Below, piece after piece: positions 1 to 64,000 of a stretch of DNA of 64,000 bases (positions are counted from its first letter, which is position 1; every line of letters starts with the position of its first letter). The notes under the pieces were generated by a model. The model searched no databases, was not told where the DNA came from, and saw only the letters and a program-made list of their open reading frames with translations. The stretch is from Actinomycetes bacterium. Lineage in GTDB: Bacteria > Actinomycetota > Acidimicrobiia > Acidimicrobiales > Acidimicrobilacustridaceae. Location of the stretch: positions 1-64,000 of the forward strand of contig JAKOVR010000021.1 in NCBI GenBank assembly GCA_029782025.1, in the 5' to 3' direction. The position numbers and the translations under genes were made by a program.

Positions 1-333
1 CATGGCCGCGGCGGCGGCGACCGCTCCGGTGATCGGCCCGCGCCCGTCGCCCACCGAGCCCACGACGGCGGCGATCCGCGCGGCCCCGGCGAGGGCGGCC
101 CACACCGGCCCCGACGCCAGCACGGCCGCGACCCCGGTGAGCAGGACCCAGCTCCATCGGCGGGCCCGGGTGGCGGCCAGCACCACGCCGGCGGCGAACG
201 CACCGCTCCAGGCCCCGTCGACCACAGCGATGCCGGTCGGGTGCAGTCCCGCCAGCGCCGCGCCGGCCGCGGCAGCGGCCATGCTGGCGGCGACGATGCC
301 CGTCTCGACCCGCCGGGAGATCGTCACCGTCAC
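1..333 (-). CDS. Membrane protein, N-terminal part only (runs off the window)
   Basis: The reading frame opens with GTG at 333 and stays open to base 1, giving the first 111 residues of a longer protein. The GTG overlaps the TGA of the preceding glycosyltransferase as GTGA, so it is the third gene of a translationally coupled minus-strand operon. The visible part is rich in Ala, Val, Leu and Trp and reads as three or four short membrane helices separated by basic loops (RRWSW, VGDGRGP). With two glycosyltransferases upstream, an exopolysaccharide or O-antigen polymerase, flippase or ligase is the obvious guess, but no family motif is visible in this fragment. The function is left open. Confidence 0.6.
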   Translation of the reverse strand, partial: MTVTISRRVETGIVAASMAAAAAGAALAGLHPTGIAVVDGAWSGAFAAGVVLAATRARRWSWVLLTGVAAVLASGPVWAALAGAARIAAVVGSVGDGRGPITGAVAAAAAM

Positions 334-1526
334 GGCGCCGACCCCTCCGGTCGCCCGGTATCCCCGGCGTGGCCGACCAGCGCCCGCAGGCCGGCGGCGA
401 ACCGCTCCATCGCCGGTTCGCTGGCGAAGCGGGCGGCATGGCGGGCCCGGGCCGCGGCGGCGCGCTCGGCCCGCGCCGCCGGGCTCGAGGCCGCCACCTC
501 GGCCAGCACCCCCGCGAAAGCGGCGTCGTCGTCGATGTCGAGGGCCCAGCCCGCCCCGTCGGCCACCACCTCGTGGACGTTGCCGGCCCGGGTGGAAACG
601 GCCACGGGCACCCCGGCGGCCAGCGCTTCGATGGGCGTGAGCGGATTCGGGTCGCGCCGGCTCGGCAGCACGAACACGTCGGCCACGGCGTAGAGGCCGA
701 CCATGGCGGCGTCGTCCTGCTGCCCGACGAAGCGGACGTCGGCGCCCGCGCTCCGGGCCTGGCGTTCGAGGGCTTCGCGCTGGCTCCCGGTGCCGGCCAC
801 GACGAGGGTCACGGGAAGGGCGGCGACGTGCGGGATCAGCAGGTCGAGCCCCTTGAACGGCTCGAGGCGAGCGGCGCACAACCACACCTGCCGGCCCTCG
901 CCCCCCGACGGCAGGCCCAGCCGTCGACGCGCAGCATCGCGACCGGCCGGATCGATGCGGGCGGCCGCGAAGGCGGCTTCGTCCACGATGTTGGGCAGTT
1001 CGAGCACCGGCTTGCCCGCCGCCGCGGGGTCGATTCGCTCCAGCAGCCGGCGGGCCGTCGGCCCCGGCACCACGTACCCCTGGGCGGCACGCACCGCCAT
1101 CCTCCTCGCCCGATCGAAGACCGACCCGGACTGCGAGACCGAGGCGTCGTTGCTTTCCGATTCGAGCAGGTGGAGGGTGCGGCCGTGGGGCAGGAGGCGG
1201 GCCAGCGCGAGGGTCGTGAGCGAGGCCCACCCGGCGACGATCGTGACATCGGCCGGGTGGCGGCGGGCCGCCGCCACCAGCGCGGGGTTCACGTGCAGGT
1301 CGGTCCCCCGCACGACGGGGTGGACGCCGGACCACACCCGGTGGGGGTGATCCAGGTCGGCGTCGTCGAAGCGCCAGTGGCGGTCGTGCTCGGACCACGC
1401 CATGTACCAGACCTCGAAGTCGAGCCCATGGCCGGGGAAGACGCGGCCGGCCACGCGATACCGGTGGTTCCGGTAGGGCGTGGGGATGTTGGTGATCCAG
1501 CGGACGAGCGGGCGGTCACGGCTCAC
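330..1526 (-). CDS. Glycosyltransferase family 4 (GT-B fold)
   Basis: 398 residues, GTG start overlapping the stop of the upstream glycosyltransferase (GTGA, 1523-1526), so the two are translationally coupled. It should transfer a sugar from an activated donor during cell-surface polysaccharide assembly at the cytoplasmic face of the membrane. The N-terminal half begins with an acceptor-domain-like segment (WITNIPTPYRNHRY). The C-terminal half carries the GT4 donor domain: ARLEPFKGLDLLI (R and K that contact the nucleotide diphosphate), VRFVGQQDD, and the EX7E-type stretch PNPLTPIEALAAGVPVAVS. Length is normal for GT4. Donor and acceptor cannot be read from the sequence. Confidence 0.85.
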   Translation of the reverse strand: MSRDRPLVRWITNIPTPYRNHRYRVAGRVFPGHGLDFEVWYMAWSEHDRHWRFDDADLDHPHRVWSGVHPVVRGTDLHVNPALVAAARRHPADVTIVAGWASLTTLALARLLPHGRTLHLLESESNDASVSQSGSVFDRARRMAVRAAQGYVVPGPTARRLLERIDPAAAGKPVLELPNIVDEAAFAAARIDPAGRDAARRRLGLPSGGEGRQVWLCAARLEPFKGLDLLIPHVAALPVTLVVAGTGSQREALERQARSAGADVRFVGQQDDAAMVGLYAVADVFVLPSRRDPNPLTPIEALAAGVPVAVSTRAGNVHEVVADGAGWALDIDDDAAFAGVLAEVAASSPAARAERAAAARARHAARFASEPAMERFAAGLRALVGHAGDTGRPEGSAP

Positions 1527-2698
1527 CGGGATCCCCCTGGTGCGGGTCGGCGGCGGGCCGCGCCCCGCAGCACCGCGGCCAGGGCGGCGGCGTTGTCGTC
1601 CCACGAGTGGGTCGGCGGCCACGGGGCCCGCTCCGGCGGATCGGCCCACAGCGCCGCGATGGCGGCGGTCCAGGCCGCCACGTCCCCGACGGGGGCGTAG
1701 GCGGCGCGGTCGCCGGCCACCTCGCGGTGGGCGGCGATGTCGGAGAGCAGGAGCGGGCAGCCGAGCAGACCGCCTTCCTGGGGCGTGAGGGGGAAGGCCT
1801 CGAGGCTCGAGGCGCTGGCCAGGAGCCCGGCCCGCTCGACCAGCCACCGGAGCTCGGCCCGGTCGCCGACAGGGCCGAGGTGGTGGAAGGGTGCGGCGGC
1901 GGACGCCGCCACGCCGGCCAGCTCCCGGGCGCGGTCGGGTTCGATGGCGCCGCAAATCACCAGCGGGGCGGGGGCGGCCGAGGCCCGGGTCGCCGCCGCC
2001 CACGCCGCCACCAGCAGGTCGAGGCCCTTGTGGCGGTAGTCGTTGGCCACGGCCAGGACGTAGCCCCCGGCGTCGAGGTCGGGCGTGGCCGGTGGTGTCC
2101 ACCGCTCGGCCGGGCACCGCCCCTCGGCCGGCCACACCGGGCCCCCGCCGGGGATCACGACCGCGCGTGCGGCCACGGCCGGCATCGACGCCTCGGCCAA
2201 CGTCCGCAGCGCCTCGGAGATCAGGACGACGTCGTCGACGACCGCCATGCTCCGCACCACCAGCGCCTGACGGAGCCGCTTGGCCCGGCGCAGGTTGGCC
2301 CGCCGCCAGGCGCGGTCCTGCAGGTAGTTGGCGTCCTGCACCGCCAGCACCGTCGCGACCGGGAGCCGGCGCAACGGGCCGAGGTTGGCGGGGAAGTAGG
2401 CGACGTCGAAGCCGCCGAGCACCTTCGGGCCGGGGAGCACCGTCTGCTCCCAGAGGTAGCGGTGAGCGACGGAGCGCACACCGGTGTCGCGCACCGGCCA
2501 AGGCTGGGCGTCGGCGAGCGCGGCCGCGTTCCAGGGCGAGGCCAGCACCTCCCCGTCGACCCCGGGTTGCCGGGCGAGCGCGGCGAGCTGGCTCCCGATG
2601 AAGGTGAGCCCTCCGCCCAGACGGGCCGACATGGCGTCGACCAGCACCCGGATCGGCGCGCGGTCGTCGGTGCTCGGTGGGGTCGGCGGTTCTGGCAT
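1523..2698 (-). CDS. Glycosyltransferase family 4
   Basis: 391 residues. First gene of the minus-strand polysaccharide operon; its TGA overlaps the start of the next GT4 gene. The N-terminal domain starts IRVLVDAMSARLGGGLTFIGSQLAAL, the glycine-rich loop of GT-B enzymes. The C-terminal domain has the donor-binding pattern VANDYRHKGLDLLVAAW and SSLEAFPLTPQEGGLLGCPLLLSD, where the glutamates of the EX7E motif sit. A TAGGCT -10-like hexamer lies at 2732-2737, about 30 nt upstream of the ATG. Two different GT4 enzymes in tandem suggest consecutive sugar additions to one lipid-linked glycan; this is inference from context. Confidence 0.85.
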   Translation of the reverse strand: MPEPPTPPSTDDRAPIRVLVDAMSARLGGGLTFIGSQLAALARQPGVDGEVLASPWNAAALADAQPWPVRDTGVRSVAHRYLWEQTVLPGPKVLGGFDVAYFPANLGPLRRLPVATVLAVQDANYLQDRAWRRANLRRAKRLRQALVVRSMAVVDDVVLISEALRTLAEASMPAVAARAVVIPGGGPVWPAEGRCPAERWTPPATPDLDAGGYVLAVANDYRHKGLDLLVAAWAAATRASAAPAPLVICGAIEPDRARELAGVAASAAAPFHHLGPVGDRAELRWLVERAGLLASASSLEAFPLTPQEGGLLGCPLLLSDIAAHREVAGDRAAYAPVGDVAAWTAAIAALWADPPERAPWPPTHSWDDNAAALAAVLRGAARRRPAPGGSR

Positions 2699-2731
2699 CG
2701 GCGCGGGCGCCCGAGCGGGGCGGGCCCGGTC

Positions 2732-2737
2732 AGCCTA
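2732..2737 (-). promoter_or_regulatory. Putative -10 element of the glycosyltransferase operon
   Basis: TAGGCT read on the minus strand, overlapping the stop codon of the upstream membrane protein gene and about 30 nt before the ATG at 2698. No convincing -35 was identified. The same hexamer precedes the transporter gene at 27036-27041. Confidence 0.35.
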
Positions 2738-3454
2738 GGACGGAGCGGCACCGGGACCGGCGTCACTGGGGACCGGCGGGGCCATGGCCGCCTCGACCTC
2801 GGCCACGTAGCGGGCCAGCCTCGATCGGTGACGCCGGGCCAGCACGGCCCACCAGGCCAGCAGCGCCGAGCCGATGGCCGCCGGGACGAGGCCCTGGACC
2901 AGGTAGGCGATGTTGACGCGGGTGGGGAGGTCGTCGGGGTCGAGGATGCGGTCGCCGGCGGCACCGACGAAAAGCCGGAGCGGCTCCCCCGCCCGCACCG
3001 GCACGCAGGCGGTGCGTTCCACGGCGAAGCTCCCCTCCGCCATCGCCGGGAGCCAGTCGCACCCCGGCACTGCCGCCCCCTCGGGCGCGGGCAGCGGCGT
3101 CGCCCGCCCGGGAAGGGGTGGGCGAACGTCGGGATGGGCGACGACCACGGACCGATCGTGGTCGACCGGTCCCAGCACCTGCACGCTCCCGCCCTGCTTC
3201 GCCGACCGGGGCACGACCGGCAGGTCGTCGAGCTGGACCCGCCGGAGCGTGACGGCGGACAGCACCAGCCACCCACCCACCAGCACCAGGACGACGCCGA
3301 GCCCTGCCACGAACGGGCTCGGGCCGGACCCGGGGGCGGCGAACCGGTTGCGGACCACCGGGCCGCCACCGGCGAAGGCGTTGATGACGTCGATCGAGGA
3401 CGGGACATCGGGGTCGACCGCGAACGGGGATCGGCGGCGACGGCGGGCAGCCAT
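2735..3454 (-). CDS. Two-helix membrane protein of unknown function
   Basis: 239 residues. A basic N-terminus (MAARRRRR) is followed by one membrane helix at about 48-68 (FVAGLGVVLVLVGGWLVLSAV), an extracytoplasmic domain of roughly 110 residues with two cysteines (PGCDW and TACVP) that could form a disulfide, and a second helix near 188-208 (LVQGLVPAAIGSALLAWWAVLA) with a short cytoplasmic tail. The layout resembles DUF3592-type proteins, but I cannot assign a family with confidence. TACCGT at 3463-3468 lies 8 nt before the ATG, consistent with a leaderless transcript. It faces away from the acyl-CoA dehydrogenase operon starting at 3536. Confidence 0.7.
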   Translation of the reverse strand: MAARRRRRSPFAVDPDVPSSIDVINAFAGGGPVVRNRFAAPGSGPSPFVAGLGVVLVLVGGWLVLSAVTLRRVQLDDLPVVPRSAKQGGSVQVLGPVDHDRSVVVAHPDVRPPLPGRATPLPAPEGAAVPGCDWLPAMAEGSFAVERTACVPVRAGEPLRLFVGAAGDRILDPDDLPTRVNIAYLVQGLVPAAIGSALLAWWAVLARRHRSRLARYVAEVEAAMAPPVPSDAGPGAAPS

Positions 3455-3497
3455 GGCCGGGAACGGTACGGGATGTGCACGCAGCCGGCTCGGCCCC

Positions 3498-3519
3498 TAC
3501 AATCTGACGGTCCGTCAGA
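3498..3519 (+). promoter_or_regulatory. Promoter with overlapping 17-bp palindromic operator
   Basis: TACAAT at 3498-3503 is a good -10 hexamer. Starting on its last base, 3503-3519 reads TCTGACGGTCCGTCAGA, a perfect inverted repeat (8 + 1 + 8). The position over the expected transcription start, about 20-30 nt before the ATG at 3536, is where a dimeric TetR-family repressor would block initiation. TetR-type repressors commonly control lipid catabolic operons in actinobacteria; no regulator gene is present in this window. Confidence 0.65.
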
Positions 3520-3535
3520 AATGGCCGGAGGCCCC

Positions 3536-4756
3536 ATGGATTTCGACTTCACGCCCGAGCAGACCGCCTTCCTCGCCGAGGTCGAGGCCTTCCTCGACGA
3601 GCACGACGACCCCGAGATCTTCGACGTGACCCGCGAGAACATGGCGCAGATCGTCGACACCCCCAAGCGCCGGGCCTTCATGAAGGAGCTCGGCCACAAG
3701 GGCTGGCTGGGGCTCACCTGGCCCAAGGAGTACGGCGGGTCCGAGGGCGAGGGCGTCTACGAGTTCCTCCTGAACGAAGCGCTCGCCGGGCGGGGCGGAC
3801 CCCAGATCGGCAAGGGCGTGGGGATCATCGGCAAGACGCTCATCGCCCACGGGAGCGACTTCCTCAAGCAGAAGTTCCTGCCCATGATCCTCGAGAACGA
3901 CGTGGAGTTCGCCGTCGGCTACTCGGAGCCCAACGCCGGCTCCGACGCCGCGTCGATGAAGCTCAAGGCCGAGCGGGCCCACGACAAGGACGGCAACCCG
4001 GGCTGGATGCTCAACGGCCAGAAGACCTGGACCACCTCGGCCCACTTCGCCGAGTGGTACTGGCTCGGCACCCGCACCGACCCGGAGAACAAGCACCAGG
4101 GCATCACGCTGATGCTCGTGCCCCTCGACCAGCCCGGCGTGGAGATCCGGGCCATCTGGACCATGGGCGACGAGCGCACCAACGAGGTGTGGATCGACAA
4201 CGTGTTCGTGCCCGACGAGTACGTCGTCGGCGAGGTCAACAAGGGCTTCCAGTACATCAGCGAGGCGCTCGACCTCGAGCGCTTCACCATGTTCACGTTC
4301 TCGCCCATCAAGCAGCGCCTCGACCTGCTCACCGACTACGTGAAGGAGACGGTGCGCGATGGGTCGCCCCTGAAGGACGACCCGGTCGTGCGGGCCCGGA
4401 TCGCCCAGCTGCACACGGAGGCCGAGGTGGCCCGCATGCTCGGGCTGCGGTTCGTGGCCGAGACGGTGAAGGCCGAGGAGGCCACCAAGGCCGGCCACCG
4501 GGTCCCGCCCCCCACGCTCCAGTCGAGCGAGTACAAGCTCTACGCCACCGAGTACTCGCGCCGGCTCGCCAATGCCTCGATGGATCTCGCCGGGGCCGGA
4601 GCGCAGCTCCGGGTGAAGACGCCGGAGGCGCCGATGGAGGGCCGGGCCGAGAGCACCTACCGCTACACCGTCATCGACACGATCGGCGGCGGCGCATCGG
4701 AGATCCAGAAGAACATCATCGCCCGTCGTGGCCTCGGCCTCCCCAAGAACTTCTGA
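3536..4756 (+). CDS. Acyl-CoA dehydrogenase (first of two in the operon)
   Basis: 406 residues. Expected to be an FAD flavoprotein that introduces an alpha,beta double bond into an acyl-CoA thioester. The helical N-terminal domain begins MDFDFTPEQTAFLAEVEAFL; the middle beta domain contains the flavin-contacting run YSEPNAGSDAASMKLKA and QKTWTTSAHFAEW; the C-terminal helical domain ends GGGASEIQKNIIARRGLGLP. The ATG at 3536 was chosen because GGAG lies 5 nt upstream; an in-frame ATG at 3521 is too close to the operator. No obvious catalytic glutamate is seen near the C-terminal glycine motif, as in subunits of heteromeric actinobacterial acyl-CoA dehydrogenases. The 7055 gene may encode its partner. 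The substrate is unknown. Confidence 0.9.
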   Translation: MDFDFTPEQTAFLAEVEAFLDEHDDPEIFDVTRENMAQIVDTPKRRAFMKELGHKGWLGLTWPKEYGGSEGEGVYEFLLNEALAGRGGPQIGKGVGIIGKTLIAHGSDFLKQKFLPMILENDVEFAVGYSEPNAGSDAASMKLKAERAHDKDGNPGWMLNGQKTWTTSAHFAEWYWLGTRTDPENKHQGITLMLVPLDQPGVEIRAIWTMGDERTNEVWIDNVFVPDEYVVGEVNKGFQYISEALDLERFTMFTFSPIKQRLDLLTDYVKETVRDGSPLKDDPVVRARIAQLHTEAEVARMLGLRFVAETVKAEEATKAGHRVPPPTLQSSEYKLYATEYSRRLANASMDLAGAGAQLRVKTPEAPMEGRAESTYRYTVIDTIGGGASEIQKNIIARRGLGLPKNF

Positions 4757-4769
4757 GCCTGCGGCCACC

Positions 4770-5951
4770 ATGGGCATGCTCGACGGGGTCACCGTCCTCG
4801 ACTTCGCCACCGTGGGGCCCGCCGCGCGCGCCTCGCGGTGGCTGGCCGACTACGGCGCCGACGTGATCAAGATCGGCGCCGTGCCCCGGGCCGGCGGCGT
4901 CCAGATCACACCCCCGTTCTACGCCTACAGCGGGAGCCGCGGCATGCGGCGCATCCAGCTCGACCTCAAGGCCGACGGGGGGCGCGGCGCCTTCCTGCGG
5001 CTGGCCGAAACGGCCGACGTGGTGATCGAGTCGTTCCGTCCGGGTGTGGTCGACCGGCTCGGCATCGGCTACGACGCTGTCAAGGCCGTCAACCCCCGCA
5101 TCGTCTACTGCTCCACCTCCGGCTACGGGCAGACCGGCCCGGCGTCGCAGTGGGCCGGGCACGACGTGAACTACCTCGCCGTCAGCGGCTACCTCCACTG
5201 CTCCGAGCGGGCCGAGGGCGGCAAGCCGCCACTGCCCGGGGCCACCGTGGCCGACGCCGCGGCCGGCGGGATGCACGCCGTCATGGCGGTGGCCGCCGCG
5301 CTCTTCCAGCGGGAACGCACGGGCGAGGGCGCCTTCCTCGACGTGTCGATCGCCGACGGCGCGCTGGCGCTCATGTCGCTCTACGTCGACGAGTACCTCG
5401 CCGTCGGCACCGAACCCGGCCCGGGGCACTACATCCTCACCGGGCGCTACGCCTGCTACGACACCTACCGGTGTGCGGACGGCGGCTGGGTGGCGGTCGG
5501 CGCCATCGAGCCCCACTTCTTCGCCAACCTCTGCCGCCTCCTCGGCTGCGACCGGTGGATCGACCACCAGACCGACGACACCGACGGCGTGCAGGACGCG
5601 ATCCGGGCCGACTTCCGAGCCGCCTTCGCCTCCAAGCCCCGGGACGAGTGGGTCGCCGTCCTGGCCCCGGCCGACACCTGCGTGTCGGCCGTCCTCTCCG
5701 TGCCCGAGGCCGTGGCCGACCCCCAGTACGTGGCCCGCGGCGCCTTCGTCGAGGCCACCTCCCCGGTCACCACCGTCGGCGACGGAGGCCGCTTCCGCCA
5801 GGTGGGCACCCTCTTCGCCGGGACCGACACGTCCCGCACCGAGGTCGTGGTGCCCGACCCCGCTGCCACCGACACCGACGCGCTGTTGGCGGCGGCCGGC
5901 TACTCCCCCACCGACCTCGCCCTGCTGCGAGAGGAAGGCGTGATCGCATGA
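4770..5951 (+). CDS. CaiB/BaiF family CoA transferase
   Basis: 393 residues, class III CoA-transferase fold. The family moves CoA between carboxylic acids or racemises 2-methylacyl-CoAs. Visible family features are the N-terminal MLDGVTVLDFATVGPAARASRWLADYGADVIKI, the segment RRIQLDLKADGGRGAFLRLAETADVVIESFRPG, and ASQWAGHDVNYLAVSGYL, where the aspartate of GHD is the position of the covalent carboxylate nucleophile in this family. It begins 13 nt after the acyl-CoA dehydrogenase stop, and its TGA overlaps the next ATG. A second in-frame ATG lies two codons in (4776). In this operon it most likely activates or epimerises the branched or cyclic acid that is then dehydrogenated and hydrated. Confidence 0.88.
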   Translation: MGMLDGVTVLDFATVGPAARASRWLADYGADVIKIGAVPRAGGVQITPPFYAYSGSRGMRRIQLDLKADGGRGAFLRLAETADVVIESFRPGVVDRLGIGYDAVKAVNPRIVYCSTSGYGQTGPASQWAGHDVNYLAVSGYLHCSERAEGGKPPLPGATVADAAAGGMHAVMAVAAALFQRERTGEGAFLDVSIADGALALMSLYVDEYLAVGTEPGPGHYILTGRYACYDTYRCADGGWVAVGAIEPHFFANLCRLLGCDRWIDHQTDDTDGVQDAIRADFRAAFASKPRDEWVAVLAPADTCVSAVLSVPEAVADPQYVARGAFVEATSPVTTVGDGGRFRQVGTLFAGTDTSRTEVVVPDPAATDTDALLAAAGYSPTDLALLREEGVIA

Positions 5952-6493
5952 CCGTGACCGGTGCCGCCGCCGAGTCCGACGAGCTGCCCGCCGACGTGGC
6001 CGCGCTCATCGGCGAGGTGCAATACGAGATCGAGGGCGAGTTCCCGGTCGAACGGGGCTACGTCTGGACGACGTGCTCGTCGGTCGAGAACGGCAACCCC
6101 CTCTTCTGGGACGACGCCGTCGCCGAGGAGATCACCGGCGGGCCGATCGCCCCGCCCACCATGCTCTCGGTCTGGTTCCGCCCGCACCACTGGGCGCCGG
6201 GGCGCACCGAGCAGGCCCTGCCCCTCCAGGTGCACTTCGACCTGAAGGCCCGCTTCGACCTCCCCGAGGCCGTGATGACCGACAACACGATCGTGTTCCA
6301 CGAGCCGGTCCGGCCCGGCGACCGGCTGCACACCCACCAGATCCTGCGCTCGGTGTCCGAGCCCAAGACCACCAAGCTCGGCACCGGGCGGTTCTGGGTG
6401 ATCGACGTCGAGTACTTCAACCAACGCGACCAGCTCGTCGGCGTCGAGTCCTACACCGGGTTCGGGTACCGGCGGGCCGAGGGGGAGGCATGA
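5948..6493 (+). CDS. FAS1-like/MaoC-type hydratase subunit (hot-dog fold)
   Basis: 181 residues, ATGA overlap with the CoA transferase stop. The sequence (ERGYVWTTCSSVENGNPLFWDDAVAEEITGGPIAPPTMLSVWFRPH) matches the FAS1-like dehydratase domain, an N-terminal hot-dog half found in actinobacterial enoyl-CoA hydratases. No R-hydratase catalytic D-x4-H pattern is evident here, so it probably serves as the structural, acyl-binding half. The next gene encodes a second single hot-dog protein. Split pairs of this kind are known from steroid side-chain degradation (ChsH1/ChsH2); the equivalence here is inferred from domain type and adjacency. Confidence 0.82.
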   Translation: MTVTGAAAESDELPADVAALIGEVQYEIEGEFPVERGYVWTTCSSVENGNPLFWDDAVAEEITGGPIAPPTMLSVWFRPHHWAPGRTEQALPLQVHFDLKARFDLPEAVMTDNTIVFHEPVRPGDRLHTHQILRSVSEPKTTKLGTGRFWVIDVEYFNQRDQLVGVESYTGFGYRRAEGEA

Positions 6494-6966
6494 CCACCTC
6501 ACTGCTCGCCACCGACGTCCACGAGGGCGACGCGCTGCCGCCCCTCTCCTACGACGTGTCGGCCACCACCATCGTCTTGGGCGCCCTGGCCGCCCGGGAC
6601 TGGCGGCCCATGCACCACGACCACGACTTCGCCGTCAACCGCAACGGCACGCAGGACATCTTCATGAACACGCCCAACCAGGCCGCCTGGTTCGAGCGCT
6701 ACCTCACCGACTGGTCGGGCCCGAAGGGCCGGCTCGGTCGGATGCGCTTCCGCATGCGGGGCTCGGTGTTCCCGGGCGACACCATGGTCCTGCAGGGCAC
6801 CGTCCGTTCCGTGACGCAGGACGACAGCGGCTGCGCCTGGGCGACCGTCGATGTCGACCTCACCGTGGACGGCGACGTCAAGACGTCCTGCCACGCCACG
6901 ATCGCCCTCCCCTCCTCCCCCGACGACAACCCCTGGGCCCGCACCGGTCCCACCTGGACCCCCTGA
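6490..6966 (+). CDS. MaoC-family enoyl-CoA hydratase subunit
   Basis: 158 residues, ATGA overlap with the preceding hydratase-like gene, implying equimolar translation. Single hot-dog domain with the hydratase-type segment ALAARDWRPMHHDHDFA, in which the Asp and the following His residues are placed like the catalytic D-x4-H of R-specific hydratases. It would hydrate an alpha,beta-unsaturated acyl-CoA formed by the dehydrogenase, together with the 5948 product as partner. The C-terminus is Pro-rich (PWARTGPTWTP). A 49-bp palindrome begins 15 nt after the stop. Confidence 0.82.
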   Translation: MTTSLLATDVHEGDALPPLSYDVSATTIVLGALAARDWRPMHHDHDFAVNRNGTQDIFMNTPNQAAWFERYLTDWSGPKGRLGRMRFRMRGSVFPGDTMVLQGTVRSVTQDDSGCAWATVDVDLTVDGDVKTSCHATIALPSSPDDNPWARTGPTWTP

Positions 6967-6981
6967 CCCCCCGACCCCCAC

Positions 6982-7030
6982 CCCTTGGGTGCGTAAGGGC
7001 GCTCAGAGCGCACCCTTACGCACCCAAGGG
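6982..7030 (+). repeat. 49-bp nested palindrome, copy R1
   Basis: Perfect 18-bp outer arms (CCCTTGGGTGCGTAAGGG and its complement) around a 13-nt centre that is itself nearly palindromic (CGCTC-A-GAGCG). Each outer arm is also a short inverted repeat, CCCTT-8 nt-AAGGG, so the element can form one long hairpin or a three-lobed structure. It lies 15 nt after the MaoC stop and 24 nt before the next ATG; the gene's ribosome-binding site (GAGAAGGA) lies just after it. Same orientation as copy R2. Confidence 0.9.
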
Positions 7031-7054
7031 ATCTGATCCCGAGAAGGACCGTTG

Positions 7055-8176
7055 ATGGATCTCGACCTCACCGAAGAGCAGCAGATGCTGAAGGGCCTCG
7101 TGCGCGACCTGTGCACGAACCTCGCCTCCCCGGAGGCGATCCGCAAGCTCGAAGACGACCCCGTCGGCTTCAGCGAGGAGTTCTGGAAGCAGCTGGCCGA
7201 GCTCGACCTCATCGGCCTCCTGCTGCCGGCCGAGCACGGCGGCTCGGGGATGTCCCTCATCGAGGGCGCGGTCGTCTACGAGGAGCTGGGTCGGGCCCTG
7301 GCGCCGTCGCCCCACTTCGTCTCCGCCGTGTTCAGCGGTGGCCTCCTCGCCCGGGCCGGCACGGCCGAGCAGCAGGCGGCCTGGCTCCCCGGGATCGCCA
7401 AGGGCGACACCATCTTCTCGGTGGCGTGGCTCGAGCCCGACAACGGCTTCGGTCCGAAGGGCGTGCAGCTGCGGGCCACGGTCGAGGCCGACGGCACCCA
7501 CGTCATCGACGGCATCAAGCGCCACGTCGCCTTCGGGGCCGCCGCCGACCGGCTGCTCGTGCCGGTGCGCACGGGCGACGCCGACACCGATGTCACGATC
7601 CTCATCGTCGACCCCAAGGCCGAGGGTGTGGCGCTCCGCCAGCAGATGACGGTGGCGTCCGACGCCCAGTACGAGGTCACGTTCTCGGGCACCCGCGTGC
7701 CGGCCGCCGATGTCGTGCCGGGCGGGTGGGACGCGTGGGCGGCCACCCTCGACGACGCCATGGTGCTCGCCGCCGCGCAGGCTATGGGCGGCGCGCAGGC
7801 GGCCCTCGACATCACCGTGCAGTACGCCAAGGACCGGGTGCAGTTCGACAAGCCGCTCGGCGCGTTCCAGGCCCTCGCCCACTACATGGCCGACGCCAAG
7901 ACCGCGGTCGACGGCGGCACCGTGCTGGTCTACGAGGCGGCGTGGGCCGGGGCCGAGGGCCGGCCCGACGCCCCGAAGCTGGCGGCCATGGCCAAGTTGT
8001 TCGCCGGCCAGACCTACCGCGACACCACGGCCATGGCCCAGCAGATCCACGGCGGCATCGGGTTCACGCTGGAGGCCGACGTCCAGCTCTACTTCCGGCG
8101 GGCCAAGGCCCTCCAGCTGTCGTGGGGCGACCAGCGCTACTGCGAGGAGCGCATCGCCGCCGCCGTCCTCGACTGA
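7055..8176 (+). CDS. Acyl-CoA dehydrogenase (second, short type)
   Basis: 373 residues. The ATG at 7055 follows GAGAAGGA by 6 nt; a TTG directly before it is ignored. N-terminus MDLDLTEEQQMLKGLVRDLC, middle domain FSVAWLEPDNGFGPKGVQLRATVEADGTHVIDG, C-terminus GGIGFTLEADVQLYFRRAKALQLSWGD. The middle domain lacks the usual T/S-E-P-x-A-G-S-D pattern that the first dehydrogenase retains, so the two differ in flavin contacts. Actinobacterial acyl-CoA dehydrogenases of this kind often form alpha2beta2 heterotetramers from adjacent genes; I infer this gene and the one at 3536 may do so. It is bracketed by palindromes R1 and R2. Confidence 0.88.
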   Translation: MDLDLTEEQQMLKGLVRDLCTNLASPEAIRKLEDDPVGFSEEFWKQLAELDLIGLLLPAEHGGSGMSLIEGAVVYEELGRALAPSPHFVSAVFSGGLLARAGTAEQQAAWLPGIAKGDTIFSVAWLEPDNGFGPKGVQLRATVEADGTHVIDGIKRHVAFGAAADRLLVPVRTGDADTDVTILIVDPKAEGVALRQQMTVASDAQYEVTFSGTRVPAADVVPGGWDAWAATLDDAMVLAAAQAMGGAQAALDITVQYAKDRVQFDKPLGAFQALAHYMADAKTAVDGGTVLVYEAAWAGAEGRPDAPKLAAMAKLFAGQTYRDTTAMAQQIHGGIGFTLEADVQLYFRRAKALQLSWGDQRYCEERIAAAVLD

Positions 8177-8195
8177 GGCCCAGCGGTCAGCAGAG

Positions 8196-8244
8196 CCCTT
8201 GGGTGCGCAAGGGCGCGCATAGCGCACCCTTACGCACCCAAGGG
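8196..8244 (+). repeat. 49-bp nested palindrome, copy R2
   Basis: Same architecture as R1, with one arm reading GTGCGCAAGGG and the other CCCTTACGCAC, and centre CGCGCATAGCGCA. It sits between convergent genes, 19 nt after the dehydrogenase stop and 7 nt before the last base of mazG, where it could act as a bidirectional terminator. There is no U-tract. It is the exact reverse complement of copy R3 at 38177. Confidence 0.9.
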
Positions 8245-8251
8245 ACTCGGG

Positions 8252-9709
8252 TCAGCGTTCGAGCTCCTGGACCATGGCGCGGTAGCGGAGGGCGGCGGTG
8301 CGCAGCGCCAGCTCGGGGTCGACGGCGGCGTGGCGGGCCATGTTGACCACGGCGAAGAGGAGGTCGCCGATGGCCTCGGTGGTGGGTGTGCGCCGGGCGG
8401 TCGTGACCACGTGATCCCACGAGCTCGGCGAGGGGAGGTCCTCGCCGATCTCGCCGAGGGACGCCGCCTTCTTCTGGATCTTCAGGGCGAAGAGCAGGGA
8501 CGGGAGGTCGGCGGGAATGCCCTCGAAGATCGACGCCCGCCCCTTCTCGGCCTTCTTGATCTGCTCCCAGTTGGCCACGACCTCGGCCGCCGTGTCCCCC
8601 GGCGCCAGCCCGTCGGGCACCCCGCCGAACACGTGGGGGTGCCGGGCGTAGAGCTTGTCGTGGATGCCACGGGCCACGTCGGCCAGGGTGAAGCGACCGT
8701 GCTCGGCGGCGATGGCGCAGTGGAACACCACCTGGAAGAGCAGGTCGCCCAGCTCCTCCTCGAGGTGCTCGTATCCCCCGCCGCCGATCTCGCTGGCGTC
8801 GACCCCGCTCTCGGCCACGGCGACGGCGGGATCGCCGTCCTCGTCGAGGGCGGCCAGGGCGTCGAGGACCTCGTAGGCCTCCTCCAGCAGGTGCCGGCTC
8901 AGCGAGGTGTGGGTCTGCTCCCGGTCCCACGGGCACTCGCGGCGCAGCACCGCCACGAGGTCGACGAAGCGCTGTACCTCCGCCGCCACCGGGGCCGCCA
9001 GGTCGGCGATCCACAGCGAGGTCAGGTGGTCGGGCACCACCTCGCGGTCGAGCTCGTACCAGGGCACGGTCGTGACGGCCTCGTCGGGCAGCCCGAGGCG
9101 CTGCAGCACGGTGATCGTGGGGCCGGGCACGGCGGCAGCGGCCCGCAGCTCGGCCACGTCGAGGGCGTCGCCGATGGCCAGCTTGATCTCGCTGAGCACG
9201 TCCACCGAATCGCACTGGGAGACGAGGAGCGGCCCCCGCTCCCCCGCCGCCTCCACGGCGAACCGCTGCCCGTCGATCAGCCGCACGCCCGCCGCGACCG
9301 GATCGACACCCAGCCGGGTCCAGGTGAGGTCGAGGAACGACACCGCCGGCTCGATCTCCACCCGCAGGGCGGCAGGGTCGTCGGTGGCCGCGGCCCGGAG
9401 GAGCTCGACCGTGCGCTCGGCCACCAGGGGCGAGCCGGGGACGGCGTAGACGACCGTCCCGTGCTCGGCGGCGGCCCGGCGCAGCTCGGCCACGATGGCC
9501 GGGTAGACCTCGTCGAGCACCTCGGCGCGGTCGTAGCGCTCGTCGAAGGTGGGCAGCGCCGGGAAGGCCGCGGCCGCGGGGTGGCGGCGGGTCCGGAGGT
9601 AGGCCACGGGCGCGGCGTCGATGCGCTCCCGGGTCGCCACCGTGAGGAGCGACGCATCGGCGGGACCGAGCCCGACGACCACTACCGTGGGCACCGTCAC
9701 GGGCGCCAT
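8252..9709 (-). CDS. mazG: MazG nucleotide pyrophosphohydrolase with N-terminal methylase-like domain (YabN type)
   Basis: 485 residues. Residues 1 to about 225 form a tetrapyrrole-methylase-like (TP_methylase) domain beginning VVVVGLGPADASLLTVAT. The rest is MazG with the metal-binding helices LLEEAYEVLDAL and EELGDLLFQVVFH, then a second, weaker MazG half (ANWEQIKKAEKGR, ...TTEAIGDLLFAVVNMARH). MazG hydrolyses (d)NTPs to NMP and pyrophosphate, with house-cleaning or stringent-response roles. The two-domain layout is that of Bacillus YabN. It follows the parvulin-type lipoprotein gene by 35 nt, an arrangement also seen near mfd and eno in other actinobacteria, although mfd is not adjacent here. 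Confidence 0.92.
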   Translation of the reverse strand: MAPVTVPTVVVVGLGPADASLLTVATRERIDAAPVAYLRTRRHPAAAAFPALPTFDERYDRAEVLDEVYPAIVAELRRAAAEHGTVVYAVPGSPLVAERTVELLRAAATDDPAALRVEIEPAVSFLDLTWTRLGVDPVAAGVRLIDGQRFAVEAAGERGPLLVSQCDSVDVLSEIKLAIGDALDVAELRAAAAVPGPTITVLQRLGLPDEAVTTVPWYELDREVVPDHLTSLWIADLAAPVAAEVQRFVDLVAVLRRECPWDREQTHTSLSRHLLEEAYEVLDALAALDEDGDPAVAVAESGVDASEIGGGGYEHLEEELGDLLFQVVFHCAIAAEHGRFTLADVARGIHDKLYARHPHVFGGVPDGLAPGDTAAEVVANWEQIKKAEKGRASIFEGIPADLPSLLFALKIQKKAASLGEIGEDLPSPSSWDHVVTTARRTPTTEAIGDLLFAVVNMARHAAVDPELALRTAALRYRAMVQELER

Positions 9710-9744
9710 GCTACCGGCGGGTTCGTGCCCCCGGTCCGGGCCGG

Positions 9745-11085
9745 TCAGGGCCGTGTCGTGGCCGGCGCGGCGGCGGTGCCCGCCCCGGGAGCGGTGGCGG
9801 TGGGAGCCGTGCCGGACGGAGCGGTACCCGACGGAGCGGTACCGGACGGCGCGGTACCCGACGGCGCGGTACCGGACGGCGCGCCGCTCGTGCCCTCGGG
9901 CTCGGTGCCGAGCGACTCCAGCGGGGTGAGGGGTGATCGCGAGACGGGCGTGGTCGGCGCGGGGCGGGCCCCATCGGGGGGCGCCACCGCCAACGCCTCG
10001 GCATCCCAGGTGCCGTAGAGCGGATCGACCCGGACGACCGCCTTCTTCGCCGCGGCCACCACCGCCTCACGGACCTTGCCCGCCTGCTCCTGCTGGCGCT
10101 GCTGGGCGATCTGCTGGCGCAGGTACTGCTCGATCTCGGTCTGGTAGTCCTCGAACTTGGCTTCCTCGACCGAGGTGACCTTCACGAGGGCGTAGCCGGT
10201 CTGGGGCAGCGGGATGATGTCGCTCACCTTGCCCGGGGCCAGCGCCCGCACCGCCTCGGGGAGCTGGCTGCCCTGCTGGCACCCCTGGTCGCCGCCCTTG
10301 GCCTTGCCGGTGGCGTCGTCGTTGTCGCCCCGGGCCAGCTCGGCGAAGTCGGCCCCGAAGGCCAGCTTGGCCAGGGCATCCTCGGCCCGCTTCTTGGTGG
10401 CCACGTCGTCGGCCGAGCCCGGCACCGGGATGGCGGGGGGGAGCCCGCTGTTCGTGGTCTCACCGGTGGGGAACCGGAACACGATGGCCGAGAAGCAGAC
10501 CTTGGCCAGCTGGGCCTTGGCCTGATCGAAGGTCTCGCGGGCGGTGGCGCTGAGATCGGGCGTCGGCGCCGGGTCGGCGTCGGCGAAGGTGCGGCGGAGG
10601 GCCACGAGCGCCACGAGCCCGTCGGTGACCGTCTGGGCCAGGGGCCCGAGCTTGGCGATGGCGGGGCGGAGGTCGGTGGTCGTGTCCCCCTGGCTCCCGC
10701 TGGAGGTGGGCGTGAGGGCCTCGGTGCGGTCGGCGTCGGTGGGCGTGATGCCGCGGCGGGCGACCTCGTCGGCGGCGAGGCGGAGGTTGACCAGGCCACC
10801 CAGCACCTTCGCCGCGTCGGCGGTGGCGACCACGGCCGTCCCGGTCGTGCCTCCCGCCCGGCTCGACAGGCCGAAGAGCCGCGACGCGTCGGGATCGGCG
10901 CTCACACCCGCCAGCGCGGCCTGGAAGTCGCGCCGGGAGACGTGCCACTCGTTGACCGCCACCGCATCGGGGTTGACCAGGGCGCAGGAGGCCACGCTGA
11001 CCACGGCGAGCGCGGCGGCGAGGACGGCCGTGGCGACGGCCCGACCACGGCCGGCGCGGGGTTGGAGGGCAGGATGGCTCGTCAC
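9745..11085 (-). CDS. SurA/PpiC-like peptidyl-prolyl isomerase lipoprotein
   Basis: 446 residues from GTG at 11085. A basic N-terminus is followed by a hydrophobic segment ending VVSVASC, a lipobox, so the mature protein is probably lipid-anchored outside the membrane. Residues up to about 200 resemble a SurA N-terminal chaperone domain (NEWHVSRRDFQAAL). A parvulin-type PPIase domain follows: VCFSAIVFRF, FGADFAELARGDNDD, GGDQGCQQGSQLPEAVRALAPGKVS, GYALVKV. A helix rich in Gln (YLRQQIAQQRQQEQ) and a disordered Pro/Thr/Ser tail with five SGTAP-like repeats end the protein. It likely assists folding of exported proteins. The divergent gene at 11146 shares its upstream region. Confidence 0.85.
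   Translation of the reverse strand: MTSHPALQPRAGRGRAVATAVLAAALAVVSVASCALVNPDAVAVNEWHVSRRDFQAALAGVSADPDASRLFGLSSRAGGTTGTAVVATADAAKVLGGLVNLRLAADEVARRGITPTDADRTEALTPTSSGSQGDTTTDLRPAIAKLGPLAQTVTDGLVALVALRRTFADADPAPTPDLSATARETFDQAKAQLAKVCFSAIVFRFPTGETTNSGLPPAIPVPGSADDVATKKRAEDALAKLAFGADFAELARGDNDDATGKAKGGDQGCQQGSQLPEAVRALAPGKVSDIIPLPQTGYALVKVTSVEEAKFEDYQTEIEQYLRQQIAQQRQQEQAGKVREAVVAAAKKAVVRVDPLYGTWDAEALAVAPPDGARPAPTTPVSRSPLTPLESLGTEPEGTSGAPSGTAPSGTAPSGTAPSGTAPSGTAPTATAPGAGTAAAPATTRP
9808..9882. repeat. Five tandem 15-bp repeats inside the PPIase gene
   Basis: Five copies of a 15-bp unit (consensus GGTACCCGACGGAGC as written on the plus strand, with variants C/G and A/C) encode repeated five-residue Ser/Ala-Gly-Thr-Ala-Pro blocks near the C-terminus. 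Unit length is a multiple of three, so copy-number change would not break the frame. Confidence 0.85.
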
Positions 11086-11133
11086 AGGGAGCCCCACCCT
11101 AGGGAACCGGCCCGGTCCGGACCAGTCGAGGGC

Positions 11134-11139
11134 TACCCT
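11134..11139 (+). promoter_or_regulatory. -10-like element for the serine hydrolase gene
   Basis: TACCCT, 6 nt before the GTG at 11146. That spacing would place the transcription start at or next to the start codon (leaderless mRNA). Confidence 0.4.
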
Positions 11140-11145
11140 CGGCCG

Positions 11146-12201
11146 GTGCCCGACCCGCCCCGAGCGACCGCCCTCCCGGACTTCCCCCCGCAACCGGCCG
11201 GCCTCCCGTGGCCCACGGCCGACTGGCCCGTGGGGGCGCCCGTCGGCCCGGCGGTCCTGGCCCACGTCGAGGCCGCGTTCGCCGACGGGGCCGAGGCCGC
11301 CATCGGCCAGACCAGCGCCGTGCTCGTCGTGCAGGGCGGGCGCCTCCGTCTGGCCCGCTACGGGCCGGGGATCGACCCGGCGGCGACGTTCCCGAGCTGG
11401 TCGATGTGCAAGACCGTCCTGGCCACGGCCATCGGGCTGCTCATCCGCGACGGGCGACTGGCCCTCGAGGAACCGGTGGCCCGCCCGGAATGGGACGGGC
11501 CGGGCGACCGCCGGTCCGAGCTCACCGTGCTCGACCTGCTCCACATGAAGGCCAGCCTCCGCTGGGCCGAGGAGTACTCGGCCGACGTCGAGAGCGACGT
11601 CGTCGCCATGCTCTTCGGCCCGGGTGCCGCCGACACCGCCGCCTTCGTGGCGGCCAAGCCCCTGGTCGGGCCGCCCGGCACGGTCTACGAGTACTCGAGC
11701 GGCACGTCCAACCTGTTGGCCTGGGTGTTCGGCCGCGCCTTCGACCACGACCCCGCGGCCCAGACCGCCTACCTCCGTCGCGAGCTGTTCGACCCGATCG
11801 GGATGCGGTCGGCCCTCCCCAAGTTCGACGAGGCCGGCACCTGGATCGGCTCCACCTACTGCTTCGCCACCGCCGAGGACTTCGCCCGCTTCGGGCTGCT
11901 GCTCCTGCGCGGCGGCCGGTGGGAGGACCGCGACCTCCTCCCGCCCGGGTACGTCGACGCCCTCCGCACCCCCCAGACCGACGTCCACGACGAGGGGTGG
12001 GGCTACGGGCGGCACACCTGGACCCGGCCGGAAGCCGGCGGGTTCTTCGCCTGTCGCGGCTACCAGGCGCAGTACGTGTTCCTCGCCCCGGCGTCCGACA
12101 CGATGGTCGTGCGGCTCGGCGTCACGCCCGAGGACCGGAAGCGGGCCTGCGCGGAATGGGCCGTCGAGCTCCTCGAGCTCGCCGCCGCCGACCACGGCTG
12201 A
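11146..12201 (+). CDS. Serine hydrolase of the beta-lactamase/class C family
   Basis: 351 residues from GTG at 11146. The fold is that of penicillin-binding esterases and class C beta-lactamases. The catalytic S-x-x-K is SMCK at residues 86-89, and the second motif, normally Y-x-N/S, is YSS at 183-185. The C-terminal part has GWGYGRHTWT, where the third motif (usually H/K-T/S-G) would be. There is no signal peptide, so the enzyme is probably cytoplasmic, and it may be an esterase or aminohydrolase rather than an antibiotic-resistance enzyme. The gene is divergent from the PPIase lipoprotein. Confidence 0.82.
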   Translation: MPDPPRATALPDFPPQPAGLPWPTADWPVGAPVGPAVLAHVEAAFADGAEAAIGQTSAVLVVQGGRLRLARYGPGIDPAATFPSWSMCKTVLATAIGLLIRDGRLALEEPVARPEWDGPGDRRSELTVLDLLHMKASLRWAEEYSADVESDVVAMLFGPGAADTAAFVAAKPLVGPPGTVYEYSSGTSNLLAWVFGRAFDHDPAAQTAYLRRELFDPIGMRSALPKFDEAGTWIGSTYCFATAEDFARFGLLLLRGGRWEDRDLLPPGYVDALRTPQTDVHDEGWGYGRHTWTRPEAGGFFACRGYQAQYVFLAPASDTMVVRLGVTPEDRKRACAEWAVELLELAAADHG

Positions 12202-12259
12202 GCACGCTGACCGCAGTGCGGTCCCGCCGGCCGGTCCCCGTCGCTAACCTCGCCCCTTC

Positions 12260-14899
12260 GTGAGCCCGAGCACCGCGCCGTCCGACCCCGCCAACCCGTA
12301 CCGCCTCCCGCGCAACGTCGTCCCCCGCCGGTACGACCTGCGGCTGGAGCCCGACCTGGCCGACGCCAGCTTCACCGGCGGGTGCGTCACCACGATCGAG
12401 GTGCTCGAACCGACCCACGTCATCGAGTGCAACGCCGTGGATCTCGACGTCCACGACGTGTGGGTGGTCGACGACGCCACCGGCGACCGGATCGCCGCCG
12501 ACACCGTCGCCCTCGACCCCGACACCGAGCGCCTCCGGATCGAGCTGGCGGCGATCGCCGAGCCCGGCACCTTCTACCTCCACACGTACTTCCGGGGCGA
12601 GCTGAACGACAAGCTCTGCGGCTTCTACCGATCGACCTTCACCGACGCCGACGGCGAGGAGCAGGTGCTGGCCACCACCCAGATGGAGGCCACCGACTGC
12701 CGTCGGGCCTTCCCGTGCTGGGACGAGCCCGACCTGAAGGCCGTGTTCGCCGTGACCCTGGTGGTGCCCGACGGCCTGCTGGCGCTGTCCAACGCGGCGG
12801 AGATCGATCGGGAGGCCGACGACGCCGACCCCACCAAGGTGGTGGTGCGCTTCGCCGACACCCCGGTGATGTCCACCTACCTCGTCGCCTTCGTGGTGGG
12901 TCCGCTGGAGATCAGCGACCCGGTCGAGGCGGCCGGGGTCCCGCTCCGCGTGGCCTACCCGAAGGGCCGCGGCCACTTGTCGGCCTTCGCGCTGGAGATC
13001 GGGAAGTTCGCCCTCGAGTTCCTCACGGACTACTACGGCGTGCCCTATCCCGGCGACAAGCTCGACCTGGTCGCCATCCCCGACTTCGCCTTCGGGGCCA
13101 TGGAGAACCTCGGGTGCGTCACCTTCCGCGAGACCGCCCTCCTGGTCGACCCCGCGGCGGTCCCCCAGGCCGAGCTGCAGCGCGTCACCGACGTCGTCGC
13201 CCACGAGCTCGCCCACATGTGGTTCGGCGATCTCGTCACCATGAAGTGGTGGAACGGCATCTGGCTGAACGAGGCGTTCGCCACGTTCATGGAGATGCTG
13301 GCCACCGACGCCTTCCGGCCCGACTGGGACCGCTGGACCGACTTCGGCCTCTCCCGCACCGCCGCCTTCGACGTCGACGCCCTGGCGTCGACCCGGCCGG
13401 TGGAGTACGAGGTGGTGTCGCCGGCCGACGCCGAGGGGATGTTCGACATCCTCACCTACGAGAAGGGCGCGGCGGTCGTCCGCATGCTCGAGCAGTTCCT
13501 CGGCGCCGACGTGTTCCGTCTCGGCATCGCCGAGTACCTGCGCCGCCACGCCTTCGGCAACACCGAGACCATCGACCTGTGGGACGCCCTCGAGTCGCAG
13601 TCCGGGGAGCCCGTCCGCGACCTGATGGTGGGCTGGATCTTCCAGGGCGGGTTCCCCTCGGTGCACGCCGAGCTCGTGCGCGACGACGTCCACGCCCCCG
13701 AGGGCGAGGCCGTCCTGCGCCTGACCCAGCAGCGGTTCCGCTACCAGGGGGGCGAGTCGACCGAACCGGCCTCGTGGCTGGTCCCCGTGCTGGCCACGGT
13801 GTGCTCCCGGCCCGAGCCCCACGCCGAGCCGGTCACGGTGGTCGAGCGCATCCTGCTCGACGCCGACGGCGCGGAGCTCCCGCTGCTCGGTCAGGTCGAC
13901 TGGGTCCTGTGCAACACCGAGGGCACGGGCTTCTACCGGTGCAGCTACGCCCCGGAGCTGCTCGAGGCGCTCGTGACCCACGCCCAGGGGTCCCTCTCCC
14001 CCATCGAGCGCTACGGCCTGGTCGACGACGCCGCCGCCAGCCTGCTGGCCGGCGGGATCGGCGCGCCCGAGCTCCTCACCTTCCTCGAGCGGTTCGGCGA
14101 GGAGACCGACGTCTCGGTGTGGCAGCGCATCATCGGGGCCCTCGGGTTCCTCGACCGCATCGTCGACGGCGAGGGGTTGTACGGCCCCCGTCCGGCGCTG
14201 CAGGAGCGGGTCCGGCTGCTGCTCGGCGGTGCCTACGACCGCCTCGGCGACACCGCCGCGCCCGGTGAGAGCGACCGCACCCGCGAGCGGCGCGGCGTCC
14301 TGCTCGAGGCGCTGGCCGTCCTCGGCAACGACAGCCGGGCCATCGACCGCTGCCGCGCCGTGTTCGCGGCCGCGGGCTCGGGCGGCGACGTCGATCCGAG
14401 CCTGGTAGCGGCCTCGGTGTGGGCCGTCGCCGCGGTGGGCGGACCGGACGACTTCGAGGAGTACCTGCGCCGGATGAAGGGCGCGACCTCCCCCCAGGAC
14501 GAGGTCCGCTACCTGCAGGGCCTGGCCGACTTCCCCGACCCGGCGCTGTTCGCCCGGGCGCTGGAGATGAGCCTCACCGACGCGGTCCGCACCCAGAACG
14601 CCCCGTACTTCCTCCGGCGCTGCCTCTCCAACCGCGACCTCGGCGCCCAGGCCTGGGACTTCGTCGAGCAGCGGTGGGACGAGATCAACACCCGCTTCCC
14701 CAGCAACAGCATCGTGCGGATGCTCGAGGGCATCCGCTCCCTCCATCACCCCGACACGGCGGCGCGGGTGCGCGCCTTCTTCGCCGAGCACGAGGTGCCC
14801 CAGGGGGCCAAGACCCTCGCCCAGCACCTCGAGCGGCTCGAGGTCAACGCGGCCACGCGGGCCCGCGAAGCGGGCCGTTTGGCCCACGCCCTGCGCTGA
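12260..14899 (+). CDS. pepN: M1 family zinc aminopeptidase
   Basis: 879 residues from GTG at 12260. The enzyme removes N-terminal residues from peptides using one zinc ion. The substrate-anchoring GAMEN motif is at about 279-283. The zinc site is HELAH at 315-319 with the third ligand, Glu338, in WLNEAFA. The N-terminal beta domain (YDLRLEPDLADASFTG) and the C-terminal ERAP1-like helical region are both present, so the protein is full length and of the puromycin-sensitive aminopeptidase type. There is no signal peptide, so it is cytoplasmic. A TAACCT hexamer at 12245-12250 lies 9 nt before the start. A TCGGCC-ATC-GGCCGA hairpin at 14934-14948 follows the gene. Confidence 0.93.
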   Translation: MSPSTAPSDPANPYRLPRNVVPRRYDLRLEPDLADASFTGGCVTTIEVLEPTHVIECNAVDLDVHDVWVVDDATGDRIAADTVALDPDTERLRIELAAIAEPGTFYLHTYFRGELNDKLCGFYRSTFTDADGEEQVLATTQMEATDCRRAFPCWDEPDLKAVFAVTLVVPDGLLALSNAAEIDREADDADPTKVVVRFADTPVMSTYLVAFVVGPLEISDPVEAAGVPLRVAYPKGRGHLSAFALEIGKFALEFLTDYYGVPYPGDKLDLVAIPDFAFGAMENLGCVTFRETALLVDPAAVPQAELQRVTDVVAHELAHMWFGDLVTMKWWNGIWLNEAFATFMEMLATDAFRPDWDRWTDFGLSRTAAFDVDALASTRPVEYEVVSPADAEGMFDILTYEKGAAVVRMLEQFLGADVFRLGIAEYLRRHAFGNTETIDLWDALESQSGEPVRDLMVGWIFQGGFPSVHAELVRDDVHAPEGEAVLRLTQQRFRYQGGESTEPASWLVPVLATVCSRPEPHAEPVTVVERILLDADGAELPLLGQVDWVLCNTEGTGFYRCSYAPELLEALVTHAQGSLSPIERYGLVDDAAASLLAGGIGAPELLTFLERFGEETDVSVWQRIIGALGFLDRIVDGEGLYGPRPALQERVRLLLGGAYDRLGDTAAPGESDRTRERRGVLLEALAVLGNDSRAIDRCRAVFAAAGSGGDVDPSLVAASVWAVAAVGGPDDFEEYLRRMKGATSPQDEVRYLQGLADFPDPALFARALEMSLTDAVRTQNAPYFLRRCLSNRDLGAQAWDFVEQRWDEINTRFPSNSIVRMLEGIRSLHHPDTAARVRAFFAEHEVPQGAKTLAQHLERLEVNAATRAREAGRLAHALR

Positions 14900-14957
14900 C
14901 CGTCCCGCGATTCCTCGGAACGGCTCACATCCGTCGGCCATCGGCCGATCGAGACAG

Positions 14958-15746
14958 GTGAGAACCAATCGGGCGGGGCGTGCGACCCGCAGCATCCTGC
15001 TGGTCGCGACCGCGACGAGCCTGCCCCTGGTCGGCGCCTGCAGCACGACAGCGTCGACCACCCCGGCCACCTCGTCGAGCGCGAGCCCGACCAGCCCACC
15101 CGGTTCGGGCCCGTCCGCCCCGGCCACGTCGGCCCCCGCCACCTCGAGCCGGCCGCCGGCCACGCGGGGCGCCACCACGACGAGCGAGGCGGCCGAACCC
15201 GTCACCACGGCCGCCGGTGCCCGCCGGGTCGACATCGGCGAGCTGACGGTCGAGGTCCCGGCCGACGCCACCGTGCCGGACCCGGAGGCGGGGGTCACCC
15301 TCACCGCGGGCTCTGTCTACCGGTTGCCGGGTGAGTCCCTCGACGAGCTGGCCGACGTCGACGTCACCACCCGGCAGGTCACCAGCGACGGCCGGCCCGT
15401 CATCATCTACCTCTTCGGGTCCGACACCCTGTTCGACGTCGGATCGGCCGAGGTCAAGTCCACCGCCGAAGCCGCCCTCCCCGCCGTCGTCACCTCCGTC
15501 GGGCGGCGGGCCCCCTCGGCCAGGCTCCTCGTGCGTGGCTTCACCGACAGCACCGGCGGCGCCGACGCCAACAAGGCCCTGTCCCAGCGGCGGGCCGACG
15601 CCATCACTTCGTGGCTCGCCACCCATGGCATCGATCGGGGCCGGATCACCGCCACGGGCCTCGGGAGCAGTCACCCGGCGGCCGAGGAGACCAGCGAGGC
15701 CGGGACCGCGCTCAACCGGCGCATCGAGATCGTCGCGATCGGCTGA
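14958..15746 (+). CDS. OmpA-like peptidoglycan-binding lipoprotein
   Basis: 262 residues from GTG. The N-terminal signal ends LPLVGAC, a lipobox. A Ser/Thr/Pro-rich linker (about 25-85) leads to the OmpA C-terminal domain at about 150-260, with FTDSTGGADANKALSQRRADAI and ALNRRIEIV. These include the Asp and Arg that bind the diaminopimelate of peptidoglycan in this family. The product should tether a lipid-anchored protein to the cell wall. It is followed after 13 nt by the gene for a large lipoprotein, so the two probably act together in the envelope. Confidence 0.88.
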   Translation: MRTNRAGRATRSILLVATATSLPLVGACSTTASTTPATSSSASPTSPPGSGPSAPATSAPATSSRPPATRGATTTSEAAEPVTTAAGARRVDIGELTVEVPADATVPDPEAGVTLTAGSVYRLPGESLDELADVDVTTRQVTSDGRPVIIYLFGSDTLFDVGSAEVKSTAEAALPAVVTSVGRRAPSARLLVRGFTDSTGGADANKALSQRRADAITSWLATHGIDRGRITATGLGSSHPAAEETSEAGTALNRRIEIVAIG

Positions 15747-15759
15747 CGGAATCCCCTCG

Positions 15760-17778
15760 ATGCGGCGGAACCGACCTGGTGGGCGCGGCGGCGCGTGGCG
15801 GTGGAGCATCGCGACCGCGATCGTCGCCGGCTTGCTCGCCACCGCCTGCTCGTCGACCCCGTCGGGATCATCCGCCGTGGCCGAGCGCGACTCGGGGAGC
15901 GCCAGCGGCCCCAGCGCCACCAGCCCACCGCTCCCGACCCTGACGTTCGACCAGGGGGTCGAGCTCATGGCCTCGGTGGGGCTGGCCGTCTTCGACGACG
16001 CCGAGGCGACCGACCCGCTCCGGCCGCCCGCGGGCGGACCGGCGATCGGCTACACCCGGTGGCAGGCCCAGAACCTCGTCAACGAGGTCAACGAGCGCAA
16101 CGGCCTCCGGGGCCGCGACCTCGACGCCGCCATCCCCCTCGGCGACGAGGCCCCGCCGCTCTCCTTCCTCCTGGCCGCCTGGCTCGACGTGAAGCCCACG
16201 CCCGCGGCCCGCCGGGCCGCCGAGCTGATCGGGCCCCAGGACTGGGAGCAGGCCCCCGACGTGGTGTTCCCCACCCTGGTCGTCGCCCTGTTCGTCGGCG
16301 ACGCCACGGCGGCTGCGGCCGGCGACGACACCTCGACTGCCACCGCCCCGCCGACGGCCGCTCCGGCTCCCGCTCCCGCTCCGGCGCTGCGGCCGATCGC
16401 CTACGCCGGCCCCGGCCAGGCCGGCGCCGTGTGCGGGCTGGTGGCCAACTTCGTCGACAACTCCCTCAACTGGATCGTCGGCAAGCTCACCATCGACCCG
16501 GGCGGCGGCGGCCTGGGCGGGTTCCTGGCCACCATCTGGAACACCGCCCTCCAACTGGCGAAGACCGCGGTCCAGACCATCGTCGGCCCCATCACCGACG
16601 CCGTGCTGGCCCCGATCCGCATCGCCCTGGCCGCCGTGGCCGTCGCAACCATGGTCGTGTCGTACCTCAAGCCCTGGCAGCTCCCGGTGCGGCCCACCCC
16701 GCGGGACCGGCTCCCCTACAGCATCGATGGCGACCCGCCCAACAACGGGGCCTTCGTGGCCGAGGCGAAGATCGCCGCCGGCACCGACCGCTGGCCGGCA
16801 GACCTGCTGGTCTGCGCCCAGGGGCTCGACATCACGCTGCCCGAGCTCACCGCCGCTGGCGCGCCGGTGGAGTGGAAGGTGCAGCGCAGCAAGCCCGACG
16901 CCATCGAGATCAAGACCGCCGGCCCGCCGTGGCGCACCAAGCTTGACGCCGCCAAGCGGTCGACGCTGGACTTCTCCACCGGGCACGAACCGCGCGACTG
17001 GGCCGACCGGGGCGCCCCCACCACGGCCAGCGCCTGGGTCACGGCCAAGGTGGAGCGCAAGGAGGTGACCGAGCTCACCCAACTCGTGCAGCACCTGATC
17101 GACCGCACCATCGCCCGGGTCACCGGCCCACTCAGCGGGCTCGCCAGCGCGGCCGTCCAGCCGTTCGTCGACCGGCTGATCGCCGCCGCCCGGTCCAAGC
17201 TCCCCGCGCTGCTCCACGTCGAGGGGTTCGCCCACATCATCCTCGACCACCACAAGGCCCCCGACGCCACGACCACCACGACGACCACGGCCCCGCCCTC
17301 GGCCCCCTCCGCCTGCGACCCGGCCAAGCCCCGCTTCGAGCCCGGCACGTGGCGGGGGAAGGGCACGATGGCATCGGAGCTCACGTTCCGGGGTGAAGCC
17401 ACGGCCCACACCGTCACGCCCGGCGACCTGTCGTTCGAGGTGACGGTGGCGAACGACGGGACGGTCACCGCCGGCCAATGGACCGCCACGGGCATGGTCG
17501 TGCAGCTGACGGGCTCCGCTGGCAACCAGACGGCGACCTACCTCGGGAAGGGTGCCCTCACCGGTCGGGCCGAGCGGTTGGAGATGCAGGGCGGGTTCCA
17601 GGTCTCGGTCATGGGGACGTCGATGGACGTGCCGGCAGGGGGGTACCCGATCCTCCCCGGCCAGTGCCGGGACGGGAAGCTGGTCGGCGACATCACGCCT
17701 CCGGCCGACGCCGCCCGCCAGGCCGCCGGGGTCAGCGGCGGGTTCGTGGGCCCCTTCACCGCCGAGAAGGTCGCCTGA
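15760..17778 (+). CDS. Large secreted lipoprotein of unknown function
   Basis: 672 residues from ATG at 15760. The signal segment ends VAGLLATAC (lipobox). An N-terminal region of mostly soluble character (to about 180) is followed by an Ala/Pro linker, then a hydrophobic stretch at about 220-305 (LNWIVGKLTI, LAKTAVQTIVGPITDAVLAPIRIALAAVAVATMVVSYL) that could insert in or lie on the membrane. A mixed region follows, then a Thr-rich linker (seven consecutive Thr near 507-513), and a C-terminal beta-rich domain from about 525 (FEPGTWRGKGTMASELTFRGEA). I do not recognise a family. Position 13 nt after the OmpA-like gene argues for a joint envelope role. Confidence 0.8.
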   Translation: MRRNRPGGRGGAWRWSIATAIVAGLLATACSSTPSGSSAVAERDSGSASGPSATSPPLPTLTFDQGVELMASVGLAVFDDAEATDPLRPPAGGPAIGYTRWQAQNLVNEVNERNGLRGRDLDAAIPLGDEAPPLSFLLAAWLDVKPTPAARRAAELIGPQDWEQAPDVVFPTLVVALFVGDATAAAAGDDTSTATAPPTAAPAPAPAPALRPIAYAGPGQAGAVCGLVANFVDNSLNWIVGKLTIDPGGGGLGGFLATIWNTALQLAKTAVQTIVGPITDAVLAPIRIALAAVAVATMVVSYLKPWQLPVRPTPRDRLPYSIDGDPPNNGAFVAEAKIAAGTDRWPADLLVCAQGLDITLPELTAAGAPVEWKVQRSKPDAIEIKTAGPPWRTKLDAAKRSTLDFSTGHEPRDWADRGAPTTASAWVTAKVERKEVTELTQLVQHLIDRTIARVTGPLSGLASAAVQPFVDRLIAAARSKLPALLHVEGFAHIILDHHKAPDATTTTTTTAPPSAPSACDPAKPRFEPGTWRGKGTMASELTFRGEATAHTVTPGDLSFEVTVANDGTVTAGQWTATGMVVQLTGSAGNQTATYLGKGALTGRAERLEMQGGFQVSVMGTSMDVPAGGYPILPGQCRDGKLVGDITPPADAARQAAGVSGGFVGPFTAEKVA

Positions 17779-17828
17779 CCCACCGGGTGCTTCCGCCCTG
17801 CCGCCGGGCTCTGCGAGACTGTCGGGCC

Positions 17829-18590
17829 ATGCTGCTGTCCCGCCGCACGTTCGTCGCCGCTTCCACGGCCGGGCTGGCTTCGCTCGCCGCCGCGCCGCTG
17901 GCCGGGTGCGGGCTGTTCGACAAGCACGTCGACATCCTGCTCATCGGCGACTCGATCATGAATCAGACGGCGGCCCAGGTGAAGCCCCAGCTCCGGGCCC
18001 AGAAGGGCCTCGACGACGTGTCGACCTTCGCCAAGGGTGTCAACGGGACCGGCCTCCTCACTCCGAAGCTGTTCGACTGGCAGGAGGAGGGGCGGGCGCT
18101 CGTCAACCAGTACCGGCCGGCGATCACGGTGGTGCTCTTCGTCGGCAACTACACCGAGACCGACCTCTTCATCGGGGCCGACGGCACCGAGGTGCCCGAC
18201 GACTACTCCAAGAAGTTCTACGACGAGTGGGGCCGTCAGGCCGAGATCCTCACCCGCACGCTCCAGTCGGCCAACACCATCGTGTACTGGGTGCTCCCCC
18301 CTCCGTTCATCGGCGACGAGGGCAAGCGCCGCGAGGGCCTGCTGCGCGACACCTACGTGCAGCTGGCCCAACGCATCCCCGGCGTCGGCCTGATCGACGG
18401 CCGGCAGGCCCTGGCCGACGCCAAGGGCGACTTCACCTGGAACCTGCCCGGGGCCGACGGCAAGCCCGTCCAGGTCCGGGCCGCCGACAGCGTCCACCTC
18501 ACCGAGGCCGGCGGCGAGCGCATGGCCCGCGAGATCGCCTTCGCCATCGGGCCCCGCCTGCTGGACATCCGGCGCCAGAACGCCCGGTGA
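17829..18590 (+). CDS. SGNH-hydrolase-like secreted protein
   Basis: 253 residues. N-terminus MLLSRRTFVAASTAG resembles a Tat signal, and the hydrophobic part ends PLAGC, so it is probably an exported lipoprotein. The SGNH block I is LLIGDSIMNQ (Ser nucleophile in GDS) and block V is RAADSVHLTEAGGERMA (Asp and His). Block III is degenerate (VVLFVGNYTETD). This pattern fits DUF459/SGNH enzymes that deacetylate or deacylate cell-wall glycans and lipids. The GTGA overlap with the phosphoesterase gene shows translational coupling. Confidence 0.82.
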   Translation: MLLSRRTFVAASTAGLASLAAAPLAGCGLFDKHVDILLIGDSIMNQTAAQVKPQLRAQKGLDDVSTFAKGVNGTGLLTPKLFDWQEEGRALVNQYRPAITVVLFVGNYTETDLFIGADGTEVPDDYSKKFYDEWGRQAEILTRTLQSANTIVYWVLPPPFIGDEGKRREGLLRDTYVQLAQRIPGVGLIDGRQALADAKGDFTWNLPGADGKPVQVRAADSVHLTEAGGERMAREIAFAIGPRLLDIRRQNAR

Positions 18591-19807
18591 GCCACCCCTC
18601 GCTCTGGGCCTTCGCCGTCGAGCCCGACCGCGTCCAGGTGACGTGGCGGCACCTCGGGGCCGGACCGGCCCGCTTCACCGCCGGCGAGGTCGAGGTGTCG
18701 ACCGAGCTCGCGCCAGGGCCGGGCGCCCTCACGATCACCGGCCTGCCCGCCGACCGGGCGCTCTCGGTGCGGGTGGAGCCGTCGGGCCGCGGCGCCGACC
18801 GACGGCCGACCGAGGCCGCCTTCCGCACGCCGCCGGCGCTCCCTGGCCCTGAGCTTTGCCGGTTCGCCACCGTGTCGGACCTGCACCTCGGCGAGCACCG
18901 CTTCGGCTACTTCGGGACGATGCACGAGCACGGGGACCACGACGAGCCGTACTCGGTCCGGGCCACCAGCGCCGCGCTGCAGGCGGCGCTGGCGTGGGGG
19001 GCGGACGCCATCGTGTTCAAGGGCGACCTGACGGCCAGCGGCCGGCCGGACCAGTGGAAGCTGGTCCGCCGGTTCGTGTCCTCCGTCCCGGTTCCGGTTC
19101 TGCTGATCCCGGGCAACCACGACAACCACCACCCCGACGAGGCCGGGCGGACGGCCGCTCGGTGGGTCCTGTGGTTGCTGTCGGGCGGGCCGATCCGCCG
19201 GCTCGTCGGGCCGGCCCGCACCGGCGGGGCGGTGAGCGGCGACGAAGGGCTCGCCATCGCCGGTCACCCGATGCCCGGTCCGGTCGTCAGCCACGACCTC
19301 CCCGGCGTGCGCCTCGTGGCCTTCGACAGCACGGTGAGGCACCGCCACATCGGGAGCGCCGAGGCCGCCCGGGAGGCGCTGCTGGCCCAGGCCGCCGACG
19401 CCGCCGCCGAGGGCAGGGCATTGTGGGTGGCGGGCCACCACCCGGCGATGCGCTTCGACGTTCCCCTCTTCTGGCCTCCGGGCATACCCGGGTCGCAGGC
19501 CCGATCGCTGCTGGCCGACCTCCGGCGCCGGAACCCCCGGGTGGTGTACACCGCAGGGCACACGCACCGGAACCGGCGCTACGAGCGCGCCGGCGTCACC
19601 TGCACCGAGGTGGGGTCGCCGAAGGACTACCCGGGGACCTGGGCTGGCTACGTCGTGCACGAACACGGCATCCGTCAGGTCGTCTACCGCGTTGACGACC
19701 CCGACGTGCTGCCGTGGCTCGACCGGTCGCGGGGGGCGGCGTTCGGCCTGTGGGGCCGCTGGAGCCCAGGACGGATCGAGGACCGCTGCTTCACCCTGCC
19801 CTGGTGA
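18587..19807 (+). CDS. Calcineurin-like metallophosphoesterase
   Basis: 406 residues from a GTG that overlaps the upstream TGA. The N-terminal 90 residues look like a fibronectin/purple-acid-phosphatase-type beta domain (WAFAVEPDRVQVTWRHLGAG). The catalytic domain shows the ordered metal-binding motifs VSDLHLGEH (D-x-H), FKGDLTASG (GD), LIPGNHDNHH (GNHD), VAGHHPAM and TAGHTHRN (GHxH). It would hydrolyse a phosphodiester or phosphomonoester using two metal ions. No signal peptide is evident although its neighbour is exported. The physiological substrate is unknown. Confidence 0.88.
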   Translation: MSHPSLWAFAVEPDRVQVTWRHLGAGPARFTAGEVEVSTELAPGPGALTITGLPADRALSVRVEPSGRGADRRPTEAAFRTPPALPGPELCRFATVSDLHLGEHRFGYFGTMHEHGDHDEPYSVRATSAALQAALAWGADAIVFKGDLTASGRPDQWKLVRRFVSSVPVPVLLIPGNHDNHHPDEAGRTAARWVLWLLSGGPIRRLVGPARTGGAVSGDEGLAIAGHPMPGPVVSHDLPGVRLVAFDSTVRHRHIGSAEAAREALLAQAADAAAEGRALWVAGHHPAMRFDVPLFWPPGIPGSQARSLLADLRRRNPRVVYTAGHTHRNRRYERAGVTCTEVGSPKDYPGTWAGYVVHEHGIRQVVYRVDDPDVLPWLDRSRGAAFGLWGRWSPGRIEDRCFTLPW

Positions 19808-19840
19808 CCGGCCGCCGGCGGTCCGACGGCGAGGTGGCGG

Positions 19841-20413
19841 TCAGGCGCCCGGGAGGGCAGCCGGACCGAACAGGTCGGCAAGGAGGCGGCTCATCGCCGC
19901 GCTGCCGGCGGTGGTGAGGTGGATGCCGTCGCTCCCGACCAGGCCCGGGGTGGAGCGGGTGACCGCGGCCCAGTCGGCCACGTAGACGTTGGGATGGGTG
20001 GCGGCGAGCTGCCAGATCGTCTGGTTGGCCGTGGCGTAGTACCAGCGGCTCTCGTTGAGGGTGACGACGACCACGGCGTCGGCGTCGGCCAGCTCGTCGA
20101 GGATGGCGGCCAGCCGGGCCCGGTAGGTGGCGGGATCGCCGGCGTCGTTGTAGCCGGACTCGATGATGAACCGGCTGTTGGCGCCCCGCCGGGCCCGGAC
20201 CACGGCCAGGGCCTCGTCGGTGGGACGGCCGACCCGGGCGTCGACGGTGGTGCTCCAGCCCTCGGCGTCGAGGGCCGACTGCACGGCCGGACCGGCACCG
20301 ACGGTGACCGAGTCACCGACCATCAGGACCTGGTTGCCACAAGCGGTGAGGAGGACGGTGATGGCGGCGACCAACGAGGCCGCGCCCAGCCGCCGTACGG
20401 GCGTTCGAACCAT
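19841..20413 (-). CDS. SGNH-hydrolase-like lipoprotein, short
   Basis: 190 residues from ATG at 20413; an alternative ATG at 20422 adds three residues. The inner start is preferred because TACCAT at 20421-20426 lies 7 nt upstream, the leaderless spacing used elsewhere here. The signal ends ITVLLTAC (lipobox). SGNH block I is LMVGDSVTVGAG, block III is ESGYNDAGD, and block V is VGSDGIHLTTAGSAAM with the catalytic Asp and His. The mature protein is therefore a compact exported esterase or deacetylase. It converges with the phosphoesterase gene. Confidence 0.85.
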   Translation of the reverse strand: MVRTPVRRLGAASLVAAITVLLTACGNQVLMVGDSVTVGAGPAVQSALDAEGWSTTVDARVGRPTDEALAVVRARRGANSRFIIESGYNDAGDPATYRARLAAILDELADADAVVVVTLNESRWYYATANQTIWQLAATHPNVYVADWAAVTRSTPGLVGSDGIHLTTAGSAAMSRLLADLFGPAALPGA

Positions 20414-20450
20414 GGACGGCATGGTAGCCGCCGGTTCGCAACAATTGCAA

Positions 20451-21422
20451 TCATTCCGTAACAGTCGGGGCCGAGGCCCGCAAGCTGGCGACGACGGTGA
20501 CGAGCAGCACGACGGCGATGACCGAGAGCGACAACAGGGTCGGGATGTGGAGCCCCAGGCCGGCGGCCAGCAGCATCTTGGCGCCGACGAAGGCCAGGAT
20601 GATCCCGAGCCCGATGTGCAGGTACACCAGGCGGTCCTGGGCCCCGGCGAGCAGGAAGTACAGCGCCCGCAGCCCGAGGATGGCGAAGGCGTTGGAGCTC
20701 AGCACGACGAACTGCGACCGGCTCACCGCCAGGATGGCGGGGATGGAGTCGACGGCGAACACGACGTCGGTGGCCTCGACCATGACGAGCACGACGAAGA
20801 GCGGGGTCACCCAGCGGATGCCGTCGCGTCGCACGAAGAAGTGGTGGTCGACGTAGTCGGGCGTGACGTTGAGCCGGCGCCGCATCAGCTTCAGGACCGG
20901 GTTGCGCTCGGGATGGACCTCGCCCTCCTCGTGCGTGGCGACCCGCCAAGCCGTGAACACCAGGAAGGCGCCGAACACGAACATCAGCCAGGAGAGGCGG
21001 TCGAGCAGGGCGACGCCCACGAACACGAAGATGGCGCGCAGGGCCAGGGCGCCGAAGATCCCCCAGAAGAGCACGCGGTGCTGGAGGTGTCGAGGGACGG
21101 CGAAGTAGCCGAGGAGCACGGCCCACACGAACACGTTGTCGACCGACAGCGACTTCTCGATCACGTACCCGGTCAGGTACTGGGTGGCGGCATCACCGCC
21201 GAGGCCCCACCACACCAGGCCGGAGAACGCGAGCCCGATGGCGATCCAGAACGCGCTCGAGCGGGCGGCCTCGCGGAACCCGATCTCGTGGTTCTCCCGG
21301 TGGAACACGAGGAGGTCGAGCAACAGGAGGAGGGCGACCAAGGCGACGAAGGCCAGCCACATCCACGCCGGCACGGCGATGTCGGCGCCCGGCACCGCAT
21401 CGTTCGCAGTGGCGAGGAGCAC
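20451..21422 (-). CDS. TerC family integral membrane protein
   Basis: 323 residues from GTG. About eight or nine membrane helices with the TerC signatures FREAARSSAFWIAIGLAFS, EKSLSVDNVFVWAVLLGYF and VVFAVDSIPAILAVSRSQFVVLSSNAFAILGLRALYF. The acidic residues in these membrane motifs are conserved in TerC/Alx proteins, which have been linked to metal (manganese) export and tellurite resistance. Length is normal. Nothing in the neighbourhood points to a specific ion. It is followed after about 40 nt by the short SGNH lipoprotein gene on the same strand. Confidence 0.9.
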   Translation of the reverse strand: MLLATANDAVPGADIAVPAWMWLAFVALVALLLLLDLLVFHRENHEIGFREAARSSAFWIAIGLAFSGLVWWGLGGDAATQYLTGYVIEKSLSVDNVFVWAVLLGYFAVPRHLQHRVLFWGIFGALALRAIFVFVGVALLDRLSWLMFVFGAFLVFTAWRVATHEEGEVHPERNPVLKLMRRRLNVTPDYVDHHFFVRRDGIRWVTPLFVVLVMVEATDVVFAVDSIPAILAVSRSQFVVLSSNAFAILGLRALYFLLAGAQDRLVYLHIGLGIILAFVGAKMLLAAGLGLHIPTLLSLSVIAVVLLVTVVASLRASAPTVTE

Positions 21423-21477
21423 GCCGGTTGTCTAGCACGGGATCCCCACCGGGCCGCCGCGTGCCCGCTCCTCCGCC

Positions 21478-21483
21478 TACGAT
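21478..21483 (+). promoter_or_regulatory. -10-like element, leaderless start
   Basis: TACGAT, 6 nt before GTG at 21490. The same hexamer and spacing precede the gene at 62748. Confidence 0.45.
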
Positions 21484-21489
21484 CCGAGG

Positions 21490-22323
21490 GTGCCCCCCGG
21501 CGACGAGATCTCGACCAACCTGGCCGACCTCACCCAGGCCCAGCGGGACGAGCTCAAGGCCCACCTCGCCCGTGAGGGGATCGGCGGCCGCTGGCTCGGC
21601 TTCGAGCTCACCATCGCCGCCGACGACGAGCCCCGCGCCACCGCCCTGATCCAGGCCGTCCGCGCCGGCACGGCACCCTTGGCCGGGCCACCGCCGGCGC
21701 CGGCCGGTGGCCCGTTCCCCATCCCGCCCGTCCCGCCGTCGACGTCCGGCCCGCAGGCGCCGTGGTCGCCGGGGGCCGGGACCAGCGCCGCGAGCACAGC
21801 AGGCCCCACGCCGTCCCCGGGGCCCAACCCCTACCCCGGCGCCGCGACCTACCCCGGCGCCGCGGCCTACCCCGGCGCCGCGGCCTACCCCGGCCCCACG
21901 CCGTACCCCGGTCCCCCGGCGGGCGGCCCGCCCGGACCCTACGGTCCCCCCGGTCCGTACGGGCCACCGGCCGGCTACGGCGCCGGGTACCCGGGGGGCT
22001 ACCCGGTCGGACCGGCGGGCTACGGGTACGGCTACGGCCCGAGCGCCTCCAACTCCGACGCCACGGCCGCGCTCGTCATGGGCATCGGGGCGTTCGTGTC
22101 CAACCTCGTGTGCGGGCTCTTCGGGATCCCCCTGGCGGCCTTCGCCATCCATCGCGGGCGCAGGGCCCGGCACACCATCGACGCCACGGGCGGTTGGCAG
22201 ACCGGGCGGGGCCAGGCGCTGGCCGGCGAGATCCTGGGGTGGGTGTACCTCGGCATCATCGTCGTCGTGATCCTGGCCGTCGCCGTGATCGCCCTCGCCG
22301 GGTCCTCGTCCGGCTATCGCTGA
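21490..22323 (+). CDS. Pro/Gly/Tyr-rich membrane protein, DUF4190-like C-terminus
   Basis: 277 residues from GTG. An N-terminal segment of about 55 residues (LTQAQRDELKAHLAREGIGGRWLGFELTIAADDEPRATALI) is predicted soluble. A long low-complexity region (about 65-190) rich in Pro, Gly, Tyr and Ala follows, with tandem YPGAA/T units. Two C-terminal membrane helices (LVMGIGAFVSNLVCGLFGIPLAAFAI and GWVYLGIIVVVILAVAVIALAG) flank HRGRRARHTIDATGGWQTGRGQALAGEILG, the pattern of DUF4190 proteins. The function of that family is not established. The repeats are encoded by an 18-bp tandem at 21832-21903. Confidence 0.85.
   Translation: MPPGDEISTNLADLTQAQRDELKAHLAREGIGGRWLGFELTIAADDEPRATALIQAVRAGTAPLAGPPPAPAGGPFPIPPVPPSTSGPQAPWSPGAGTSAASTAGPTPSPGPNPYPGAATYPGAAAYPGAAAYPGPTPYPGPPAGGPPGPYGPPGPYGPPAGYGAGYPGGYPVGPAGYGYGYGPSASNSDATAALVMGIGAFVSNLVCGLFGIPLAAFAIHRGRRARHTIDATGGWQTGRGQALAGEILGWVYLGIIVVVILAVAVIALAGSSSGYR
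21832..21903 (+). repeat. Four tandem 18-bp repeats in coding sequence
   Basis: Unit TACCCCGGCGCCGCGGCC, with copies 1 and 4 slightly diverged, encoding Tyr-Pro-Gly-Ala-Ala-Ala/Thr blocks. Frame-preserving. Confidence 0.8.
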
Positions 22324-22341
22324 GCCCCCCGGAGCCACTCC

Positions 22342-22347
22342 TAGACT
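22342..22347 (+). promoter_or_regulatory. -10-like element of glgX
   Basis: TAGACT, 7 nt before the ATG at 22355 with no ribosome-binding site in the C-rich spacer, implying a leaderless glgX transcript. Confidence 0.45.
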
Positions 22348-22354
22348 GCCCCCC

Positions 22355-24520
22355 ATGCAGATGTGGCCCGGCCAGGGCTTCCCGTTGGGTGCCACCTACG
22401 ACGGCAACGGCACCAACTTCTCGGTGTTCTCCGAGGTGGCCGACCGGGTCGAGCTCTGCCTGTTCGGGGACGACGGCACCGAGGTCCGTCACGAGCTGCC
22501 CGAGTCCACCGGGTACATCCACCACGGCTACCTGCCGGGCGTGCAGCCCGGGCAGCGCTACGGCTTTCGCGTCCACGGGCCGTGGGACCCGGCCCATGGT
22601 CTGATCTGCAACCCCAACAAGCTGCTGCTCGACCCCTACGCCAAGGCGGTGGAGGGGGAGGTCCGCTGGTCCGAGGCCGTGTTCCCGTACCACTTCGCCA
22701 CCGGACCCGACGGGCCGGCCAACGACGCCGACAGCGCGCCGTTCGTCCCCACCGCCGTGGTCACGAGCCCGTTCTTCGACTGGGCCGACGACCGGCACCC
22801 CCGCACCGCGTGGCACGAGACGGTCGTGTACGAGACCCACGTCCGGGGGCTCACCATGCGCCACCCCGACGTTCCCGAGGAGCTCCGCGGCACCTACGCC
22901 GGCCTGTGCACGCCCGCCATCGTGAAGCACTTCCAGCGCCTCGGTGTCACGGCGGTCGAGCTCATGCCCGTGCACCAGTTCATCCACGACCACCGCCTGT
23001 TCGAGCTCGGCCTCAACAACTACTGGGGCTACAACTCCATCGCCTACCTCGCCCCCCACAACGCCTACGCGTCCTACGGGCAGCGAGGCCAGCAGGTCCA
23101 GGAGTTCAAGCAGATGGTCAAGACCCTCCACCGCGAGGGGATCGAGGTCATCCTCGACGTCGTCTACAACCACACCGCCGAGGGCGACCACAGCGGCCCG
23201 ATGCTCGGCTTCAAGGGCATCGACAACCCGGCCTACTACCGGCTCGACGCCGCCGACCCCCGCCGCTACGTGGACTACACGGGCACGGGCAACAGCCTGA
23301 ACATGCGCCACCCGCACGTGCTGCAGCTGGTGATGGACAGCCTGCGCTACTGGGTGCTCGAGATGCACGTCGACGGGTTCCGCTTCGACCTGGCCGCCAC
23401 CCTCGCCCGAGAGCTGCACGACGTCGACAAGCTCTCGTCGTTCTTCGACCTCATCCAGCAAGATCCGGTGGTCAGCCAGGTGAAGCTCATCGCCGAGCCG
23501 TGGGACGTCGGCGAAGGCGGCTACCAGGTCGGCAACTTCCCGCCGCTGTGGTCGGAGTGGAACGGCAAGTACCGCGACGAGGTGCGCGACTTCTGGCGGG
23601 GGGCCGACCACACCGTCGCCGAGTTCGGCTACCGCTTCACGGGATCGTCCGACCTCTACGAGTCCAACGGTCGCACGCCCTCGGCCTCCATCAACTTCAT
23701 CACGTGCCACGACGGGTTCACCCTGACCGATCTCGTGACCTACAACCACAAGCACAACGAGGCCAACGGCGAGGAGGGCAAGGACGGCGCCGACGACAAC
23801 CGGTCGTGGAACTGCGGCGTCGAGGGCCCGACCACCGATGCCGAGGTGCAGGCGCTGCGCCGGCGCCAGCGCCGCAACCTGCTCACCACGCTGTTCCTGT
23901 CACAGGGCGTGCCCATGCTCCTCGGCGGCGACGAGATCGGCCGCACCCAGCTCGGCAACAACAACGCCTACAACCAGGACACCGAGGTGTCCTGGTACGA
24001 CTGGGCCGCCTGCGACGATGCGCTCATGGAGTTCGTCCGGCGGTTGGCCAAGTTCCGCCGCCGCCACCCGGTGTTCCGCCGCCGCCGCTGGTTCCAGGGC
24101 CGGGCCATCGCCGGGGAGCTGGCCGACATCGCCTGGTACGCCCCCGAGGGGCGCCAGATGAACGAAGCCGATTGGCAGGTGTCCTACGCCCGTTCGATCG
24201 TCGTCTTCCTCAACGGCGACGCCATCCCGACCCCCGGGCCCCAGGGCGAGCGGATCTTCGACGACAGCTTCCTCGTGGTCTTCAACGCCTCGGACGGCCC
24301 GCTGGAGGTCGTGCTCCCCGACGTCCCGGCCGCCGCCACCACGCCGTGGCTGACCGTCCTCGACACCACGCCCGACGACCCCGACCGGGGCCTCCCGCGC
24401 GAACCGGTGGTGGCGATCGCGCTCAACCACACCGGCGACACCATCGAGGTCGGCGCCCGATCGGTGCGGGTGCTGCGCCTCGACCACCCAGCGATGGCCG
24501 GCTTCCGGGCCCCGTTGTGA
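22355..24520 (+). CDS. glgX: Glycogen debranching enzyme GlgX (GH13, isoamylase type)
   Basis: 721 residues, full length. It hydrolyses alpha-1,6 branch points of glycogen or its limit dextrins in the cytoplasm. The N-terminal CBM48 domain starts PLGATYDGNGTNFSVFSEVADRVELCLF. The GH13 barrel carries the nucleophile Asp345 in DGFRFDLA, the acid/base Glu381 in LIAEPWDVGEGGYQVG and the third carboxylate Asp453 in TCHDGFTLTDLV. ETHVRGLT and NYWGYNSIAYLAPH are typical GlgX segments. The gene is separated from, and opposite to, the GlgE operon (28768-37732), but serves the same polymer. The following GT-C gene overlaps its stop (GTGA). Confidence 0.95.
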   Translation: MQMWPGQGFPLGATYDGNGTNFSVFSEVADRVELCLFGDDGTEVRHELPESTGYIHHGYLPGVQPGQRYGFRVHGPWDPAHGLICNPNKLLLDPYAKAVEGEVRWSEAVFPYHFATGPDGPANDADSAPFVPTAVVTSPFFDWADDRHPRTAWHETVVYETHVRGLTMRHPDVPEELRGTYAGLCTPAIVKHFQRLGVTAVELMPVHQFIHDHRLFELGLNNYWGYNSIAYLAPHNAYASYGQRGQQVQEFKQMVKTLHREGIEVILDVVYNHTAEGDHSGPMLGFKGIDNPAYYRLDAADPRRYVDYTGTGNSLNMRHPHVLQLVMDSLRYWVLEMHVDGFRFDLAATLARELHDVDKLSSFFDLIQQDPVVSQVKLIAEPWDVGEGGYQVGNFPPLWSEWNGKYRDEVRDFWRGADHTVAEFGYRFTGSSDLYESNGRTPSASINFITCHDGFTLTDLVTYNHKHNEANGEEGKDGADDNRSWNCGVEGPTTDAEVQALRRRQRRNLLTTLFLSQGVPMLLGGDEIGRTQLGNNNAYNQDTEVSWYDWAACDDALMEFVRRLAKFRRRHPVFRRRRWFQGRAIAGELADIAWYAPEGRQMNEADWQVSYARSIVVFLNGDAIPTPGPQGERIFDDSFLVVFNASDGPLEVVLPDVPAAATTPWLTVLDTTPDDPDRGLPREPVVAIALNHTGDTIEVGARSVRVLRLDHPAMAGFRAPL

Positions 24521-25911
24521 GCGCCCCGGCATCGCCGCCCCACGGTCGGCCCGGGGCCACCGGCCCGTTCACCACCGGCCGGCGCTTCTGGGCCCTGGTC
24601 GCGGTCCTGGTGGGCATCCGCCTGCTCGCCCTGGGCGTGGTCCTCAACAGCGGCCAGGAGCAGGACGACAGCATCCTCGGCGGCGACGCCCGGCGCTACA
24701 CCCAGATGGCCACGTCGGTCGGCAAGCCCTACGTCGACTACGAGATCGAGTACCCGCCCCTCGTCCTCGGGTCCATCCGGCTCATCGTCGACCCCGACGA
24801 CAAGATGACCACGCTGATCCGGCTCGGGCTGTCGCAGCTCGCCCTCGACCTGGCCACCGCGGCGGCGCTGTGGTGGGGCTTCGGGCGCCGGGTGCTGCTC
24901 ACCTACCTGCTGCTGGGCGCGGCGTTCCTCCCCTACCCGCTGCCGTACATGCGCCTCGACCTGCTGTCGGTGTTCCTGGCCAGCCTGGGCTGGGCCCTCC
25001 TGCGCCGCCGCCGGGAGACCGCCGGAGGCGGCCTCCTCGCCCTCTCGGTGTTCGCCAAGGTGTGGCCGCTGGCCGTGGCCCCGCTCCTGCTCGTCGAGCG
25101 ACGGCGCCGGGCGACCGTGGCCTTCATCGCCACCGGGGCCGCCGGCGCACTGGCCTGGGGCCTGTGGTCCGGTTTCGGGGGCATGGTCCAGGTGGTGTCG
25201 TTCCGCGGCGCCACCGGGTGGCAGGTCGAGAGCCTGCCGGGGAACGTCCTGCAGATCATGGACCACACCCGCACCCACTTCGAGAGCGGCGCATGGCGGA
25301 TCGGCACCATGCCCGGGTTCAGCCGGCCCCTGTTCGGCCTGCTGAGCATCGGCTTCACGGCGGTGGCGTGGTGGTGGGTGCGCCCCGCCGTCCTGGCCTC
25401 GGCCGCTTCCCCCGGCCCCGACGAGGCCCGCCTCGAGGCCGTGCGGTTCGGGGTCGCCCCGCTGGTGGCCGTCACCGCCTTCCTCGTCTTCTCCTCCATT
25501 ATCAGCCCGCAGTACATGCTGTGGCTGCTCCCCTACGCCGCCGTCGCGGCCAGCCATGCCCCCCGCCGCTACTTCGCGCCGGTCTTCCTCGTCAACGGCC
25601 TGTCGGCGCTCGGACTGGCGGTCATCCACGGCCAGTTCGACGGGGCCTGGTGGGCCACCGTCCCCGTCCTCGCCCGGAACCTGCTCCTGGTCTGGCTCCT
25701 CGTCGTCGCCATGGCCGACCTGCGGCCGGCCCGCCGGACGGTGCGGCCCTCAGCCCGGCACCCCGACCACGACGATGGCCAGGATGAGGGCGAAGGCGCC
25801 GACCAGATCCATCGACGACGTGAGCAGCGGCACGCCGTGGTTGTCGGGGTCGAGGCCCAATCGGTAGGTCACGACGCTGCCGTAGTAGGCGACGACGACA
25901 CCGACCAGTGA
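24517..25911 (+). CDS. GT-C type membrane glycosyltransferase-like protein
   Basis: 464 residues from a GTG overlapping the glgX stop. About nine or ten membrane helices. An early loop with paired acidic residues and a downstream proline (GGDARRYTQMATSVGKPYVDYEIEYPPL) is like that of DUF2029/GT87 polyprenol-phosphate-mannose-dependent transferases. Typical later segments are LSVFAKVWPLAVAPLLLVERRRR and SSIISPQYMLWLLPYAAV. From about residue 408 the protein has a hydrophilic, His/Asp-rich tail that is antisense to the conserved end of the convergent transporter gene, a 162-bp overlap. The tail is probably a by-product of a lost stop codon. It may work with the MptB-like enzyme at 27061. Confidence 0.8.
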   Translation: MSAPASPPHGRPGATGPFTTGRRFWALVAVLVGIRLLALGVVLNSGQEQDDSILGGDARRYTQMATSVGKPYVDYEIEYPPLVLGSIRLIVDPDDKMTTLIRLGLSQLALDLATAAALWWGFGRRVLLTYLLLGAAFLPYPLPYMRLDLLSVFLASLGWALLRRRRETAGGGLLALSVFAKVWPLAVAPLLLVERRRRATVAFIATGAAGALAWGLWSGFGGMVQVVSFRGATGWQVESLPGNVLQIMDHTRTHFESGAWRIGTMPGFSRPLFGLLSIGFTAVAWWWVRPAVLASAASPGPDEARLEAVRFGVAPLVAVTAFLVFSSIISPQYMLWLLPYAAVAASHAPRRYFAPVFLVNGLSALGLAVIHGQFDGAWWATVPVLARNLLLVWLLVVAMADLRPARRTVRPSARHPDHDDGQDEGEGADQIHRRREQRHAVVVGVEAQSVGHDAAVVGDDDTDQ

Positions 25912-26991
25912 CGCGATCACGCCGCCCAGGAGGGCGATGGCCAGCATGCGCAGCGCGCCGGGGCTGGCCAGCCCGAACACCAGGCTCACGACCTCGGCCG
26001 AGATGGCCACGAGGCTGAACACGGGGAGGCCCAGGAGCAGGGTGATGGCGAAGTCGACCCGGGCCGCCCGCTGAGGGCGGGCCCGGGGGTCGATGATGCC
26101 GAGGTGCAGCTTGGTGGCCAGCCGGCTGGCCAGCACGCTTCCCAGCGCGCCGGTGTCCTCCAGGAACGGCGGGACCAGCACCAGGAGGGCCGGAAGAGCC
26201 ACGAACTGGTCGAGCCGCTCGTCGATGGTGAGCCCGGCGATGATGTCGACCAGCCCGGCCACGACGAGCACCGGCACCGACTCCCGCACGATGCGCCGGA
26301 GGATCGGGAGCCGGGCCCGCCAGGCTGCCACCACCGCGGCGAGCCCCCCGGCGGCACACAGTCCGGCCAAGGTCGGCGTGACCCCGTCGTGATCGACGAG
26401 GAACGAGGCGAGGAACAGCGACGGCAGCGTGACCATGTCGCCGGCGGCCGTGACCACCGGGGCGGCCACGTTGTCCATGTCCCAACCCCGGCGCTCGGAC
26501 AGCCGAGCCACACCCAGGGTGAGGCCGAGCACCGCGACCGACGAGAGGGCGCCGCCGAGCACGGAGATCACGACGAAGTCGGCGATCGAGATGCTCTCGC
26601 TGCCCCGGAAGGCGCTGGCGACCACCTTGGCCAGCACCGCCAACACGACCGACACGCCCAGCGACAGCGCCACCGCGCCGTAGATGTTCTGCCCGACGAG
26701 GGTGTCGCGCCGTCGGCTCAGCCGGAACTCACCGGTGTGGATGGCCGTGCCCAACCGGCTGCCCAACGCACCGAAGATGTTGCCCCGCATGCCGATGGCG
26801 GCCGGGATGAGGATGAACAGCCCGGGCAGACGGTCGAACGAGTGGGTGATCGAACCGAGCGTCAGGCCGGCGACGAGATCGCCGCCGGAGGACACCATGA
26901 GCGCGGCGAAGGCCTGCCGCAGGCCAGCGGCGTCAGCGCCGAGGGCCGAGCGAACGCGCGCGCCGAACCGGGTGAGGGGCTGCCGGGGCAC
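25750..26991 (-). CDS. Divalent cation transporter of the MgtE/SLC41 type, tandem-duplicated membrane domain
   Basis: 413 residues from GTG. Two homologous MgtE membrane repeats are visible. The first runs SSGGDLVAGLTLGSITHSF ... IPAAIGMRGNIFGALGSRLGTAIHTGEF ... DNVAAPVVTAAGDMVTLPSLFLAS. The second runs VAGLVDIIAGLTIDERLDQF ... PPFLEDTGALGSVLASRLATKLHLG ... DNHGVPLLTSSMDLVGAFALI. The D-N-x-x-x-P-x-x-T/S segments carry the Mg2+-binding Asp of MgtE. The N-terminal MgtE_N and CBS gating domains are absent, so this is the SLC41-like arrangement. TAGGCT at 27036-27041 lies about 45 nt upstream. The C-terminal coding region overlaps the gene at 24517 on the other strand. Confidence 0.88.
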   Translation of the reverse strand: MPRQPLTRFGARVRSALGADAAGLRQAFAALMVSSGGDLVAGLTLGSITHSFDRLPGLFILIPAAIGMRGNIFGALGSRLGTAIHTGEFRLSRRRDTLVGQNIYGAVALSLGVSVVLAVLAKVVASAFRGSESISIADFVVISVLGGALSSVAVLGLTLGVARLSERRGWDMDNVAAPVVTAAGDMVTLPSLFLASFLVDHDGVTPTLAGLCAAGGLAAVVAAWRARLPILRRIVRESVPVLVVAGLVDIIAGLTIDERLDQFVALPALLVLVPPFLEDTGALGSVLASRLATKLHLGIIDPRARPQRAARVDFAITLLLGLPVFSLVAISAEVVSLVFGLASPGALRMLAIALLGGVIASLVGVVVAYYGSVVTYRLGLDPDNHGVPLLTSSMDLVGAFALILAIVVVGVPG

Positions 26992-27035
26992 AGCGCCTAC
27001 TCGGGGGGTCCGATGGGCGGGCGTTCATGGGGCCG

Positions 27036-27041
27036 AGCCTA
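27036..27041 (-). promoter_or_regulatory. Putative -10 element upstream of the cation transporter
   Basis: TAGGCT on the minus strand. It stands 7 nt before an ATG at 27028 that opens a 31-codon frame (to 26933) overlapping the transporter start out of frame. The hexamer may therefore serve the transporter through a leaderless upstream small frame or simply give it a 40-nt leader. Confidence 0.3.
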
Positions 27042-27060
27042 GAGCATCGGCACGCGGCCC

Positions 27061-28701
27061 TCACCCTTGGGCGGCGAGCGCTTCCTCGTCGGCCAGGTAC
27101 CGCCCGTGGGTGGCGGCGTGACGCTGGGCGATCCAGCAGGCCAGCGTGGTGGCGATGCACACCCCCAGCATGAGGTTGCGCTGGTTGTCGACCAGGAAGG
27201 GGTGGGCGACGATGTTGTTGGGCCAGACCAGCCAGGAGGCCAGCAGGCAGCCGATCAGGTACGACGGCCGCCACTTCCCGAGCCCGGACCCGGCGATCAG
27301 GGCGAATCCGGCCGGGAGGTACCAGGGCCAGACGACCGGCCCGAACAGCACCATGATGATCATGCACAGCCCGATGGCGCGGGCCAGGCCGACCTTCCCC
27401 GACTGGATCAGCAGCTTGAACGACAGCGCGGCGCCGGCCAGCACGCCGATCATGCGGACGATGTTGACCGGGGTCTCGAAGCCCACCTGGAGGCGGACGA
27501 GATGGGCCAGGTCGGTGATCGAGTACCCGAGCAGCGTGGTGACCGACATGGTGTCCATCACCTTGCCGGTGCTCTTCAGCGCGCTCACCCAGCCGAGGCC
27601 GATCCCGGCGACGACGCACAGGGCCCCGATCATCGCCGCCGCTACCCCGCCCACCTTCACGAGGCCGACGATGCGGCGACGAAGGGGCACCCGCACGCCC
27701 TCGAACTGCCAGGCGAGGATGGCGAGGGCGATGAAGGCCGGGAGCTTGATGGCGGTGGCGAACGTGAGCAGGAGCACGGCGAGCCAGCGCCGGCCCTTCT
27801 TGGCCGCCGCGACCCCGCAGACGAGGAAGCCCATCATGAGGGCGTCGTTGTGCTCGCCGCCGACGAGGTGGAGGACGACGAGGGGGTTGGCAATGCCGAC
27901 CGCGACTGCGATCGGGACGGGCACGCGGTGGGAGCGGGCCAACGACACGAGGCCGACGGTGGCGATGGCGACGCCGAGCAGGGCCACGGCCCGGAACAAC
28001 CACACCGACGCCACCGGGCTGTGGCCCGCCGCGATCACGACGCCTTCGCCGGCGAGCACCCACACCGGGCCGTACGGGGCCGGGGCCGTGCGCCAGAAGG
28101 GATCGACCTGCTGGAGGAAGTCGCCGCGGCCGAGGCCGACCGCCGGGCCCTCGTGGGTGGGGTCCAGCCCCTGGGCCGACATCTCCCCCTGGGCGGCGTA
28201 GCTGTACGAGTCGTTGCTGAGCAGCGGCGGCCCGACCAACACGGGGAGCGTCCAGAGCACGGCGACGGCGAGGACGGTGCGGAGGCGGCGCCGCTCGGAC
28301 CCGGCCATGCGGTCGGCCCGCCGCACGAGCCCGAGCCAGCCGAGGCACATGAGGACCATACCGACCAGGAACAGGCTCAGCTGCATGATCGAGGCCAGGT
28401 CGTTCCAGGCCGTGTTCTCCGTCCGGGGCGGCCGGGGGACGAAGGGGATCTTCGGGTAGGCGTGGAACACCGCGAAGCGGTGGATCGGGGCCGACCCGGT
28501 GATCAGCAACGAGCCGATCAGCCCCGAGAGGGCGGCGCCGACGAGCTTCCAGTCGACCGAGCGGAGGCGGGACACCGGGGCCGCAGCACCCGACGGGGGT
28601 TCGTGGGGCGAGACGGTGCCGTCGCCGGCGACGCCGATGGGGGCCACCGGGGAGGAGACCGTGCCGGGAGCCAACGGCTCGTGCACGTCACCGATCGTCA
28701 T
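27061..28701 (-). CDS. MptA/MptB-like polyprenol-phosphate-mannose alpha-1,6-mannosyltransferase (GT-C)
   Basis: 546 residues with about 12-13 membrane helices. After a cytoplasmic Pro-rich N-terminus and the first helices comes the acidic external loop LLSNDSYSYAAQGEMSAQGLDPTHEGP, the catalytic-loop pattern of MptA/MptB (Asp followed by Y and a G-x-DP motif). GGEHNDALMMGFL and GPVVWPWYLPAGFALI are also characteristic. In corynebacteria and mycobacteria these enzymes build the alpha-1,6-mannan core of lipomannan; the product here is not known. The ATG follows AGGAGGACAG. It lies 66 nt downstream of glgB on the same strand. Confidence 0.82.
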   Translation of the reverse strand: MTIGDVHEPLAPGTVSSPVAPIGVAGDGTVSPHEPPSGAAAPVSRLRSVDWKLVGAALSGLIGSLLITGSAPIHRFAVFHAYPKIPFVPRPPRTENTAWNDLASIMQLSLFLVGMVLMCLGWLGLVRRADRMAGSERRRLRTVLAVAVLWTLPVLVGPPLLSNDSYSYAAQGEMSAQGLDPTHEGPAVGLGRGDFLQQVDPFWRTAPAPYGPVWVLAGEGVVIAAGHSPVASVWLFRAVALLGVAIATVGLVSLARSHRVPVPIAVAVGIANPLVVLHLVGGEHNDALMMGFLVCGVAAAKKGRRWLAVLLLTFATAIKLPAFIALAILAWQFEGVRVPLRRRIVGLVKVGGVAAAMIGALCVVAGIGLGWVSALKSTGKVMDTMSVTTLLGYSITDLAHLVRLQVGFETPVNIVRMIGVLAGAALSFKLLIQSGKVGLARAIGLCMIIMVLFGPVVWPWYLPAGFALIAGSGLGKWRPSYLIGCLLASWLVWPNNIVAHPFLVDNQRNLMLGVCIATTLACWIAQRHAATHGRYLADEEALAAQG

Positions 28702-28738
28702 CTGTCCTCCTGCGCCGCTCCGCGTCGGCCGTCACCGA

Positions 28739-28744
28739 ACTGTA
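28739..28744 (-). promoter_or_regulatory. Possible internal promoter for the MptB-like gene
   Basis: TACAGT (-10-like) on the minus strand in the glgB-mptB spacer, about 40 nt before the ATG at 28701. The -35 region 17 nt further up reads CTGGTA, a poor match. Confidence 0.3.
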
Positions 28745-28767
28745 ACAGGTGGCCTTCGCGATACCAG

Positions 28768-30689
<1,922 letters not shown>

Positions 30690-30693
<4 letters not shown>

Positions 30694-32332
30694 GCGGACT
30701 CCTTGCGGGCACGGTCGAGCTGGCGGAGCACGTCGGCGACCCGAGGGTCGTCGGCCAGCGCCTCCAGGGTGACAGGGAACCGGTGCACCCAGTTGGGTCG
30801 CTCGGCCGGGGTCCCGGGGATGTTCTGGGGTTCGGTCACGCCCCACAGGTCGTCGAGCGACACCAGGACGACGGCGGCGTCGCTCGCCCCCAGCGCGCCG
30901 ACGATGCCGGCGTGGGTGCCGACGGGGTCCAGGGCGCCATCGCCGTCGGTCTCGGCCAGCCACGCCGCGAACGGCGGCGTGTCGTGGGTGTCCACGCACG
31001 CCACGCAATCGGCGGGGGGCAAGAGCGGCCGGCCACCCCACCACGCCTCGCGTTCGAACTCCGCCACCCACAGGCCGAGCACCCCGTGCCGGTGCATGGC
31101 GTCGCGCACCTCGTCGGGCACGGTGCCGAGGTCCTCCCCCACCACCCAGCAGTCGTGGCGGTGCGACTCCACGCTCAACACGGCCAGCAGGGCGTCGAAG
31201 GGGTAGTGGACGTACACGCCGAGCCGGGCCGACATCCCGTCGGGCACCCAGTAGAGCCGGAAGAGGCCCATGACGTGGTCGACCCGCAGGATCCCGGCCA
31301 CCGCCATGTGGGCCCGCACCACGTCGCGGAAGTGCCACACGCTCCGGGGATCGAGCGGGTGGGCGGGCGGGAACCCCCAGTTCTGCCCCTCACCGAAGAA
31401 GGCGTCGGGCGGGGCCCCGACCGCCATCCGATCGACGAAGAGCCCGACCTCGTCGGCGTGGTCGAAGCCTTCGGGGTGGGCGCCGATGGGCAGGTCGAGG
31501 TAGAGGCGCTGGCCCCGGGCCGCCAGGGTGGCGGCGACGGCGAGCAGTTGGGCTCGGGCCGCGTCCTGCGCCGCCCGCGCCGATGCCGGCTCGCCGCCCT
31601 GGCCGGCGGCCCGGAACGCGGCGTAACGCTCGAGGTCGGCGGCCTCCACCCCGGCCGACGCACCGACGGCGACCGGCCCGGCTGGATCGCCGAGCCCGGG
31701 ATCGCTCCGACGCTCGTCCCAGAACCGTCGGCTCACCGGCGTGTACGGGCTGGGGGCCCGCGGCTCGTGCCCTTCGCCGGCGAACGTGGCGAGGAGGGGC
31801 AGCGTCGCCACGACCGTGCCGCCCCACGCCGCGATCGTGCGTCCCAGCGTGTCGAGGTCGGTGAAGGTCGGCTCCCGACCGTCGTCGTGGGTGATCGAGT
31901 ACAGCGGCGCGAAGACGCCCCACACCCGCTCGTCGCGGGCCGGACCGGCGACCCGGTCCGGCGCCACGATGACGTCGTGCTCCTCGGGTGGGTCGGCCGG
32001 GTGCCCGGACCACACCGACAGCAGGTGGTAGCCCGCCGGATGGGGGCCGTCGATCGACAGCACCGCCGCGCCGGCGATGTCGACGTGCACCGTCGGGCCG
32101 TCCTCGTAGGCGAGCGTGGCGACACCCTCCGGCCGGCCGGAGCCGTCGGCGGTGAGCGCGATCTCGATGGCGGCGTCGCCCCACACGACGAGCGGCAGCC
32201 CGCGGCCCGTGGCCGGATGGCGGCGGTGGCCGGCGGCGAGCGCGGCGACCACCGCCGCCTCGGCCGCGGGGTCGTTGTCGTGCCACGTGCCCTCGACGTC
32301 CCAGTACCCGGGCGCGAAGGCGCCCGCGCCGG

Positions 32333-32336
<4 letters not shown>
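30690..32336 (-). CDS. malQ: 4-alpha-glucanotransferase (amylomaltase, GH77)
   Basis: 548 residues from a GTG that overlaps the TreS-Mak stop. GH77 enzymes disproportionate malto-oligosaccharides, releasing glucose and lengthening chains. The catalytic triad segments are visible: Asp in [19 protein letters not shown] (nucleophile), Glu in [17 protein letters not shown] (acid/base) and Asp in [13 protein letters not shown]. The N-terminal portion (about 1-150) is Ala/Pro-rich and weakly conserved, apparently a beta-sandwich extension. Presence in the GlgE operon suggests recycling of short maltosyl chains made or left by GlgE and GlgX. Confidence 0.9.
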
Positions 32337-35686
<3,350 letters not shown>

Positions 35687-35698
35687 GGCGCCGGGAGT

Positions 35699-37732
35699 CT
35701 ACGGGTGGTCCTGGAGGACCCGGAACACGTGGCCCACCTGCTCGGTCGGCCGGAGCTCGACGTAGTTCGACGGGCCGGACCACGTGAAGGTGCGGTCGGC
35801 CACGAGGTCGTGGACCTGGAACGGGCGGGCGGGGTCGACCCCCAGGGCGGCGAGATCGAGATCGACCGTTCCCGCCTGCGTGCCGTGGGGGTCGAGGTTG
35901 GCGACGACGAGCACGGACGCATGGGCGGGGCGGGCGGGGTCCACGCTCGGCCCGGCGTCGGGGGTCTTGGAGAAGGCGAGCAGACGGTCGTTGCCCACGG
36001 TGTGGAAGCGCAGCGTCCGCAGGGTGCGGAAGGCGAGGTGCTCGTGGCGGATGGCGTTGAGCTCGGCGATGGCGGGCGCGATCGAGCCGGGATCGGTGCG
36101 GTCCCAGGTCTTGATCTCGTACTTCTCGGACCGGGCGTACTCCTCCTTGCCGTTGCCGGCGTCGGCGTTGTCGCACAGCTCGTAGGCCGGGCCGTAGATC
36201 CCGACCGACGGCGAGAGCGTGGCCGCCAGCAGGTAGCGGAGCTCGAAGAGGGCCGGCGGTGCGCCCCACAGCTGCTCGGCGAGGATGTCCGGCGTGTTGG
36301 GCCAGGCGCTCGGCCGGAAGCGGTCGGCACCGGGGGCGCGGGCCAGCTCGGTGAAGTACTCCTCGAGCTCCTCCTTCGACCGCCGCCACGGGAAGTACGA
36401 GTACGACAACGTGAACCCGATGGTGGTGAGCCGGTGCATGATCTCCGGCCGGGTGAAGGCCTCGGACAGGAACAGCACGTCGGGGTGGGTCCGGTGCACG
36501 TCGGCGATCAGCCACTCCCAGAAGGCGAAGGGCTTGGTGTGGGGGTTGTCGACCCGGAAGATCGAGATCCCGTGGTCCACCCAGTGCCGCACGACCTCCC
36601 GGCCCGCCGCCCAGAGACCCTGCCAGTCGGCGCAGCCGAAGTCGAGGGGGTAGACGTCCTGGTACTTCTTGGGCGGGTTCTCGGCGTACCGGATCGATCC
36701 GTCCGGCCGATGGGAGAACCAGTCCGGGTGGTCGCGCACCCACGGGTGGTCGGGCGAGCACTGGAAGGCGAGGTCGAGGGCGAGCTCGATCCCCTCGTCG
36801 GCGGCCGCCACCACCAACCGCTCGAGATCGGCGTGGGTGCCGAGGGCCGGATGGATCGAGCGGTGCCCGCCGCCGTCAGGGCCGTCGCCGGGGTCCGCGG
36901 TGTTGCCGATGGCCCACGGGCTGCCGGGATCGCCCGGCGCGGCGGTCTCGCTGTTGTCGGGCCCCTTCCGGAACGCCTCGCCGATCGGGTGGATGGGTGG
37001 GAGGTACAGCACGTCGAACCCGAGATCGGCGACGTAACCGATCTGGGCGGCGACGTCGGCCAGCGTCCCGTGCCGGCCCGGCTCGGACGCCCACGACCGC
37101 GGGAACAGCTCGTACCAGGTGGAGAACCGGGCCCGCTCCCGCTCCACGTGGACCGGCACGGGGTCGCTGCTCATGGCGCCCTCCGGGCCGAGGCCGGTAC
37201 GAGCGTGGCCGGCGACACCGGCGTCGCGGACGGGGGTCCGATCCCCGGACGCCAGCGCGTCGGCCGCGGCCCGGAGGACGTCGCGGGCGGCGCGGTCGGT
37301 GGACCGGGCGGCCAGCCGGCGGGCCAGCTCGGCCCCGGCGGCGAGCTCGACCTCGATCTCGGCCGGGGGGGCGCCGGCGTCGAGCTTGCGGGCGGCGAGG
37401 GAGGCCCACGACGCCCACTCGTCGATCCAGCCCGTCACCACGACCTCGAACCGGCCGGGTCGATCGGGCACCAGTCGGCCGCCCCACCGGTCGAGCCCGG
37501 CGTTGACGGGTCCGAGCGTGGCGAGGAGGTGGGGGGCGGCGTCGGTCCCGCCGGGCTCGGAGACCGGCCGGAGGGATGCGACGACGTGGAGCTCGTCGTG
37601 CCCGTCGGCGAGGACGACGGCCTCGACGTCGATCGGCTCGCCCACCACCCGCTTGACGGGGTGGCGGCCACCGTCGACCACCGGGTGCACGACAGGGATC
37701 ACCACGCGGGACGGCGGTGGAGCCGAGGTCAT
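35699..37732 (-). CDS. glgE: Alpha-1,4-glucan:maltose-1-phosphate maltosyltransferase GlgE (GH13_3)
   Basis: 677 residues. It extends alpha-1,4-glucan chains by maltosyl units taken from alpha-maltose-1-phosphate. The N-terminal domains (to about 190) are beta-sandwich and helical insert. The barrel has FSTWYELFPRSW, LGFDVLYLPPIHPIGEAFRKGPDN, the nucleophile Asp395 in FRVDNPHTKPF and acid/base Glu424 in LSEAFTRP. ENPPKKYQDVYPLDF is a GlgE signature. First gene of the operon glgE-treS/mak-malQ-glgB. TACGGT at 37741-37746 lies 8 nt before the ATG, implying a leaderless operon mRNA. Confidence 0.95.
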   Translation of the reverse strand: MTSAPPPSRVVIPVVHPVVDGGRHPVKRVVGEPIDVEAVVLADGHDELHVVASLRPVSEPGGTDAAPHLLATLGPVNAGLDRWGGRLVPDRPGRFEVVVTGWIDEWASWASLAARKLDAGAPPAEIEVELAAGAELARRLAARSTDRAARDVLRAAADALASGDRTPVRDAGVAGHARTGLGPEGAMSSDPVPVHVERERARFSTWYELFPRSWASEPGRHGTLADVAAQIGYVADLGFDVLYLPPIHPIGEAFRKGPDNSETAAPGDPGSPWAIGNTADPGDGPDGGGHRSIHPALGTHADLERLVVAAADEGIELALDLAFQCSPDHPWVRDHPDWFSHRPDGSIRYAENPPKKYQDVYPLDFGCADWQGLWAAGREVVRHWVDHGISIFRVDNPHTKPFAFWEWLIADVHRTHPDVLFLSEAFTRPEIMHRLTTIGFTLSYSYFPWRRSKEELEEYFTELARAPGADRFRPSAWPNTPDILAEQLWGAPPALFELRYLLAATLSPSVGIYGPAYELCDNADAGNGKEEYARSEKYEIKTWDRTDPGSIAPAIAELNAIRHEHLAFRTLRTLRFHTVGNDRLLAFSKTPDAGPSVDPARPAHASVLVVANLDPHGTQAGTVDLDLAALGVDPARPFQVHDLVADRTFTWSGPSNYVELRPTEQVGHVFRVLQDHP

Positions 37733-37740
37733 GGCGCAAG

Positions 37741-37746
37741 ACCGTA
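37741..37746 (-). promoter_or_regulatory. -10-like element of the glgE operon
   Basis: TACGGT on the minus strand, 8 nt before the glgE ATG; no Shine-Dalgarno sequence in between. Confidence 0.45.
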
Positions 37747-37827
37747 GCCACCGCCGTAAGCGGGCGGGACGCCGGAGGTCAGGACCACCGGTGGCCCGAA
37801 CCCCGGGCCCACGCTCGAGGAGCCCCG

Positions 37828-38142
37828 ATGTCCGACCCGACGACCGTCACCAGCGACCAGCTCACCGCCCTCACTGCCAAGCTCGAGGGCATGATCGACA
37901 CCTTCAGCCCCGAGGAGCAGGCCGCGCTCGGGGCGCTCGTCGCCCTCGCCGGCGATGGCATCGCCCTCCACAGCGAGCCCGACGTCGTGGGCTTCGGCGG
38001 GGGTCTCTGGAGCGGCTCCCCGGCCGCCCACTTCAGCCTCAACTTCACGATGCCCGCCGGTCAGTCCTCCCAGGGCATCCTCATCGGCCTGCTCAAGAAC
38101 GGCGGCAACGCCATGCAGGACTTCCACTTCTCCCAGGGCTGA
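37828..38142 (+). CDS. Small protein of unknown function (104 aa)
   Basis: 104 residues from ATG at 37828, chosen because GAGGAG lies 5 nt upstream. The sequence divides into an amphipathic N-terminal helix (TSDQLTALTAKLEGMIDTFSPEEQAALGALVALAGDGIAL) and a Gly/Phe-rich C-terminal half (VVGFGGGLWSGSPAAHFSLNFTMPAGQSSQGILIGLL) ending MQDFHFSQG. It has no Cys, no signal peptide and no membrane helix. The helix-then-Gly-rich layout recalls precursors with a leader region, but no modifying enzyme is nearby and I do not claim this. It is divergent from glgE and is followed after 34 nt by palindrome R3. Confidence 0.7.
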   Translation: MSDPTTVTSDQLTALTAKLEGMIDTFSPEEQAALGALVALAGDGIALHSEPDVVGFGGGLWSGSPAAHFSLNFTMPAGQSSQGILIGLLKNGGNAMQDFHFSQG

Positions 38143-38176
38143 CCCCCCCTCCGGCCCGGCCCCAGCCGCAGCAGGG

Positions 38177-38225
38177 CCCTTGGGTGCGTAAGGGTGCGCT
38201 ATGCGCGCCCTTGCGCACCCAAGGG
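38177..38225 (-). repeat. 49-bp nested palindrome, copy R3
   Basis: Base-for-base the reverse complement of copy R2 (8196-8244). It lies 34 nt after the stop of the 104-residue protein gene and 68 nt before the sigma factor start. Orientation is opposite to R1 and R2 by the asymmetric centre (GGGTGCGCTATGCGCGCCC). Confidence 0.9.
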
Positions 38226-38258
38226 CCGGACCGGCCATCAGGTTCGACGGCGCGGCGT

Positions 38259-38289
38259 GCAACCATTCGCCGGGAGCCCCGCATCTAGG
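38259..38289 (+). promoter_or_regulatory. Candidate ECF-type autoregulatory promoter
   Basis: GCAACC at 38259-38264 (the AAC motif of many ECF -35 elements), a 19-nt spacer, then TCTAGG at 38284-38289. The position just before the sigma factor gene fits autoregulation. The spacer is at the long end, so this is tentative. Confidence 0.35.
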
Positions 38290-38293
38290 TGGC

Positions 38294-38782
38294 GTGAGTC
38301 GATCGATGCTAGGCACCGAGGCTGTGGACGACGGCCTGGCCGAGCTGTACCGGGACCGCTACGGGCCGATGGTGCGGCTGGCGCACCTGATCACGGGGTC
38401 GAACGCGGTGGCACCCGACCTCGTGCAGGACGCCTTCGTCAAGGTCTCGGCCCGCCTCGGCGAGATCCAGCAGCCGGCGGCGTACCTCCGGGTCGTCGTG
38501 GTCAACGAGGGACGGGCATGGATCCGTCGCCAAGAGGTGGAACGCCGCCACCAGCCCCGCCCCGTGGAGCCGATCGAGCTGCCGCCCGACGTCGACGAGC
38601 TGTGGTCGGCCATGGCGGTGCTCCCGGAGCGCCAGCGGGTCGCCCTCGTCCTCCGCTTCTACGAGGACCTCGGCTTCGACGAGATCGCACGAACGTTGGA
38701 CTGTCCGGTCGGCACGGCGAAGTCGCTCGTGCACCGCGGCCTGGCCTCACTCCGGGAGGTGCTCCACGATGGAACCCGCTGA
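38294..38782 (+). CDS. ECF sigma factor (sigma-70 family)
   Basis: 162 residues from GTG at 38294; an ATG at 38306 is an alternative start. Region 2 is AELYRDRYGPMVRLAHLITGSNAVAPDLVQDAFVKVSARLGEI, including the core-binding and -10 recognition helices. Region 4 is LPERQRVALVLRFYEDLGFDEIARTLDCPVGTAKSLVHRGLASLREVL, a helix-turn-helix for the -35 element. Regions 1 and 3 are absent, as in all ECF factors. It overlaps the next gene by 14 nt, so sigma factor and membrane partner are coupled. The two-gene module lies between palindromes R3 and R4. Confidence 0.92.
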   Translation: MSRSMLGTEAVDDGLAELYRDRYGPMVRLAHLITGSNAVAPDLVQDAFVKVSARLGEIQQPAAYLRVVVVNEGRAWIRRQEVERRHQPRPVEPIELPPDVDELWSAMAVLPERQRVALVLRFYEDLGFDEIARTLDCPVGTAKSLVHRGLASLREVLHDGTR

Positions 38783-39644
38783 CCCCCTCGAGACGCGGCT
38801 GCGCCGGAGTCTGCGGGTCGTCGCCGACGCGACGGTCGTGCCCGCGAACCCGGCGGCACCCGCAGGGACGTCCGGCGCCGACGACCGACCGCCCGCCGAC
38901 CGACCGTCCGCCGAGCCCGTCCCCCTCCTGCTCGACCCGCTCGACGGGCGACGGAGGCGGGCGGCCTCCGGCTGGCGGCTCACCGCGGCCGCGGCGCTCG
39001 TCGCCCTCGTCGTCGCGGTCGCATCAGTCGTCACGATCGGACGACGTGACGGCACGTCGTTCGGCAGCGGCGGTCCCGCCACGACCGCGCCCCCTTCCGC
39101 GACGGCACCGGCCACCTCGTCGGGGGCGGTCATCTCCCCGCCCGGAAGCGTCACCCCCGAACCGCCCGTCGCCAACGTCGACCACTGGCACGCCGCCTAC
39201 GGCATCTACGTGTGCGACCACTTCCTCCCCGACCTCGTCGACGCCCGGGCCGACGCCCACGGCATCCACAGCCACGGCGACGGGATCATCCACGTCCACC
39301 CGTTCGACGACTCGGTGGCGGGTCGGCGAGCGACCCTCGGAGCGTTCGCCGACCAGATCGGGCTCGGGTTGGGCGACACCGAGCTGCGGCTCCCGGACGG
39401 CACCACCTACCGCAACGGCGACCCGTGCCCCGGCGGCCAGCCGATGGCGCTCCGGGTGGCCACGTGGAAGGCCGACCAGGCCTCTGCTCCCGCCATCGCC
39501 ACCCGTGACCCGGCCGATGTGCGGATCAGCGAGGACCGGATGGTGATCACCATCGCCATGGTCCCCGAAGGGGTGAGCCCCCCGCCGCCGCCGTCGGTCC
39601 CCACGCTCGACCAGCTCAGCGACGTCGCCCCACCGGCGCGCTGA
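38769..39644 (+). CDS. Membrane-anchored His-rich protein, probable anti-sigma factor or sensor
   Basis: 291 residues. The ATG at 38769 is inside the sigma gene and follows GGGAGGTG. A cytoplasmic N-terminus of about 65 residues begins PADPLETRLRRSLRVVADA, like the short N-terminal parts of anti-sigma proteins. One membrane helix spans about 68-91 (WRLTAAAALVALVVAVASVV), then a Thr/Pro linker. The external domain carries HWHAAYGIYVCDHFLP at 139-154 and IHSHGDGIIHVHPF at 166-179, with nine His within about 40 residues, a likely metal site. The cytoplasmic part lacks an obvious zinc-type HxxxCxxC motif. Overlap with the sigma gene supports a regulatory pair; the signal is unknown. Confidence 0.75.
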   Translation: MEPADPLETRLRRSLRVVADATVVPANPAAPAGTSGADDRPPADRPSAEPVPLLLDPLDGRRRRAASGWRLTAAAALVALVVAVASVVTIGRRDGTSFGSGGPATTAPPSATAPATSSGAVISPPGSVTPEPPVANVDHWHAAYGIYVCDHFLPDLVDARADAHGIHSHGDGIIHVHPFDDSVAGRRATLGAFADQIGLGLGDTELRLPDGTTYRNGDPCPGGQPMALRVATWKADQASAPAIATRDPADVRISEDRMVITIAMVPEGVSPPPPPSVPTLDQLSDVAPPAR

Positions 39645-39651
39645 CCCGGTG

Positions 39652-39699
39652 CCCTTGGGTGCGCAAGGGTGCGCTATGCGCGCCCTTGCGCACCCAAGG
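39652..39699 (-). repeat. 49-bp nested palindrome, copy R4 (last base diverged)
   Basis: Same element as R3 and in the same orientation; the final G of the arm is C (39700). It begins 7 nt after the stop of the His-rich protein gene and covers the last codons and stop of the GH20 gene on the other strand, so the terminal residues of that protein are encoded by the repeat. Confidence 0.88.
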
Positions 39700-41728
39700 C
39701 CCGGAAGACCGACGTGACTGCGATCGTGGCCTCGCCGATCGGGGCCCGGAGCGGGCCGAGGGCGGCGACGGCCTCGGCCTCGGCCTCGGCCTCGGCCGCG
39801 GGTACGCCGGCCGACGTCGAACCGCCGGCGGCGGCGTCGAGCAGGGCGGCCAGCACGTCGGCCGCGGCGGCGAGGCGGTCGGCCAGGCGCGCCGGTTCGG
39901 CCAGGATCGAGGGGCCGTCCGACAACGGTCCGAGCACGGCGGCCGGCGCCCGCCAGGCCGCCACCAGGGCGTAGGCATCGCCCGGCGCGGGCCGGGCGGT
40001 CCGGCGCCGCCAGGCCCGCGGCCCGTCGGCCTCCGGCCCGAGGGCGTCGACGAAGCGGTCGAGGGGCTGGCCGGTGCCGGGGGGCGGGGCGTCGTCGCTC
40101 CGACCGTTGGCGTCGGGCCAGCCGACCACGGCGCGGGCGTACCACCGGACGGGTTCGCACCAGTCGGCCAGTGCCGCCAGCGCCACCTCCGCCCGTCGAG
40201 GGTCGAGGCCGTGGTCGCCGGCGAGATCGGCCAACGCGCCGAGGATGACGCGCGGGCCCCGCTTCGGATCGACGTCGGTCCAGACCCCGAAGGCGGGGAG
40301 GAGGTCGAACCGGTTCTCCACCAGCCCGTGATCGAGGGCGGCCAGCGACCCCGCCGGCGACCAGAGCCGGTCGGCCACGGCCGCGGCGAGGGGCCACAGG
40401 TAGGTGTCGAGCAGGGCCGGCGTGACCCGCTCGCACCACATCGCCGCCTCCCCACCCAGGACTCGGCTGCGCTCCTCCGCCGTCAGCGGCGACGCCCCGT
40501 CGAGGGAGCCGGCCTGCTCCACCGTGGCGGCCGCCATCGGCCCGACCACCCCGGCGAGGTCGGCGTCGCGCCACGGAGCGAGGACGCTGGCCTGCAGGCG
40601 CTCGGGCGGATCGAGCGGGTCGACGGCGTGGAGGTGGCGCAGCGGGACCCCGAGGTCGAGGTACCAGCCCGACGACAGGATGGCGCGGTGGCCGGCCCGG
40701 ACCGCCTCGTGGAGCAGGGCCGGGCTGCGCCAGGCCTGCACGATCACGTCCCGGTCGAGCCCGGGGTGGAGGGCCTCGTCCCACACGATCGGCGTGCGCC
40801 CGTGGCCGCGCACGATGGCGACCATCCGGGCGGTGAACGCCGCCTGGCGCTCCTCGCCGAGCACGGGCACCTCGTCCCCGCCGATGTGGAAGCACTCGTC
40901 CGGGAACACCTCGGCCCACTCCCCCACGATGGTGTCCAGCACCTCGAACACCGCCTCCGACGAGGGATCGACCGACACGCCCGGCACCACGTAGCTCGTG
41001 GGCACCGACGCCGGAGGCGCCCCGAGCGCCAGCTCGGGGAAGGCGACGAGCAGGGCCGAGGTGTGCCCCGGGACGTCGAGCTCCGGCACCACCCGCACGC
41101 CCCGATCGGCGGCGTGGGCGACCAGGGCGGCGAGATCGTCGAGCTCGTAGTGCCCGCCGGGGCTGGCCCGCTCCGTGAGCTGGGGGTGGGCCCGGCTGGC
41201 CACCCGCCAGGCCTGGTCGTCGGTGAGGTGGAGGTGCAGCACGTTCAACTTGGCCAGGGCCATGGCGTCGACGGTGCGCCGGAGGGCGTCGAGGGGCATG
41301 AAGTGGCGGACGCAGTCGACGAGCAACCCCCGCCACGCGAACCGCGGGGCGTCGTCGATCACCATCGGCACCGCCGTTCGGGTGGGGCGGTCGACGAGCT
41401 GGCGGTAGGTGGCGGCGCCGCGGGCCAGCCCGGCCTCCGTGGCCGCAGCGAGCAGCGACACCCCGTCGCCGACGTGCAGGCGGTAGCCCTCGGGCGAGCG
41501 ATCGGGCCCGAGGTCGTGCAACGAGAGCGCCAGCGGGACGGCCCGCTCGTCGTCCGGCGGCCCCAGCACGCGATCGAGGTCGGCCTGGAGGTGGGTCCCC
41601 ACCCCGGCGCAGCGCTCGTCGACCCACCGCACGTGCACGCCGTGGCCGAGGTCGACCGGACCGTCGCCCACCACCGTCTCGGCCGAGGCCGGGAGCGGGA
41701 CGAGGAGCGAGGCGAGGGGGTCGGTCAC
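39674..41728 (-). CDS. Beta-N-acetylhexosaminidase (GH20)
   Basis: 684 residues from GTG at 41728, 16 nt after the upstream stop. It removes terminal N-acetylglucosamine or N-acetylgalactosamine from glycans by substrate-assisted catalysis. An N-terminal GH20b-type domain precedes the barrel: FAWRGLLVDCVRHFMPLDAL, LHLHLTDDQAWRV, VVPELDVPGHTSALL, and the catalytic pair Asp285-Glu286 in CFHIGGDEVPV. No signal peptide, so it probably acts in the cytoplasm, for example on recycled wall fragments. The C-terminal 200 residues are Ala-rich helices with AEAEAEAEAVAAL; the final residues lie in palindrome R4. Confidence 0.92.
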   Translation of the reverse strand: MTDPLASLLVPLPASAETVVGDGPVDLGHGVHVRWVDERCAGVGTHLQADLDRVLGPPDDERAVPLALSLHDLGPDRSPEGYRLHVGDGVSLLAAATEAGLARGAATYRQLVDRPTRTAVPMVIDDAPRFAWRGLLVDCVRHFMPLDALRRTVDAMALAKLNVLHLHLTDDQAWRVASRAHPQLTERASPGGHYELDDLAALVAHAADRGVRVVPELDVPGHTSALLVAFPELALGAPPASVPTSYVVPGVSVDPSSEAVFEVLDTIVGEWAEVFPDECFHIGGDEVPVLGEERQAAFTARMVAIVRGHGRTPIVWDEALHPGLDRDVIVQAWRSPALLHEAVRAGHRAILSSGWYLDLGVPLRHLHAVDPLDPPERLQASVLAPWRDADLAGVVGPMAAATVEQAGSLDGASPLTAEERSRVLGGEAAMWCERVTPALLDTYLWPLAAAVADRLWSPAGSLAALDHGLVENRFDLLPAFGVWTDVDPKRGPRVILGALADLAGDHGLDPRRAEVALAALADWCEPVRWYARAVVGWPDANGRSDDAPPPGTGQPLDRFVDALGPEADGPRAWRRRTARPAPGDAYALVAAWRAPAAVLGPLSDGPSILAEPARLADRLAAAADVLAALLDAAAGGSTSAGVPAAEAEAEAEAVAALGPLRAPIGEATIAVTSVFRALGAQGRA

Positions 41729-41744
41729 CCCCGCATGATGCCCG

Positions 41745-42749
41745 CTACTGCGCCGTCGTCGCTTGATAGGAGCCCGGTGCCACCTGCAGGGAGGAGGCGT
41801 TCACGAACTCGAAGTCCGAGCCCTTGAGAGCGGAGAGCAGCGCCAGCTTGTCGTTGTCGAACCGGTCGTCGGGGGCGCCGCTGAAGTAGAAGGCCGAGCC
41901 GTTGTCGGCGATCACGGCGCCGTACTTCTTCAGGGCGACGATGATGGGACGGATGTAGGGATCGAACCGGTTGGGGTCGACCGACGCCTTGACCCGGAGC
42001 CACGCTCCCATCGGGGGGTAGTTCGTCGACGTGGTGGAGCCGGCCTGGTGGCTGGCCGGCCACACGTAGGCCCGCTGGGTGGTGGGCACGGTCATGCGGA
42101 TGGCGTGGAGGATCTGGCCGGCCGAGAGCTCCTCGTAGCGGACCAGCCCCGGCAGGATCTGCAGCCCGGCCGCGTCGGCCGAGGTGAAGCCGGCCGTGCG
42201 CATGGCGTTGGACTTCATGTCCCACGTGGCCCCGCTCCCGGCCGTGACCCCGCTGGTCCAGCCGTTCGGCCCGGGGTAGGTGGACCAGGTCTCGTAGAGC
42301 CGGCAGTTGTCCTTGTCGATCATGATCACGTGCCGGTCGCCCGTGCTGGCCGCGCCGCCCTCCACATGGGGCGGGTTCGGGATCGGGTACGGCACGTCGT
42401 CGCTGTCCTCGGCGTAGTCGAAGGTGAGCCGCTGCTTGGCCGCGGTCCCCGACACCACGTCGTAGGGGATGCCGATCGGGCCGCCGTCCCACAGCCCGGC
42501 GCCGAAGTCGGCCTTGGCCCCCCGAGTGGGGCCGATCGAGTTGATCCAGGTCGTCGACGACGAGTGCACCGGGAGGGCCGAAACGTCGGCCCGCCAGAAC
42601 GAGTTGGCCGGCGTGAGCGCGCAACCCACGCCCGGGATGCCGACGAAGACGGCGCACGACGTGCTGATCAGGCTGACGGCGGCCGCCGCGGCCGCGACAG
42701 GGGCCGCCCGCAGGACGCGACGGCGGCGCGTGGTGGTGCTCGGCTGCAT
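41745..42749 (-). CDS. Conserved secreted protein of unknown function (lipobox-like signal)
   Basis: 334 residues from ATG at 42749, placed 5 nt after AGGAGGAG. The N-terminus (QPSTTTRRRRVLRAAPVAAAAAAVSLISTSC) has twin arginines and ends in a lipobox-like ISTSC, so it is exported. The mature part contains GDRHVIMIDKDNCRLYETWSTYP, LQILPGLVRYEEL, TQRAYVWPASHQAG, YPPMGAWLRVKASVD and ADNGSAFYFSGAPDDRFDNDKL. I recognise this as a family found in secretomes of streptomycetes and relatives, but know no assigned activity. It is probably co-transcribed with the GH20 gene that starts 16 nt later. The 150-bp spacer upstream holds GGGCC-GATA-GGCCC and CTCGGCC-5 nt-GGCCGAG inverted repeats. Confidence 0.78.
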   Translation of the reverse strand: MQPSTTTRRRRVLRAAPVAAAAAAVSLISTSCAVFVGIPGVGCALTPANSFWRADVSALPVHSSSTTWINSIGPTRGAKADFGAGLWDGGPIGIPYDVVSGTAAKQRLTFDYAEDSDDVPYPIPNPPHVEGGAASTGDRHVIMIDKDNCRLYETWSTYPGPNGWTSGVTAGSGATWDMKSNAMRTAGFTSADAAGLQILPGLVRYEELSAGQILHAIRMTVPTTQRAYVWPASHQAGSTTSTNYPPMGAWLRVKASVDPNRFDPYIRPIIVALKKYGAVIADNGSAFYFSGAPDDRFDNDKLALLSALKGSDFEFVNASSLQVAPGSYQATTAQ

Positions 42750-42899
42750 CTCTCCTCCTGACGTCCGCCTGCTCGGCCCTGCCGGCCGAGAAGACGCTCC
42801 TGGGCCTATCGGCCCATGCCGGTACCCGGCTGTAGCACCGGGCGGCGATCCCGGGAAGATTTCGGTCAGGCTGCAGACAGGCGACACCGGGAGGGGCCG

Positions 42900-44459
42900 T
42901 CAGCCCGTCGCCGCGGTCTCCGCCGGGGCCCCGACCGCGACCAGGGCGGCGATGGCCGCGGCGTCGGCCGGCGACGGCCGGCCCCACCCCGGCTCGTAGC
43001 CGAACAGCTCCCGGGCGGTCATGGTGCGGAACGCCGGCTTGAGCACCTCGACGTGGTCGACATCGATGAGCCCCGGGTGGGGCACCCCGCACGCCCGGGC
43101 CACCCGAGCCAGCTCGAAGCGCAGCGTGGCCACGTAGCGGGCCAACCGGTCGGCCTTCAGGGTGGGGTCGAGGCCGCGCTGGAGCCACGGCGACTGGGTG
43201 GCCACGCCGCTCGGGCAGTGGCCGGTGTGGCAGCGCTGGGACTGGATGCAGCCGATGGCCAGCATGGACTCCCGGGCGATGTTCACCGCATCGCACCCGA
43301 GGGCCATGGCCAGCACGGCGTTCTCCGTGATGCCGAGCTTGGCCGAGCCGATGAAGAAGACATCCTCGTGCAGGCCCTGTTCGGCGAAGGCGCGGTACAC
43401 CCGGGCGAAGGCCCACTTGAAGGGCAGGGCGACGTGGTCGGCGAACACGAGGGGGGCGGCGCCGGTGCCTCCCTCACCGCCGTCGACGGTGACGAAGTCG
43501 ACGCCGGTGCCGGTGGCGACCATGCGGGCGGCGAGCTCGGGCCAGAAGGCGTCCTCGCCGACCGCCGACTTGATCCCGACCGGCAGCCCCGTGGCCGCGG
43601 CGACGGTCTCGACGAACTCGAGCAACGACGGCACGTCGTGGAAGGCGGTGTGACCGGCCGGGCTGTGGCAGTCGACCCCCACCGGGATCCCGCGGATGGC
43701 GGCGATCTCGGGGGTGACCTTGGCGCCCGGCAGGAGGCCGCCGAGGCCGGGCTTGGCCCCCTGGCTCAACTTGATCTCCACCGCCCGGACCGGCGCCGAG
43801 GCGCACAGGTCGACCAGCCGGGCGAGGTCGAACCGGCCGCGGTCGTCGCGGCAGCCGAAGTACGAGGTGCCGACCTGGAGGACCAGGTCCCCGCCGTGGC
43901 GGTGGTGGGGGGAGATCCCGCCCTCGCCGGTGTTGTGGAGGCACCCGGCGGTGGCCGCCCCGCGGTTGAGGGCTTCGATCGCCGCGCCGGACAGGGCCCC
44001 GAAGCTCATGGCCGAGACGTTGACTACCGACGGGGGCCGGAACGCCCGGGCCCGGCCGTGGCGGGCGCCGAGCACCTTGGCCGCCGGGAGGGGCCACGCC
44101 GGGTCGGGGTGGGTGGGGGTCCCCGGGGGCGCCGAGAGCGGGAAGGCGGCGTGCTTGATGATCACGTAGTCGTCGGTGCGCTCGACGTCGTTGTCGGTCC
44201 CGAACCCGAAGGTGTTCACCTCCCCTTTGGCCGAGGAGTAGATCCACCGGCGCTGGTCGCGCGAGAAGGGCCGTTCCGAGTCGTTGTCGGTGACGATGTA
44301 CTGGCGCAGCTCGGGGCCGACCGCTTCGAGGATGAAGCGCAAGTGGCCGATCACCGGGAAGTTGCGCAGGACCGTGTGCTTCTTCTGCACCAGGTCGTAG
44401 ACGGTCACGGCGCCGAGCCCGGTGACCAGGACGATGACGAGCAGCAACCACAGCGGCAC
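42900..44459 (-). CDS. FMN-binding glutamate-synthase-like protein with N-terminal membrane helix
   Basis: 519 residues from GTG at 44459, preceded by GGAGGG. One N-terminal membrane helix (PLWLLLVIVLVTGLGAVTVYDLV) is followed by the GltB central/FMN barrel: VNVSAMSFGALSGAAIEALNRGA, NTGEGGISPHH, VEIKLSQGAKPGLGG, VDGGEGGTGAAP. The 3Fe-4S cluster ligands are in CIQSQRCHTGHCPSG (C-x5-C-x4-C). The glutaminase domain of true GltB is missing, so this is the single-domain 'GltS-like' family whose reaction is not established. It is the last gene of a five-gene minus operon with a ferredoxin and its reductase, which could supply electrons. Confidence 0.88.
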   Translation of the reverse strand: MPLWLLLVIVLVTGLGAVTVYDLVQKKHTVLRNFPVIGHLRFILEAVGPELRQYIVTDNDSERPFSRDQRRWIYSSAKGEVNTFGFGTDNDVERTDDYVIIKHAAFPLSAPPGTPTHPDPAWPLPAAKVLGARHGRARAFRPPSVVNVSAMSFGALSGAAIEALNRGAATAGCLHNTGEGGISPHHRHGGDLVLQVGTSYFGCRDDRGRFDLARLVDLCASAPVRAVEIKLSQGAKPGLGGLLPGAKVTPEIAAIRGIPVGVDCHSPAGHTAFHDVPSLLEFVETVAAATGLPVGIKSAVGEDAFWPELAARMVATGTGVDFVTVDGGEGGTGAAPLVFADHVALPFKWAFARVYRAFAEQGLHEDVFFIGSAKLGITENAVLAMALGCDAVNIARESMLAIGCIQSQRCHTGHCPSGVATQSPWLQRGLDPTLKADRLARYVATLRFELARVARACGVPHPGLIDVDHVEVLKPAFRTMTARELFGYEPGWGRPSPADAAAIAALVAVGAPAETAATG

Positions 44460-44479
44460 GGGTCCCTCCGGGGCGCAGG

Positions 44480-45115
44480 CTAGAGCAGGGCCATCACGAG
44501 GCCGATCTGGCCGAGGTGGTACGTGACGTGGATGAGGAGCTTGCCGTAGGGCACCTCGTGCACGAACTCGTTCCACGCCAGGATCGAATCGGAGCAGAAG
44601 AAGAGGATCCCACCGATCGCCACGACGGGCAGCGCCGTTCCGACGGCGCTGGCGGCCATCAACCCGAGCACGGCCATGTAGGCCTGCACGGGGACGAGCA
44701 GCTTGGGCTCGCTCTGCTTCAGCGCCCCCAGCACCCGCAGGCCGACGGTGCCGGCCCCGGCGAGGACGACCACCAGGCCGACCACGAAGGCGGGGAGCCC
44801 CACGCCGCGGGACCAGAGGCCGGGGATGTAGCAGAGGTGGCCGACGAGGAACGAGGCCAGGCCGAACACGAACCACTTCTTGCGGTCCGGGAGCATGAGG
44901 AACACGTCGCCGGCGAGGGAGAAGAGCACGGCGAGGAGGAACGGCAGCCGCGCCGCGCTCCCGGCCGGCAAGGTGAGCGCCACGCCGAGCAGCAGGACCA
45001 TGACCCCGGGCTTGGCGAGGTACTCCAGCGAGCGGTTCTCGGTGTGGGACGCGTACCAGTCGACGAGGGCCACGCCGATCGTGAGGGCGAGGAGGATCCA
45101 GCTCGTCGTGCTCAC
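44480..45115 (-). CDS. YhhN/TMEM86 family membrane protein (lysoplasmalogenase-like)
   Basis: 211 residues from GTG at 45115, eight predicted membrane helices. Family features are YLAKPGVMVLLLGVAL, LPFLLAVLFSLAGDVFLML and GGILFFCSDSILAWNEF, with the paired Asp residues in GD and SDS that form the active site in TMEM86B-type lysoplasmalogenases. It would cleave the vinyl-ether bond of lysoplasmalogens, if these exist in this organism. It lies 20 nt after the Nudix gene and 20 nt before the glutamate-synthase-like gene, all on the minus strand. Confidence 0.85.
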   Translation of the reverse strand: MSTTSWILLALTIGVALVDWYASHTENRSLEYLAKPGVMVLLLGVALTLPAGSAARLPFLLAVLFSLAGDVFLMLPDRKKWFVFGLASFLVGHLCYIPGLWSRGVGLPAFVVGLVVVLAGAGTVGLRVLGALKQSEPKLLVPVQAYMAVLGLMAASAVGTALPVVAIGGILFFCSDSILAWNEFVHEVPYGKLLIHVTYHLGQIGLVMALL

Positions 45116-45135
45116 CGGCCCAGTCTGCCCCGCGC

Positions 45136-45669
45136 TCAGCCCGGGAGCAGGGACGGGACGACGAGGGCCAACGCGTCGTCGACCACGTCGTGGGCCCCGA
45201 GCCACCCGGGCAGGTCGACCAGGGCCACGCGGTCGATGGCCGCCACCTCCCCGTCCGTGAGGGTGAACGGCCCGTCGTGGCGCACCACGAACACCCAGCC
45301 GAGCTCGCGCACCGTGCCGTCGTCGTACCAGCCGTTCCAGGCGTAGCGGAGCTCGGACGGGTCGACCACCACGCCGGCCTCCTCGGCCAGCTCGCGGACC
45401 GCGGCGTCGCGCCACCCCTCGCCCGGGGCCACCACCCCACCGAAGCTGACGTCCCAACGGCTCGGCCACACGTCCTTCCAGTCCGCCCGCTGGTGCACCA
45501 CCACACGGTCCTCGGTGTCGATCACGGCCACGAACACGGTGCGGTGGGGCAGGTGCTCGGCCCGCATCCGGGCCCGCGTGACGACGTCCACCACCGCGCC
45601 GTGCCGGTCGACGACCTCGACGAGCTGGTGCCCCGGATCGGGGTCGGCCGCCGGTTCAGGCGAGGGCAC
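45136..45669 (-). CDS. Nudix hydrolase
   Basis: 177 residues. The Nudix box is GGVVAPGEGWRDAAVRELAEEAGV, matching G-x5-E-x7-R-E-x2-E-E-x-G. The flanking pattern (LVEVVDRHGAVVDVVTRARMRAEHLPHRTVFVAVID, HQRADWKDVWPSRWDVSFGG) is that of isopentenyl-diphosphate-isomerase-like and YfcD-type Nudix proteins that act on small diphosphates. The start overlaps the end of the reductase gene by 14 nt. The substrate is undetermined. Confidence 0.88.
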   Translation of the reverse strand: MPSPEPAADPDPGHQLVEVVDRHGAVVDVVTRARMRAEHLPHRTVFVAVIDTEDRVVVHQRADWKDVWPSRWDVSFGGVVAPGEGWRDAAVRELAEEAGVVVDPSELRYAWNGWYDDGTVRELGWVFVVRHDGPFTLTDGEVAAIDRVALVDLPGWLGAHDVVDDALALVVPSLLPG

Positions 45670-46894
45670 GGGCCTGCTCGATCCCGTCGGACCACGGCGT
45701 GGGCGTGTCGACCAGGGACCGGAGCTGCATCACGTGGCGGGGCCGGTTCCACCCGAGCACGCCCTCGACCCGCCCGGCCCGGCCGTAGAGCGCCACGAAC
45801 CGCCGCTCCTCGGTGGCGCCGATCACGACCTCGACGTCGTGATCGGGGCCGGACCGGCCGGCCAGCTGGATCTTGCGGTCGTACATGTCGGACCAGAACC
45901 AGGGCACTGGGTCGTAGGGCAGGGCGGCGTCGGCGTCGCCGGCGAGGTGGGCGGCGAGGGTGCGTCCGGCGTGCTCGCCCATCTGGATGGCGTTCTCCCA
46001 GTGCTCGATGCGCAGGAGCTCGCCGTAGCGGGCGCTGGGCCAGCGGGCCACGTCGCCGGCGGCGACGATGCCGGGGGCGGCCAGCAGCGTGGCGTCGGTG
46101 ACCACGCCGTTGTCGAGCGTGATGCCGGCCGCACCCTCGAGCCACCCGACGCCCGGCGCCACCCCGATCCCCACGATCACGAGGTCGGCGGCGACCACCT
46201 CCCCGCCCTCGAGGCGCACGCCGGTGACCGGGTTGCCGTCCCGCCCCGGGTCGGAGTCGAGGCCGTCGATGCGCACGCCGAGGCGGACGTCGACGCCGTG
46301 GTCGCGGTGCAGATCGGCGACGAGCGGGCCGATCCGGGGGCCGAGGCTGCGCTCGAAGGGCACGGGGGCGGCCTCGAGGATGGTGACGGTGCAGCCCCGC
46401 TCCCGACAGGTGGCGGCGGCCTCGGCGCCAATGAAACCGGCCCCGATCACCACGACGTCGCTGGCGCCGGCGTCGACCGCGCCCCGGATGGCGAGGGAGT
46501 CGGCGAGGGTCCGCAGCACGTGCACGCCGCCGATCCCGTCGGTCCCGGGCAGATGGCGGGGGGCGGCGCCGGACGCGATCACCAGCCCGTCGAAGGCCAG
46601 CTCGTCGCCGCCCTCCAACCGGAGCCGCCGTCCGGCCACGTCGAGGCCGACGGCCCGCTGGCCGAGCCGCCAGGTGAGGTCGAGGCCGGCGTCGGGACGG
46701 GCGGCGGGCAGCACGATCTTCTCGGGCTCCCACGTGCCGGCCAGCACCTGCTTGCTGAGCGGGGGCTTGTCGTACGGCGTGGCGGGGTCGGCGTCGACCA
46801 CCACGAGCTCGCCGGTGAACCCCTCCCGGCGGAGGGTCTCGGCCGCGTTGAGCCCGGCCAGGGACGCGCCGGCGACGACGATGCGCCCGTCCAC
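45656..46894 (-). CDS. NAD(P)H-dependent ferredoxin reductase (FAD)
   Basis: 412 residues from GTG, 7 nt after the ferredoxin gene. FAD-binding Rossmann motif VVAGASLAGLNAAETLRREGFTGELVVVDADPATPYDKPPLSK at the N-terminus. Second, NAD(P)H-binding motif VVVIGAGFIGAEAAATCRERG near 145-165. Second FAD contact GIVAAGDVARWP. This is the putidaredoxin/rhodocoxin reductase type that passes electrons from NAD(P)H to a small ferredoxin, which here is the gene upstream. Such pairs usually serve cytochrome P450 or Rieske oxygenases, but neither is present in the window. Confidence 0.92.
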   Translation of the reverse strand: MDGRIVVAGASLAGLNAAETLRREGFTGELVVVDADPATPYDKPPLSKQVLAGTWEPEKIVLPAARPDAGLDLTWRLGQRAVGLDVAGRRLRLEGGDELAFDGLVIASGAAPRHLPGTDGIGGVHVLRTLADSLAIRGAVDAGASDVVVIGAGFIGAEAAATCRERGCTVTILEAAPVPFERSLGPRIGPLVADLHRDHGVDVRLGVRIDGLDSDPGRDGNPVTGVRLEGGEVVAADLVIVGIGVAPGVGWLEGAAGITLDNGVVTDATLLAAPGIVAAGDVARWPSARYGELLRIEHWENAIQMGEHAGRTLAAHLAGDADAALPYDPVPWFWSDMYDRKIQLAGRSGPDHDVEVVIGATEERRFVALYGRAGRVEGVLGWNRPRHVMQLRSLVDTPTPWSDGIEQARALA

Positions 46895-46901
46895 GGTGCG
46901 G

Positions 46902-47093
46902 CTAGTCCTCGATGGCGATGGCCTGCTTGGGGCAGCGCCGCACCGCCTCCTCGATCTTGGACCGCAGCTCCTCCGGCGGGTTCTCCTGGAGGATGTAGAG
47001 GAAGTCGTCGTCTCGCACCTCGAACACCTCGGGCACGATGCCCATGCAGACGGCGTTGCTCTCGCACAGATCGAAATCGACCACGACTCGCAT
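46902..47093 (-). CDS. Small 3Fe-4S-type ferredoxin (P450-associated family)
   Basis: 63 residues; ATG at 47093 follows AGGAGG by 7 nt. The cluster-binding pattern is C-E-S-N-A-V-C near residues 11-17 and C-P near 52-53, with only three cysteines. An Asn occupies the position where a fourth ligand would sit in 4Fe-4S ferredoxins. Single-cluster ferredoxins of this C-x-x-X-x-x-C...C-P type donate electrons to cytochromes P450 in actinobacteria. It is encoded directly before its probable reductase. The start is divergent from the beta-propeller lipoprotein gene. Confidence 0.9.
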   Translation of the reverse strand: MRVVVDFDLCESNAVCMGIVPEVFEVRDDDFLYILQENPPEELRSKIEEAVRRCPKQAIAIED

Positions 47094-47192
47094 GGCGGGC
47101 CTCCTGAGGTGACGGGTCATCAGATCGTGCGCATCTTTGCAGACTCCTGCCGGCCGCGGGAACCGGACGACGTGTGCCATCGTCTGAGGGCC

Positions 47193-49727
47193 ATGCGACG
47201 TCACCGCCCCCTCCGCTCCCCCCGCTCCTCGGCCTCCACGCGGGCCCGGCTGCTGCTCGCCACCACCGCCGCGGCCGCGACGCTCCTCTCGGGGTGTGCC
47301 GGCTCGGAGGGACCGGGCCGCGGCGGCCCCGGCGAGCAGGCGCAGGGATCGACCGGCACCACCGGCGTCCCGGCCAACCCCGACCGGAGCGGCGACGTGG
47401 CCCTCGAGCCGTTCAGCTCCTGCGACGACCTCCTCGGGTGGATCAAGCAGCAGGCCCTCCCCCACGTCACCGCCTACGGCCTCGAGGGCTACGACGAGTC
47501 CCGCTACGCCGGGCCCGGCGGCCGGCTCGCCGTGGAGGAGAACGCCGGCGTCGATCGAGCCCCCGGCGCCCCGAGCGGGGGGGCGGTGCCCACCACGGCA
47601 GCGCCGACCACCACCAGCCAGTCAGGCTCGACCGACCGGAAGGCGGCCGAGCTCGACGCCGGCGGCGGCTCCGGCGGGTCGGTCGACCACAGCGGGACCA
47701 ACAACCAGGAGAAGGGCGTCGACGAGCCCGACCAGGTGAAGAACGATGGTGACCGCCTCTTCGCCGTGACCGGCAACCGAATCGTGTCCTACGCCGACCT
47801 CGGCTCCACCCCCGTCCAGGCCGGCACGCTGACCCTCGACTACGCCTCGGGCGGCAACCACCAGATGCTCCTGACCGGCACCCGGCTGCTCGTCCTGTCC
47901 CAGGAAGGCTACGGCTACCCCGGCCCCATGCCCTACGCCGAGGAGAAGACGGTGGGCGGCGGACCGGGCGGTGGCCCCGGCGGCGGTCGCCCGGTGGGAC
48001 CGCGGACGCTGATCCAGATCGTCGACGTGACCGACATGAGCAACATGAAGGTGGTCGACCGGGTCGCGGTCGACGGCACCCTGGTCAGTGCCCGGTTGGC
48101 CAACGGCAAGATGCGGGTCGTCACCTCGGCCCACCCCGCGTCGTTCACCTTCGTCTACCCGAACGGACGGGGCGCCGAGCAGGCGGCCAAGGACGCCAAC
48201 ACCAAGATCGTCAACGACTCCAAGATCGAGGACTGGCTGCCCCGCATGTACAGCTACGGCCCCGGCTCCGGGTACGTGTCGAACCCGCCGGAGAAGCAGC
48301 TGCTGCCGTGCAGCGCCATGAGCCGGCCCAAGGAGTTCAGCGGGTACGGGGTCCTGAGCGTCCTCAGCATCGACCCCAGCGGCAGCGTCGACCCGGCCAG
48401 CAACGTCGGGATCATGGGTGACGGCGACCTCGTGTACGCCTCCCCGTCCAACCTGTACGTCACCACCAACGAGGTGGTGTGGGGCAGCCCGCGCGGGGTG
48501 CCCGGCGGCAACACCCCCACCACCGTGGTCAACAACGGTCCGGTGGCCAACAGCGGTCCGGTCCGCTGCGTGATGGGTCCGGCCCGCGAGCTCGTGCCCC
48601 GCTGCCCCGGCCCGACCAGCGCGGCATACCACACCGCCGTCCACCAGTTCGACCTGTCGGGCGGGGGCCCGGCCCTCTACCGGGCCAGCGGCAAGTTCGA
48701 AGGCGCGCTGCTCAACCAGTACTCGATGAGCGAGCACGGCGGGGTGCTGCGAGCCGCCACCACGTCGAGCGCCGCCGGCACCAACGCCTCCCCCGGGTCC
48801 GAGAGCCAGGTGGTGGCCCTGAAGGAGAAGGACGGCCGGCTCGAAGTGATCGGGCGGGTCAACGGCCTGGGCACGAGCGAGAGCATCAAGGCGGTGCGGT
48901 TCGTCGACGACGTCGCCTATGTCGTCACCTTCCGCCAGACCGATCCCCTCTTCACCGTCGACCTGCGCGATCCCACCAACCCGCGGGTGGCCGGGAAGCT
49001 CGATCTGCTCGGGTACTCCGCCTACCTGCACCCGGTCGGCGACGGCTACCTGCTCGGCGTGGGCCAGGACGCCACGGCCACCGGCCGCACCCAAGGGACC
49101 GCCCTGCAGCTCTTCGACGTGCGCAACCCGGCGGCGCCCAAGCTGGTGCAGAAGCTGGTCGTGCCCAATGCCACGTCGCTGGTGGAGAACGACCCCCACG
49201 CCTTCCTGTGGTGGGCCCGCACCAACCTCGTCGTGATCCCGGTGTCGCGCTACGACTACGGCGGCCCCGTGCCCGGCCCCATCCCGATGCCCGACAACTG
49301 CCCCACCTGCGGCGGGGGGCCGACCACCACGGTGGTGTGCGTGACCGATCCGTGCCCGGGCGGCGCCACCGGCGCCCCGGCCTACCGTCCAGCCCAGCCC
49401 TTCCTCGGCGTGGTCGGGTTCACCGTCACCCCCGACGGCATCAAGGAGGTCGGCAGCATCCAGCACCTCGGCCGCCAGGGCGGCGTGTGCGGGCCGACGG
49501 CCGACTGCGTGGAGCCGGCCTCCCCGCCCACCACGATCTGGTGCCCGCCGGGCTCGTCCTGCCCGGTGCCCACCAAGCCCCCGGTGACCACCCCGGTGCC
49601 CGCCTACCCCGTGCAGATCACCCGTACCGTGGTGGCCGGCATCAACCTGCTGACCCTCTCGACCGCCGGCCTGAAGGCCAACGACATCGGCACCTTCGCC
49701 GAACGCACCTGGGTCCCCCTCACCTGA
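47193..49727 (+). CDS. Secreted lipoprotein with C-terminal beta-propeller domain (PF09826 type)
   Basis: 844 residues from ATG at 47193. The signal segment (ARLLLATTAAAATLLSGC) ends in a lipobox. A low-complexity Thr/Gly/Ser linker (to about 165) leads to the family hallmark NNQEKGVDEPDQVKNDGDRLFAVTGNRIVSY. The propeller region has repeated beta blades such as RTLIQIVDVTDMSNMKVV, VLSVLSIDPSGSVDPASN, VAYVVTFRQTDPLFTVDLRDPTNPRVAGKLDLLGYSAYLHPV and LQLFDVRNPAAPKLV. Two cysteine-bearing inserts (NCPTCGGGP, VCGPTADC) near the C-terminus may be disulfide-linked. Function of the family is unknown; it is a cell-surface protein. Confidence 0.88.
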   Translation: MRRHRPLRSPRSSASTRARLLLATTAAAATLLSGCAGSEGPGRGGPGEQAQGSTGTTGVPANPDRSGDVALEPFSSCDDLLGWIKQQALPHVTAYGLEGYDESRYAGPGGRLAVEENAGVDRAPGAPSGGAVPTTAAPTTTSQSGSTDRKAAELDAGGGSGGSVDHSGTNNQEKGVDEPDQVKNDGDRLFAVTGNRIVSYADLGSTPVQAGTLTLDYASGGNHQMLLTGTRLLVLSQEGYGYPGPMPYAEEKTVGGGPGGGPGGGRPVGPRTLIQIVDVTDMSNMKVVDRVAVDGTLVSARLANGKMRVVTSAHPASFTFVYPNGRGAEQAAKDANTKIVNDSKIEDWLPRMYSYGPGSGYVSNPPEKQLLPCSAMSRPKEFSGYGVLSVLSIDPSGSVDPASNVGIMGDGDLVYASPSNLYVTTNEVVWGSPRGVPGGNTPTTVVNNGPVANSGPVRCVMGPARELVPRCPGPTSAAYHTAVHQFDLSGGGPALYRASGKFEGALLNQYSMSEHGGVLRAATTSSAAGTNASPGSESQVVALKEKDGRLEVIGRVNGLGTSESIKAVRFVDDVAYVVTFRQTDPLFTVDLRDPTNPRVAGKLDLLGYSAYLHPVGDGYLLGVGQDATATGRTQGTALQLFDVRNPAAPKLVQKLVVPNATSLVENDPHAFLWWARTNLVVIPVSRYDYGGPVPGPIPMPDNCPTCGGGPTTTVVCVTDPCPGGATGAPAYRPAQPFLGVVGFTVTPDGIKEVGSIQHLGRQGGVCGPTADCVEPASPPTTIWCPPGSSCPVPTKPPVTTPVPAYPVQITRTVVAGINLLTLSTAGLKANDIGTFAERTWVPLT

Positions 49728-49729
49728 CG

Positions 49730-49754
49730 CCGGTCCCCCCACGGGGGAAGCCGG
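49730..49754. terminator. Candidate bidirectional hairpin between convergent genes
   Basis: CCGG-T-CCCCC-CAC-GGGGG-AAG-CCGG lies between the stops of the beta-propeller gene (49727) and the DUF559 gene (49756). Stem of nine G-C pairs with a small internal bulge; there is no U-tract. Confidence 0.4.
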
Positions 49755-49755
49755 G

Positions 49756-50673
49756 TCACCCGAGCCGTTCGAGCGCGGCGAGGACGGTCGCCGCGACCCA
49801 GTCCGGCCGGTTCACGATCTGGTCCCATGTGAACCGGAGGAACTGCCAGCCCAACAGCGCGAGCTCGTTCTGTCGGACACGGTCGTCCTGGAACCGCGAC
49901 CAGTCCAGGTGCGATGCCCAGCCGTCCACCTCGATGGCGAGCTTCGGGTCCGGATACGCGAAGTCGATCCTCCGGGTCGAACCGTCCGGCATCCGGATCC
50001 GGAGTTGAAACACCGGTTGGGGAACGGCGTAGCGCTCGCACAACTCGGCGAAGAGCACTTCGGGACGGGAATCCGGCAGCTGCGATCCCAGCACCCGGGC
50101 GTCGATCACGTTCAGCAGGCGCTTCGGGCCCTTCCACTTGGGGTTGTCGAGCCGTTCGCACGTTCGACGGATCAGCTCCACGCTCATCCGTCGCGTGAGC
50201 AATGCGGATTCGACCACCCGCGGGAGGAGGTCGACCTCGACGACTTCGGCGAGGTCGACGAGCGTCTTCAACGGCGACGTTGCTGGAAACCCTCTCGCCT
50301 CCCAGATCACGTTCGGGTCGATCTGTCGCGGCCGATGGACGACGACCGCGGTGGTCCGCGACGACGCCGTGCGGATCACGGTGATCTCCACCACGGGAGC
50401 CTCCCCCCAGTCGAAGCCCCAGAGGTAGGCCGCAGACCGGTGCGAGGCCACGGCGAACCTCCCATTGGTGATCAGCGCGGCCGAGAGCTCGACCTCGAAC
50501 GTGGTGCCGACACCGAGCCCCCGGTAGACGCCGTCCGCGACCGGCACGAGTGCGCCGTAGCCCACGGCACGATTGACCTCCGCCCGGGTGAGCCCGGCGT
50601 CGAGGAGCTGGCGCATCCCGGCAACCCCGTGCTGTCGGGATGCGATGGCGTCGAAGGTCTCGAGCACGTGCAT
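49756..50673 (-). CDS. AbiEi-like N-terminal domain fused to DUF559 (PD-(D/E)xK-like) protein
   Basis: 305 residues from ATG at 50673; TATGTT at 50680-50685 lies 6 nt upstream, so the start is probably leaderless. An upstream GTG at 50709 is possible but not favoured. Residues 1-60 (FDAIASRQHGVAGMRQLLDAGLTRAEVNRAVGYGALVPVADGVYRG) form a winged-helix AbiEi-antitoxin-like domain. The C-terminus (RRIDFAYPDPKLAIEVDGWASH ... RFQDDRVRQNELALLGWQFLRFTWDQI) is the DUF559/Vsr-like nuclease fold with D and E-x-D residues. Such proteins are abundant in actinobacteria and their role is uncertain. Codon bias is somewhat more relaxed than in its neighbours. Confidence 0.85.
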   Translation of the reverse strand: MHVLETFDAIASRQHGVAGMRQLLDAGLTRAEVNRAVGYGALVPVADGVYRGLGVGTTFEVELSAALITNGRFAVASHRSAAYLWGFDWGEAPVVEITVIRTASSRTTAVVVHRPRQIDPNVIWEARGFPATSPLKTLVDLAEVVEVDLLPRVVESALLTRRMSVELIRRTCERLDNPKWKGPKRLLNVIDARVLGSQLPDSRPEVLFAELCERYAVPQPVFQLRIRMPDGSTRRIDFAYPDPKLAIEVDGWASHLDWSRFQDDRVRQNELALLGWQFLRFTWDQIVNRPDWVAATVLAALERLG

Positions 50674-50743
50674 GCTCGAAACATACTGTGATTTACTGAA
50701 AGAGCACAACCCACCTCGTCGGCCCTTCCTTGTCGCGCCGTGT

Positions 50744-50791
50744 CCCGTGGGTGCGAATTGTTGGCATTAGCGAAAAATTCGCACCCACGGG
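50744..50791. repeat. 48-bp palindrome downstream of leuA
   Basis: Arms CCCGTGGGTGCGAATT and its perfect complement (16 bp each) around a 16-nt A/T-rich loop. It begins 21 nt after the leuA stop and may end the leuA transcript. It shares the GGGTGCG...CGCACCC core with copies R1-R4 but not the rest. At about 50% G+C in the loop, it stands out from the surrounding DNA. Confidence 0.8.
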
Positions 50792-50812
50792 GAAACGGAC
50801 GGAACGAGGGGG

Positions 50813-52396
50813 TCAGACGCCGTCGAGGTGGCCGGGGCGGTTGGCCTTGTCGTCGGCGAGCTCGGCGCCGGAGTCCTTGATCCGGTAGATCCGGTTGATG
50901 GCGTTGAGGAAGGCCCGGGCCGACGCCTCGACCACGTCGGTCGACAGGCCCCGCCCCGGCATCGACACGCCGTCGACGGCGAAGCGCAGCGCCACGTCGG
51001 CCAGGGCGTCGACCCCGCCGGTGACCGACGTGACGGCGTAGTCGGTGAGCTGGCCGTCGACCCCGGTCAGCTGACGGATGGCGTTGCACGCCGCCTCGAC
51101 CATGCCGTCGCCGGTGGCGGTGGCCTCCAGCTTCTCGCCGTCGTGGTCGAGCACGATCCGGCACGTCGGTGTCGAGCTCGAGCCGCCGTGGCTGTCGCAG
51201 CTCACGAGCTGGTAGCGGTACCGCACGGTGTCGCCGACCTCCTCGGCCACGAGGGCCTCGAGGTCCTCCTCGGTGAGCTGCACCTTGCGGTCGGCCAGCT
51301 CCTTGAACCGGGTGAACACCTGGTTCAGGGCGTCGCCGTGAAGTTCGTAGCCCATCTTCTTCATCGTGTCGGCGAAGGCGTGCCGGCCGGAGTGCTTGCC
51401 CAGCACGATCTTGCTCTCGCCGGCGCCCACGGCCGCCGGATCCATGATCTCGTAGGTCTCGCGCTTGGAGAGCACCCCGTGCTGATGGATGCCGCTCTCG
51501 TGGGCGAAGGCGTTGCGACCCACGACCGCCTTGTTGTACTGGACCGGATAGCCGGTGAGCCGGCTCACGAGGCGTGAGGCCCGCCCCAGCTCCTCGGCCC
51601 GGATGCCGGTGTCGACGCCGTCGAAGTAGTCGGCCCGCGTGCGCAGGGCCATCACCACCTCTTCCATCGCGGCGTTGCCGGCCCGTTCGCCGATGCCGTT
51701 GATCGTGCACTCGACCTGACGGGCACCGGCCTTCACCGCGGCCAGCGAGTTGGCGACGGCCAGACCGAGGTCGTCGTGGCAGTGGGTCGAGATCACGTAG
51801 TCGCCGGTGACCGCCTGGCGCACGGCCTGCAGGCGGGCGGCGTACTCCTCGGGGATCCCGTAGCCGACGGTGTCGGGGATGTTCAGCGTGGTGGCGCCGT
51901 TGTCGACCGCGATCTGGAGCACCTCGCACATGAACCCGAAGTCGGAGCGGGACGCGTCCTCCGGCGAGAACTCGACGTCGTCGGTGTACTGGCGGGCGTG
52001 GCCCACGGCGCGGCCGGCCTCGGTCTTCACCTGGTCCGGCGTCATGCGCAGCTTGTTCTGCATGTGGATCTCGCTGGTGGCGATGAACACGTGGATGCGC
52101 CGGGCCTCGGCGTCCTGGATCGCTTCCCAGCACCGGTCGATGTCGGCCAGCGCGGTGCGGGACAGGCCGCAGATCACCGGTCCCCGCACGGCGCGGGCGA
52201 TGGCCTGCACGGACTCGAAGTCGCCCTGGCTGGCCACGGGGAACCCGGCCTCGATCACGTCGACCCCGAGGCGGGCGAGCTGCTCGGCGATCTCGACCTT
52301 CTCGCCCTGGTCGAGCGAGATGCCCGGCGACTGCTCGCCGTCGCGGAGGGTGGTATCGAAGATGATCACCCGGTTCGGATCACGTTGCGTGCCCAT
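50813..52396 (-). CDS. leuA: 2-isopropylmalate synthase LeuA
   Basis: 527 residues. First committed step of leucine synthesis: acetyl-CoA plus 2-oxoisovalerate gives 2-isopropylmalate. The HMGL-like barrel begins VIIFDTTLRDGEQSPGISL, with metal ligands His205 and His207 in STHCHDDLGLAVANS and GIGERAGNAAMEEV. NAFAHESGIHQHGVL and GKHSGRHAF mark the linker. The C-terminal LeuA regulatory domain, where leucine feedback acts, is complete. AAAGG lies 7 nt before the ATG. The 200-nt leader encodes a leucine-rich peptide and a terminator, so expression appears attenuated by leucine supply. Confidence 0.95.
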   Translation of the reverse strand: MGTQRDPNRVIIFDTTLRDGEQSPGISLDQGEKVEIAEQLARLGVDVIEAGFPVASQGDFESVQAIARAVRGPVICGLSRTALADIDRCWEAIQDAEARRIHVFIATSEIHMQNKLRMTPDQVKTEAGRAVGHARQYTDDVEFSPEDASRSDFGFMCEVLQIAVDNGATTLNIPDTVGYGIPEEYAARLQAVRQAVTGDYVISTHCHDDLGLAVANSLAAVKAGARQVECTINGIGERAGNAAMEEVVMALRTRADYFDGVDTGIRAEELGRASRLVSRLTGYPVQYNKAVVGRNAFAHESGIHQHGVLSKRETYEIMDPAAVGAGESKIVLGKHSGRHAFADTMKKMGYELHGDALNQVFTRFKELADRKVQLTEEDLEALVAEEVGDTVRYRYQLVSCDSHGGSSSTPTCRIVLDHDGEKLEATATGDGMVEAACNAIRQLTGVDGQLTDYAVTSVTGGVDALADVALRFAVDGVSMPGRGLSTDVVEASARAFLNAINRIYRIKDSGAELADDKANRPGHLDGV

Positions 52397-52492
52397 GGTG
52401 TGGCCTTTCTCGTGGGGTTGGGACTGCGGGACAAGGGGACTGCGACAGACGAACTGCGGCCAGGGGCGGGCGGACCGCCCCCGGAAACGAAA

Positions 52493-52523
52493 GAACCTCC
52501 TGGCCCGGGGGCGCAGGAGGTTC
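52493..52523 (-). terminator. leuA attenuator (intrinsic terminator)
   Basis: On the RNA strand GAACCTCCTG pairs perfectly with CAGGAGGTTC around an 11-nt C/G loop, followed directly by TTTCGTTTCC. It lies about 25 nt after the leader peptide stop and about 95 nt before leuA. The 3' arm can alternatively pair with ACCTCCCTG in the leader coding region (one bulge), a candidate antiterminator pairing. Confidence 0.75.
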
Positions 52524-52550
52524 GGCGAGCACCGATATGTGGTGCTCGCC
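52524..52550 (-). promoter_or_regulatory. leuA leader hairpin (possible ribosome pause structure)
   Basis: GGCGAGCACC and GGTGCTCGCC form a perfect 10-bp stem with a 7-nt A/T-rich loop, starting on the last base of the leader stop codon and ending where the terminator begins. Confidence 0.7.
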
Positions 52551-52600
52551 TACGTGAGGAGAAGAAGGGTCTGCGGCAGGGAGGTGCGCATAGCTGACAT
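52550..52600 (-). CDS. leuL: leu operon leader peptide
   Basis: A 16-residue frame, MSAMRTSLPQTLLLLT, ending in TAG, with four consecutive leucine codons (CTT CTT CTC CTC) just before the stop and a fifth Leu earlier. CTT is otherwise rare in this genome segment, which sharpens sensitivity to charged leucine tRNA. TAGCGT at 52609-52614 lies 8 nt before the ATG, consistent with a leaderless mRNA as described for the leuA leader of streptomycetes. It is followed by a hairpin and an intrinsic terminator, then leuA. Ribosome stalling at the Leu codons should change folding and allow read-through into leuA. Confidence 0.85.
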   Translation of the reverse strand: MSAMRTSLPQTLLLLT

Positions 52601-52608
52601 CAGGAAAC

Positions 52609-52614
52609 ACGCTA
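52609..52614 (-). promoter_or_regulatory. Promoter -10 of the leuL-leuA transcript
   Basis: TAGCGT on the minus strand, 8 nt upstream of the leader ATG. TTGGGG lies 17 nt further upstream as a possible -35. Confidence 0.5.
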
Positions 52615-52676
52615 CCCGACCCGCCGTCAAGCCCCAACCCGTTTGCGCCGCGGCGCGGGTGCCACCCCGGTCGGGG

Positions 52677-54245
52677 TCAGCCCAGCTCGATGACGTGGAC
52701 GGAGTGGATCGACGGATCGGCCACGAGGGCGTCGCGCACCTCACCCGACACCACGTCACCGGTCGAGAGCACCATCATCGCCGCCGAGCCGTCGGCCGAC
52801 CGGCCCACGTGCAGGTCGGCGATGTTCACGCCGGCGGCGCCGAGGATGGACCCCACGGTGCCGATCACGCCGGGCGTGTCGTCGTTGCGGACGACCAGCA
52901 TGTGGGCCGCGGGCGGGACGTCGACCTTGTGGTCGTCGACCATCACCACCCGCATCTCGTTGTTGACCCCGGCGAGGGTGGCGGCCACGGCGTGACCCGC
53001 CCCGCGCACCGTGATGACGTTGACGTAGTCGTGGCTGGTGGTCGTGGACGTCTCCCGCACCTCGGTGCCGTGGCCCTCGGCCAGCTTCGGGGCGTTGACG
53101 AACGACACCGGCTCGTCGGTGATCCGGCCGAAGTAGCCCTTGAGCATCGACAGCGTGAGGATGCGGGTGTCGTAGCCGCCGATCTGCCCCTCGTAGGTGA
53201 CCTCGATCGGCCCCGCGCTGCCGGCGGCGAGCGAGGCGTAGAAGGCCCCGAGCCGCTCGGCCAGCGGCAGGTACGGCCGCACCGTCTCGCTGGCCTCGGC
53301 CGCGCTCACGTTGACGGCGAAGGGCACGAACTCGCCGGCGAGGGCCAGCTCCACCATCTCGGCGATGGTCAGCCCCGCCTTGTCCTGGGCTTCCACCGTG
53401 CTGGCCCCGAGGTGCGGCGTCACCACGACCTCGTCGAGCTCGAAGAGCGGCGACTCGGTGGTTGGCTCCTTGTCGAACACGTCGAGCGCGGCACCGGCGA
53501 CGTGGCCCGACCGGATGGCCGCCGCGAGGTCGGCCTCGTTGACGATGCCACCGCGGGCCACGTTGACGATGCGGATCCCGGCCTTGGCCCGGGCCAGGCG
53601 CTCGGCGTTGAGCAGGTCGACGGTCTCGGGGGTCTTGGCGACGTGGATCGTGACGAAGTCGGCCACGGCCAGCAGCTCGTCGAGCCCCATGAGCTCGACG
53701 CTGATCTGGCGGGCCCGCTCCGGCGACACGAACGGGTCGTAGCCGACGAGCTTCATGCCGAAGGCCAGGGCCCGCTGGGCGACGAGCTTGCCGATCCGGC
53801 CGAGCCCGATGATGCCCAGCGTCTTGTCCGACAGCTCGACGCCCTCCCACTTGCTGCGCTCCCACCGGCCGTCCTTCAGGGCGGCGTGGGCCTGGGGCAC
53901 GTTGCGGGCCTGGGCCATCAGCAGGGCCATGGTGTGTTCGGCGGCCGAGAGGATGTTGCTCTGGGGCGCGTTCACCACCATCACGCCCTGGGCGGTGGCG
54001 GCGGCCACGTCGACGTTGTCGAGCCCGATCCCGGCCCGCCCCACCACCACGAGGTCGGTGCCCGCGGCCAGCACCTCCGCCGTGACCTGCGTGGCCGAGC
54101 GGATGATCAGGGCGTGCGCCCCCCGCACCAGGTCGGGGAGGGAGTCGGCCGTGAAGTCGAGCTGGAGGTCGACCTCGTGGCCGGCCGCCCGCAGGCGGTC
54201 GAGACCGTTGTCGGCGATCTTCTCGGTGACGAGGATGCGGGCCAT
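52677..54245 (-). CDS. serA: D-3-phosphoglycerate dehydrogenase SerA
   Basis: 522 residues from ATG at 54245; the ATG at 54254 has AGG directly against it, so the inner start, 7-9 nt after AGGATG, is preferred. First step of serine synthesis, oxidising 3-phosphoglycerate with NAD. Substrate domain MARILVTEKIADNGLDRL; NAD-binding motif LGIIGLGRIGKLVAQRA; catalytic HLGAST with the Glu/Arg of VARGGIVNEADL. The long form is present: an ASB intervening domain (about 310-440) and a C-terminal ACT domain (MLVVRNDDTPGVIGTVGSILGAAGVNIADLHVGR) for serine feedback. serC lies 2.5 kb away on the other strand. Confidence 0.95.
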   Translation of the reverse strand: MARILVTEKIADNGLDRLRAAGHEVDLQLDFTADSLPDLVRGAHALIIRSATQVTAEVLAAGTDLVVVGRAGIGLDNVDVAAATAQGVMVVNAPQSNILSAAEHTMALLMAQARNVPQAHAALKDGRWERSKWEGVELSDKTLGIIGLGRIGKLVAQRALAFGMKLVGYDPFVSPERARQISVELMGLDELLAVADFVTIHVAKTPETVDLLNAERLARAKAGIRIVNVARGGIVNEADLAAAIRSGHVAGAALDVFDKEPTTESPLFELDEVVVTPHLGASTVEAQDKAGLTIAEMVELALAGEFVPFAVNVSAAEASETVRPYLPLAERLGAFYASLAAGSAGPIEVTYEGQIGGYDTRILTLSMLKGYFGRITDEPVSFVNAPKLAEGHGTEVRETSTTTSHDYVNVITVRGAGHAVAATLAGVNNEMRVVMVDDHKVDVPPAAHMLVVRNDDTPGVIGTVGSILGAAGVNIADLHVGRSADGSAAMMVLSTGDVVSGEVRDALVADPSIHSVHVIELG

Positions 54246-54297
54246 GCCGCCCATCCTGACCGGCCCGCCCGGACGCGAGCCAACCCGTGACGGCGCC

Positions 54298-54735
54298 TCA
54301 GCAGCGCGTCGTCATGATGACGCTCACCGGCACGTCCGGGCCTGACGGGCAGTCGCCCCCGAGCACCTTCACGGTGAGCTGGAAGGCCAGGTACGGGATC
54401 ACGGCCAGCGCGACCACGAAGGCCAGCACGATGGTCCAGGCCGGCCGCCGGAAGCGGGCGGTGTGCGCCCCGAGCCCCGTCCCGGGCCCGTCACCGTCAC
54501 CTTCGACCCCCACGGCCGTGGCCCCCTCCTCGGGGCGCTCGGCCGGGAGGCCGAGCAGCTCGGCGGCGCGGGCCCGGTCGGTGGGGACCACCCACATCGT
54601 CCAGGAATCCGGCCCGTCCTCGATCAGCTCGGTCCCGATCCCGGCCCCGAGGAGCTCCCGGGCGCCGGCCTCGGCCACGGACCGGGAGATGCCGGCGACC
54701 AGGACGGCGAGCCCGACGGTGCGATCACTGCCCAT
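54298..54735 (-). CDS. Small membrane protein with N-terminal DUF2007-like domain
   Basis: 145 residues. The first 60 residues (VGLAVLVAGISRSVAEAGARELLGAGIGTELIEDGPDSWTMWVVPTDRARAAELL) resemble DUF2007 'putative signal transducing' ferredoxin-like domains. A charged linker and one membrane helix (WTIVLAFVVALAVIPYLAFQLTVKVL) follow, with a short external end containing two Cys. It overlaps the stop of the S9 peptidase gene by 11 nt, so it is the downstream member of that unit. No function assigned. Confidence 0.7.
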   Translation of the reverse strand: MGSDRTVGLAVLVAGISRSVAEAGARELLGAGIGTELIEDGPDSWTMWVVPTDRARAAELLGLPAERPEEGATAVGVEGDGDGPGTGLGAHTARFRRPAWTIVLAFVVALAVIPYLAFQLTVKVLGGDCPSGPDVPVSVIMTTRC

Positions 54736-56740
54736 GACTGCCCTCGTTCTCGATCGTGACGGGCTCGACCCCCGCCGGGGGGTCGAACCCGAACACCCTG
54801 GCCAGAAAGTAGTGCTCGGACTCGAGGACGCGCTCGATGGTGGCCGCCTGGCGGAACCCGTGCTCCTCCCCCTCGAAGGCCAGGTAGGCGAACGGGAGGC
54901 CCCGCCGCCGGAGGGCGGCCACGATCTGCTCCGACTGCGACGGCGGGACCACCTTGTCGTCGAGCCCCTGGAACAGGATCACCGGGCAGTTGAGCCCGTC
55001 GAGGTGGTGGATCGGCGACCGGGCCCGGTACCGCTCGGCCGCCTCGGGGTAGGGCCCGACGAGCCGGTCGAGGTAGCGGGCCTCGAACTTGTGGGTGTCG
55101 GTGGCCAGCGTTTCGAGGTCGGCCACGCCGTAGAGGCACGATCCGGCCCGGAAGGTGGCGTGAAAGGCGAGGGCGCACAGGGTGGTGAATCCGCCGGCGC
55201 TGCCCCCCTTGATGGCCAGGCGGTCGGGGTCGACCTCGCCAGCGGCGGCGAGGTGGCGGGCACAAGCGATGCAGTCGTCGACGTCGGCGATGCCCCACGT
55301 GCCGGCCAGCGCGTCGCGGTAGGCGCGGCCGTAGCCCGTGGATCCGCGGTAGTTGACGTCGGCGACGGCGAACCCGCGGCTGGTCCAGTACTGGATCGAG
55401 AGCTGCAGCAGGGGCCGCGCCGCCGAGGTGGGCCCACCGTGGCTGAGCACCAGCAGCGGCGGCCGCTCCGCCGGGTCGGGGGCGCCGGGGACGTCGGGGT
55501 TGGTCGGGCGGTAGAAGAGCGCGTGCGCCTCGGTGACGCCGGTCCCGAGATCGGTGGTCGGGAACGTGATGTGCTCGGGGACGCTGAACCACGCCGGCCC
55601 GAGCCCGAGGTCGCGGGCGGGCCGGTGCACGGTGAGCTCGCCGCCGGGGCCGACCTCGGCCACCACCGCCTCGGCGGTGAAGCTGGCCCCGATGAGGGCG
55701 GCCGTGCCCCGACCGGTGGCGACGACGCCGTCCACCGCGGTGAGCTCGGGTGCAGCGCACCAATCGCGCCCGTCCCGGCGACGGACGGCGCCGACCAGCC
55801 GGGGCTCGGTCGCCTCCGGCGCCCAGGCGTACCACGACTGGCCGAACACCCACTGGGCCTGGGCCTGCTCCCCGACCCCGACACCGGTGTCGTCCCGGCT
55901 CCCGAGACCAGTGACGGCCACGCCGTCGACCACGAGCTCCCAGCTGCCTCCTTCGTCGGTGACCCAGGCGAGCTGTCCCGCCGGCGTCCACGACGGTTGG
56001 GCGATCGACACCCCGGCGCCGCCGGCCACCCGCACCGCCCCGGTGACCGAGGGAGCGGTGGCAGCGCCCGAGGTCAGGTCGGCGACCCAGAGCTCGCTCT
56101 CGTCCCAGGGCATGTTCGGGTGGGACCACTGGAGCCAGCTCAGGCGGGTGCCGTCCGGGCTGACCCGCGGGTGGGAGGTGAAGTCGGGGCCGGAGACCAC
56201 CACCACCGGGTCGCCCGACCCGTCGAGCGGCATGGCCACGATCTCGTTGACCGGCTCGGTGGTGCCGGGCCGTCCGTGCTCCTCGCGGACGCACACGGCC
56301 CACCGGCCATCGGGCGTGAACGACAGGTCGATGTACCGCAGCGCCCCCGGTTCGACCGGGTCCGGGGTGATCGCCACGGGCTCGGCCTGGTCGCGCTCGC
56401 CCGGTCGGTCGATGCGGTACAACCGCTGGTCGGCGGTGTTGGCGAAGACCAGCGCACCATGGCCGACCCAGAACGAGGTGCCGCCGTACTCGTGCACCCG
56501 GGACCGGGCCGAGTAGCCGTCCGGCAGCAGGTCGGACGCGGCGGACGGTGGGGCGTCGAGGGCCTTGACCACCACCTGGGTGCGGCCCCGCTCGGTCGGG
56601 CGCAGCTCCGACCACCAGATCCGGCCGTCGGGGGACACGGCCGGGCCACCGAGCGAGACCGACGCCCGGACCACGACGCCGGCCGTGATGGGCGTGGGCC
56701 AGGTGCCGTACGGCAATGCCTTTTCCGGCGACGGAGCCAT
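54725..56740 (-). CDS. S9 family prolyl-oligopeptidase-like serine peptidase
   Basis: 671 residues. An N-terminal beta-propeller of about 400 residues (SVSLGGPAVSPDGRIWWSELRPTERGR, FTPDGRWAVCVREEHG, HPRVSPDGTRLSWLQWSHP) covers an alpha/beta-hydrolase domain. The catalytic triad is Ser514 in KGGSAGGF, Asp594 or Asp595 in GLDDKVVPP and His627 in EEHGFRQ. It would cleave short peptides, like acylaminoacyl- or dipeptidyl-peptidases. No signal peptide. CACTAT at 56748-56753, 7 nt before the ATG, overlaps the serC -10 on the other strand. Confidence 0.9.
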   Translation of the reverse strand: MAPSPEKALPYGTWPTPITAGVVVRASVSLGGPAVSPDGRIWWSELRPTERGRTQVVVKALDAPPSAASDLLPDGYSARSRVHEYGGTSFWVGHGALVFANTADQRLYRIDRPGERDQAEPVAITPDPVEPGALRYIDLSFTPDGRWAVCVREEHGRPGTTEPVNEIVAMPLDGSGDPVVVVSGPDFTSHPRVSPDGTRLSWLQWSHPNMPWDESELWVADLTSGAATAPSVTGAVRVAGGAGVSIAQPSWTPAGQLAWVTDEGGSWELVVDGVAVTGLGSRDDTGVGVGEQAQAQWVFGQSWYAWAPEATEPRLVGAVRRRDGRDWCAAPELTAVDGVVATGRGTAALIGASFTAEAVVAEVGPGGELTVHRPARDLGLGPAWFSVPEHITFPTTDLGTGVTEAHALFYRPTNPDVPGAPDPAERPPLLVLSHGGPTSAARPLLQLSIQYWTSRGFAVADVNYRGSTGYGRAYRDALAGTWGIADVDDCIACARHLAAAGEVDPDRLAIKGGSAGGFTTLCALAFHATFRAGSCLYGVADLETLATDTHKFEARYLDRLVGPYPEAAERYRARSPIHHLDGLNCPVILFQGLDDKVVPPSQSEQIVAALRRRGLPFAYLAFEGEEHGFRQAATIERVLESEHYFLARVFGFDPPAGVEPVTIENEGSHGQ

Positions 56741-56746
56741 GGGCGC

Positions 56747-56753
56747 GATAGTG
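56747..56753. promoter_or_regulatory. Overlapping divergent -10 elements (serC and S9 peptidase)
   Basis: GATAGT (56747-56752) on the plus strand is 8 nt before the serC ATG. On the minus strand the same bases read CACTAT (56748-56753), 7 nt before the peptidase ATG at 56740. The whole intergenic region is 20 bp, so one 7-bp site appears to start both leaderless transcripts. Confidence 0.55.
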
Positions 56754-56760
56754 GCACGCG

Positions 56761-57897
56761 ATGACCGACGCCACCCCTGACATCACGATCCCCGCCGACC
56801 TGCTCCCGAGCGACGGCCGCTTCGGGTGCGGCCCGTCCAAGGTCCGGCCCGAGGCCGTCGAGGCCCTGGCCAAGGAGGCCGCCACCTACCTCGGCACGTC
56901 CCACCGGCAGGCCAACGTGCGGTTCATGGTCAGCCGCCTCCGCAACGGCCTGGCCGAGCTCTTCGCCCTCCCCGACGGCTACGAGGTCGTGCTCGGCAAC
57001 GGCGGGACCACCATCCTCTGGGACGCGCTCACCTTCGGCGTCATCGAGCAGCGCAGCCTCCACTACACCTTCGGCGAGTTCTCGTCGAAGTTCGCCGAGG
57101 CCGCGGCCGCCGCCCCCCACATCGGCGAGCCCACCGTGGTGAGCAGCGATCCCGGCACCCGCCCCGCCCCCGTCGTGGTGGACGGCGTCGACGTCTACGC
57201 CCTCACCCACAACGAGACCTCCACCGGGGTCATGACCGACCTGCGCCGCCCCGAGGGGGTGCCGGCGTCCGAGGCGCTCGTCGCCGTCGATGCCACCTCC
57301 GCCGCCGGGGGCCTCCGCTTCGATCCGACCGAGGTCGACCTCTACTACTTCGCCCCGCAGAAGTGCCTCGCGTCCGACGGCGGCCTGTGGCTGGCCGCCT
57401 GCTCGCCCGCCGCGGCCGAGCGGATCGAGCGCATCGCCGCCTCCGACCGGTGGGTCCCCGCCGGCCTCGACCTCGGCATCGCCCTCGACCAGAGCCGCAA
57501 GGACCAGACCTACAACACCCCGGCCCTGGCCACCATCTTCCTCGCCGTCCAGCAGATCGAGTGGCTCAACAGCAACGGCGGGCTCGAGTGGGCCGCCTCG
57601 CGCTGCGACCGGTCGGCGGCCACGATGTACGGCTGGGCCGAGGCCTCGGCCTACGCCACGCCCTACGTCGCCGAGGCCGACGCTCGCAGCCATGTGGTGG
57701 CCACGATCGACCTCGACGACCGCATCCCGGCCACCACCGTGTCGGCCGTGCTGCGCAACAACGGCATCGTCGACACCGACTCGTACCGCAAGCTCGGGCG
57801 CAACCAGCTCCGGATCGCTATGTTCCCGGCCATCGAGCCGGCCGACATCGAGGCGCTCACCGCCTGCATCGACCACGTGGTGGCTGCGCTCAGCTGA
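56761..57897 (+). CDS. serC: Phosphoserine aminotransferase SerC
   Basis: 378 residues, class V PLP aminotransferase of the actinobacterial type. It converts 3-phosphohydroxypyruvate and glutamate to phosphoserine. N-terminus LPSDGRFGCGPSKVRPEAVEAL; the PLP-binding Lys201 is in YYFAPQKCLASDGGLW; TSHRQANVRFMVSRL and NETSTGVMTDL are family segments. It works after SerA (52677-54245) in the same pathway. No ribosome-binding site is present, in line with the leaderless promoter at 56747. The acyl-CoA ligase gene follows after 19 nt. Confidence 0.95.
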   Translation: MTDATPDITIPADLLPSDGRFGCGPSKVRPEAVEALAKEAATYLGTSHRQANVRFMVSRLRNGLAELFALPDGYEVVLGNGGTTILWDALTFGVIEQRSLHYTFGEFSSKFAEAAAAAPHIGEPTVVSSDPGTRPAPVVVDGVDVYALTHNETSTGVMTDLRRPEGVPASEALVAVDATSAAGGLRFDPTEVDLYYFAPQKCLASDGGLWLAACSPAAAERIERIAASDRWVPAGLDLGIALDQSRKDQTYNTPALATIFLAVQQIEWLNSNGGLEWAASRCDRSAATMYGWAEASAYATPYVAEADARSHVVATIDLDDRIPATTVSAVLRNNGIVDTDSYRKLGRNQLRIAMFPAIEPADIEALTACIDHVVAALS

Positions 57898-57916
57898 CGA
57901 CAACCCCGGGGGACCC

Positions 57917-59662
57917 ATGAGCAAGACCACCGAGATCCGCGCCGACCTCATCGGCCCGGGCGGACCGTTCGAGGTCGTGCGCGACCACATCGACGGCCAC
58001 GAGATGTGGGTCTACAAGGACCGACTCCCCCACCTGCGGTCCGTGGCCGAGCTCGCCGTCCTCAAGGGCGACGACCCGGCCCAGCCCTTCATCGTGCACG
58101 GGGAGCGCCGCATCGGCTTCGCCACCTTCTTCCAGATGGCCAACTCCATGTCGGCCACGCTGGCCGAACGGTTCGGGTTCGCCGCCGGCGACCGCCTCGC
58201 CGTGCTGTCGGCCAACAACCCCGAGTGGTGCGTGTCCTTCTGGGGCACGGTCGACGCCGGTGGCATCCTCGTCGGCCTCAACGGCTGGTGGAAGACCGAC
58301 GAGCTGGTCTACGGGCTCCAGGACTCCGGCTCGAAGGTGCTCGTCGCCGACGCGCGGCGGTTCGAGCGGATCGTCGACCACCTCGACGACTGCCCCGCCC
58401 TCGAAGCCGTCTTCCTCATCGACGCCGATCCGGCCGACTTCGGCGGCGACGCCCGGCTCCACCGCTTCGATTCCCTCCTCGAGGTGGAGGAGCCGGTGTT
58501 CCCGGTGACCGAGCTCACCGAGGACGACTTCGCCGTAATCTTCTACACGAGCGGCACGACCGGCCGACCCAAGGGGGCGATCAGCTCCCACCGCAACATG
58601 GTCGCCAACCTGCAGAACACCATCTTCAACTCGATCCTCACCGCCCGGGTCGAGGCGGCCTACCTGGCCGAGGAGGGCGGCACGCCGAAGCCGTCGAACG
58701 AGGGTCAGACGGTGTCCCTGCTGACCTCGCCCCTGTTCCACGTCGCCGGCACCCACTCGGCCCTGGTCACCGGCACGCTGGCCGGCGTGCGTCTCGTCAT
58801 CCCCGAGGGCAAGTTCGACCCGGGCACGGCGCTGCGGCTCATCCAGGAGGAGGGCGTCACGGTGTGGGCCACCGTGCCCACGATGGTGTGGCGCGTGTGC
58901 GAGCACCCCGACCGGTTCGACTACGACACCTCCTCGGTGGAGCGGGTCGCCTTCGGCGGCTCGCCGTCGGCCGACGAGCTGCTGCGCCGGGTCTACGAGA
59001 CCTTCCCGAACTGTCGAGGCACCACCAACGCCTACGGCCTCACCGAGTCGAGCAGCACGGCGGTGTGCATCAACGGCCGCGACGCGCTCGAGCGTCCCGA
59101 CTCCGTCGGGCTCCCGATGCCCAACGTCGAGCTGATGGTGGCCGACCCGGCGGGACGGGCCCTTCCCCCCGGTCGACCGGGCGAGGTCTGCATCAAGTCA
59201 CCCCTGGTCATGCCCGGGTACTGGGGGAAGCCGGAGGCCACGGCCGAATCCATCCGCGACGGCTGGCTCCACTCCGGCGACATCGGCTACCTCGACGACG
59301 AGGGCTACCTGTTCATCACCGATCGGGCCAAGGACATGATCATCCGGGGCGGCGAGAACATCTACTGCGTCGAGATCGAGCAGCGACTGGTCGAGCATCC
59401 CGCCATCGCCGACGCCGCGGTGATCGGCGTGCCCCACGCGGAGCTGGGTGAGGAGGTCAAGGCCGTCCTCGAACTGGTGCCGGGGGCCGAGCGCCCGTCC
59501 GACGCCGAGGTCCGGGCGTGGGTGGCCGAGGCCCTGGCCGACTTCAAGGTGCCGGCCCACCTCGAATGGCACGACGGGAAGCTCCCCCGCAACGCGTCGG
59601 GCAAGCTCCTGAAGAACGTGTTGCGCGGCTCCGGCGAGGTCAGCTTCGCCGAGACGATGTAG
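57917..59662 (+). CDS. Fatty-acid/acyl-CoA ligase (AMP-dependent synthetase)
   Basis: 581 residues. It activates a carboxylic acid to acyl-AMP and then acyl-CoA. The ATP/AMP loop is YTSGTTGRPKGA from residue 210; NAYGLTESSS, DGWLHSGDIGYLDDEGYL and DRAKDMIIRGGENIYCVEIE are the later core motifs; the catalytic Lys563 is in PRNASGKLLKN. It has normal length and no membrane segment. The substrate is probably a medium or long fatty acid, possibly feeding dehydrogenases such as those at 3536-8176, but nothing in the sequence fixes chain length. It lies 19 nt after serC. Confidence 0.92.
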   Translation: MSKTTEIRADLIGPGGPFEVVRDHIDGHEMWVYKDRLPHLRSVAELAVLKGDDPAQPFIVHGERRIGFATFFQMANSMSATLAERFGFAAGDRLAVLSANNPEWCVSFWGTVDAGGILVGLNGWWKTDELVYGLQDSGSKVLVADARRFERIVDHLDDCPALEAVFLIDADPADFGGDARLHRFDSLLEVEEPVFPVTELTEDDFAVIFYTSGTTGRPKGAISSHRNMVANLQNTIFNSILTARVEAAYLAEEGGTPKPSNEGQTVSLLTSPLFHVAGTHSALVTGTLAGVRLVIPEGKFDPGTALRLIQEEGVTVWATVPTMVWRVCEHPDRFDYDTSSVERVAFGGSPSADELLRRVYETFPNCRGTTNAYGLTESSSTAVCINGRDALERPDSVGLPMPNVELMVADPAGRALPPGRPGEVCIKSPLVMPGYWGKPEATAESIRDGWLHSGDIGYLDDEGYLFITDRAKDMIIRGGENIYCVEIEQRLVEHPAIADAAVIGVPHAELGEEVKAVLELVPGAERPSDAEVRAWVAEALADFKVPAHLEWHDGKLPRNASGKLLKNVLRGSGEVSFAETM

Positions 59663-59696
59663 CGACGGCGCTGGCCGCGTCGGGCACACTGAAGCG

Positions 59697-61370
59697 ATGG
59701 CGGTCTCCTCACCGGTCACGAAGGCGCTCATGGCCGCCGTCACCGCCGCCGCCGTGGTGTGGCTCGTGATCGTGCTGGCGTGGACCGACGCCCCCTTCGC
59801 CCTCACCTTCGACGACGCCTGGTACTACTTCGCCATCGGCCGCAACCTGGCGACGGGCCACGGCAGCACCTTCGACGGCCTCAACCCCACCAACGGGTAC
59901 CACCCGCTCTGGATGCTGGTCTGCACGATCGTGTTCCGGACGGGCATCGACGGCCTGGCCGCAGCGCGAGCCCTCCTCGCCCTCCAGGTGCTGTGCTACG
60001 CCGGCGCCCTGGCCACCGTGGCGCAGATCGTGGGCTCCTACACCGACGGCTGGCCCTCGACCAAGGACCGGCGCCCGCGCACCGTCCGGACAGCCTCGTT
60101 GCTGATCGCCGCGGCGTTCGCGCTCGTCGCCGCCAACCCCTTCGTGGTCAAGTCGTTCGTGAACGGCCTCGAACCAGGCGTGGGCGTCCTCGTGGTCGCG
60201 TTGCTGCTGTGGTACGGATCTCGCATCGACGGGCGGTGGCTCGCCGCCACCACCCCGCGGCAGCGACGGGCCCTGTCGGTGCTGCTCACCCTGGCCTTCC
60301 TGGCCCGCACCGACGCCGCCTTCCTCCTCGCCTGCATCGCCATCGCCTGCGTCATCGAGTGGCTCCGCACCACCCCCCGGCCCGTCATGCCGATGATCGA
60401 GCTGTTCCTGGCCCCCACCGTCGTGGTCGTCGCCTACATGGCCTACAACCATCGCAAGTACGGCAGCGTGGTCCAGATCAGCGGGCTGGTGAAGCGGGCC
60501 GACCTCGCCCCGGTCAACCTGGCCGTGTTCGGGGTGTTCGTGGTCGTCGCCGGCCTGGTGCAGCGCCACGGCGACGCCCGGCTGGCCGAGCGCCGACCCG
60601 CCCGCCGGGGCCGGTTCCCCCGCACCGCGCAGTTCGTGCTGCACACGGCCTGGTACGCCGCGTTCTGCCTGCTGCTGCTCGGCTACTACCTCACGCTGCA
60701 GACCCAGGTGTGGCTGTGGTACTTCGCCCCGATCGTCCTCTACGGCATCGTGCTGCTGCCGCTGGCCGCGGCCGACTTCGCCGAGGAGGCACTGCGCACC
60801 GCACCGGCAGCCGCGCCGGCCCAGCGGGCGCTGCTCCCGGTCTGGCTGGTGCTCGGCGTCCCGTTGCTCATCGCCTTCGTGGTGACGGGGACGCAGTTCG
60901 CCGACCCCGACCTCCGCTCGATCCAGATCGCCAACGCCGACACCGGCGAATGGATGGCGGCGAACACGGGGCCCACCGACGTGTTCGCGTCCTGGGACGC
61001 CGGGGCCATCGGGTACTTCTCGGGCCGGTCCGTGATCAACCTCGACGGCGTCGTGAACTCGCACCGCTACTACGACGCCCGGCGCGAGGGGGCGGCCGCG
61101 GTGCGCCGGTTCCTCTCGTGCGAGCGCCTCCGGTTCGTCGTCAACCACGGCGCCGACGTCGGCGGCGAGGATCCCGACATCCGGCGCTTCATCGAGCAGG
61201 TCTACGGCCCCGAGATCGCGGCGGCGTCGAGGGTGGTCTACACCCGGCCGTTCTCCTACAGCGGGGTCATCGCCGGCGACGACGGGTTCGACGCCGCACC
61301 GACGGCCCGGGCCGTCCACGTCTACGAGCTCCCCGTCGCGGCGCTCACGCCGCCGGGACCGTGCCCCTGA
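59697..61370 (+). CDS. GT-C type membrane glycosyltransferase-like protein
   Basis: 557 residues with about eleven membrane helices. After the first helix comes TFDDAWYYFAIGRNLATGHGSTFDGLNPTNGYHPLW, the acidic DD loop and GxxxF...NGYHPLW pattern of GT-C polyprenol-dependent transferases of the ArnT/PMT type. The last 150 residues (ADTGEWMAANTGPTDVFASWDAGAIGYFSGRSVINLDGVVNS) form a soluble external domain. Donor and acceptor are unknown. It starts 34 nt after the acyl-CoA ligase on the same strand and converges with metY. Confidence 0.82.
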   Translation: MAVSSPVTKALMAAVTAAAVVWLVIVLAWTDAPFALTFDDAWYYFAIGRNLATGHGSTFDGLNPTNGYHPLWMLVCTIVFRTGIDGLAAARALLALQVLCYAGALATVAQIVGSYTDGWPSTKDRRPRTVRTASLLIAAAFALVAANPFVVKSFVNGLEPGVGVLVVALLLWYGSRIDGRWLAATTPRQRRALSVLLTLAFLARTDAAFLLACIAIACVIEWLRTTPRPVMPMIELFLAPTVVVVAYMAYNHRKYGSVVQISGLVKRADLAPVNLAVFGVFVVVAGLVQRHGDARLAERRPARRGRFPRTAQFVLHTAWYAAFCLLLLGYYLTLQTQVWLWYFAPIVLYGIVLLPLAAADFAEEALRTAPAAAPAQRALLPVWLVLGVPLLIAFVVTGTQFADPDLRSIQIANADTGEWMAANTGPTDVFASWDAGAIGYFSGRSVINLDGVVNSHRYYDARREGAAAVRRFLSCERLRFVVNHGADVGGEDPDIRRFIEQVYGPEIAAASRVVYTRPFSYSGVIAGDDGFDAAPTARAVHVYELPVAALTPPGPCP

Positions 61371-61397
61371 CCGGCGCCCGCACCGGCGAGCGCGGCG

Positions 61398-62708
61398 TCA
61401 CTTCGCGGCGGCGAAGCCCTTCTCGAGATCGGCGAGGATGTCGTCGATCGTCTCGAGGCCGACCGACAGGCGCACCAGCCCCGGCTGCACGCCGGTGTCG
61501 ATCTGCTCCTGCTCCGTGAGCTGGCTGTGGGTGGTGGTGGCCGGGTGGATGGCCAGGCTCCGCACGTCGCCGATGTTGGCCACGTGGCTGTGGAGCTCGA
61601 GCGCCTCGACGAACTTCCGGCCGGCGTCGGCGCCACCGGCGATCACGAAGGCCGGCACGGAACCGGCCCCCTTCCCGCCGCTGTAGCGCTGGGCCCGCTC
61701 GTGCCACGGCGAGCTCTCCAGGCCGGCGTACTGGACCGACTCCACCTGGGGGTGGTCGGCCAGATACGCGGCCACGGCCCGGGCGTTGGCGTTGTGGCGC
61801 TCCATGCGCAGGCTGAGGGTCTCGAGGCCCTGGAGGAACAGGAAGGAGTTGAACGGCGTGACGGCGGCCCCGATGTCACGGAGCAGCTGCACCCGGGCCT
61901 TGAGGACGTAGGACCCGGCGCCGAGGGCGGGCCAGTAGGCCAGGCCGTGGTAGCTCGCGTCGGGCTCGGTGAACATCGGGAAGCGGCCCGAGGCGGAGAA
62001 GTCGAACGACCCGCCGTCGACGATGAGGCCGCCGATGGACGTGCCGTGGCCGCCGATGAACTTCGTGGCCGAGTGCACCACGATGTCGGCGCCCCACTCC
62101 AGGGGCCGGATGAGCCAGGGCGACGCCACGGTGTTGTCGACGATCAGCGGCACGCCGGCCTCGTGGGCCACGCCGGCCACGCCCTCGATGTCGAGCACGT
62201 CGTTGCGGGGGTTGCCGATCGTCTCGCCGTAGAACGCCTTGGTGTTCGGGCGCACGGCCGCCCGCCACTCGTCGAGGTCGTCGGGGTTGTCGATGAAGGT
62301 GCACTCGATCCCGAAGCGGGGCAGCGTGTAGTGGAAGAGGTTGTAGGTGCCGCCGTAGAGCGCGGCCGACGACACGATGTGGCTGCCCTGCTCGGCCAGG
62401 TTCATGATGGCGAAGGTCTCGGCCGCCTGCCCGGAGGCCAGGGCCAGGGTCCCCGGGATGCCGATGGCGGTCGTGCACCCGCCTTCCAGGCTGTTGATAC
62501 GGGCCTCGAACACCCCCTGGGTGGGGTTCATGATGCGGGTGTAGATGTTGCCCACCTCGGCCAGCGCGAAGAGGTTGGCGGCGTGGGTGGTGTCGCGGAA
62601 CTGGTACGAGGTGGTCTGGTAGATCGGGACCGCCCTGGCCCCGGTCGTCGGGTCGGGCTCCTGCCCGGCATGGATCTGACGAGTCTCGAAACCCCAGGTG
62701 TCGCTCAT
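61398..62708 (-). CDS. metY: O-acetylhomoserine sulfhydrylase/aminocarboxypropyltransferase MetY
   Basis: 436 residues, PLP enzyme of the Cys/Met metabolism family. It makes homocysteine from O-acetylhomoserine and sulfide. N-terminus WGFETRQIHAGQEPDPTTGARAVPIYQTTSYQF; PLP-binding Lys216 in VVHSATKFIGGHGTSIGG; GIPGTLALASGQAAETFAI. The length (over 425 residues) and the insert SFDFSASGRFPMFTEPDASYHGL are typical of MetY rather than MetB/MetC, whose members are near 380-400. TAGTGT at 62717-62722, 8 nt upstream, implies a leaderless mRNA, leaving no room for a SAM riboswitch. Confidence 0.92.
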   Translation of the reverse strand: MSDTWGFETRQIHAGQEPDPTTGARAVPIYQTTSYQFRDTTHAANLFALAEVGNIYTRIMNPTQGVFEARINSLEGGCTTAIGIPGTLALASGQAAETFAIMNLAEQGSHIVSSAALYGGTYNLFHYTLPRFGIECTFIDNPDDLDEWRAAVRPNTKAFYGETIGNPRNDVLDIEGVAGVAHEAGVPLIVDNTVASPWLIRPLEWGADIVVHSATKFIGGHGTSIGGLIVDGGSFDFSASGRFPMFTEPDASYHGLAYWPALGAGSYVLKARVQLLRDIGAAVTPFNSFLFLQGLETLSLRMERHNANARAVAAYLADHPQVESVQYAGLESSPWHERAQRYSGGKGAGSVPAFVIAGGADAGRKFVEALELHSHVANIGDVRSLAIHPATTTHSQLTEQEQIDTGVQPGLVRLSVGLETIDDILADLEKGFAAAK

Positions 62709-62716
62709 GGGGCGAG

Positions 62717-62722
62717 ACACTA
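62717..62722 (-). promoter_or_regulatory. -10-like element of metY
   Basis: TAGTGT on the minus strand, 8 nt before the metY ATG. Confidence 0.45.
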
Positions 62723-62735
62723 GCGGCAGGTCGCT

Positions 62736-62741
62736 TACGAT
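62736..62741 (+). promoter_or_regulatory. -10-like element of the nucleotidyltransferase-PEP synthase fusion gene
   Basis: TACGAT, 6 nt before GTG at 62748, identical in sequence and spacing to the element at 21478. Confidence 0.45.
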
Positions 62742-62747
62742 CGCGCC

Positions 62748-64000
62748 GTGCCTCCGGCCCCACCCGCCCCCGACCACGTCGTGATCCTCGGGGCCGGCCG
62801 CGCCGTTCGCGGCGGTCTCCCGTCGGCGGTCGTCGACATCGACGGCAACGGCCGGGTGATGGACTGGCTCCTGGCGGCCTTCGCCGAACTGGGCGAGCCG
62901 GCCATCCACTTCGTCGGGGGGTTCAAGGCCGAGGAGGTGGTGGAGCGCTACCCGCGGATCCACACCGTGTTCAACCGCGAGTGGGCCCGCACCGGGCCCG
63001 TGCACAGCCTGGGGCTGGCCCCCGTCCCCGACACGGCCACGGTGTGGGCCTGCTACGCCGACGTCGTCTTCCGCCCGTCGGCGGTGGCGGCGCTGCGCGA
63101 CGCCCCCGGTGACGTCGCCCTGGCGGTCGACACCACGTGGCGCGACCGCTACGAGGGCCGGGCCCGCCCGGCCATCGACGCGGCCGAGAAGGTCCGGCTC
63201 GATGCGACCACCGGCCTCGTCACCGCCATCGGGCGGTCGGTCGCCACCGCCGACGCCGACGCCGAGTTCGCCGGGCTCCTCCGCCTGGGCCCGGCGGCGG
63301 CCACGACCGTCGCCACCGCGGTGCGGTCGGGTGCGCTCACCGCCACCGCCACGCTCCCGGATCTCGTCGCCCACCTGATCGACGCCGGCCACGCCGTCAC
63401 GCCGGTCGACCTGCAGGGCGGGTGGGCCGAGCTCGACGCCCGGCAGGATCTCGCCCGCTTCGTGCTCGGCACCAAGGCCGAGTCGCTGGAACGGCTCCGG
63501 GCCATGGACCACGGCGGCGAGATCGGCGAGCTCGTCGCCTTCACGTCGGCCCAGTGGGGGGCGGCGGCCGACGAGGTGATCGGCCAGATCCTGGCCGAGA
63601 TCCCCGGCGAGGAGCTGATCGTGCGCAGCAGCGCCCTGGCCGAGGACAGCTGGACCGAATCGGCGGCCGGCGCCTTCGAGAGCATCCTGCACGTGGCCCG
63701 CACGCCGGCCGCCATCCGCGACGCCGTCGAGGCGGTCATCGCCAGCTACGGGCCCGACCGGCCGGGCAACCAGGTGCTGGTGCAGGAGATGCTCACCGGG
63801 GTCGCCATGAGCGGCGTGGTCATGACCCGCACCCACGCCGTCGGCGCCCCGTACTACGTCATCAACTTCGACGACTCGACCGCCCGCACCGACACGGTGA
63901 CCGGCGGCGGCGACGCCCGCACGGTCTTCCTCCACCGCGGGGCGCCGCTGCGCCCGACCCTCCCGGCCCGCCTCGGGGCCGTGATCAGCACCGTGCAGAA
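62748..64000 (+). CDS. Nucleotidyltransferase-like domain fused to PEP synthase/PPDK N-terminal ATP-grasp (C-terminus beyond window)
   Basis: Open from GTG at 62748 to the window edge, 417 codons so far, with no stop. Residues 1 to about 230 resemble a nucleotidyltransferase fold: VVILGAGRAVRGGLPSAVVDIDGNGRVMDWLLAAFAELGEPAIHFVGG and WACYADVVFRPSAV, like phosphocholine or sugar-phosphate cytidylyltransferases. The usual G-x-G-x-R-L...K signature is altered (GAGRAVRGGLPSAV), so activity is doubtful. From about 285, ELIVRSSALAEDSWTESAAGAFESILHV is the hallmark of the PEP synthase/pyruvate-phosphate dikinase N-terminal domain, followed by VLVQEMLTGVAMSGVVMTR. The complete protein probably continues with a phosphohistidine or PEP-binding part. 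A role in making a phosphorylated surface-glycan precursor is a guess. Confidence 0.8.
   Translation, partial: MPPAPPAPDHVVILGAGRAVRGGLPSAVVDIDGNGRVMDWLLAAFAELGEPAIHFVGGFKAEEVVERYPRIHTVFNREWARTGPVHSLGLAPVPDTATVWACYADVVFRPSAVAALRDAPGDVALAVDTTWRDRYEGRARPAIDAAEKVRLDATTGLVTAIGRSVATADADAEFAGLLRLGPAAATTVATAVRSGALTATATLPDLVAHLIDAGHAVTPVDLQGGWAELDARQDLARFVLGTKAESLERLRAMDHGGEIGELVAFTSAQWGAAADEVIGQILAEIPGEELIVRSSALAEDSWTESAAGAFESILHVARTPAAIRDAVEAVIASYGPDRPGNQVLVQEMLTGVAMSGVVMTRTHAVGAPYYVINFDDSTARTDTVTGGGDARTVFLHRGAPLRPTLPARLGAVISTVQ

Follow-up and report, generated by a model that had tools for sequence, protein, structure and literature searches.

A putative leucine-attenuator element was located in the interval that separates serA from leuA, on the minus strand. 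Coordinates refer to the whole 64,000-nt stretch of DNA that was analysed (the window), and the class sampled for relatives is the Acidimicrobiia, which includes the window's organism. Along the minus strand, the order is promoter, leader open reading frame (ORF), hairpin A, terminator hairpin T with a U-rich tract, and leuA. The leader, the two hairpins and the gene named in the original prediction were all located, with leuA starting at 52396 on the minus strand. The features are:

52677–54254: serA (assigned by TIGR01327)
52625–52630, minus strand: −35 element TTGACG (TTGAC-like hexamer in relatives)
52609–52614, minus strand: TAGCGT, a weaker alternative −10 element (17-nt spacing from TTGGGG)
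52602–52607, minus strand: TTTCCT, probable −10 element, tentative, 17 nt after TTGACG (spacing, comparison with relatives)
52550–52591, minus strand: leader ORF MRTSLPQTLLLLT-stop, 13 codons, leaderless or nearly so (LLL-X-stop conservation; start from the −35 distance)
52556–52567, minus strand: run of Leu codons CTT CTT CTC CTC, the putative sensor (CTT enrichment)
52524–52550, minus strand: hairpin A, GGCGAGCACC-ACATATC-GGTGCTCGCC, perfect 10 bp (covariation, swap test, footprint model)
52493–52523, minus strand: hairpin T, predicted terminator stem, GAACCTCCTG-(C)-GCC ... GGC-CAGGAGGTTC (covariation, swap test, terminator scan)
52513, minus strand: unpaired pyrimidine of a TGYG motif in the ascending arm of T, possible RNA polymerase pause (conservation)
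52485–52492, minus strand: U-rich tract of the terminator, TTTCGTTT (sequence; U-rich in aligned loci)
52404–52411, minus strand: Shine-Dalgarno-like sequence of leuA, GAGAAAGG (sequence)
50813–52396, minus strand: leuA, 2-isopropylmalate synthase, 527 aa, the gene proposed to be regulated (NF002086, TIGR00973)

The LeuA protein of the window scores 733 bits with the NCBIfam model NF002086 (cut-off 532) and 687 bits with TIGR00973, leuA_bact (cut-off 599). A purine-rich Shine-Dalgarno (SD) sequence precedes leuA in 79 loci. The single-strand fold of the leader is markedly more stable than that of shuffled sequences (z = −6.0). When the whole window was searched with Rfam, no family, Leu_leader (RF00512) included, matched the element at gathering level, and a search of the region 50000–55000 at E values up to 5 returned none at the leuA leader element. 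Microrna and small-RNA matches near 50719–50816 and 52871–52984 fell under their gathering scores and were set aside as irrelevant. A long, nearly perfect inverted repeat found directly 3′ of leuA (50744–50792), which attracts spurious Rfam microRNA matches, is probably the transcription terminator of this gene.

A LeuA search of 61 relatives found leuA in 39 genomes. The first alignment comprised 38 non-identical leaders from relatives, named contigs (Microthrixaceae, Acidimicrobiales) and other families, and reading by eye showed in all 38 an ORF with the LLL-X-stop ending, followed by hairpin A at its stop codon with T adjoining. A covariance model found a single copy of the element in the window's own genome and, in the class sample, matched 277 of the 394 genomes, from 152 of the 196 genera; these class counts are lower bounds, because at least two of ten unmatched genomes read by eye (L252 and L254) carry the leader. 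In a sample of the phylum, 66 of 396 genomes matched, mostly members of the class. The downstream gene encodes an isopropylmalate synthase in all 98 loci with enough sequence, 52 of the enzymes being nearest to the bacterial type of the window and 46 to the yeast/actinobacterial type, which is about 25–35% identical to the window enzyme over aligned stretches and whose representatives were confirmed as TIGR00970. At least two genomes (G006 and G013) carry two copies of the element, the second before the other leuA type. The leader thus follows function and not one gene lineage, as seen from the two enzyme families and these second copies. In some members of the order (L249–L251 and L255 of family f18, and L257 of family f41), the element is absent and leuA has a different leader peptide, M.FLL.LRLL.PAA or similar, ending in LRLL.PAA or LRLIRPAF, with no obvious terminator; this alternative leader may be a LEU element or of a nascent-peptide type.

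The ORF read from the first in-frame ATG (52600–52550, minus strand; peptide MSAMRTSLPQTLLLLT) corresponds to the leaderless 16-codon peptide first described for this locus. The ORF is present, and a TTGAC-like −35 hexamer found 28–35 nt 5′ of the leader start codon in 80 of the 99 loci of the class leaves space for a −10 element and none for a leader, so that the ORF is predicted to be leaderless or nearly so. Its start is probably the second ATG (52591) instead of the first (52600), which gives 13 aa, the most frequent leader length among the loci. The sensing end is identical for either start, since both ATGs are in the same frame. The hexamer TAGCGT, initially taken as the promoter, is probably off by a few bases: the class-wide −35 distance favours TTGACG, and TAGCGT paired with TTGGGG is the weaker alternative. 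The −10 element of the window is weak, TTTCCT being a poor match to the consensus, and a promoter scan of the window's leader found no promoter.

The coding end of the leader is its most constant part. All 99 distinct aligned loci have an ORF ending in LLL-X-stop, in the window LLLLT-stop with the TAG codon at 52552–52550, and the four consecutive Leu codons originally noted are indeed CTT CTT CTC CTC (52567–52556). Third positions in the Leu run vary freely across the 99 loci: CTC, CTT, CTG and CTA occur 52, 26, 18 and 3 times at the first Leu codon (Leu1), and CTT, CTC and CTG 64, 31 and 4 times at the third (Leu3). The rarity claimed for CTT in the genome holds in four window genes, where it accounts for 1 of 171 Leu codons, and in the leaders it makes up 43% of the Leu codons, as against 6.3% in the fragments of leuA that follow them (an odds ratio of 11, with p about 1e-48 in an unweighted Fisher test, a nominal value since the loci are related). 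The invariant LLL-X-stop with free third positions, together with the CTT enrichment, indicates that the leader peptide is translated and is the sensor, and strongly supports the proposal that it responds to charged Leu-tRNA. A constitutive terminator with a Leu-rich ORF that is there by chance is barely credible: this reading is contradicted by the same codon pattern, by the fixed distance of the stop from hairpin A (−1 to +1 across loci) and by the isopropylmalate synthase context. TAG is the stop codon in 80 of 100 leaders despite the G+C-rich genomes, a bias that is explained only in part by its G belonging to hairpin A.

Both hairpins were found where they had been proposed. Hairpin A is a perfect 10-bp stem at the leader stop (52550–52524), its first base being the G of the TAG codon (52550). 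The perfect 10-bp stem attributed to the terminator was confirmed at 52523–52493 as the lower stem of T (GAACCTCCTG/CAGGAGGTTC), to which an unpaired C (52513) and three further pairs at the top must be added. The covariation analysis of relatives proposed with the original prediction supports both hairpins, with 98.3% of the alignment cells able to pair and two-sided changes in 12 of 21 pairs compared with 4.2 in shuffles. In a swap test, in which the segments of each locus were paired with their own partners or with partners from other loci, own partners were better for the two arms of A (A1:A2, z −18.6) and of T (T1:T2, z −13.6). The covarying stem and the U-rich tract predict an intrinsic terminator between the leader and leuA. 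Hairpins A and T abut without overlap, as had been noticed in the window, where no unpaired base separates them, and the arrangement is strongly supported by its conservation across the class: they share no base in 96 of 99 loci and one base in 3 of 99, where T is extended outward into A2, and zero unpaired bases lie between them in 51 of 99. Translation through both hairpins in a different frame (pyrBI-like or by frameshift) was considered and rejected; conserved coding through them is unlikely because loops and spacers differ in length by arbitrary numbers of bases. A third strong hairpin, CCGGGGGCGG-TCCG-CCCGCCCCTGG, follows the terminator U tract directly in the window (52484–52460) and was not seen in the relatives inspected by eye.

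A competing antiterminator was sought by applying the swap test to the Leu run, A1, the loop of A, A2 and the spacer, each against T1, the apex of T, T2 and the tail. None of the segment pairs other than those forming A and T covaries, A2:T1, A1:T1 and the Leu run with T1 or T2 included. The Leu run:T2 pairing is energetically favourable (−10.3), yet it shows no covariation and would act in the wrong sense. With a ribosome stalled at Leu1, before T2 is made, T1 is predicted to have an upstream partner with a probability of 0.5% on average, and above 50% in 0 of 99 loci. A test based on variation is blind to a pairing that never varies, and folding found no strong invariant cross-pairing. The antiterminator suggested earlier, in which ACCTCCCTG (52585–52577) pairs with the 3′ arm of the terminator, CAGGAGGT, did not survive the comparison: it has no counterpart in relatives, the segment is unconserved and would lie under a ribosome that had stalled in the Leu run, and neither arm of the terminator covaries with any segment upstream. 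A classical third hairpin that competes by sharing a terminator arm was not found in these alignments, and neither was the sharing of bases between antiterminator and terminator that marks ribosome-mediated attenuators.

A classical 1:2 / 2:3 / 3:4 attenuator would be one in which stalling at the last Leu codon opens A and A2 pairs with T1, as GGUGC:GCGCC in the window. This pairing is the best fold of the window before T2 is made, with the ribosome at Leu3 or at the stop (−6.9 kcal/mol). However, the A2:T1 segments show no covariation (z +0.6), and at Leu3 just 5 of the 99 loci give their pairing a probability above 50%. The pairing is much weaker than T, and it would be expected with a ribosome at the stop as well, which is the wrong sense. 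We consider a classical attenuator improbable.

The position of the ribosome relative to hairpin A was modelled with a footprint of 26 nt, as used for the Mycobacterium tuberculosis ilvB1 leader. In this model, a ribosome at Leu1 leaves A with 7 or more pairs in all 99 loci, and one at the second Leu codon does so in 93 of them. With the ribosome at Leu3, roughly half of A remains; at the next codon A is lost, and at the stop it has no more than 4 pairs in any of the 99 loci. Since A forms while the ribosome occupies the first Leu codons and is masked once the stop is reached, it would report starvation, and its modelled behaviour is in the sense expected of an antiterminator. Whichever ribosome state is modelled, 94 or more of the 99 loci are predicted to form T.

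Very probably, the element gauges the supply of leucine and works as an on/off switch. Our main reading, to which we assign a probability of roughly 80%, is that leuA is controlled by ribosome-mediated transcription attenuation in response to charged Leu-tRNA. Transcription would start at or just 5′ of the leader start codon, and a 70S ribosome would translate the peptide of about 13 codons ending in LLLLT. With enough Leu-tRNA, the ribosome would arrive at the stop and mask A, T would form and transcription would end before leuA; under leucine starvation, a ribosome stalled on the early Leu codons would leave A fully formed, and the polymerase would read into leuA. In its favour are the conserved leader codons, the two covarying hairpins and the gene that follows, and also the similar layouts before ilvB and leuS and the M. 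tuberculosis and C. glutamicum systems described below. Against this reading stand the lack of a conserved antiterminator, the prediction of T in all modelled states, the half-formed A at Leu3 and the weak −10 element of the window.

How T would be kept open is a more tentative matter. Hairpin A may be an antiterminator that shares no bases with T, A and the stalled ribosome together holding T open, a proposal to which we would give somewhat less than an even chance. Hairpin A joins T with zero to few bases between them and would tether the stalled ribosome to the base of T. As A abuts T and the ribosome stands at the other foot of A, both would be pulled against the exit channel of the polymerase, and T would fail to close there in time, through a steric or kinetic block. 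Such a block is ranked as the likeliest mechanism, at the same rather low confidence, ahead of some further factor or of an A2:T1 pairing that would be weak and confined to certain lineages.

The ascending arm of T contains an unpaired pyrimidine in 87 of 99 loci, with G next to it in nearly all, and, counted from the end of A, this position falls on base 11 or 12 in 75 of 99 loci and on bases 10 to 13 in 93 of 99. When the spacing and the Y-G step were compared with published pause rules (PMC12288461), the arrangement of a hairpin-stabilised pause, a hairpin 10–13 nt upstream of a Y-G step, was found at the level of sequence. This suggests that A also sets a pause in the ascending arm of T, which, near 52513, would delay the polymerase with T still incomplete and give the ribosome time to arrive at the Leu codons. 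Hairpin A could instead be a pause hairpin only, coupling ribosome and polymerase, with the terminator decision left to a protein, Rho or the coupling state. The spacing of 11–12 nt and the Y-G motif agree with this as well (PMC12288461), but the spacing from A to the pause is partly dictated by stem length, and the prevention of T in starvation would be left unexplained. We know of no factor that would decide terminator T, and regard the pause-only reading as unlikely.

The nearest proven systems to the proposed attenuator are the ilvB attenuators of Mycobacterium and Corynebacterium. The M. tuberculosis ilvB1NC leader is also actinobacterial and combines a short leader peptide, branched-chain codons near its stop and an intrinsic terminator with a hairpin that is free when the ribosome stalls and masked at the stop (PMC13236596); changing its LVVI codons to alanine codons abolishes induction (PMC13236596). 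It differs in sensing Leu, Val and Ile, in controlling ilvB and in its 166-nt leader, whereas the leuA element would sense, by its codons, leucine only. In the scheme of its authors, the antiterminator and the terminator exclude each other, whereas A and T of the leuA element share no bases. The Corynebacterium ilvBNC and ilvB-II leaders share with the leuA element a near-leaderless peptide and adjacent, hardly overlapping hairpins, and the upstream hairpin of ilvBNC is thought to cause a pause, a further likeness (PMC11857589, PMC10272879). In C. glutamicum ilvBNC, antiterminator and terminator are adjacent with only a GCC in common (PMC11857589), which can join either hairpin, while A and T do not overlap; gene and codons also differ, and ilvB-II is confined to Corynebacterium. 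The leuA hairpins are therefore adjacent like those of the Corynebacterium 'fast' attenuators, but lack the short overlap at their boundary. The enteric leu leader (Rfam Leu_leader) and the trp and his leaders are alike in their leader peptide, rare Leu codons, intrinsic terminator and pause-type first hairpin, whereas the leuA element is leaderless, has no antiterminator sharing a terminator arm and no Rfam match. The earlier view that the fold is not the standard enteric one is upheld by the abutting hairpins and by the missing shared arm.

The literature describes ilvB and trp attenuation in Actinobacteria and the LEU element of leuA (PMC1262725); our search, which covered few subscription papers, found no description of this leuA attenuator. 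The LEU element, described for leuA of most other Actinobacteria, likewise places a leader peptide with a Leu run before leuA (PMC1262725), and translation control of this kind, in which the Leu run pairs with the leuA SD and the ribosome frees it, is a conceivable reading of the locus. It is nevertheless very unlikely. Own and swapped partners of the Leu run:SD pairing show no coevolution over 79 loci (z +1.5), and 63–206 nt, terminator included, separate the leader stop from the leuA start, while the LEU element consists of a pseudoknot and a Leu-run:SD stem with no terminator, unlike the two simple hairpins found here. According to the account of Craster (1999) in PMC1262725, changes of the regulatory codons of the Streptomyces coelicolor ilvB leader are without effect, a result that we count against the attenuator reading, and leader mutants of S. 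coelicolor ilvB and leuA are described there as behaving non-classically.

Related elements occur before other genes. In the window's own genome, a parallel attenuator-like leader (L244, G000:C132) lies 5′ of ilvB (2246–3949, minus strand), with the peptide MSPRTTTTLVVLT-stop, a hairpin GCGCACGC/GCGTGCGC at the stop, then a terminator GGCCTCCC/GGGAGGTC and a U-rich tail. Outside the class, the leuA model matches the two-hairpin layout before leuS (L224, L227) and ilvB (L226 and most of L228–L238), and the codons of these leaders suit the product (SLLLT, LVLIT, LVVLVT). At L241, a pair of hairpin and terminator resembling the model, seen by eye, precedes an aminotransferase-like gene without a Leu leader peptide. 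It is possible, and we put this forward with some doubt, that these leaders represent a type of attenuator without a base-competing antiterminator, in which an abutting hairpin with a built-in pause site blocks the terminator mechanically or kinetically, and which serves both leuA families, ilvB and leuS across the Actinomycetota.

If the main reading holds, leucine attenuation would be the rule across a large and mostly uncultured class, kept even with the other isopropylmalate synthase family. The roughly 100 aligned natural variants without a textbook antiterminator would make a testable case for an old puzzle, that of the attenuator-like leaders of Actinobacteria whose mutants behave non-classically.
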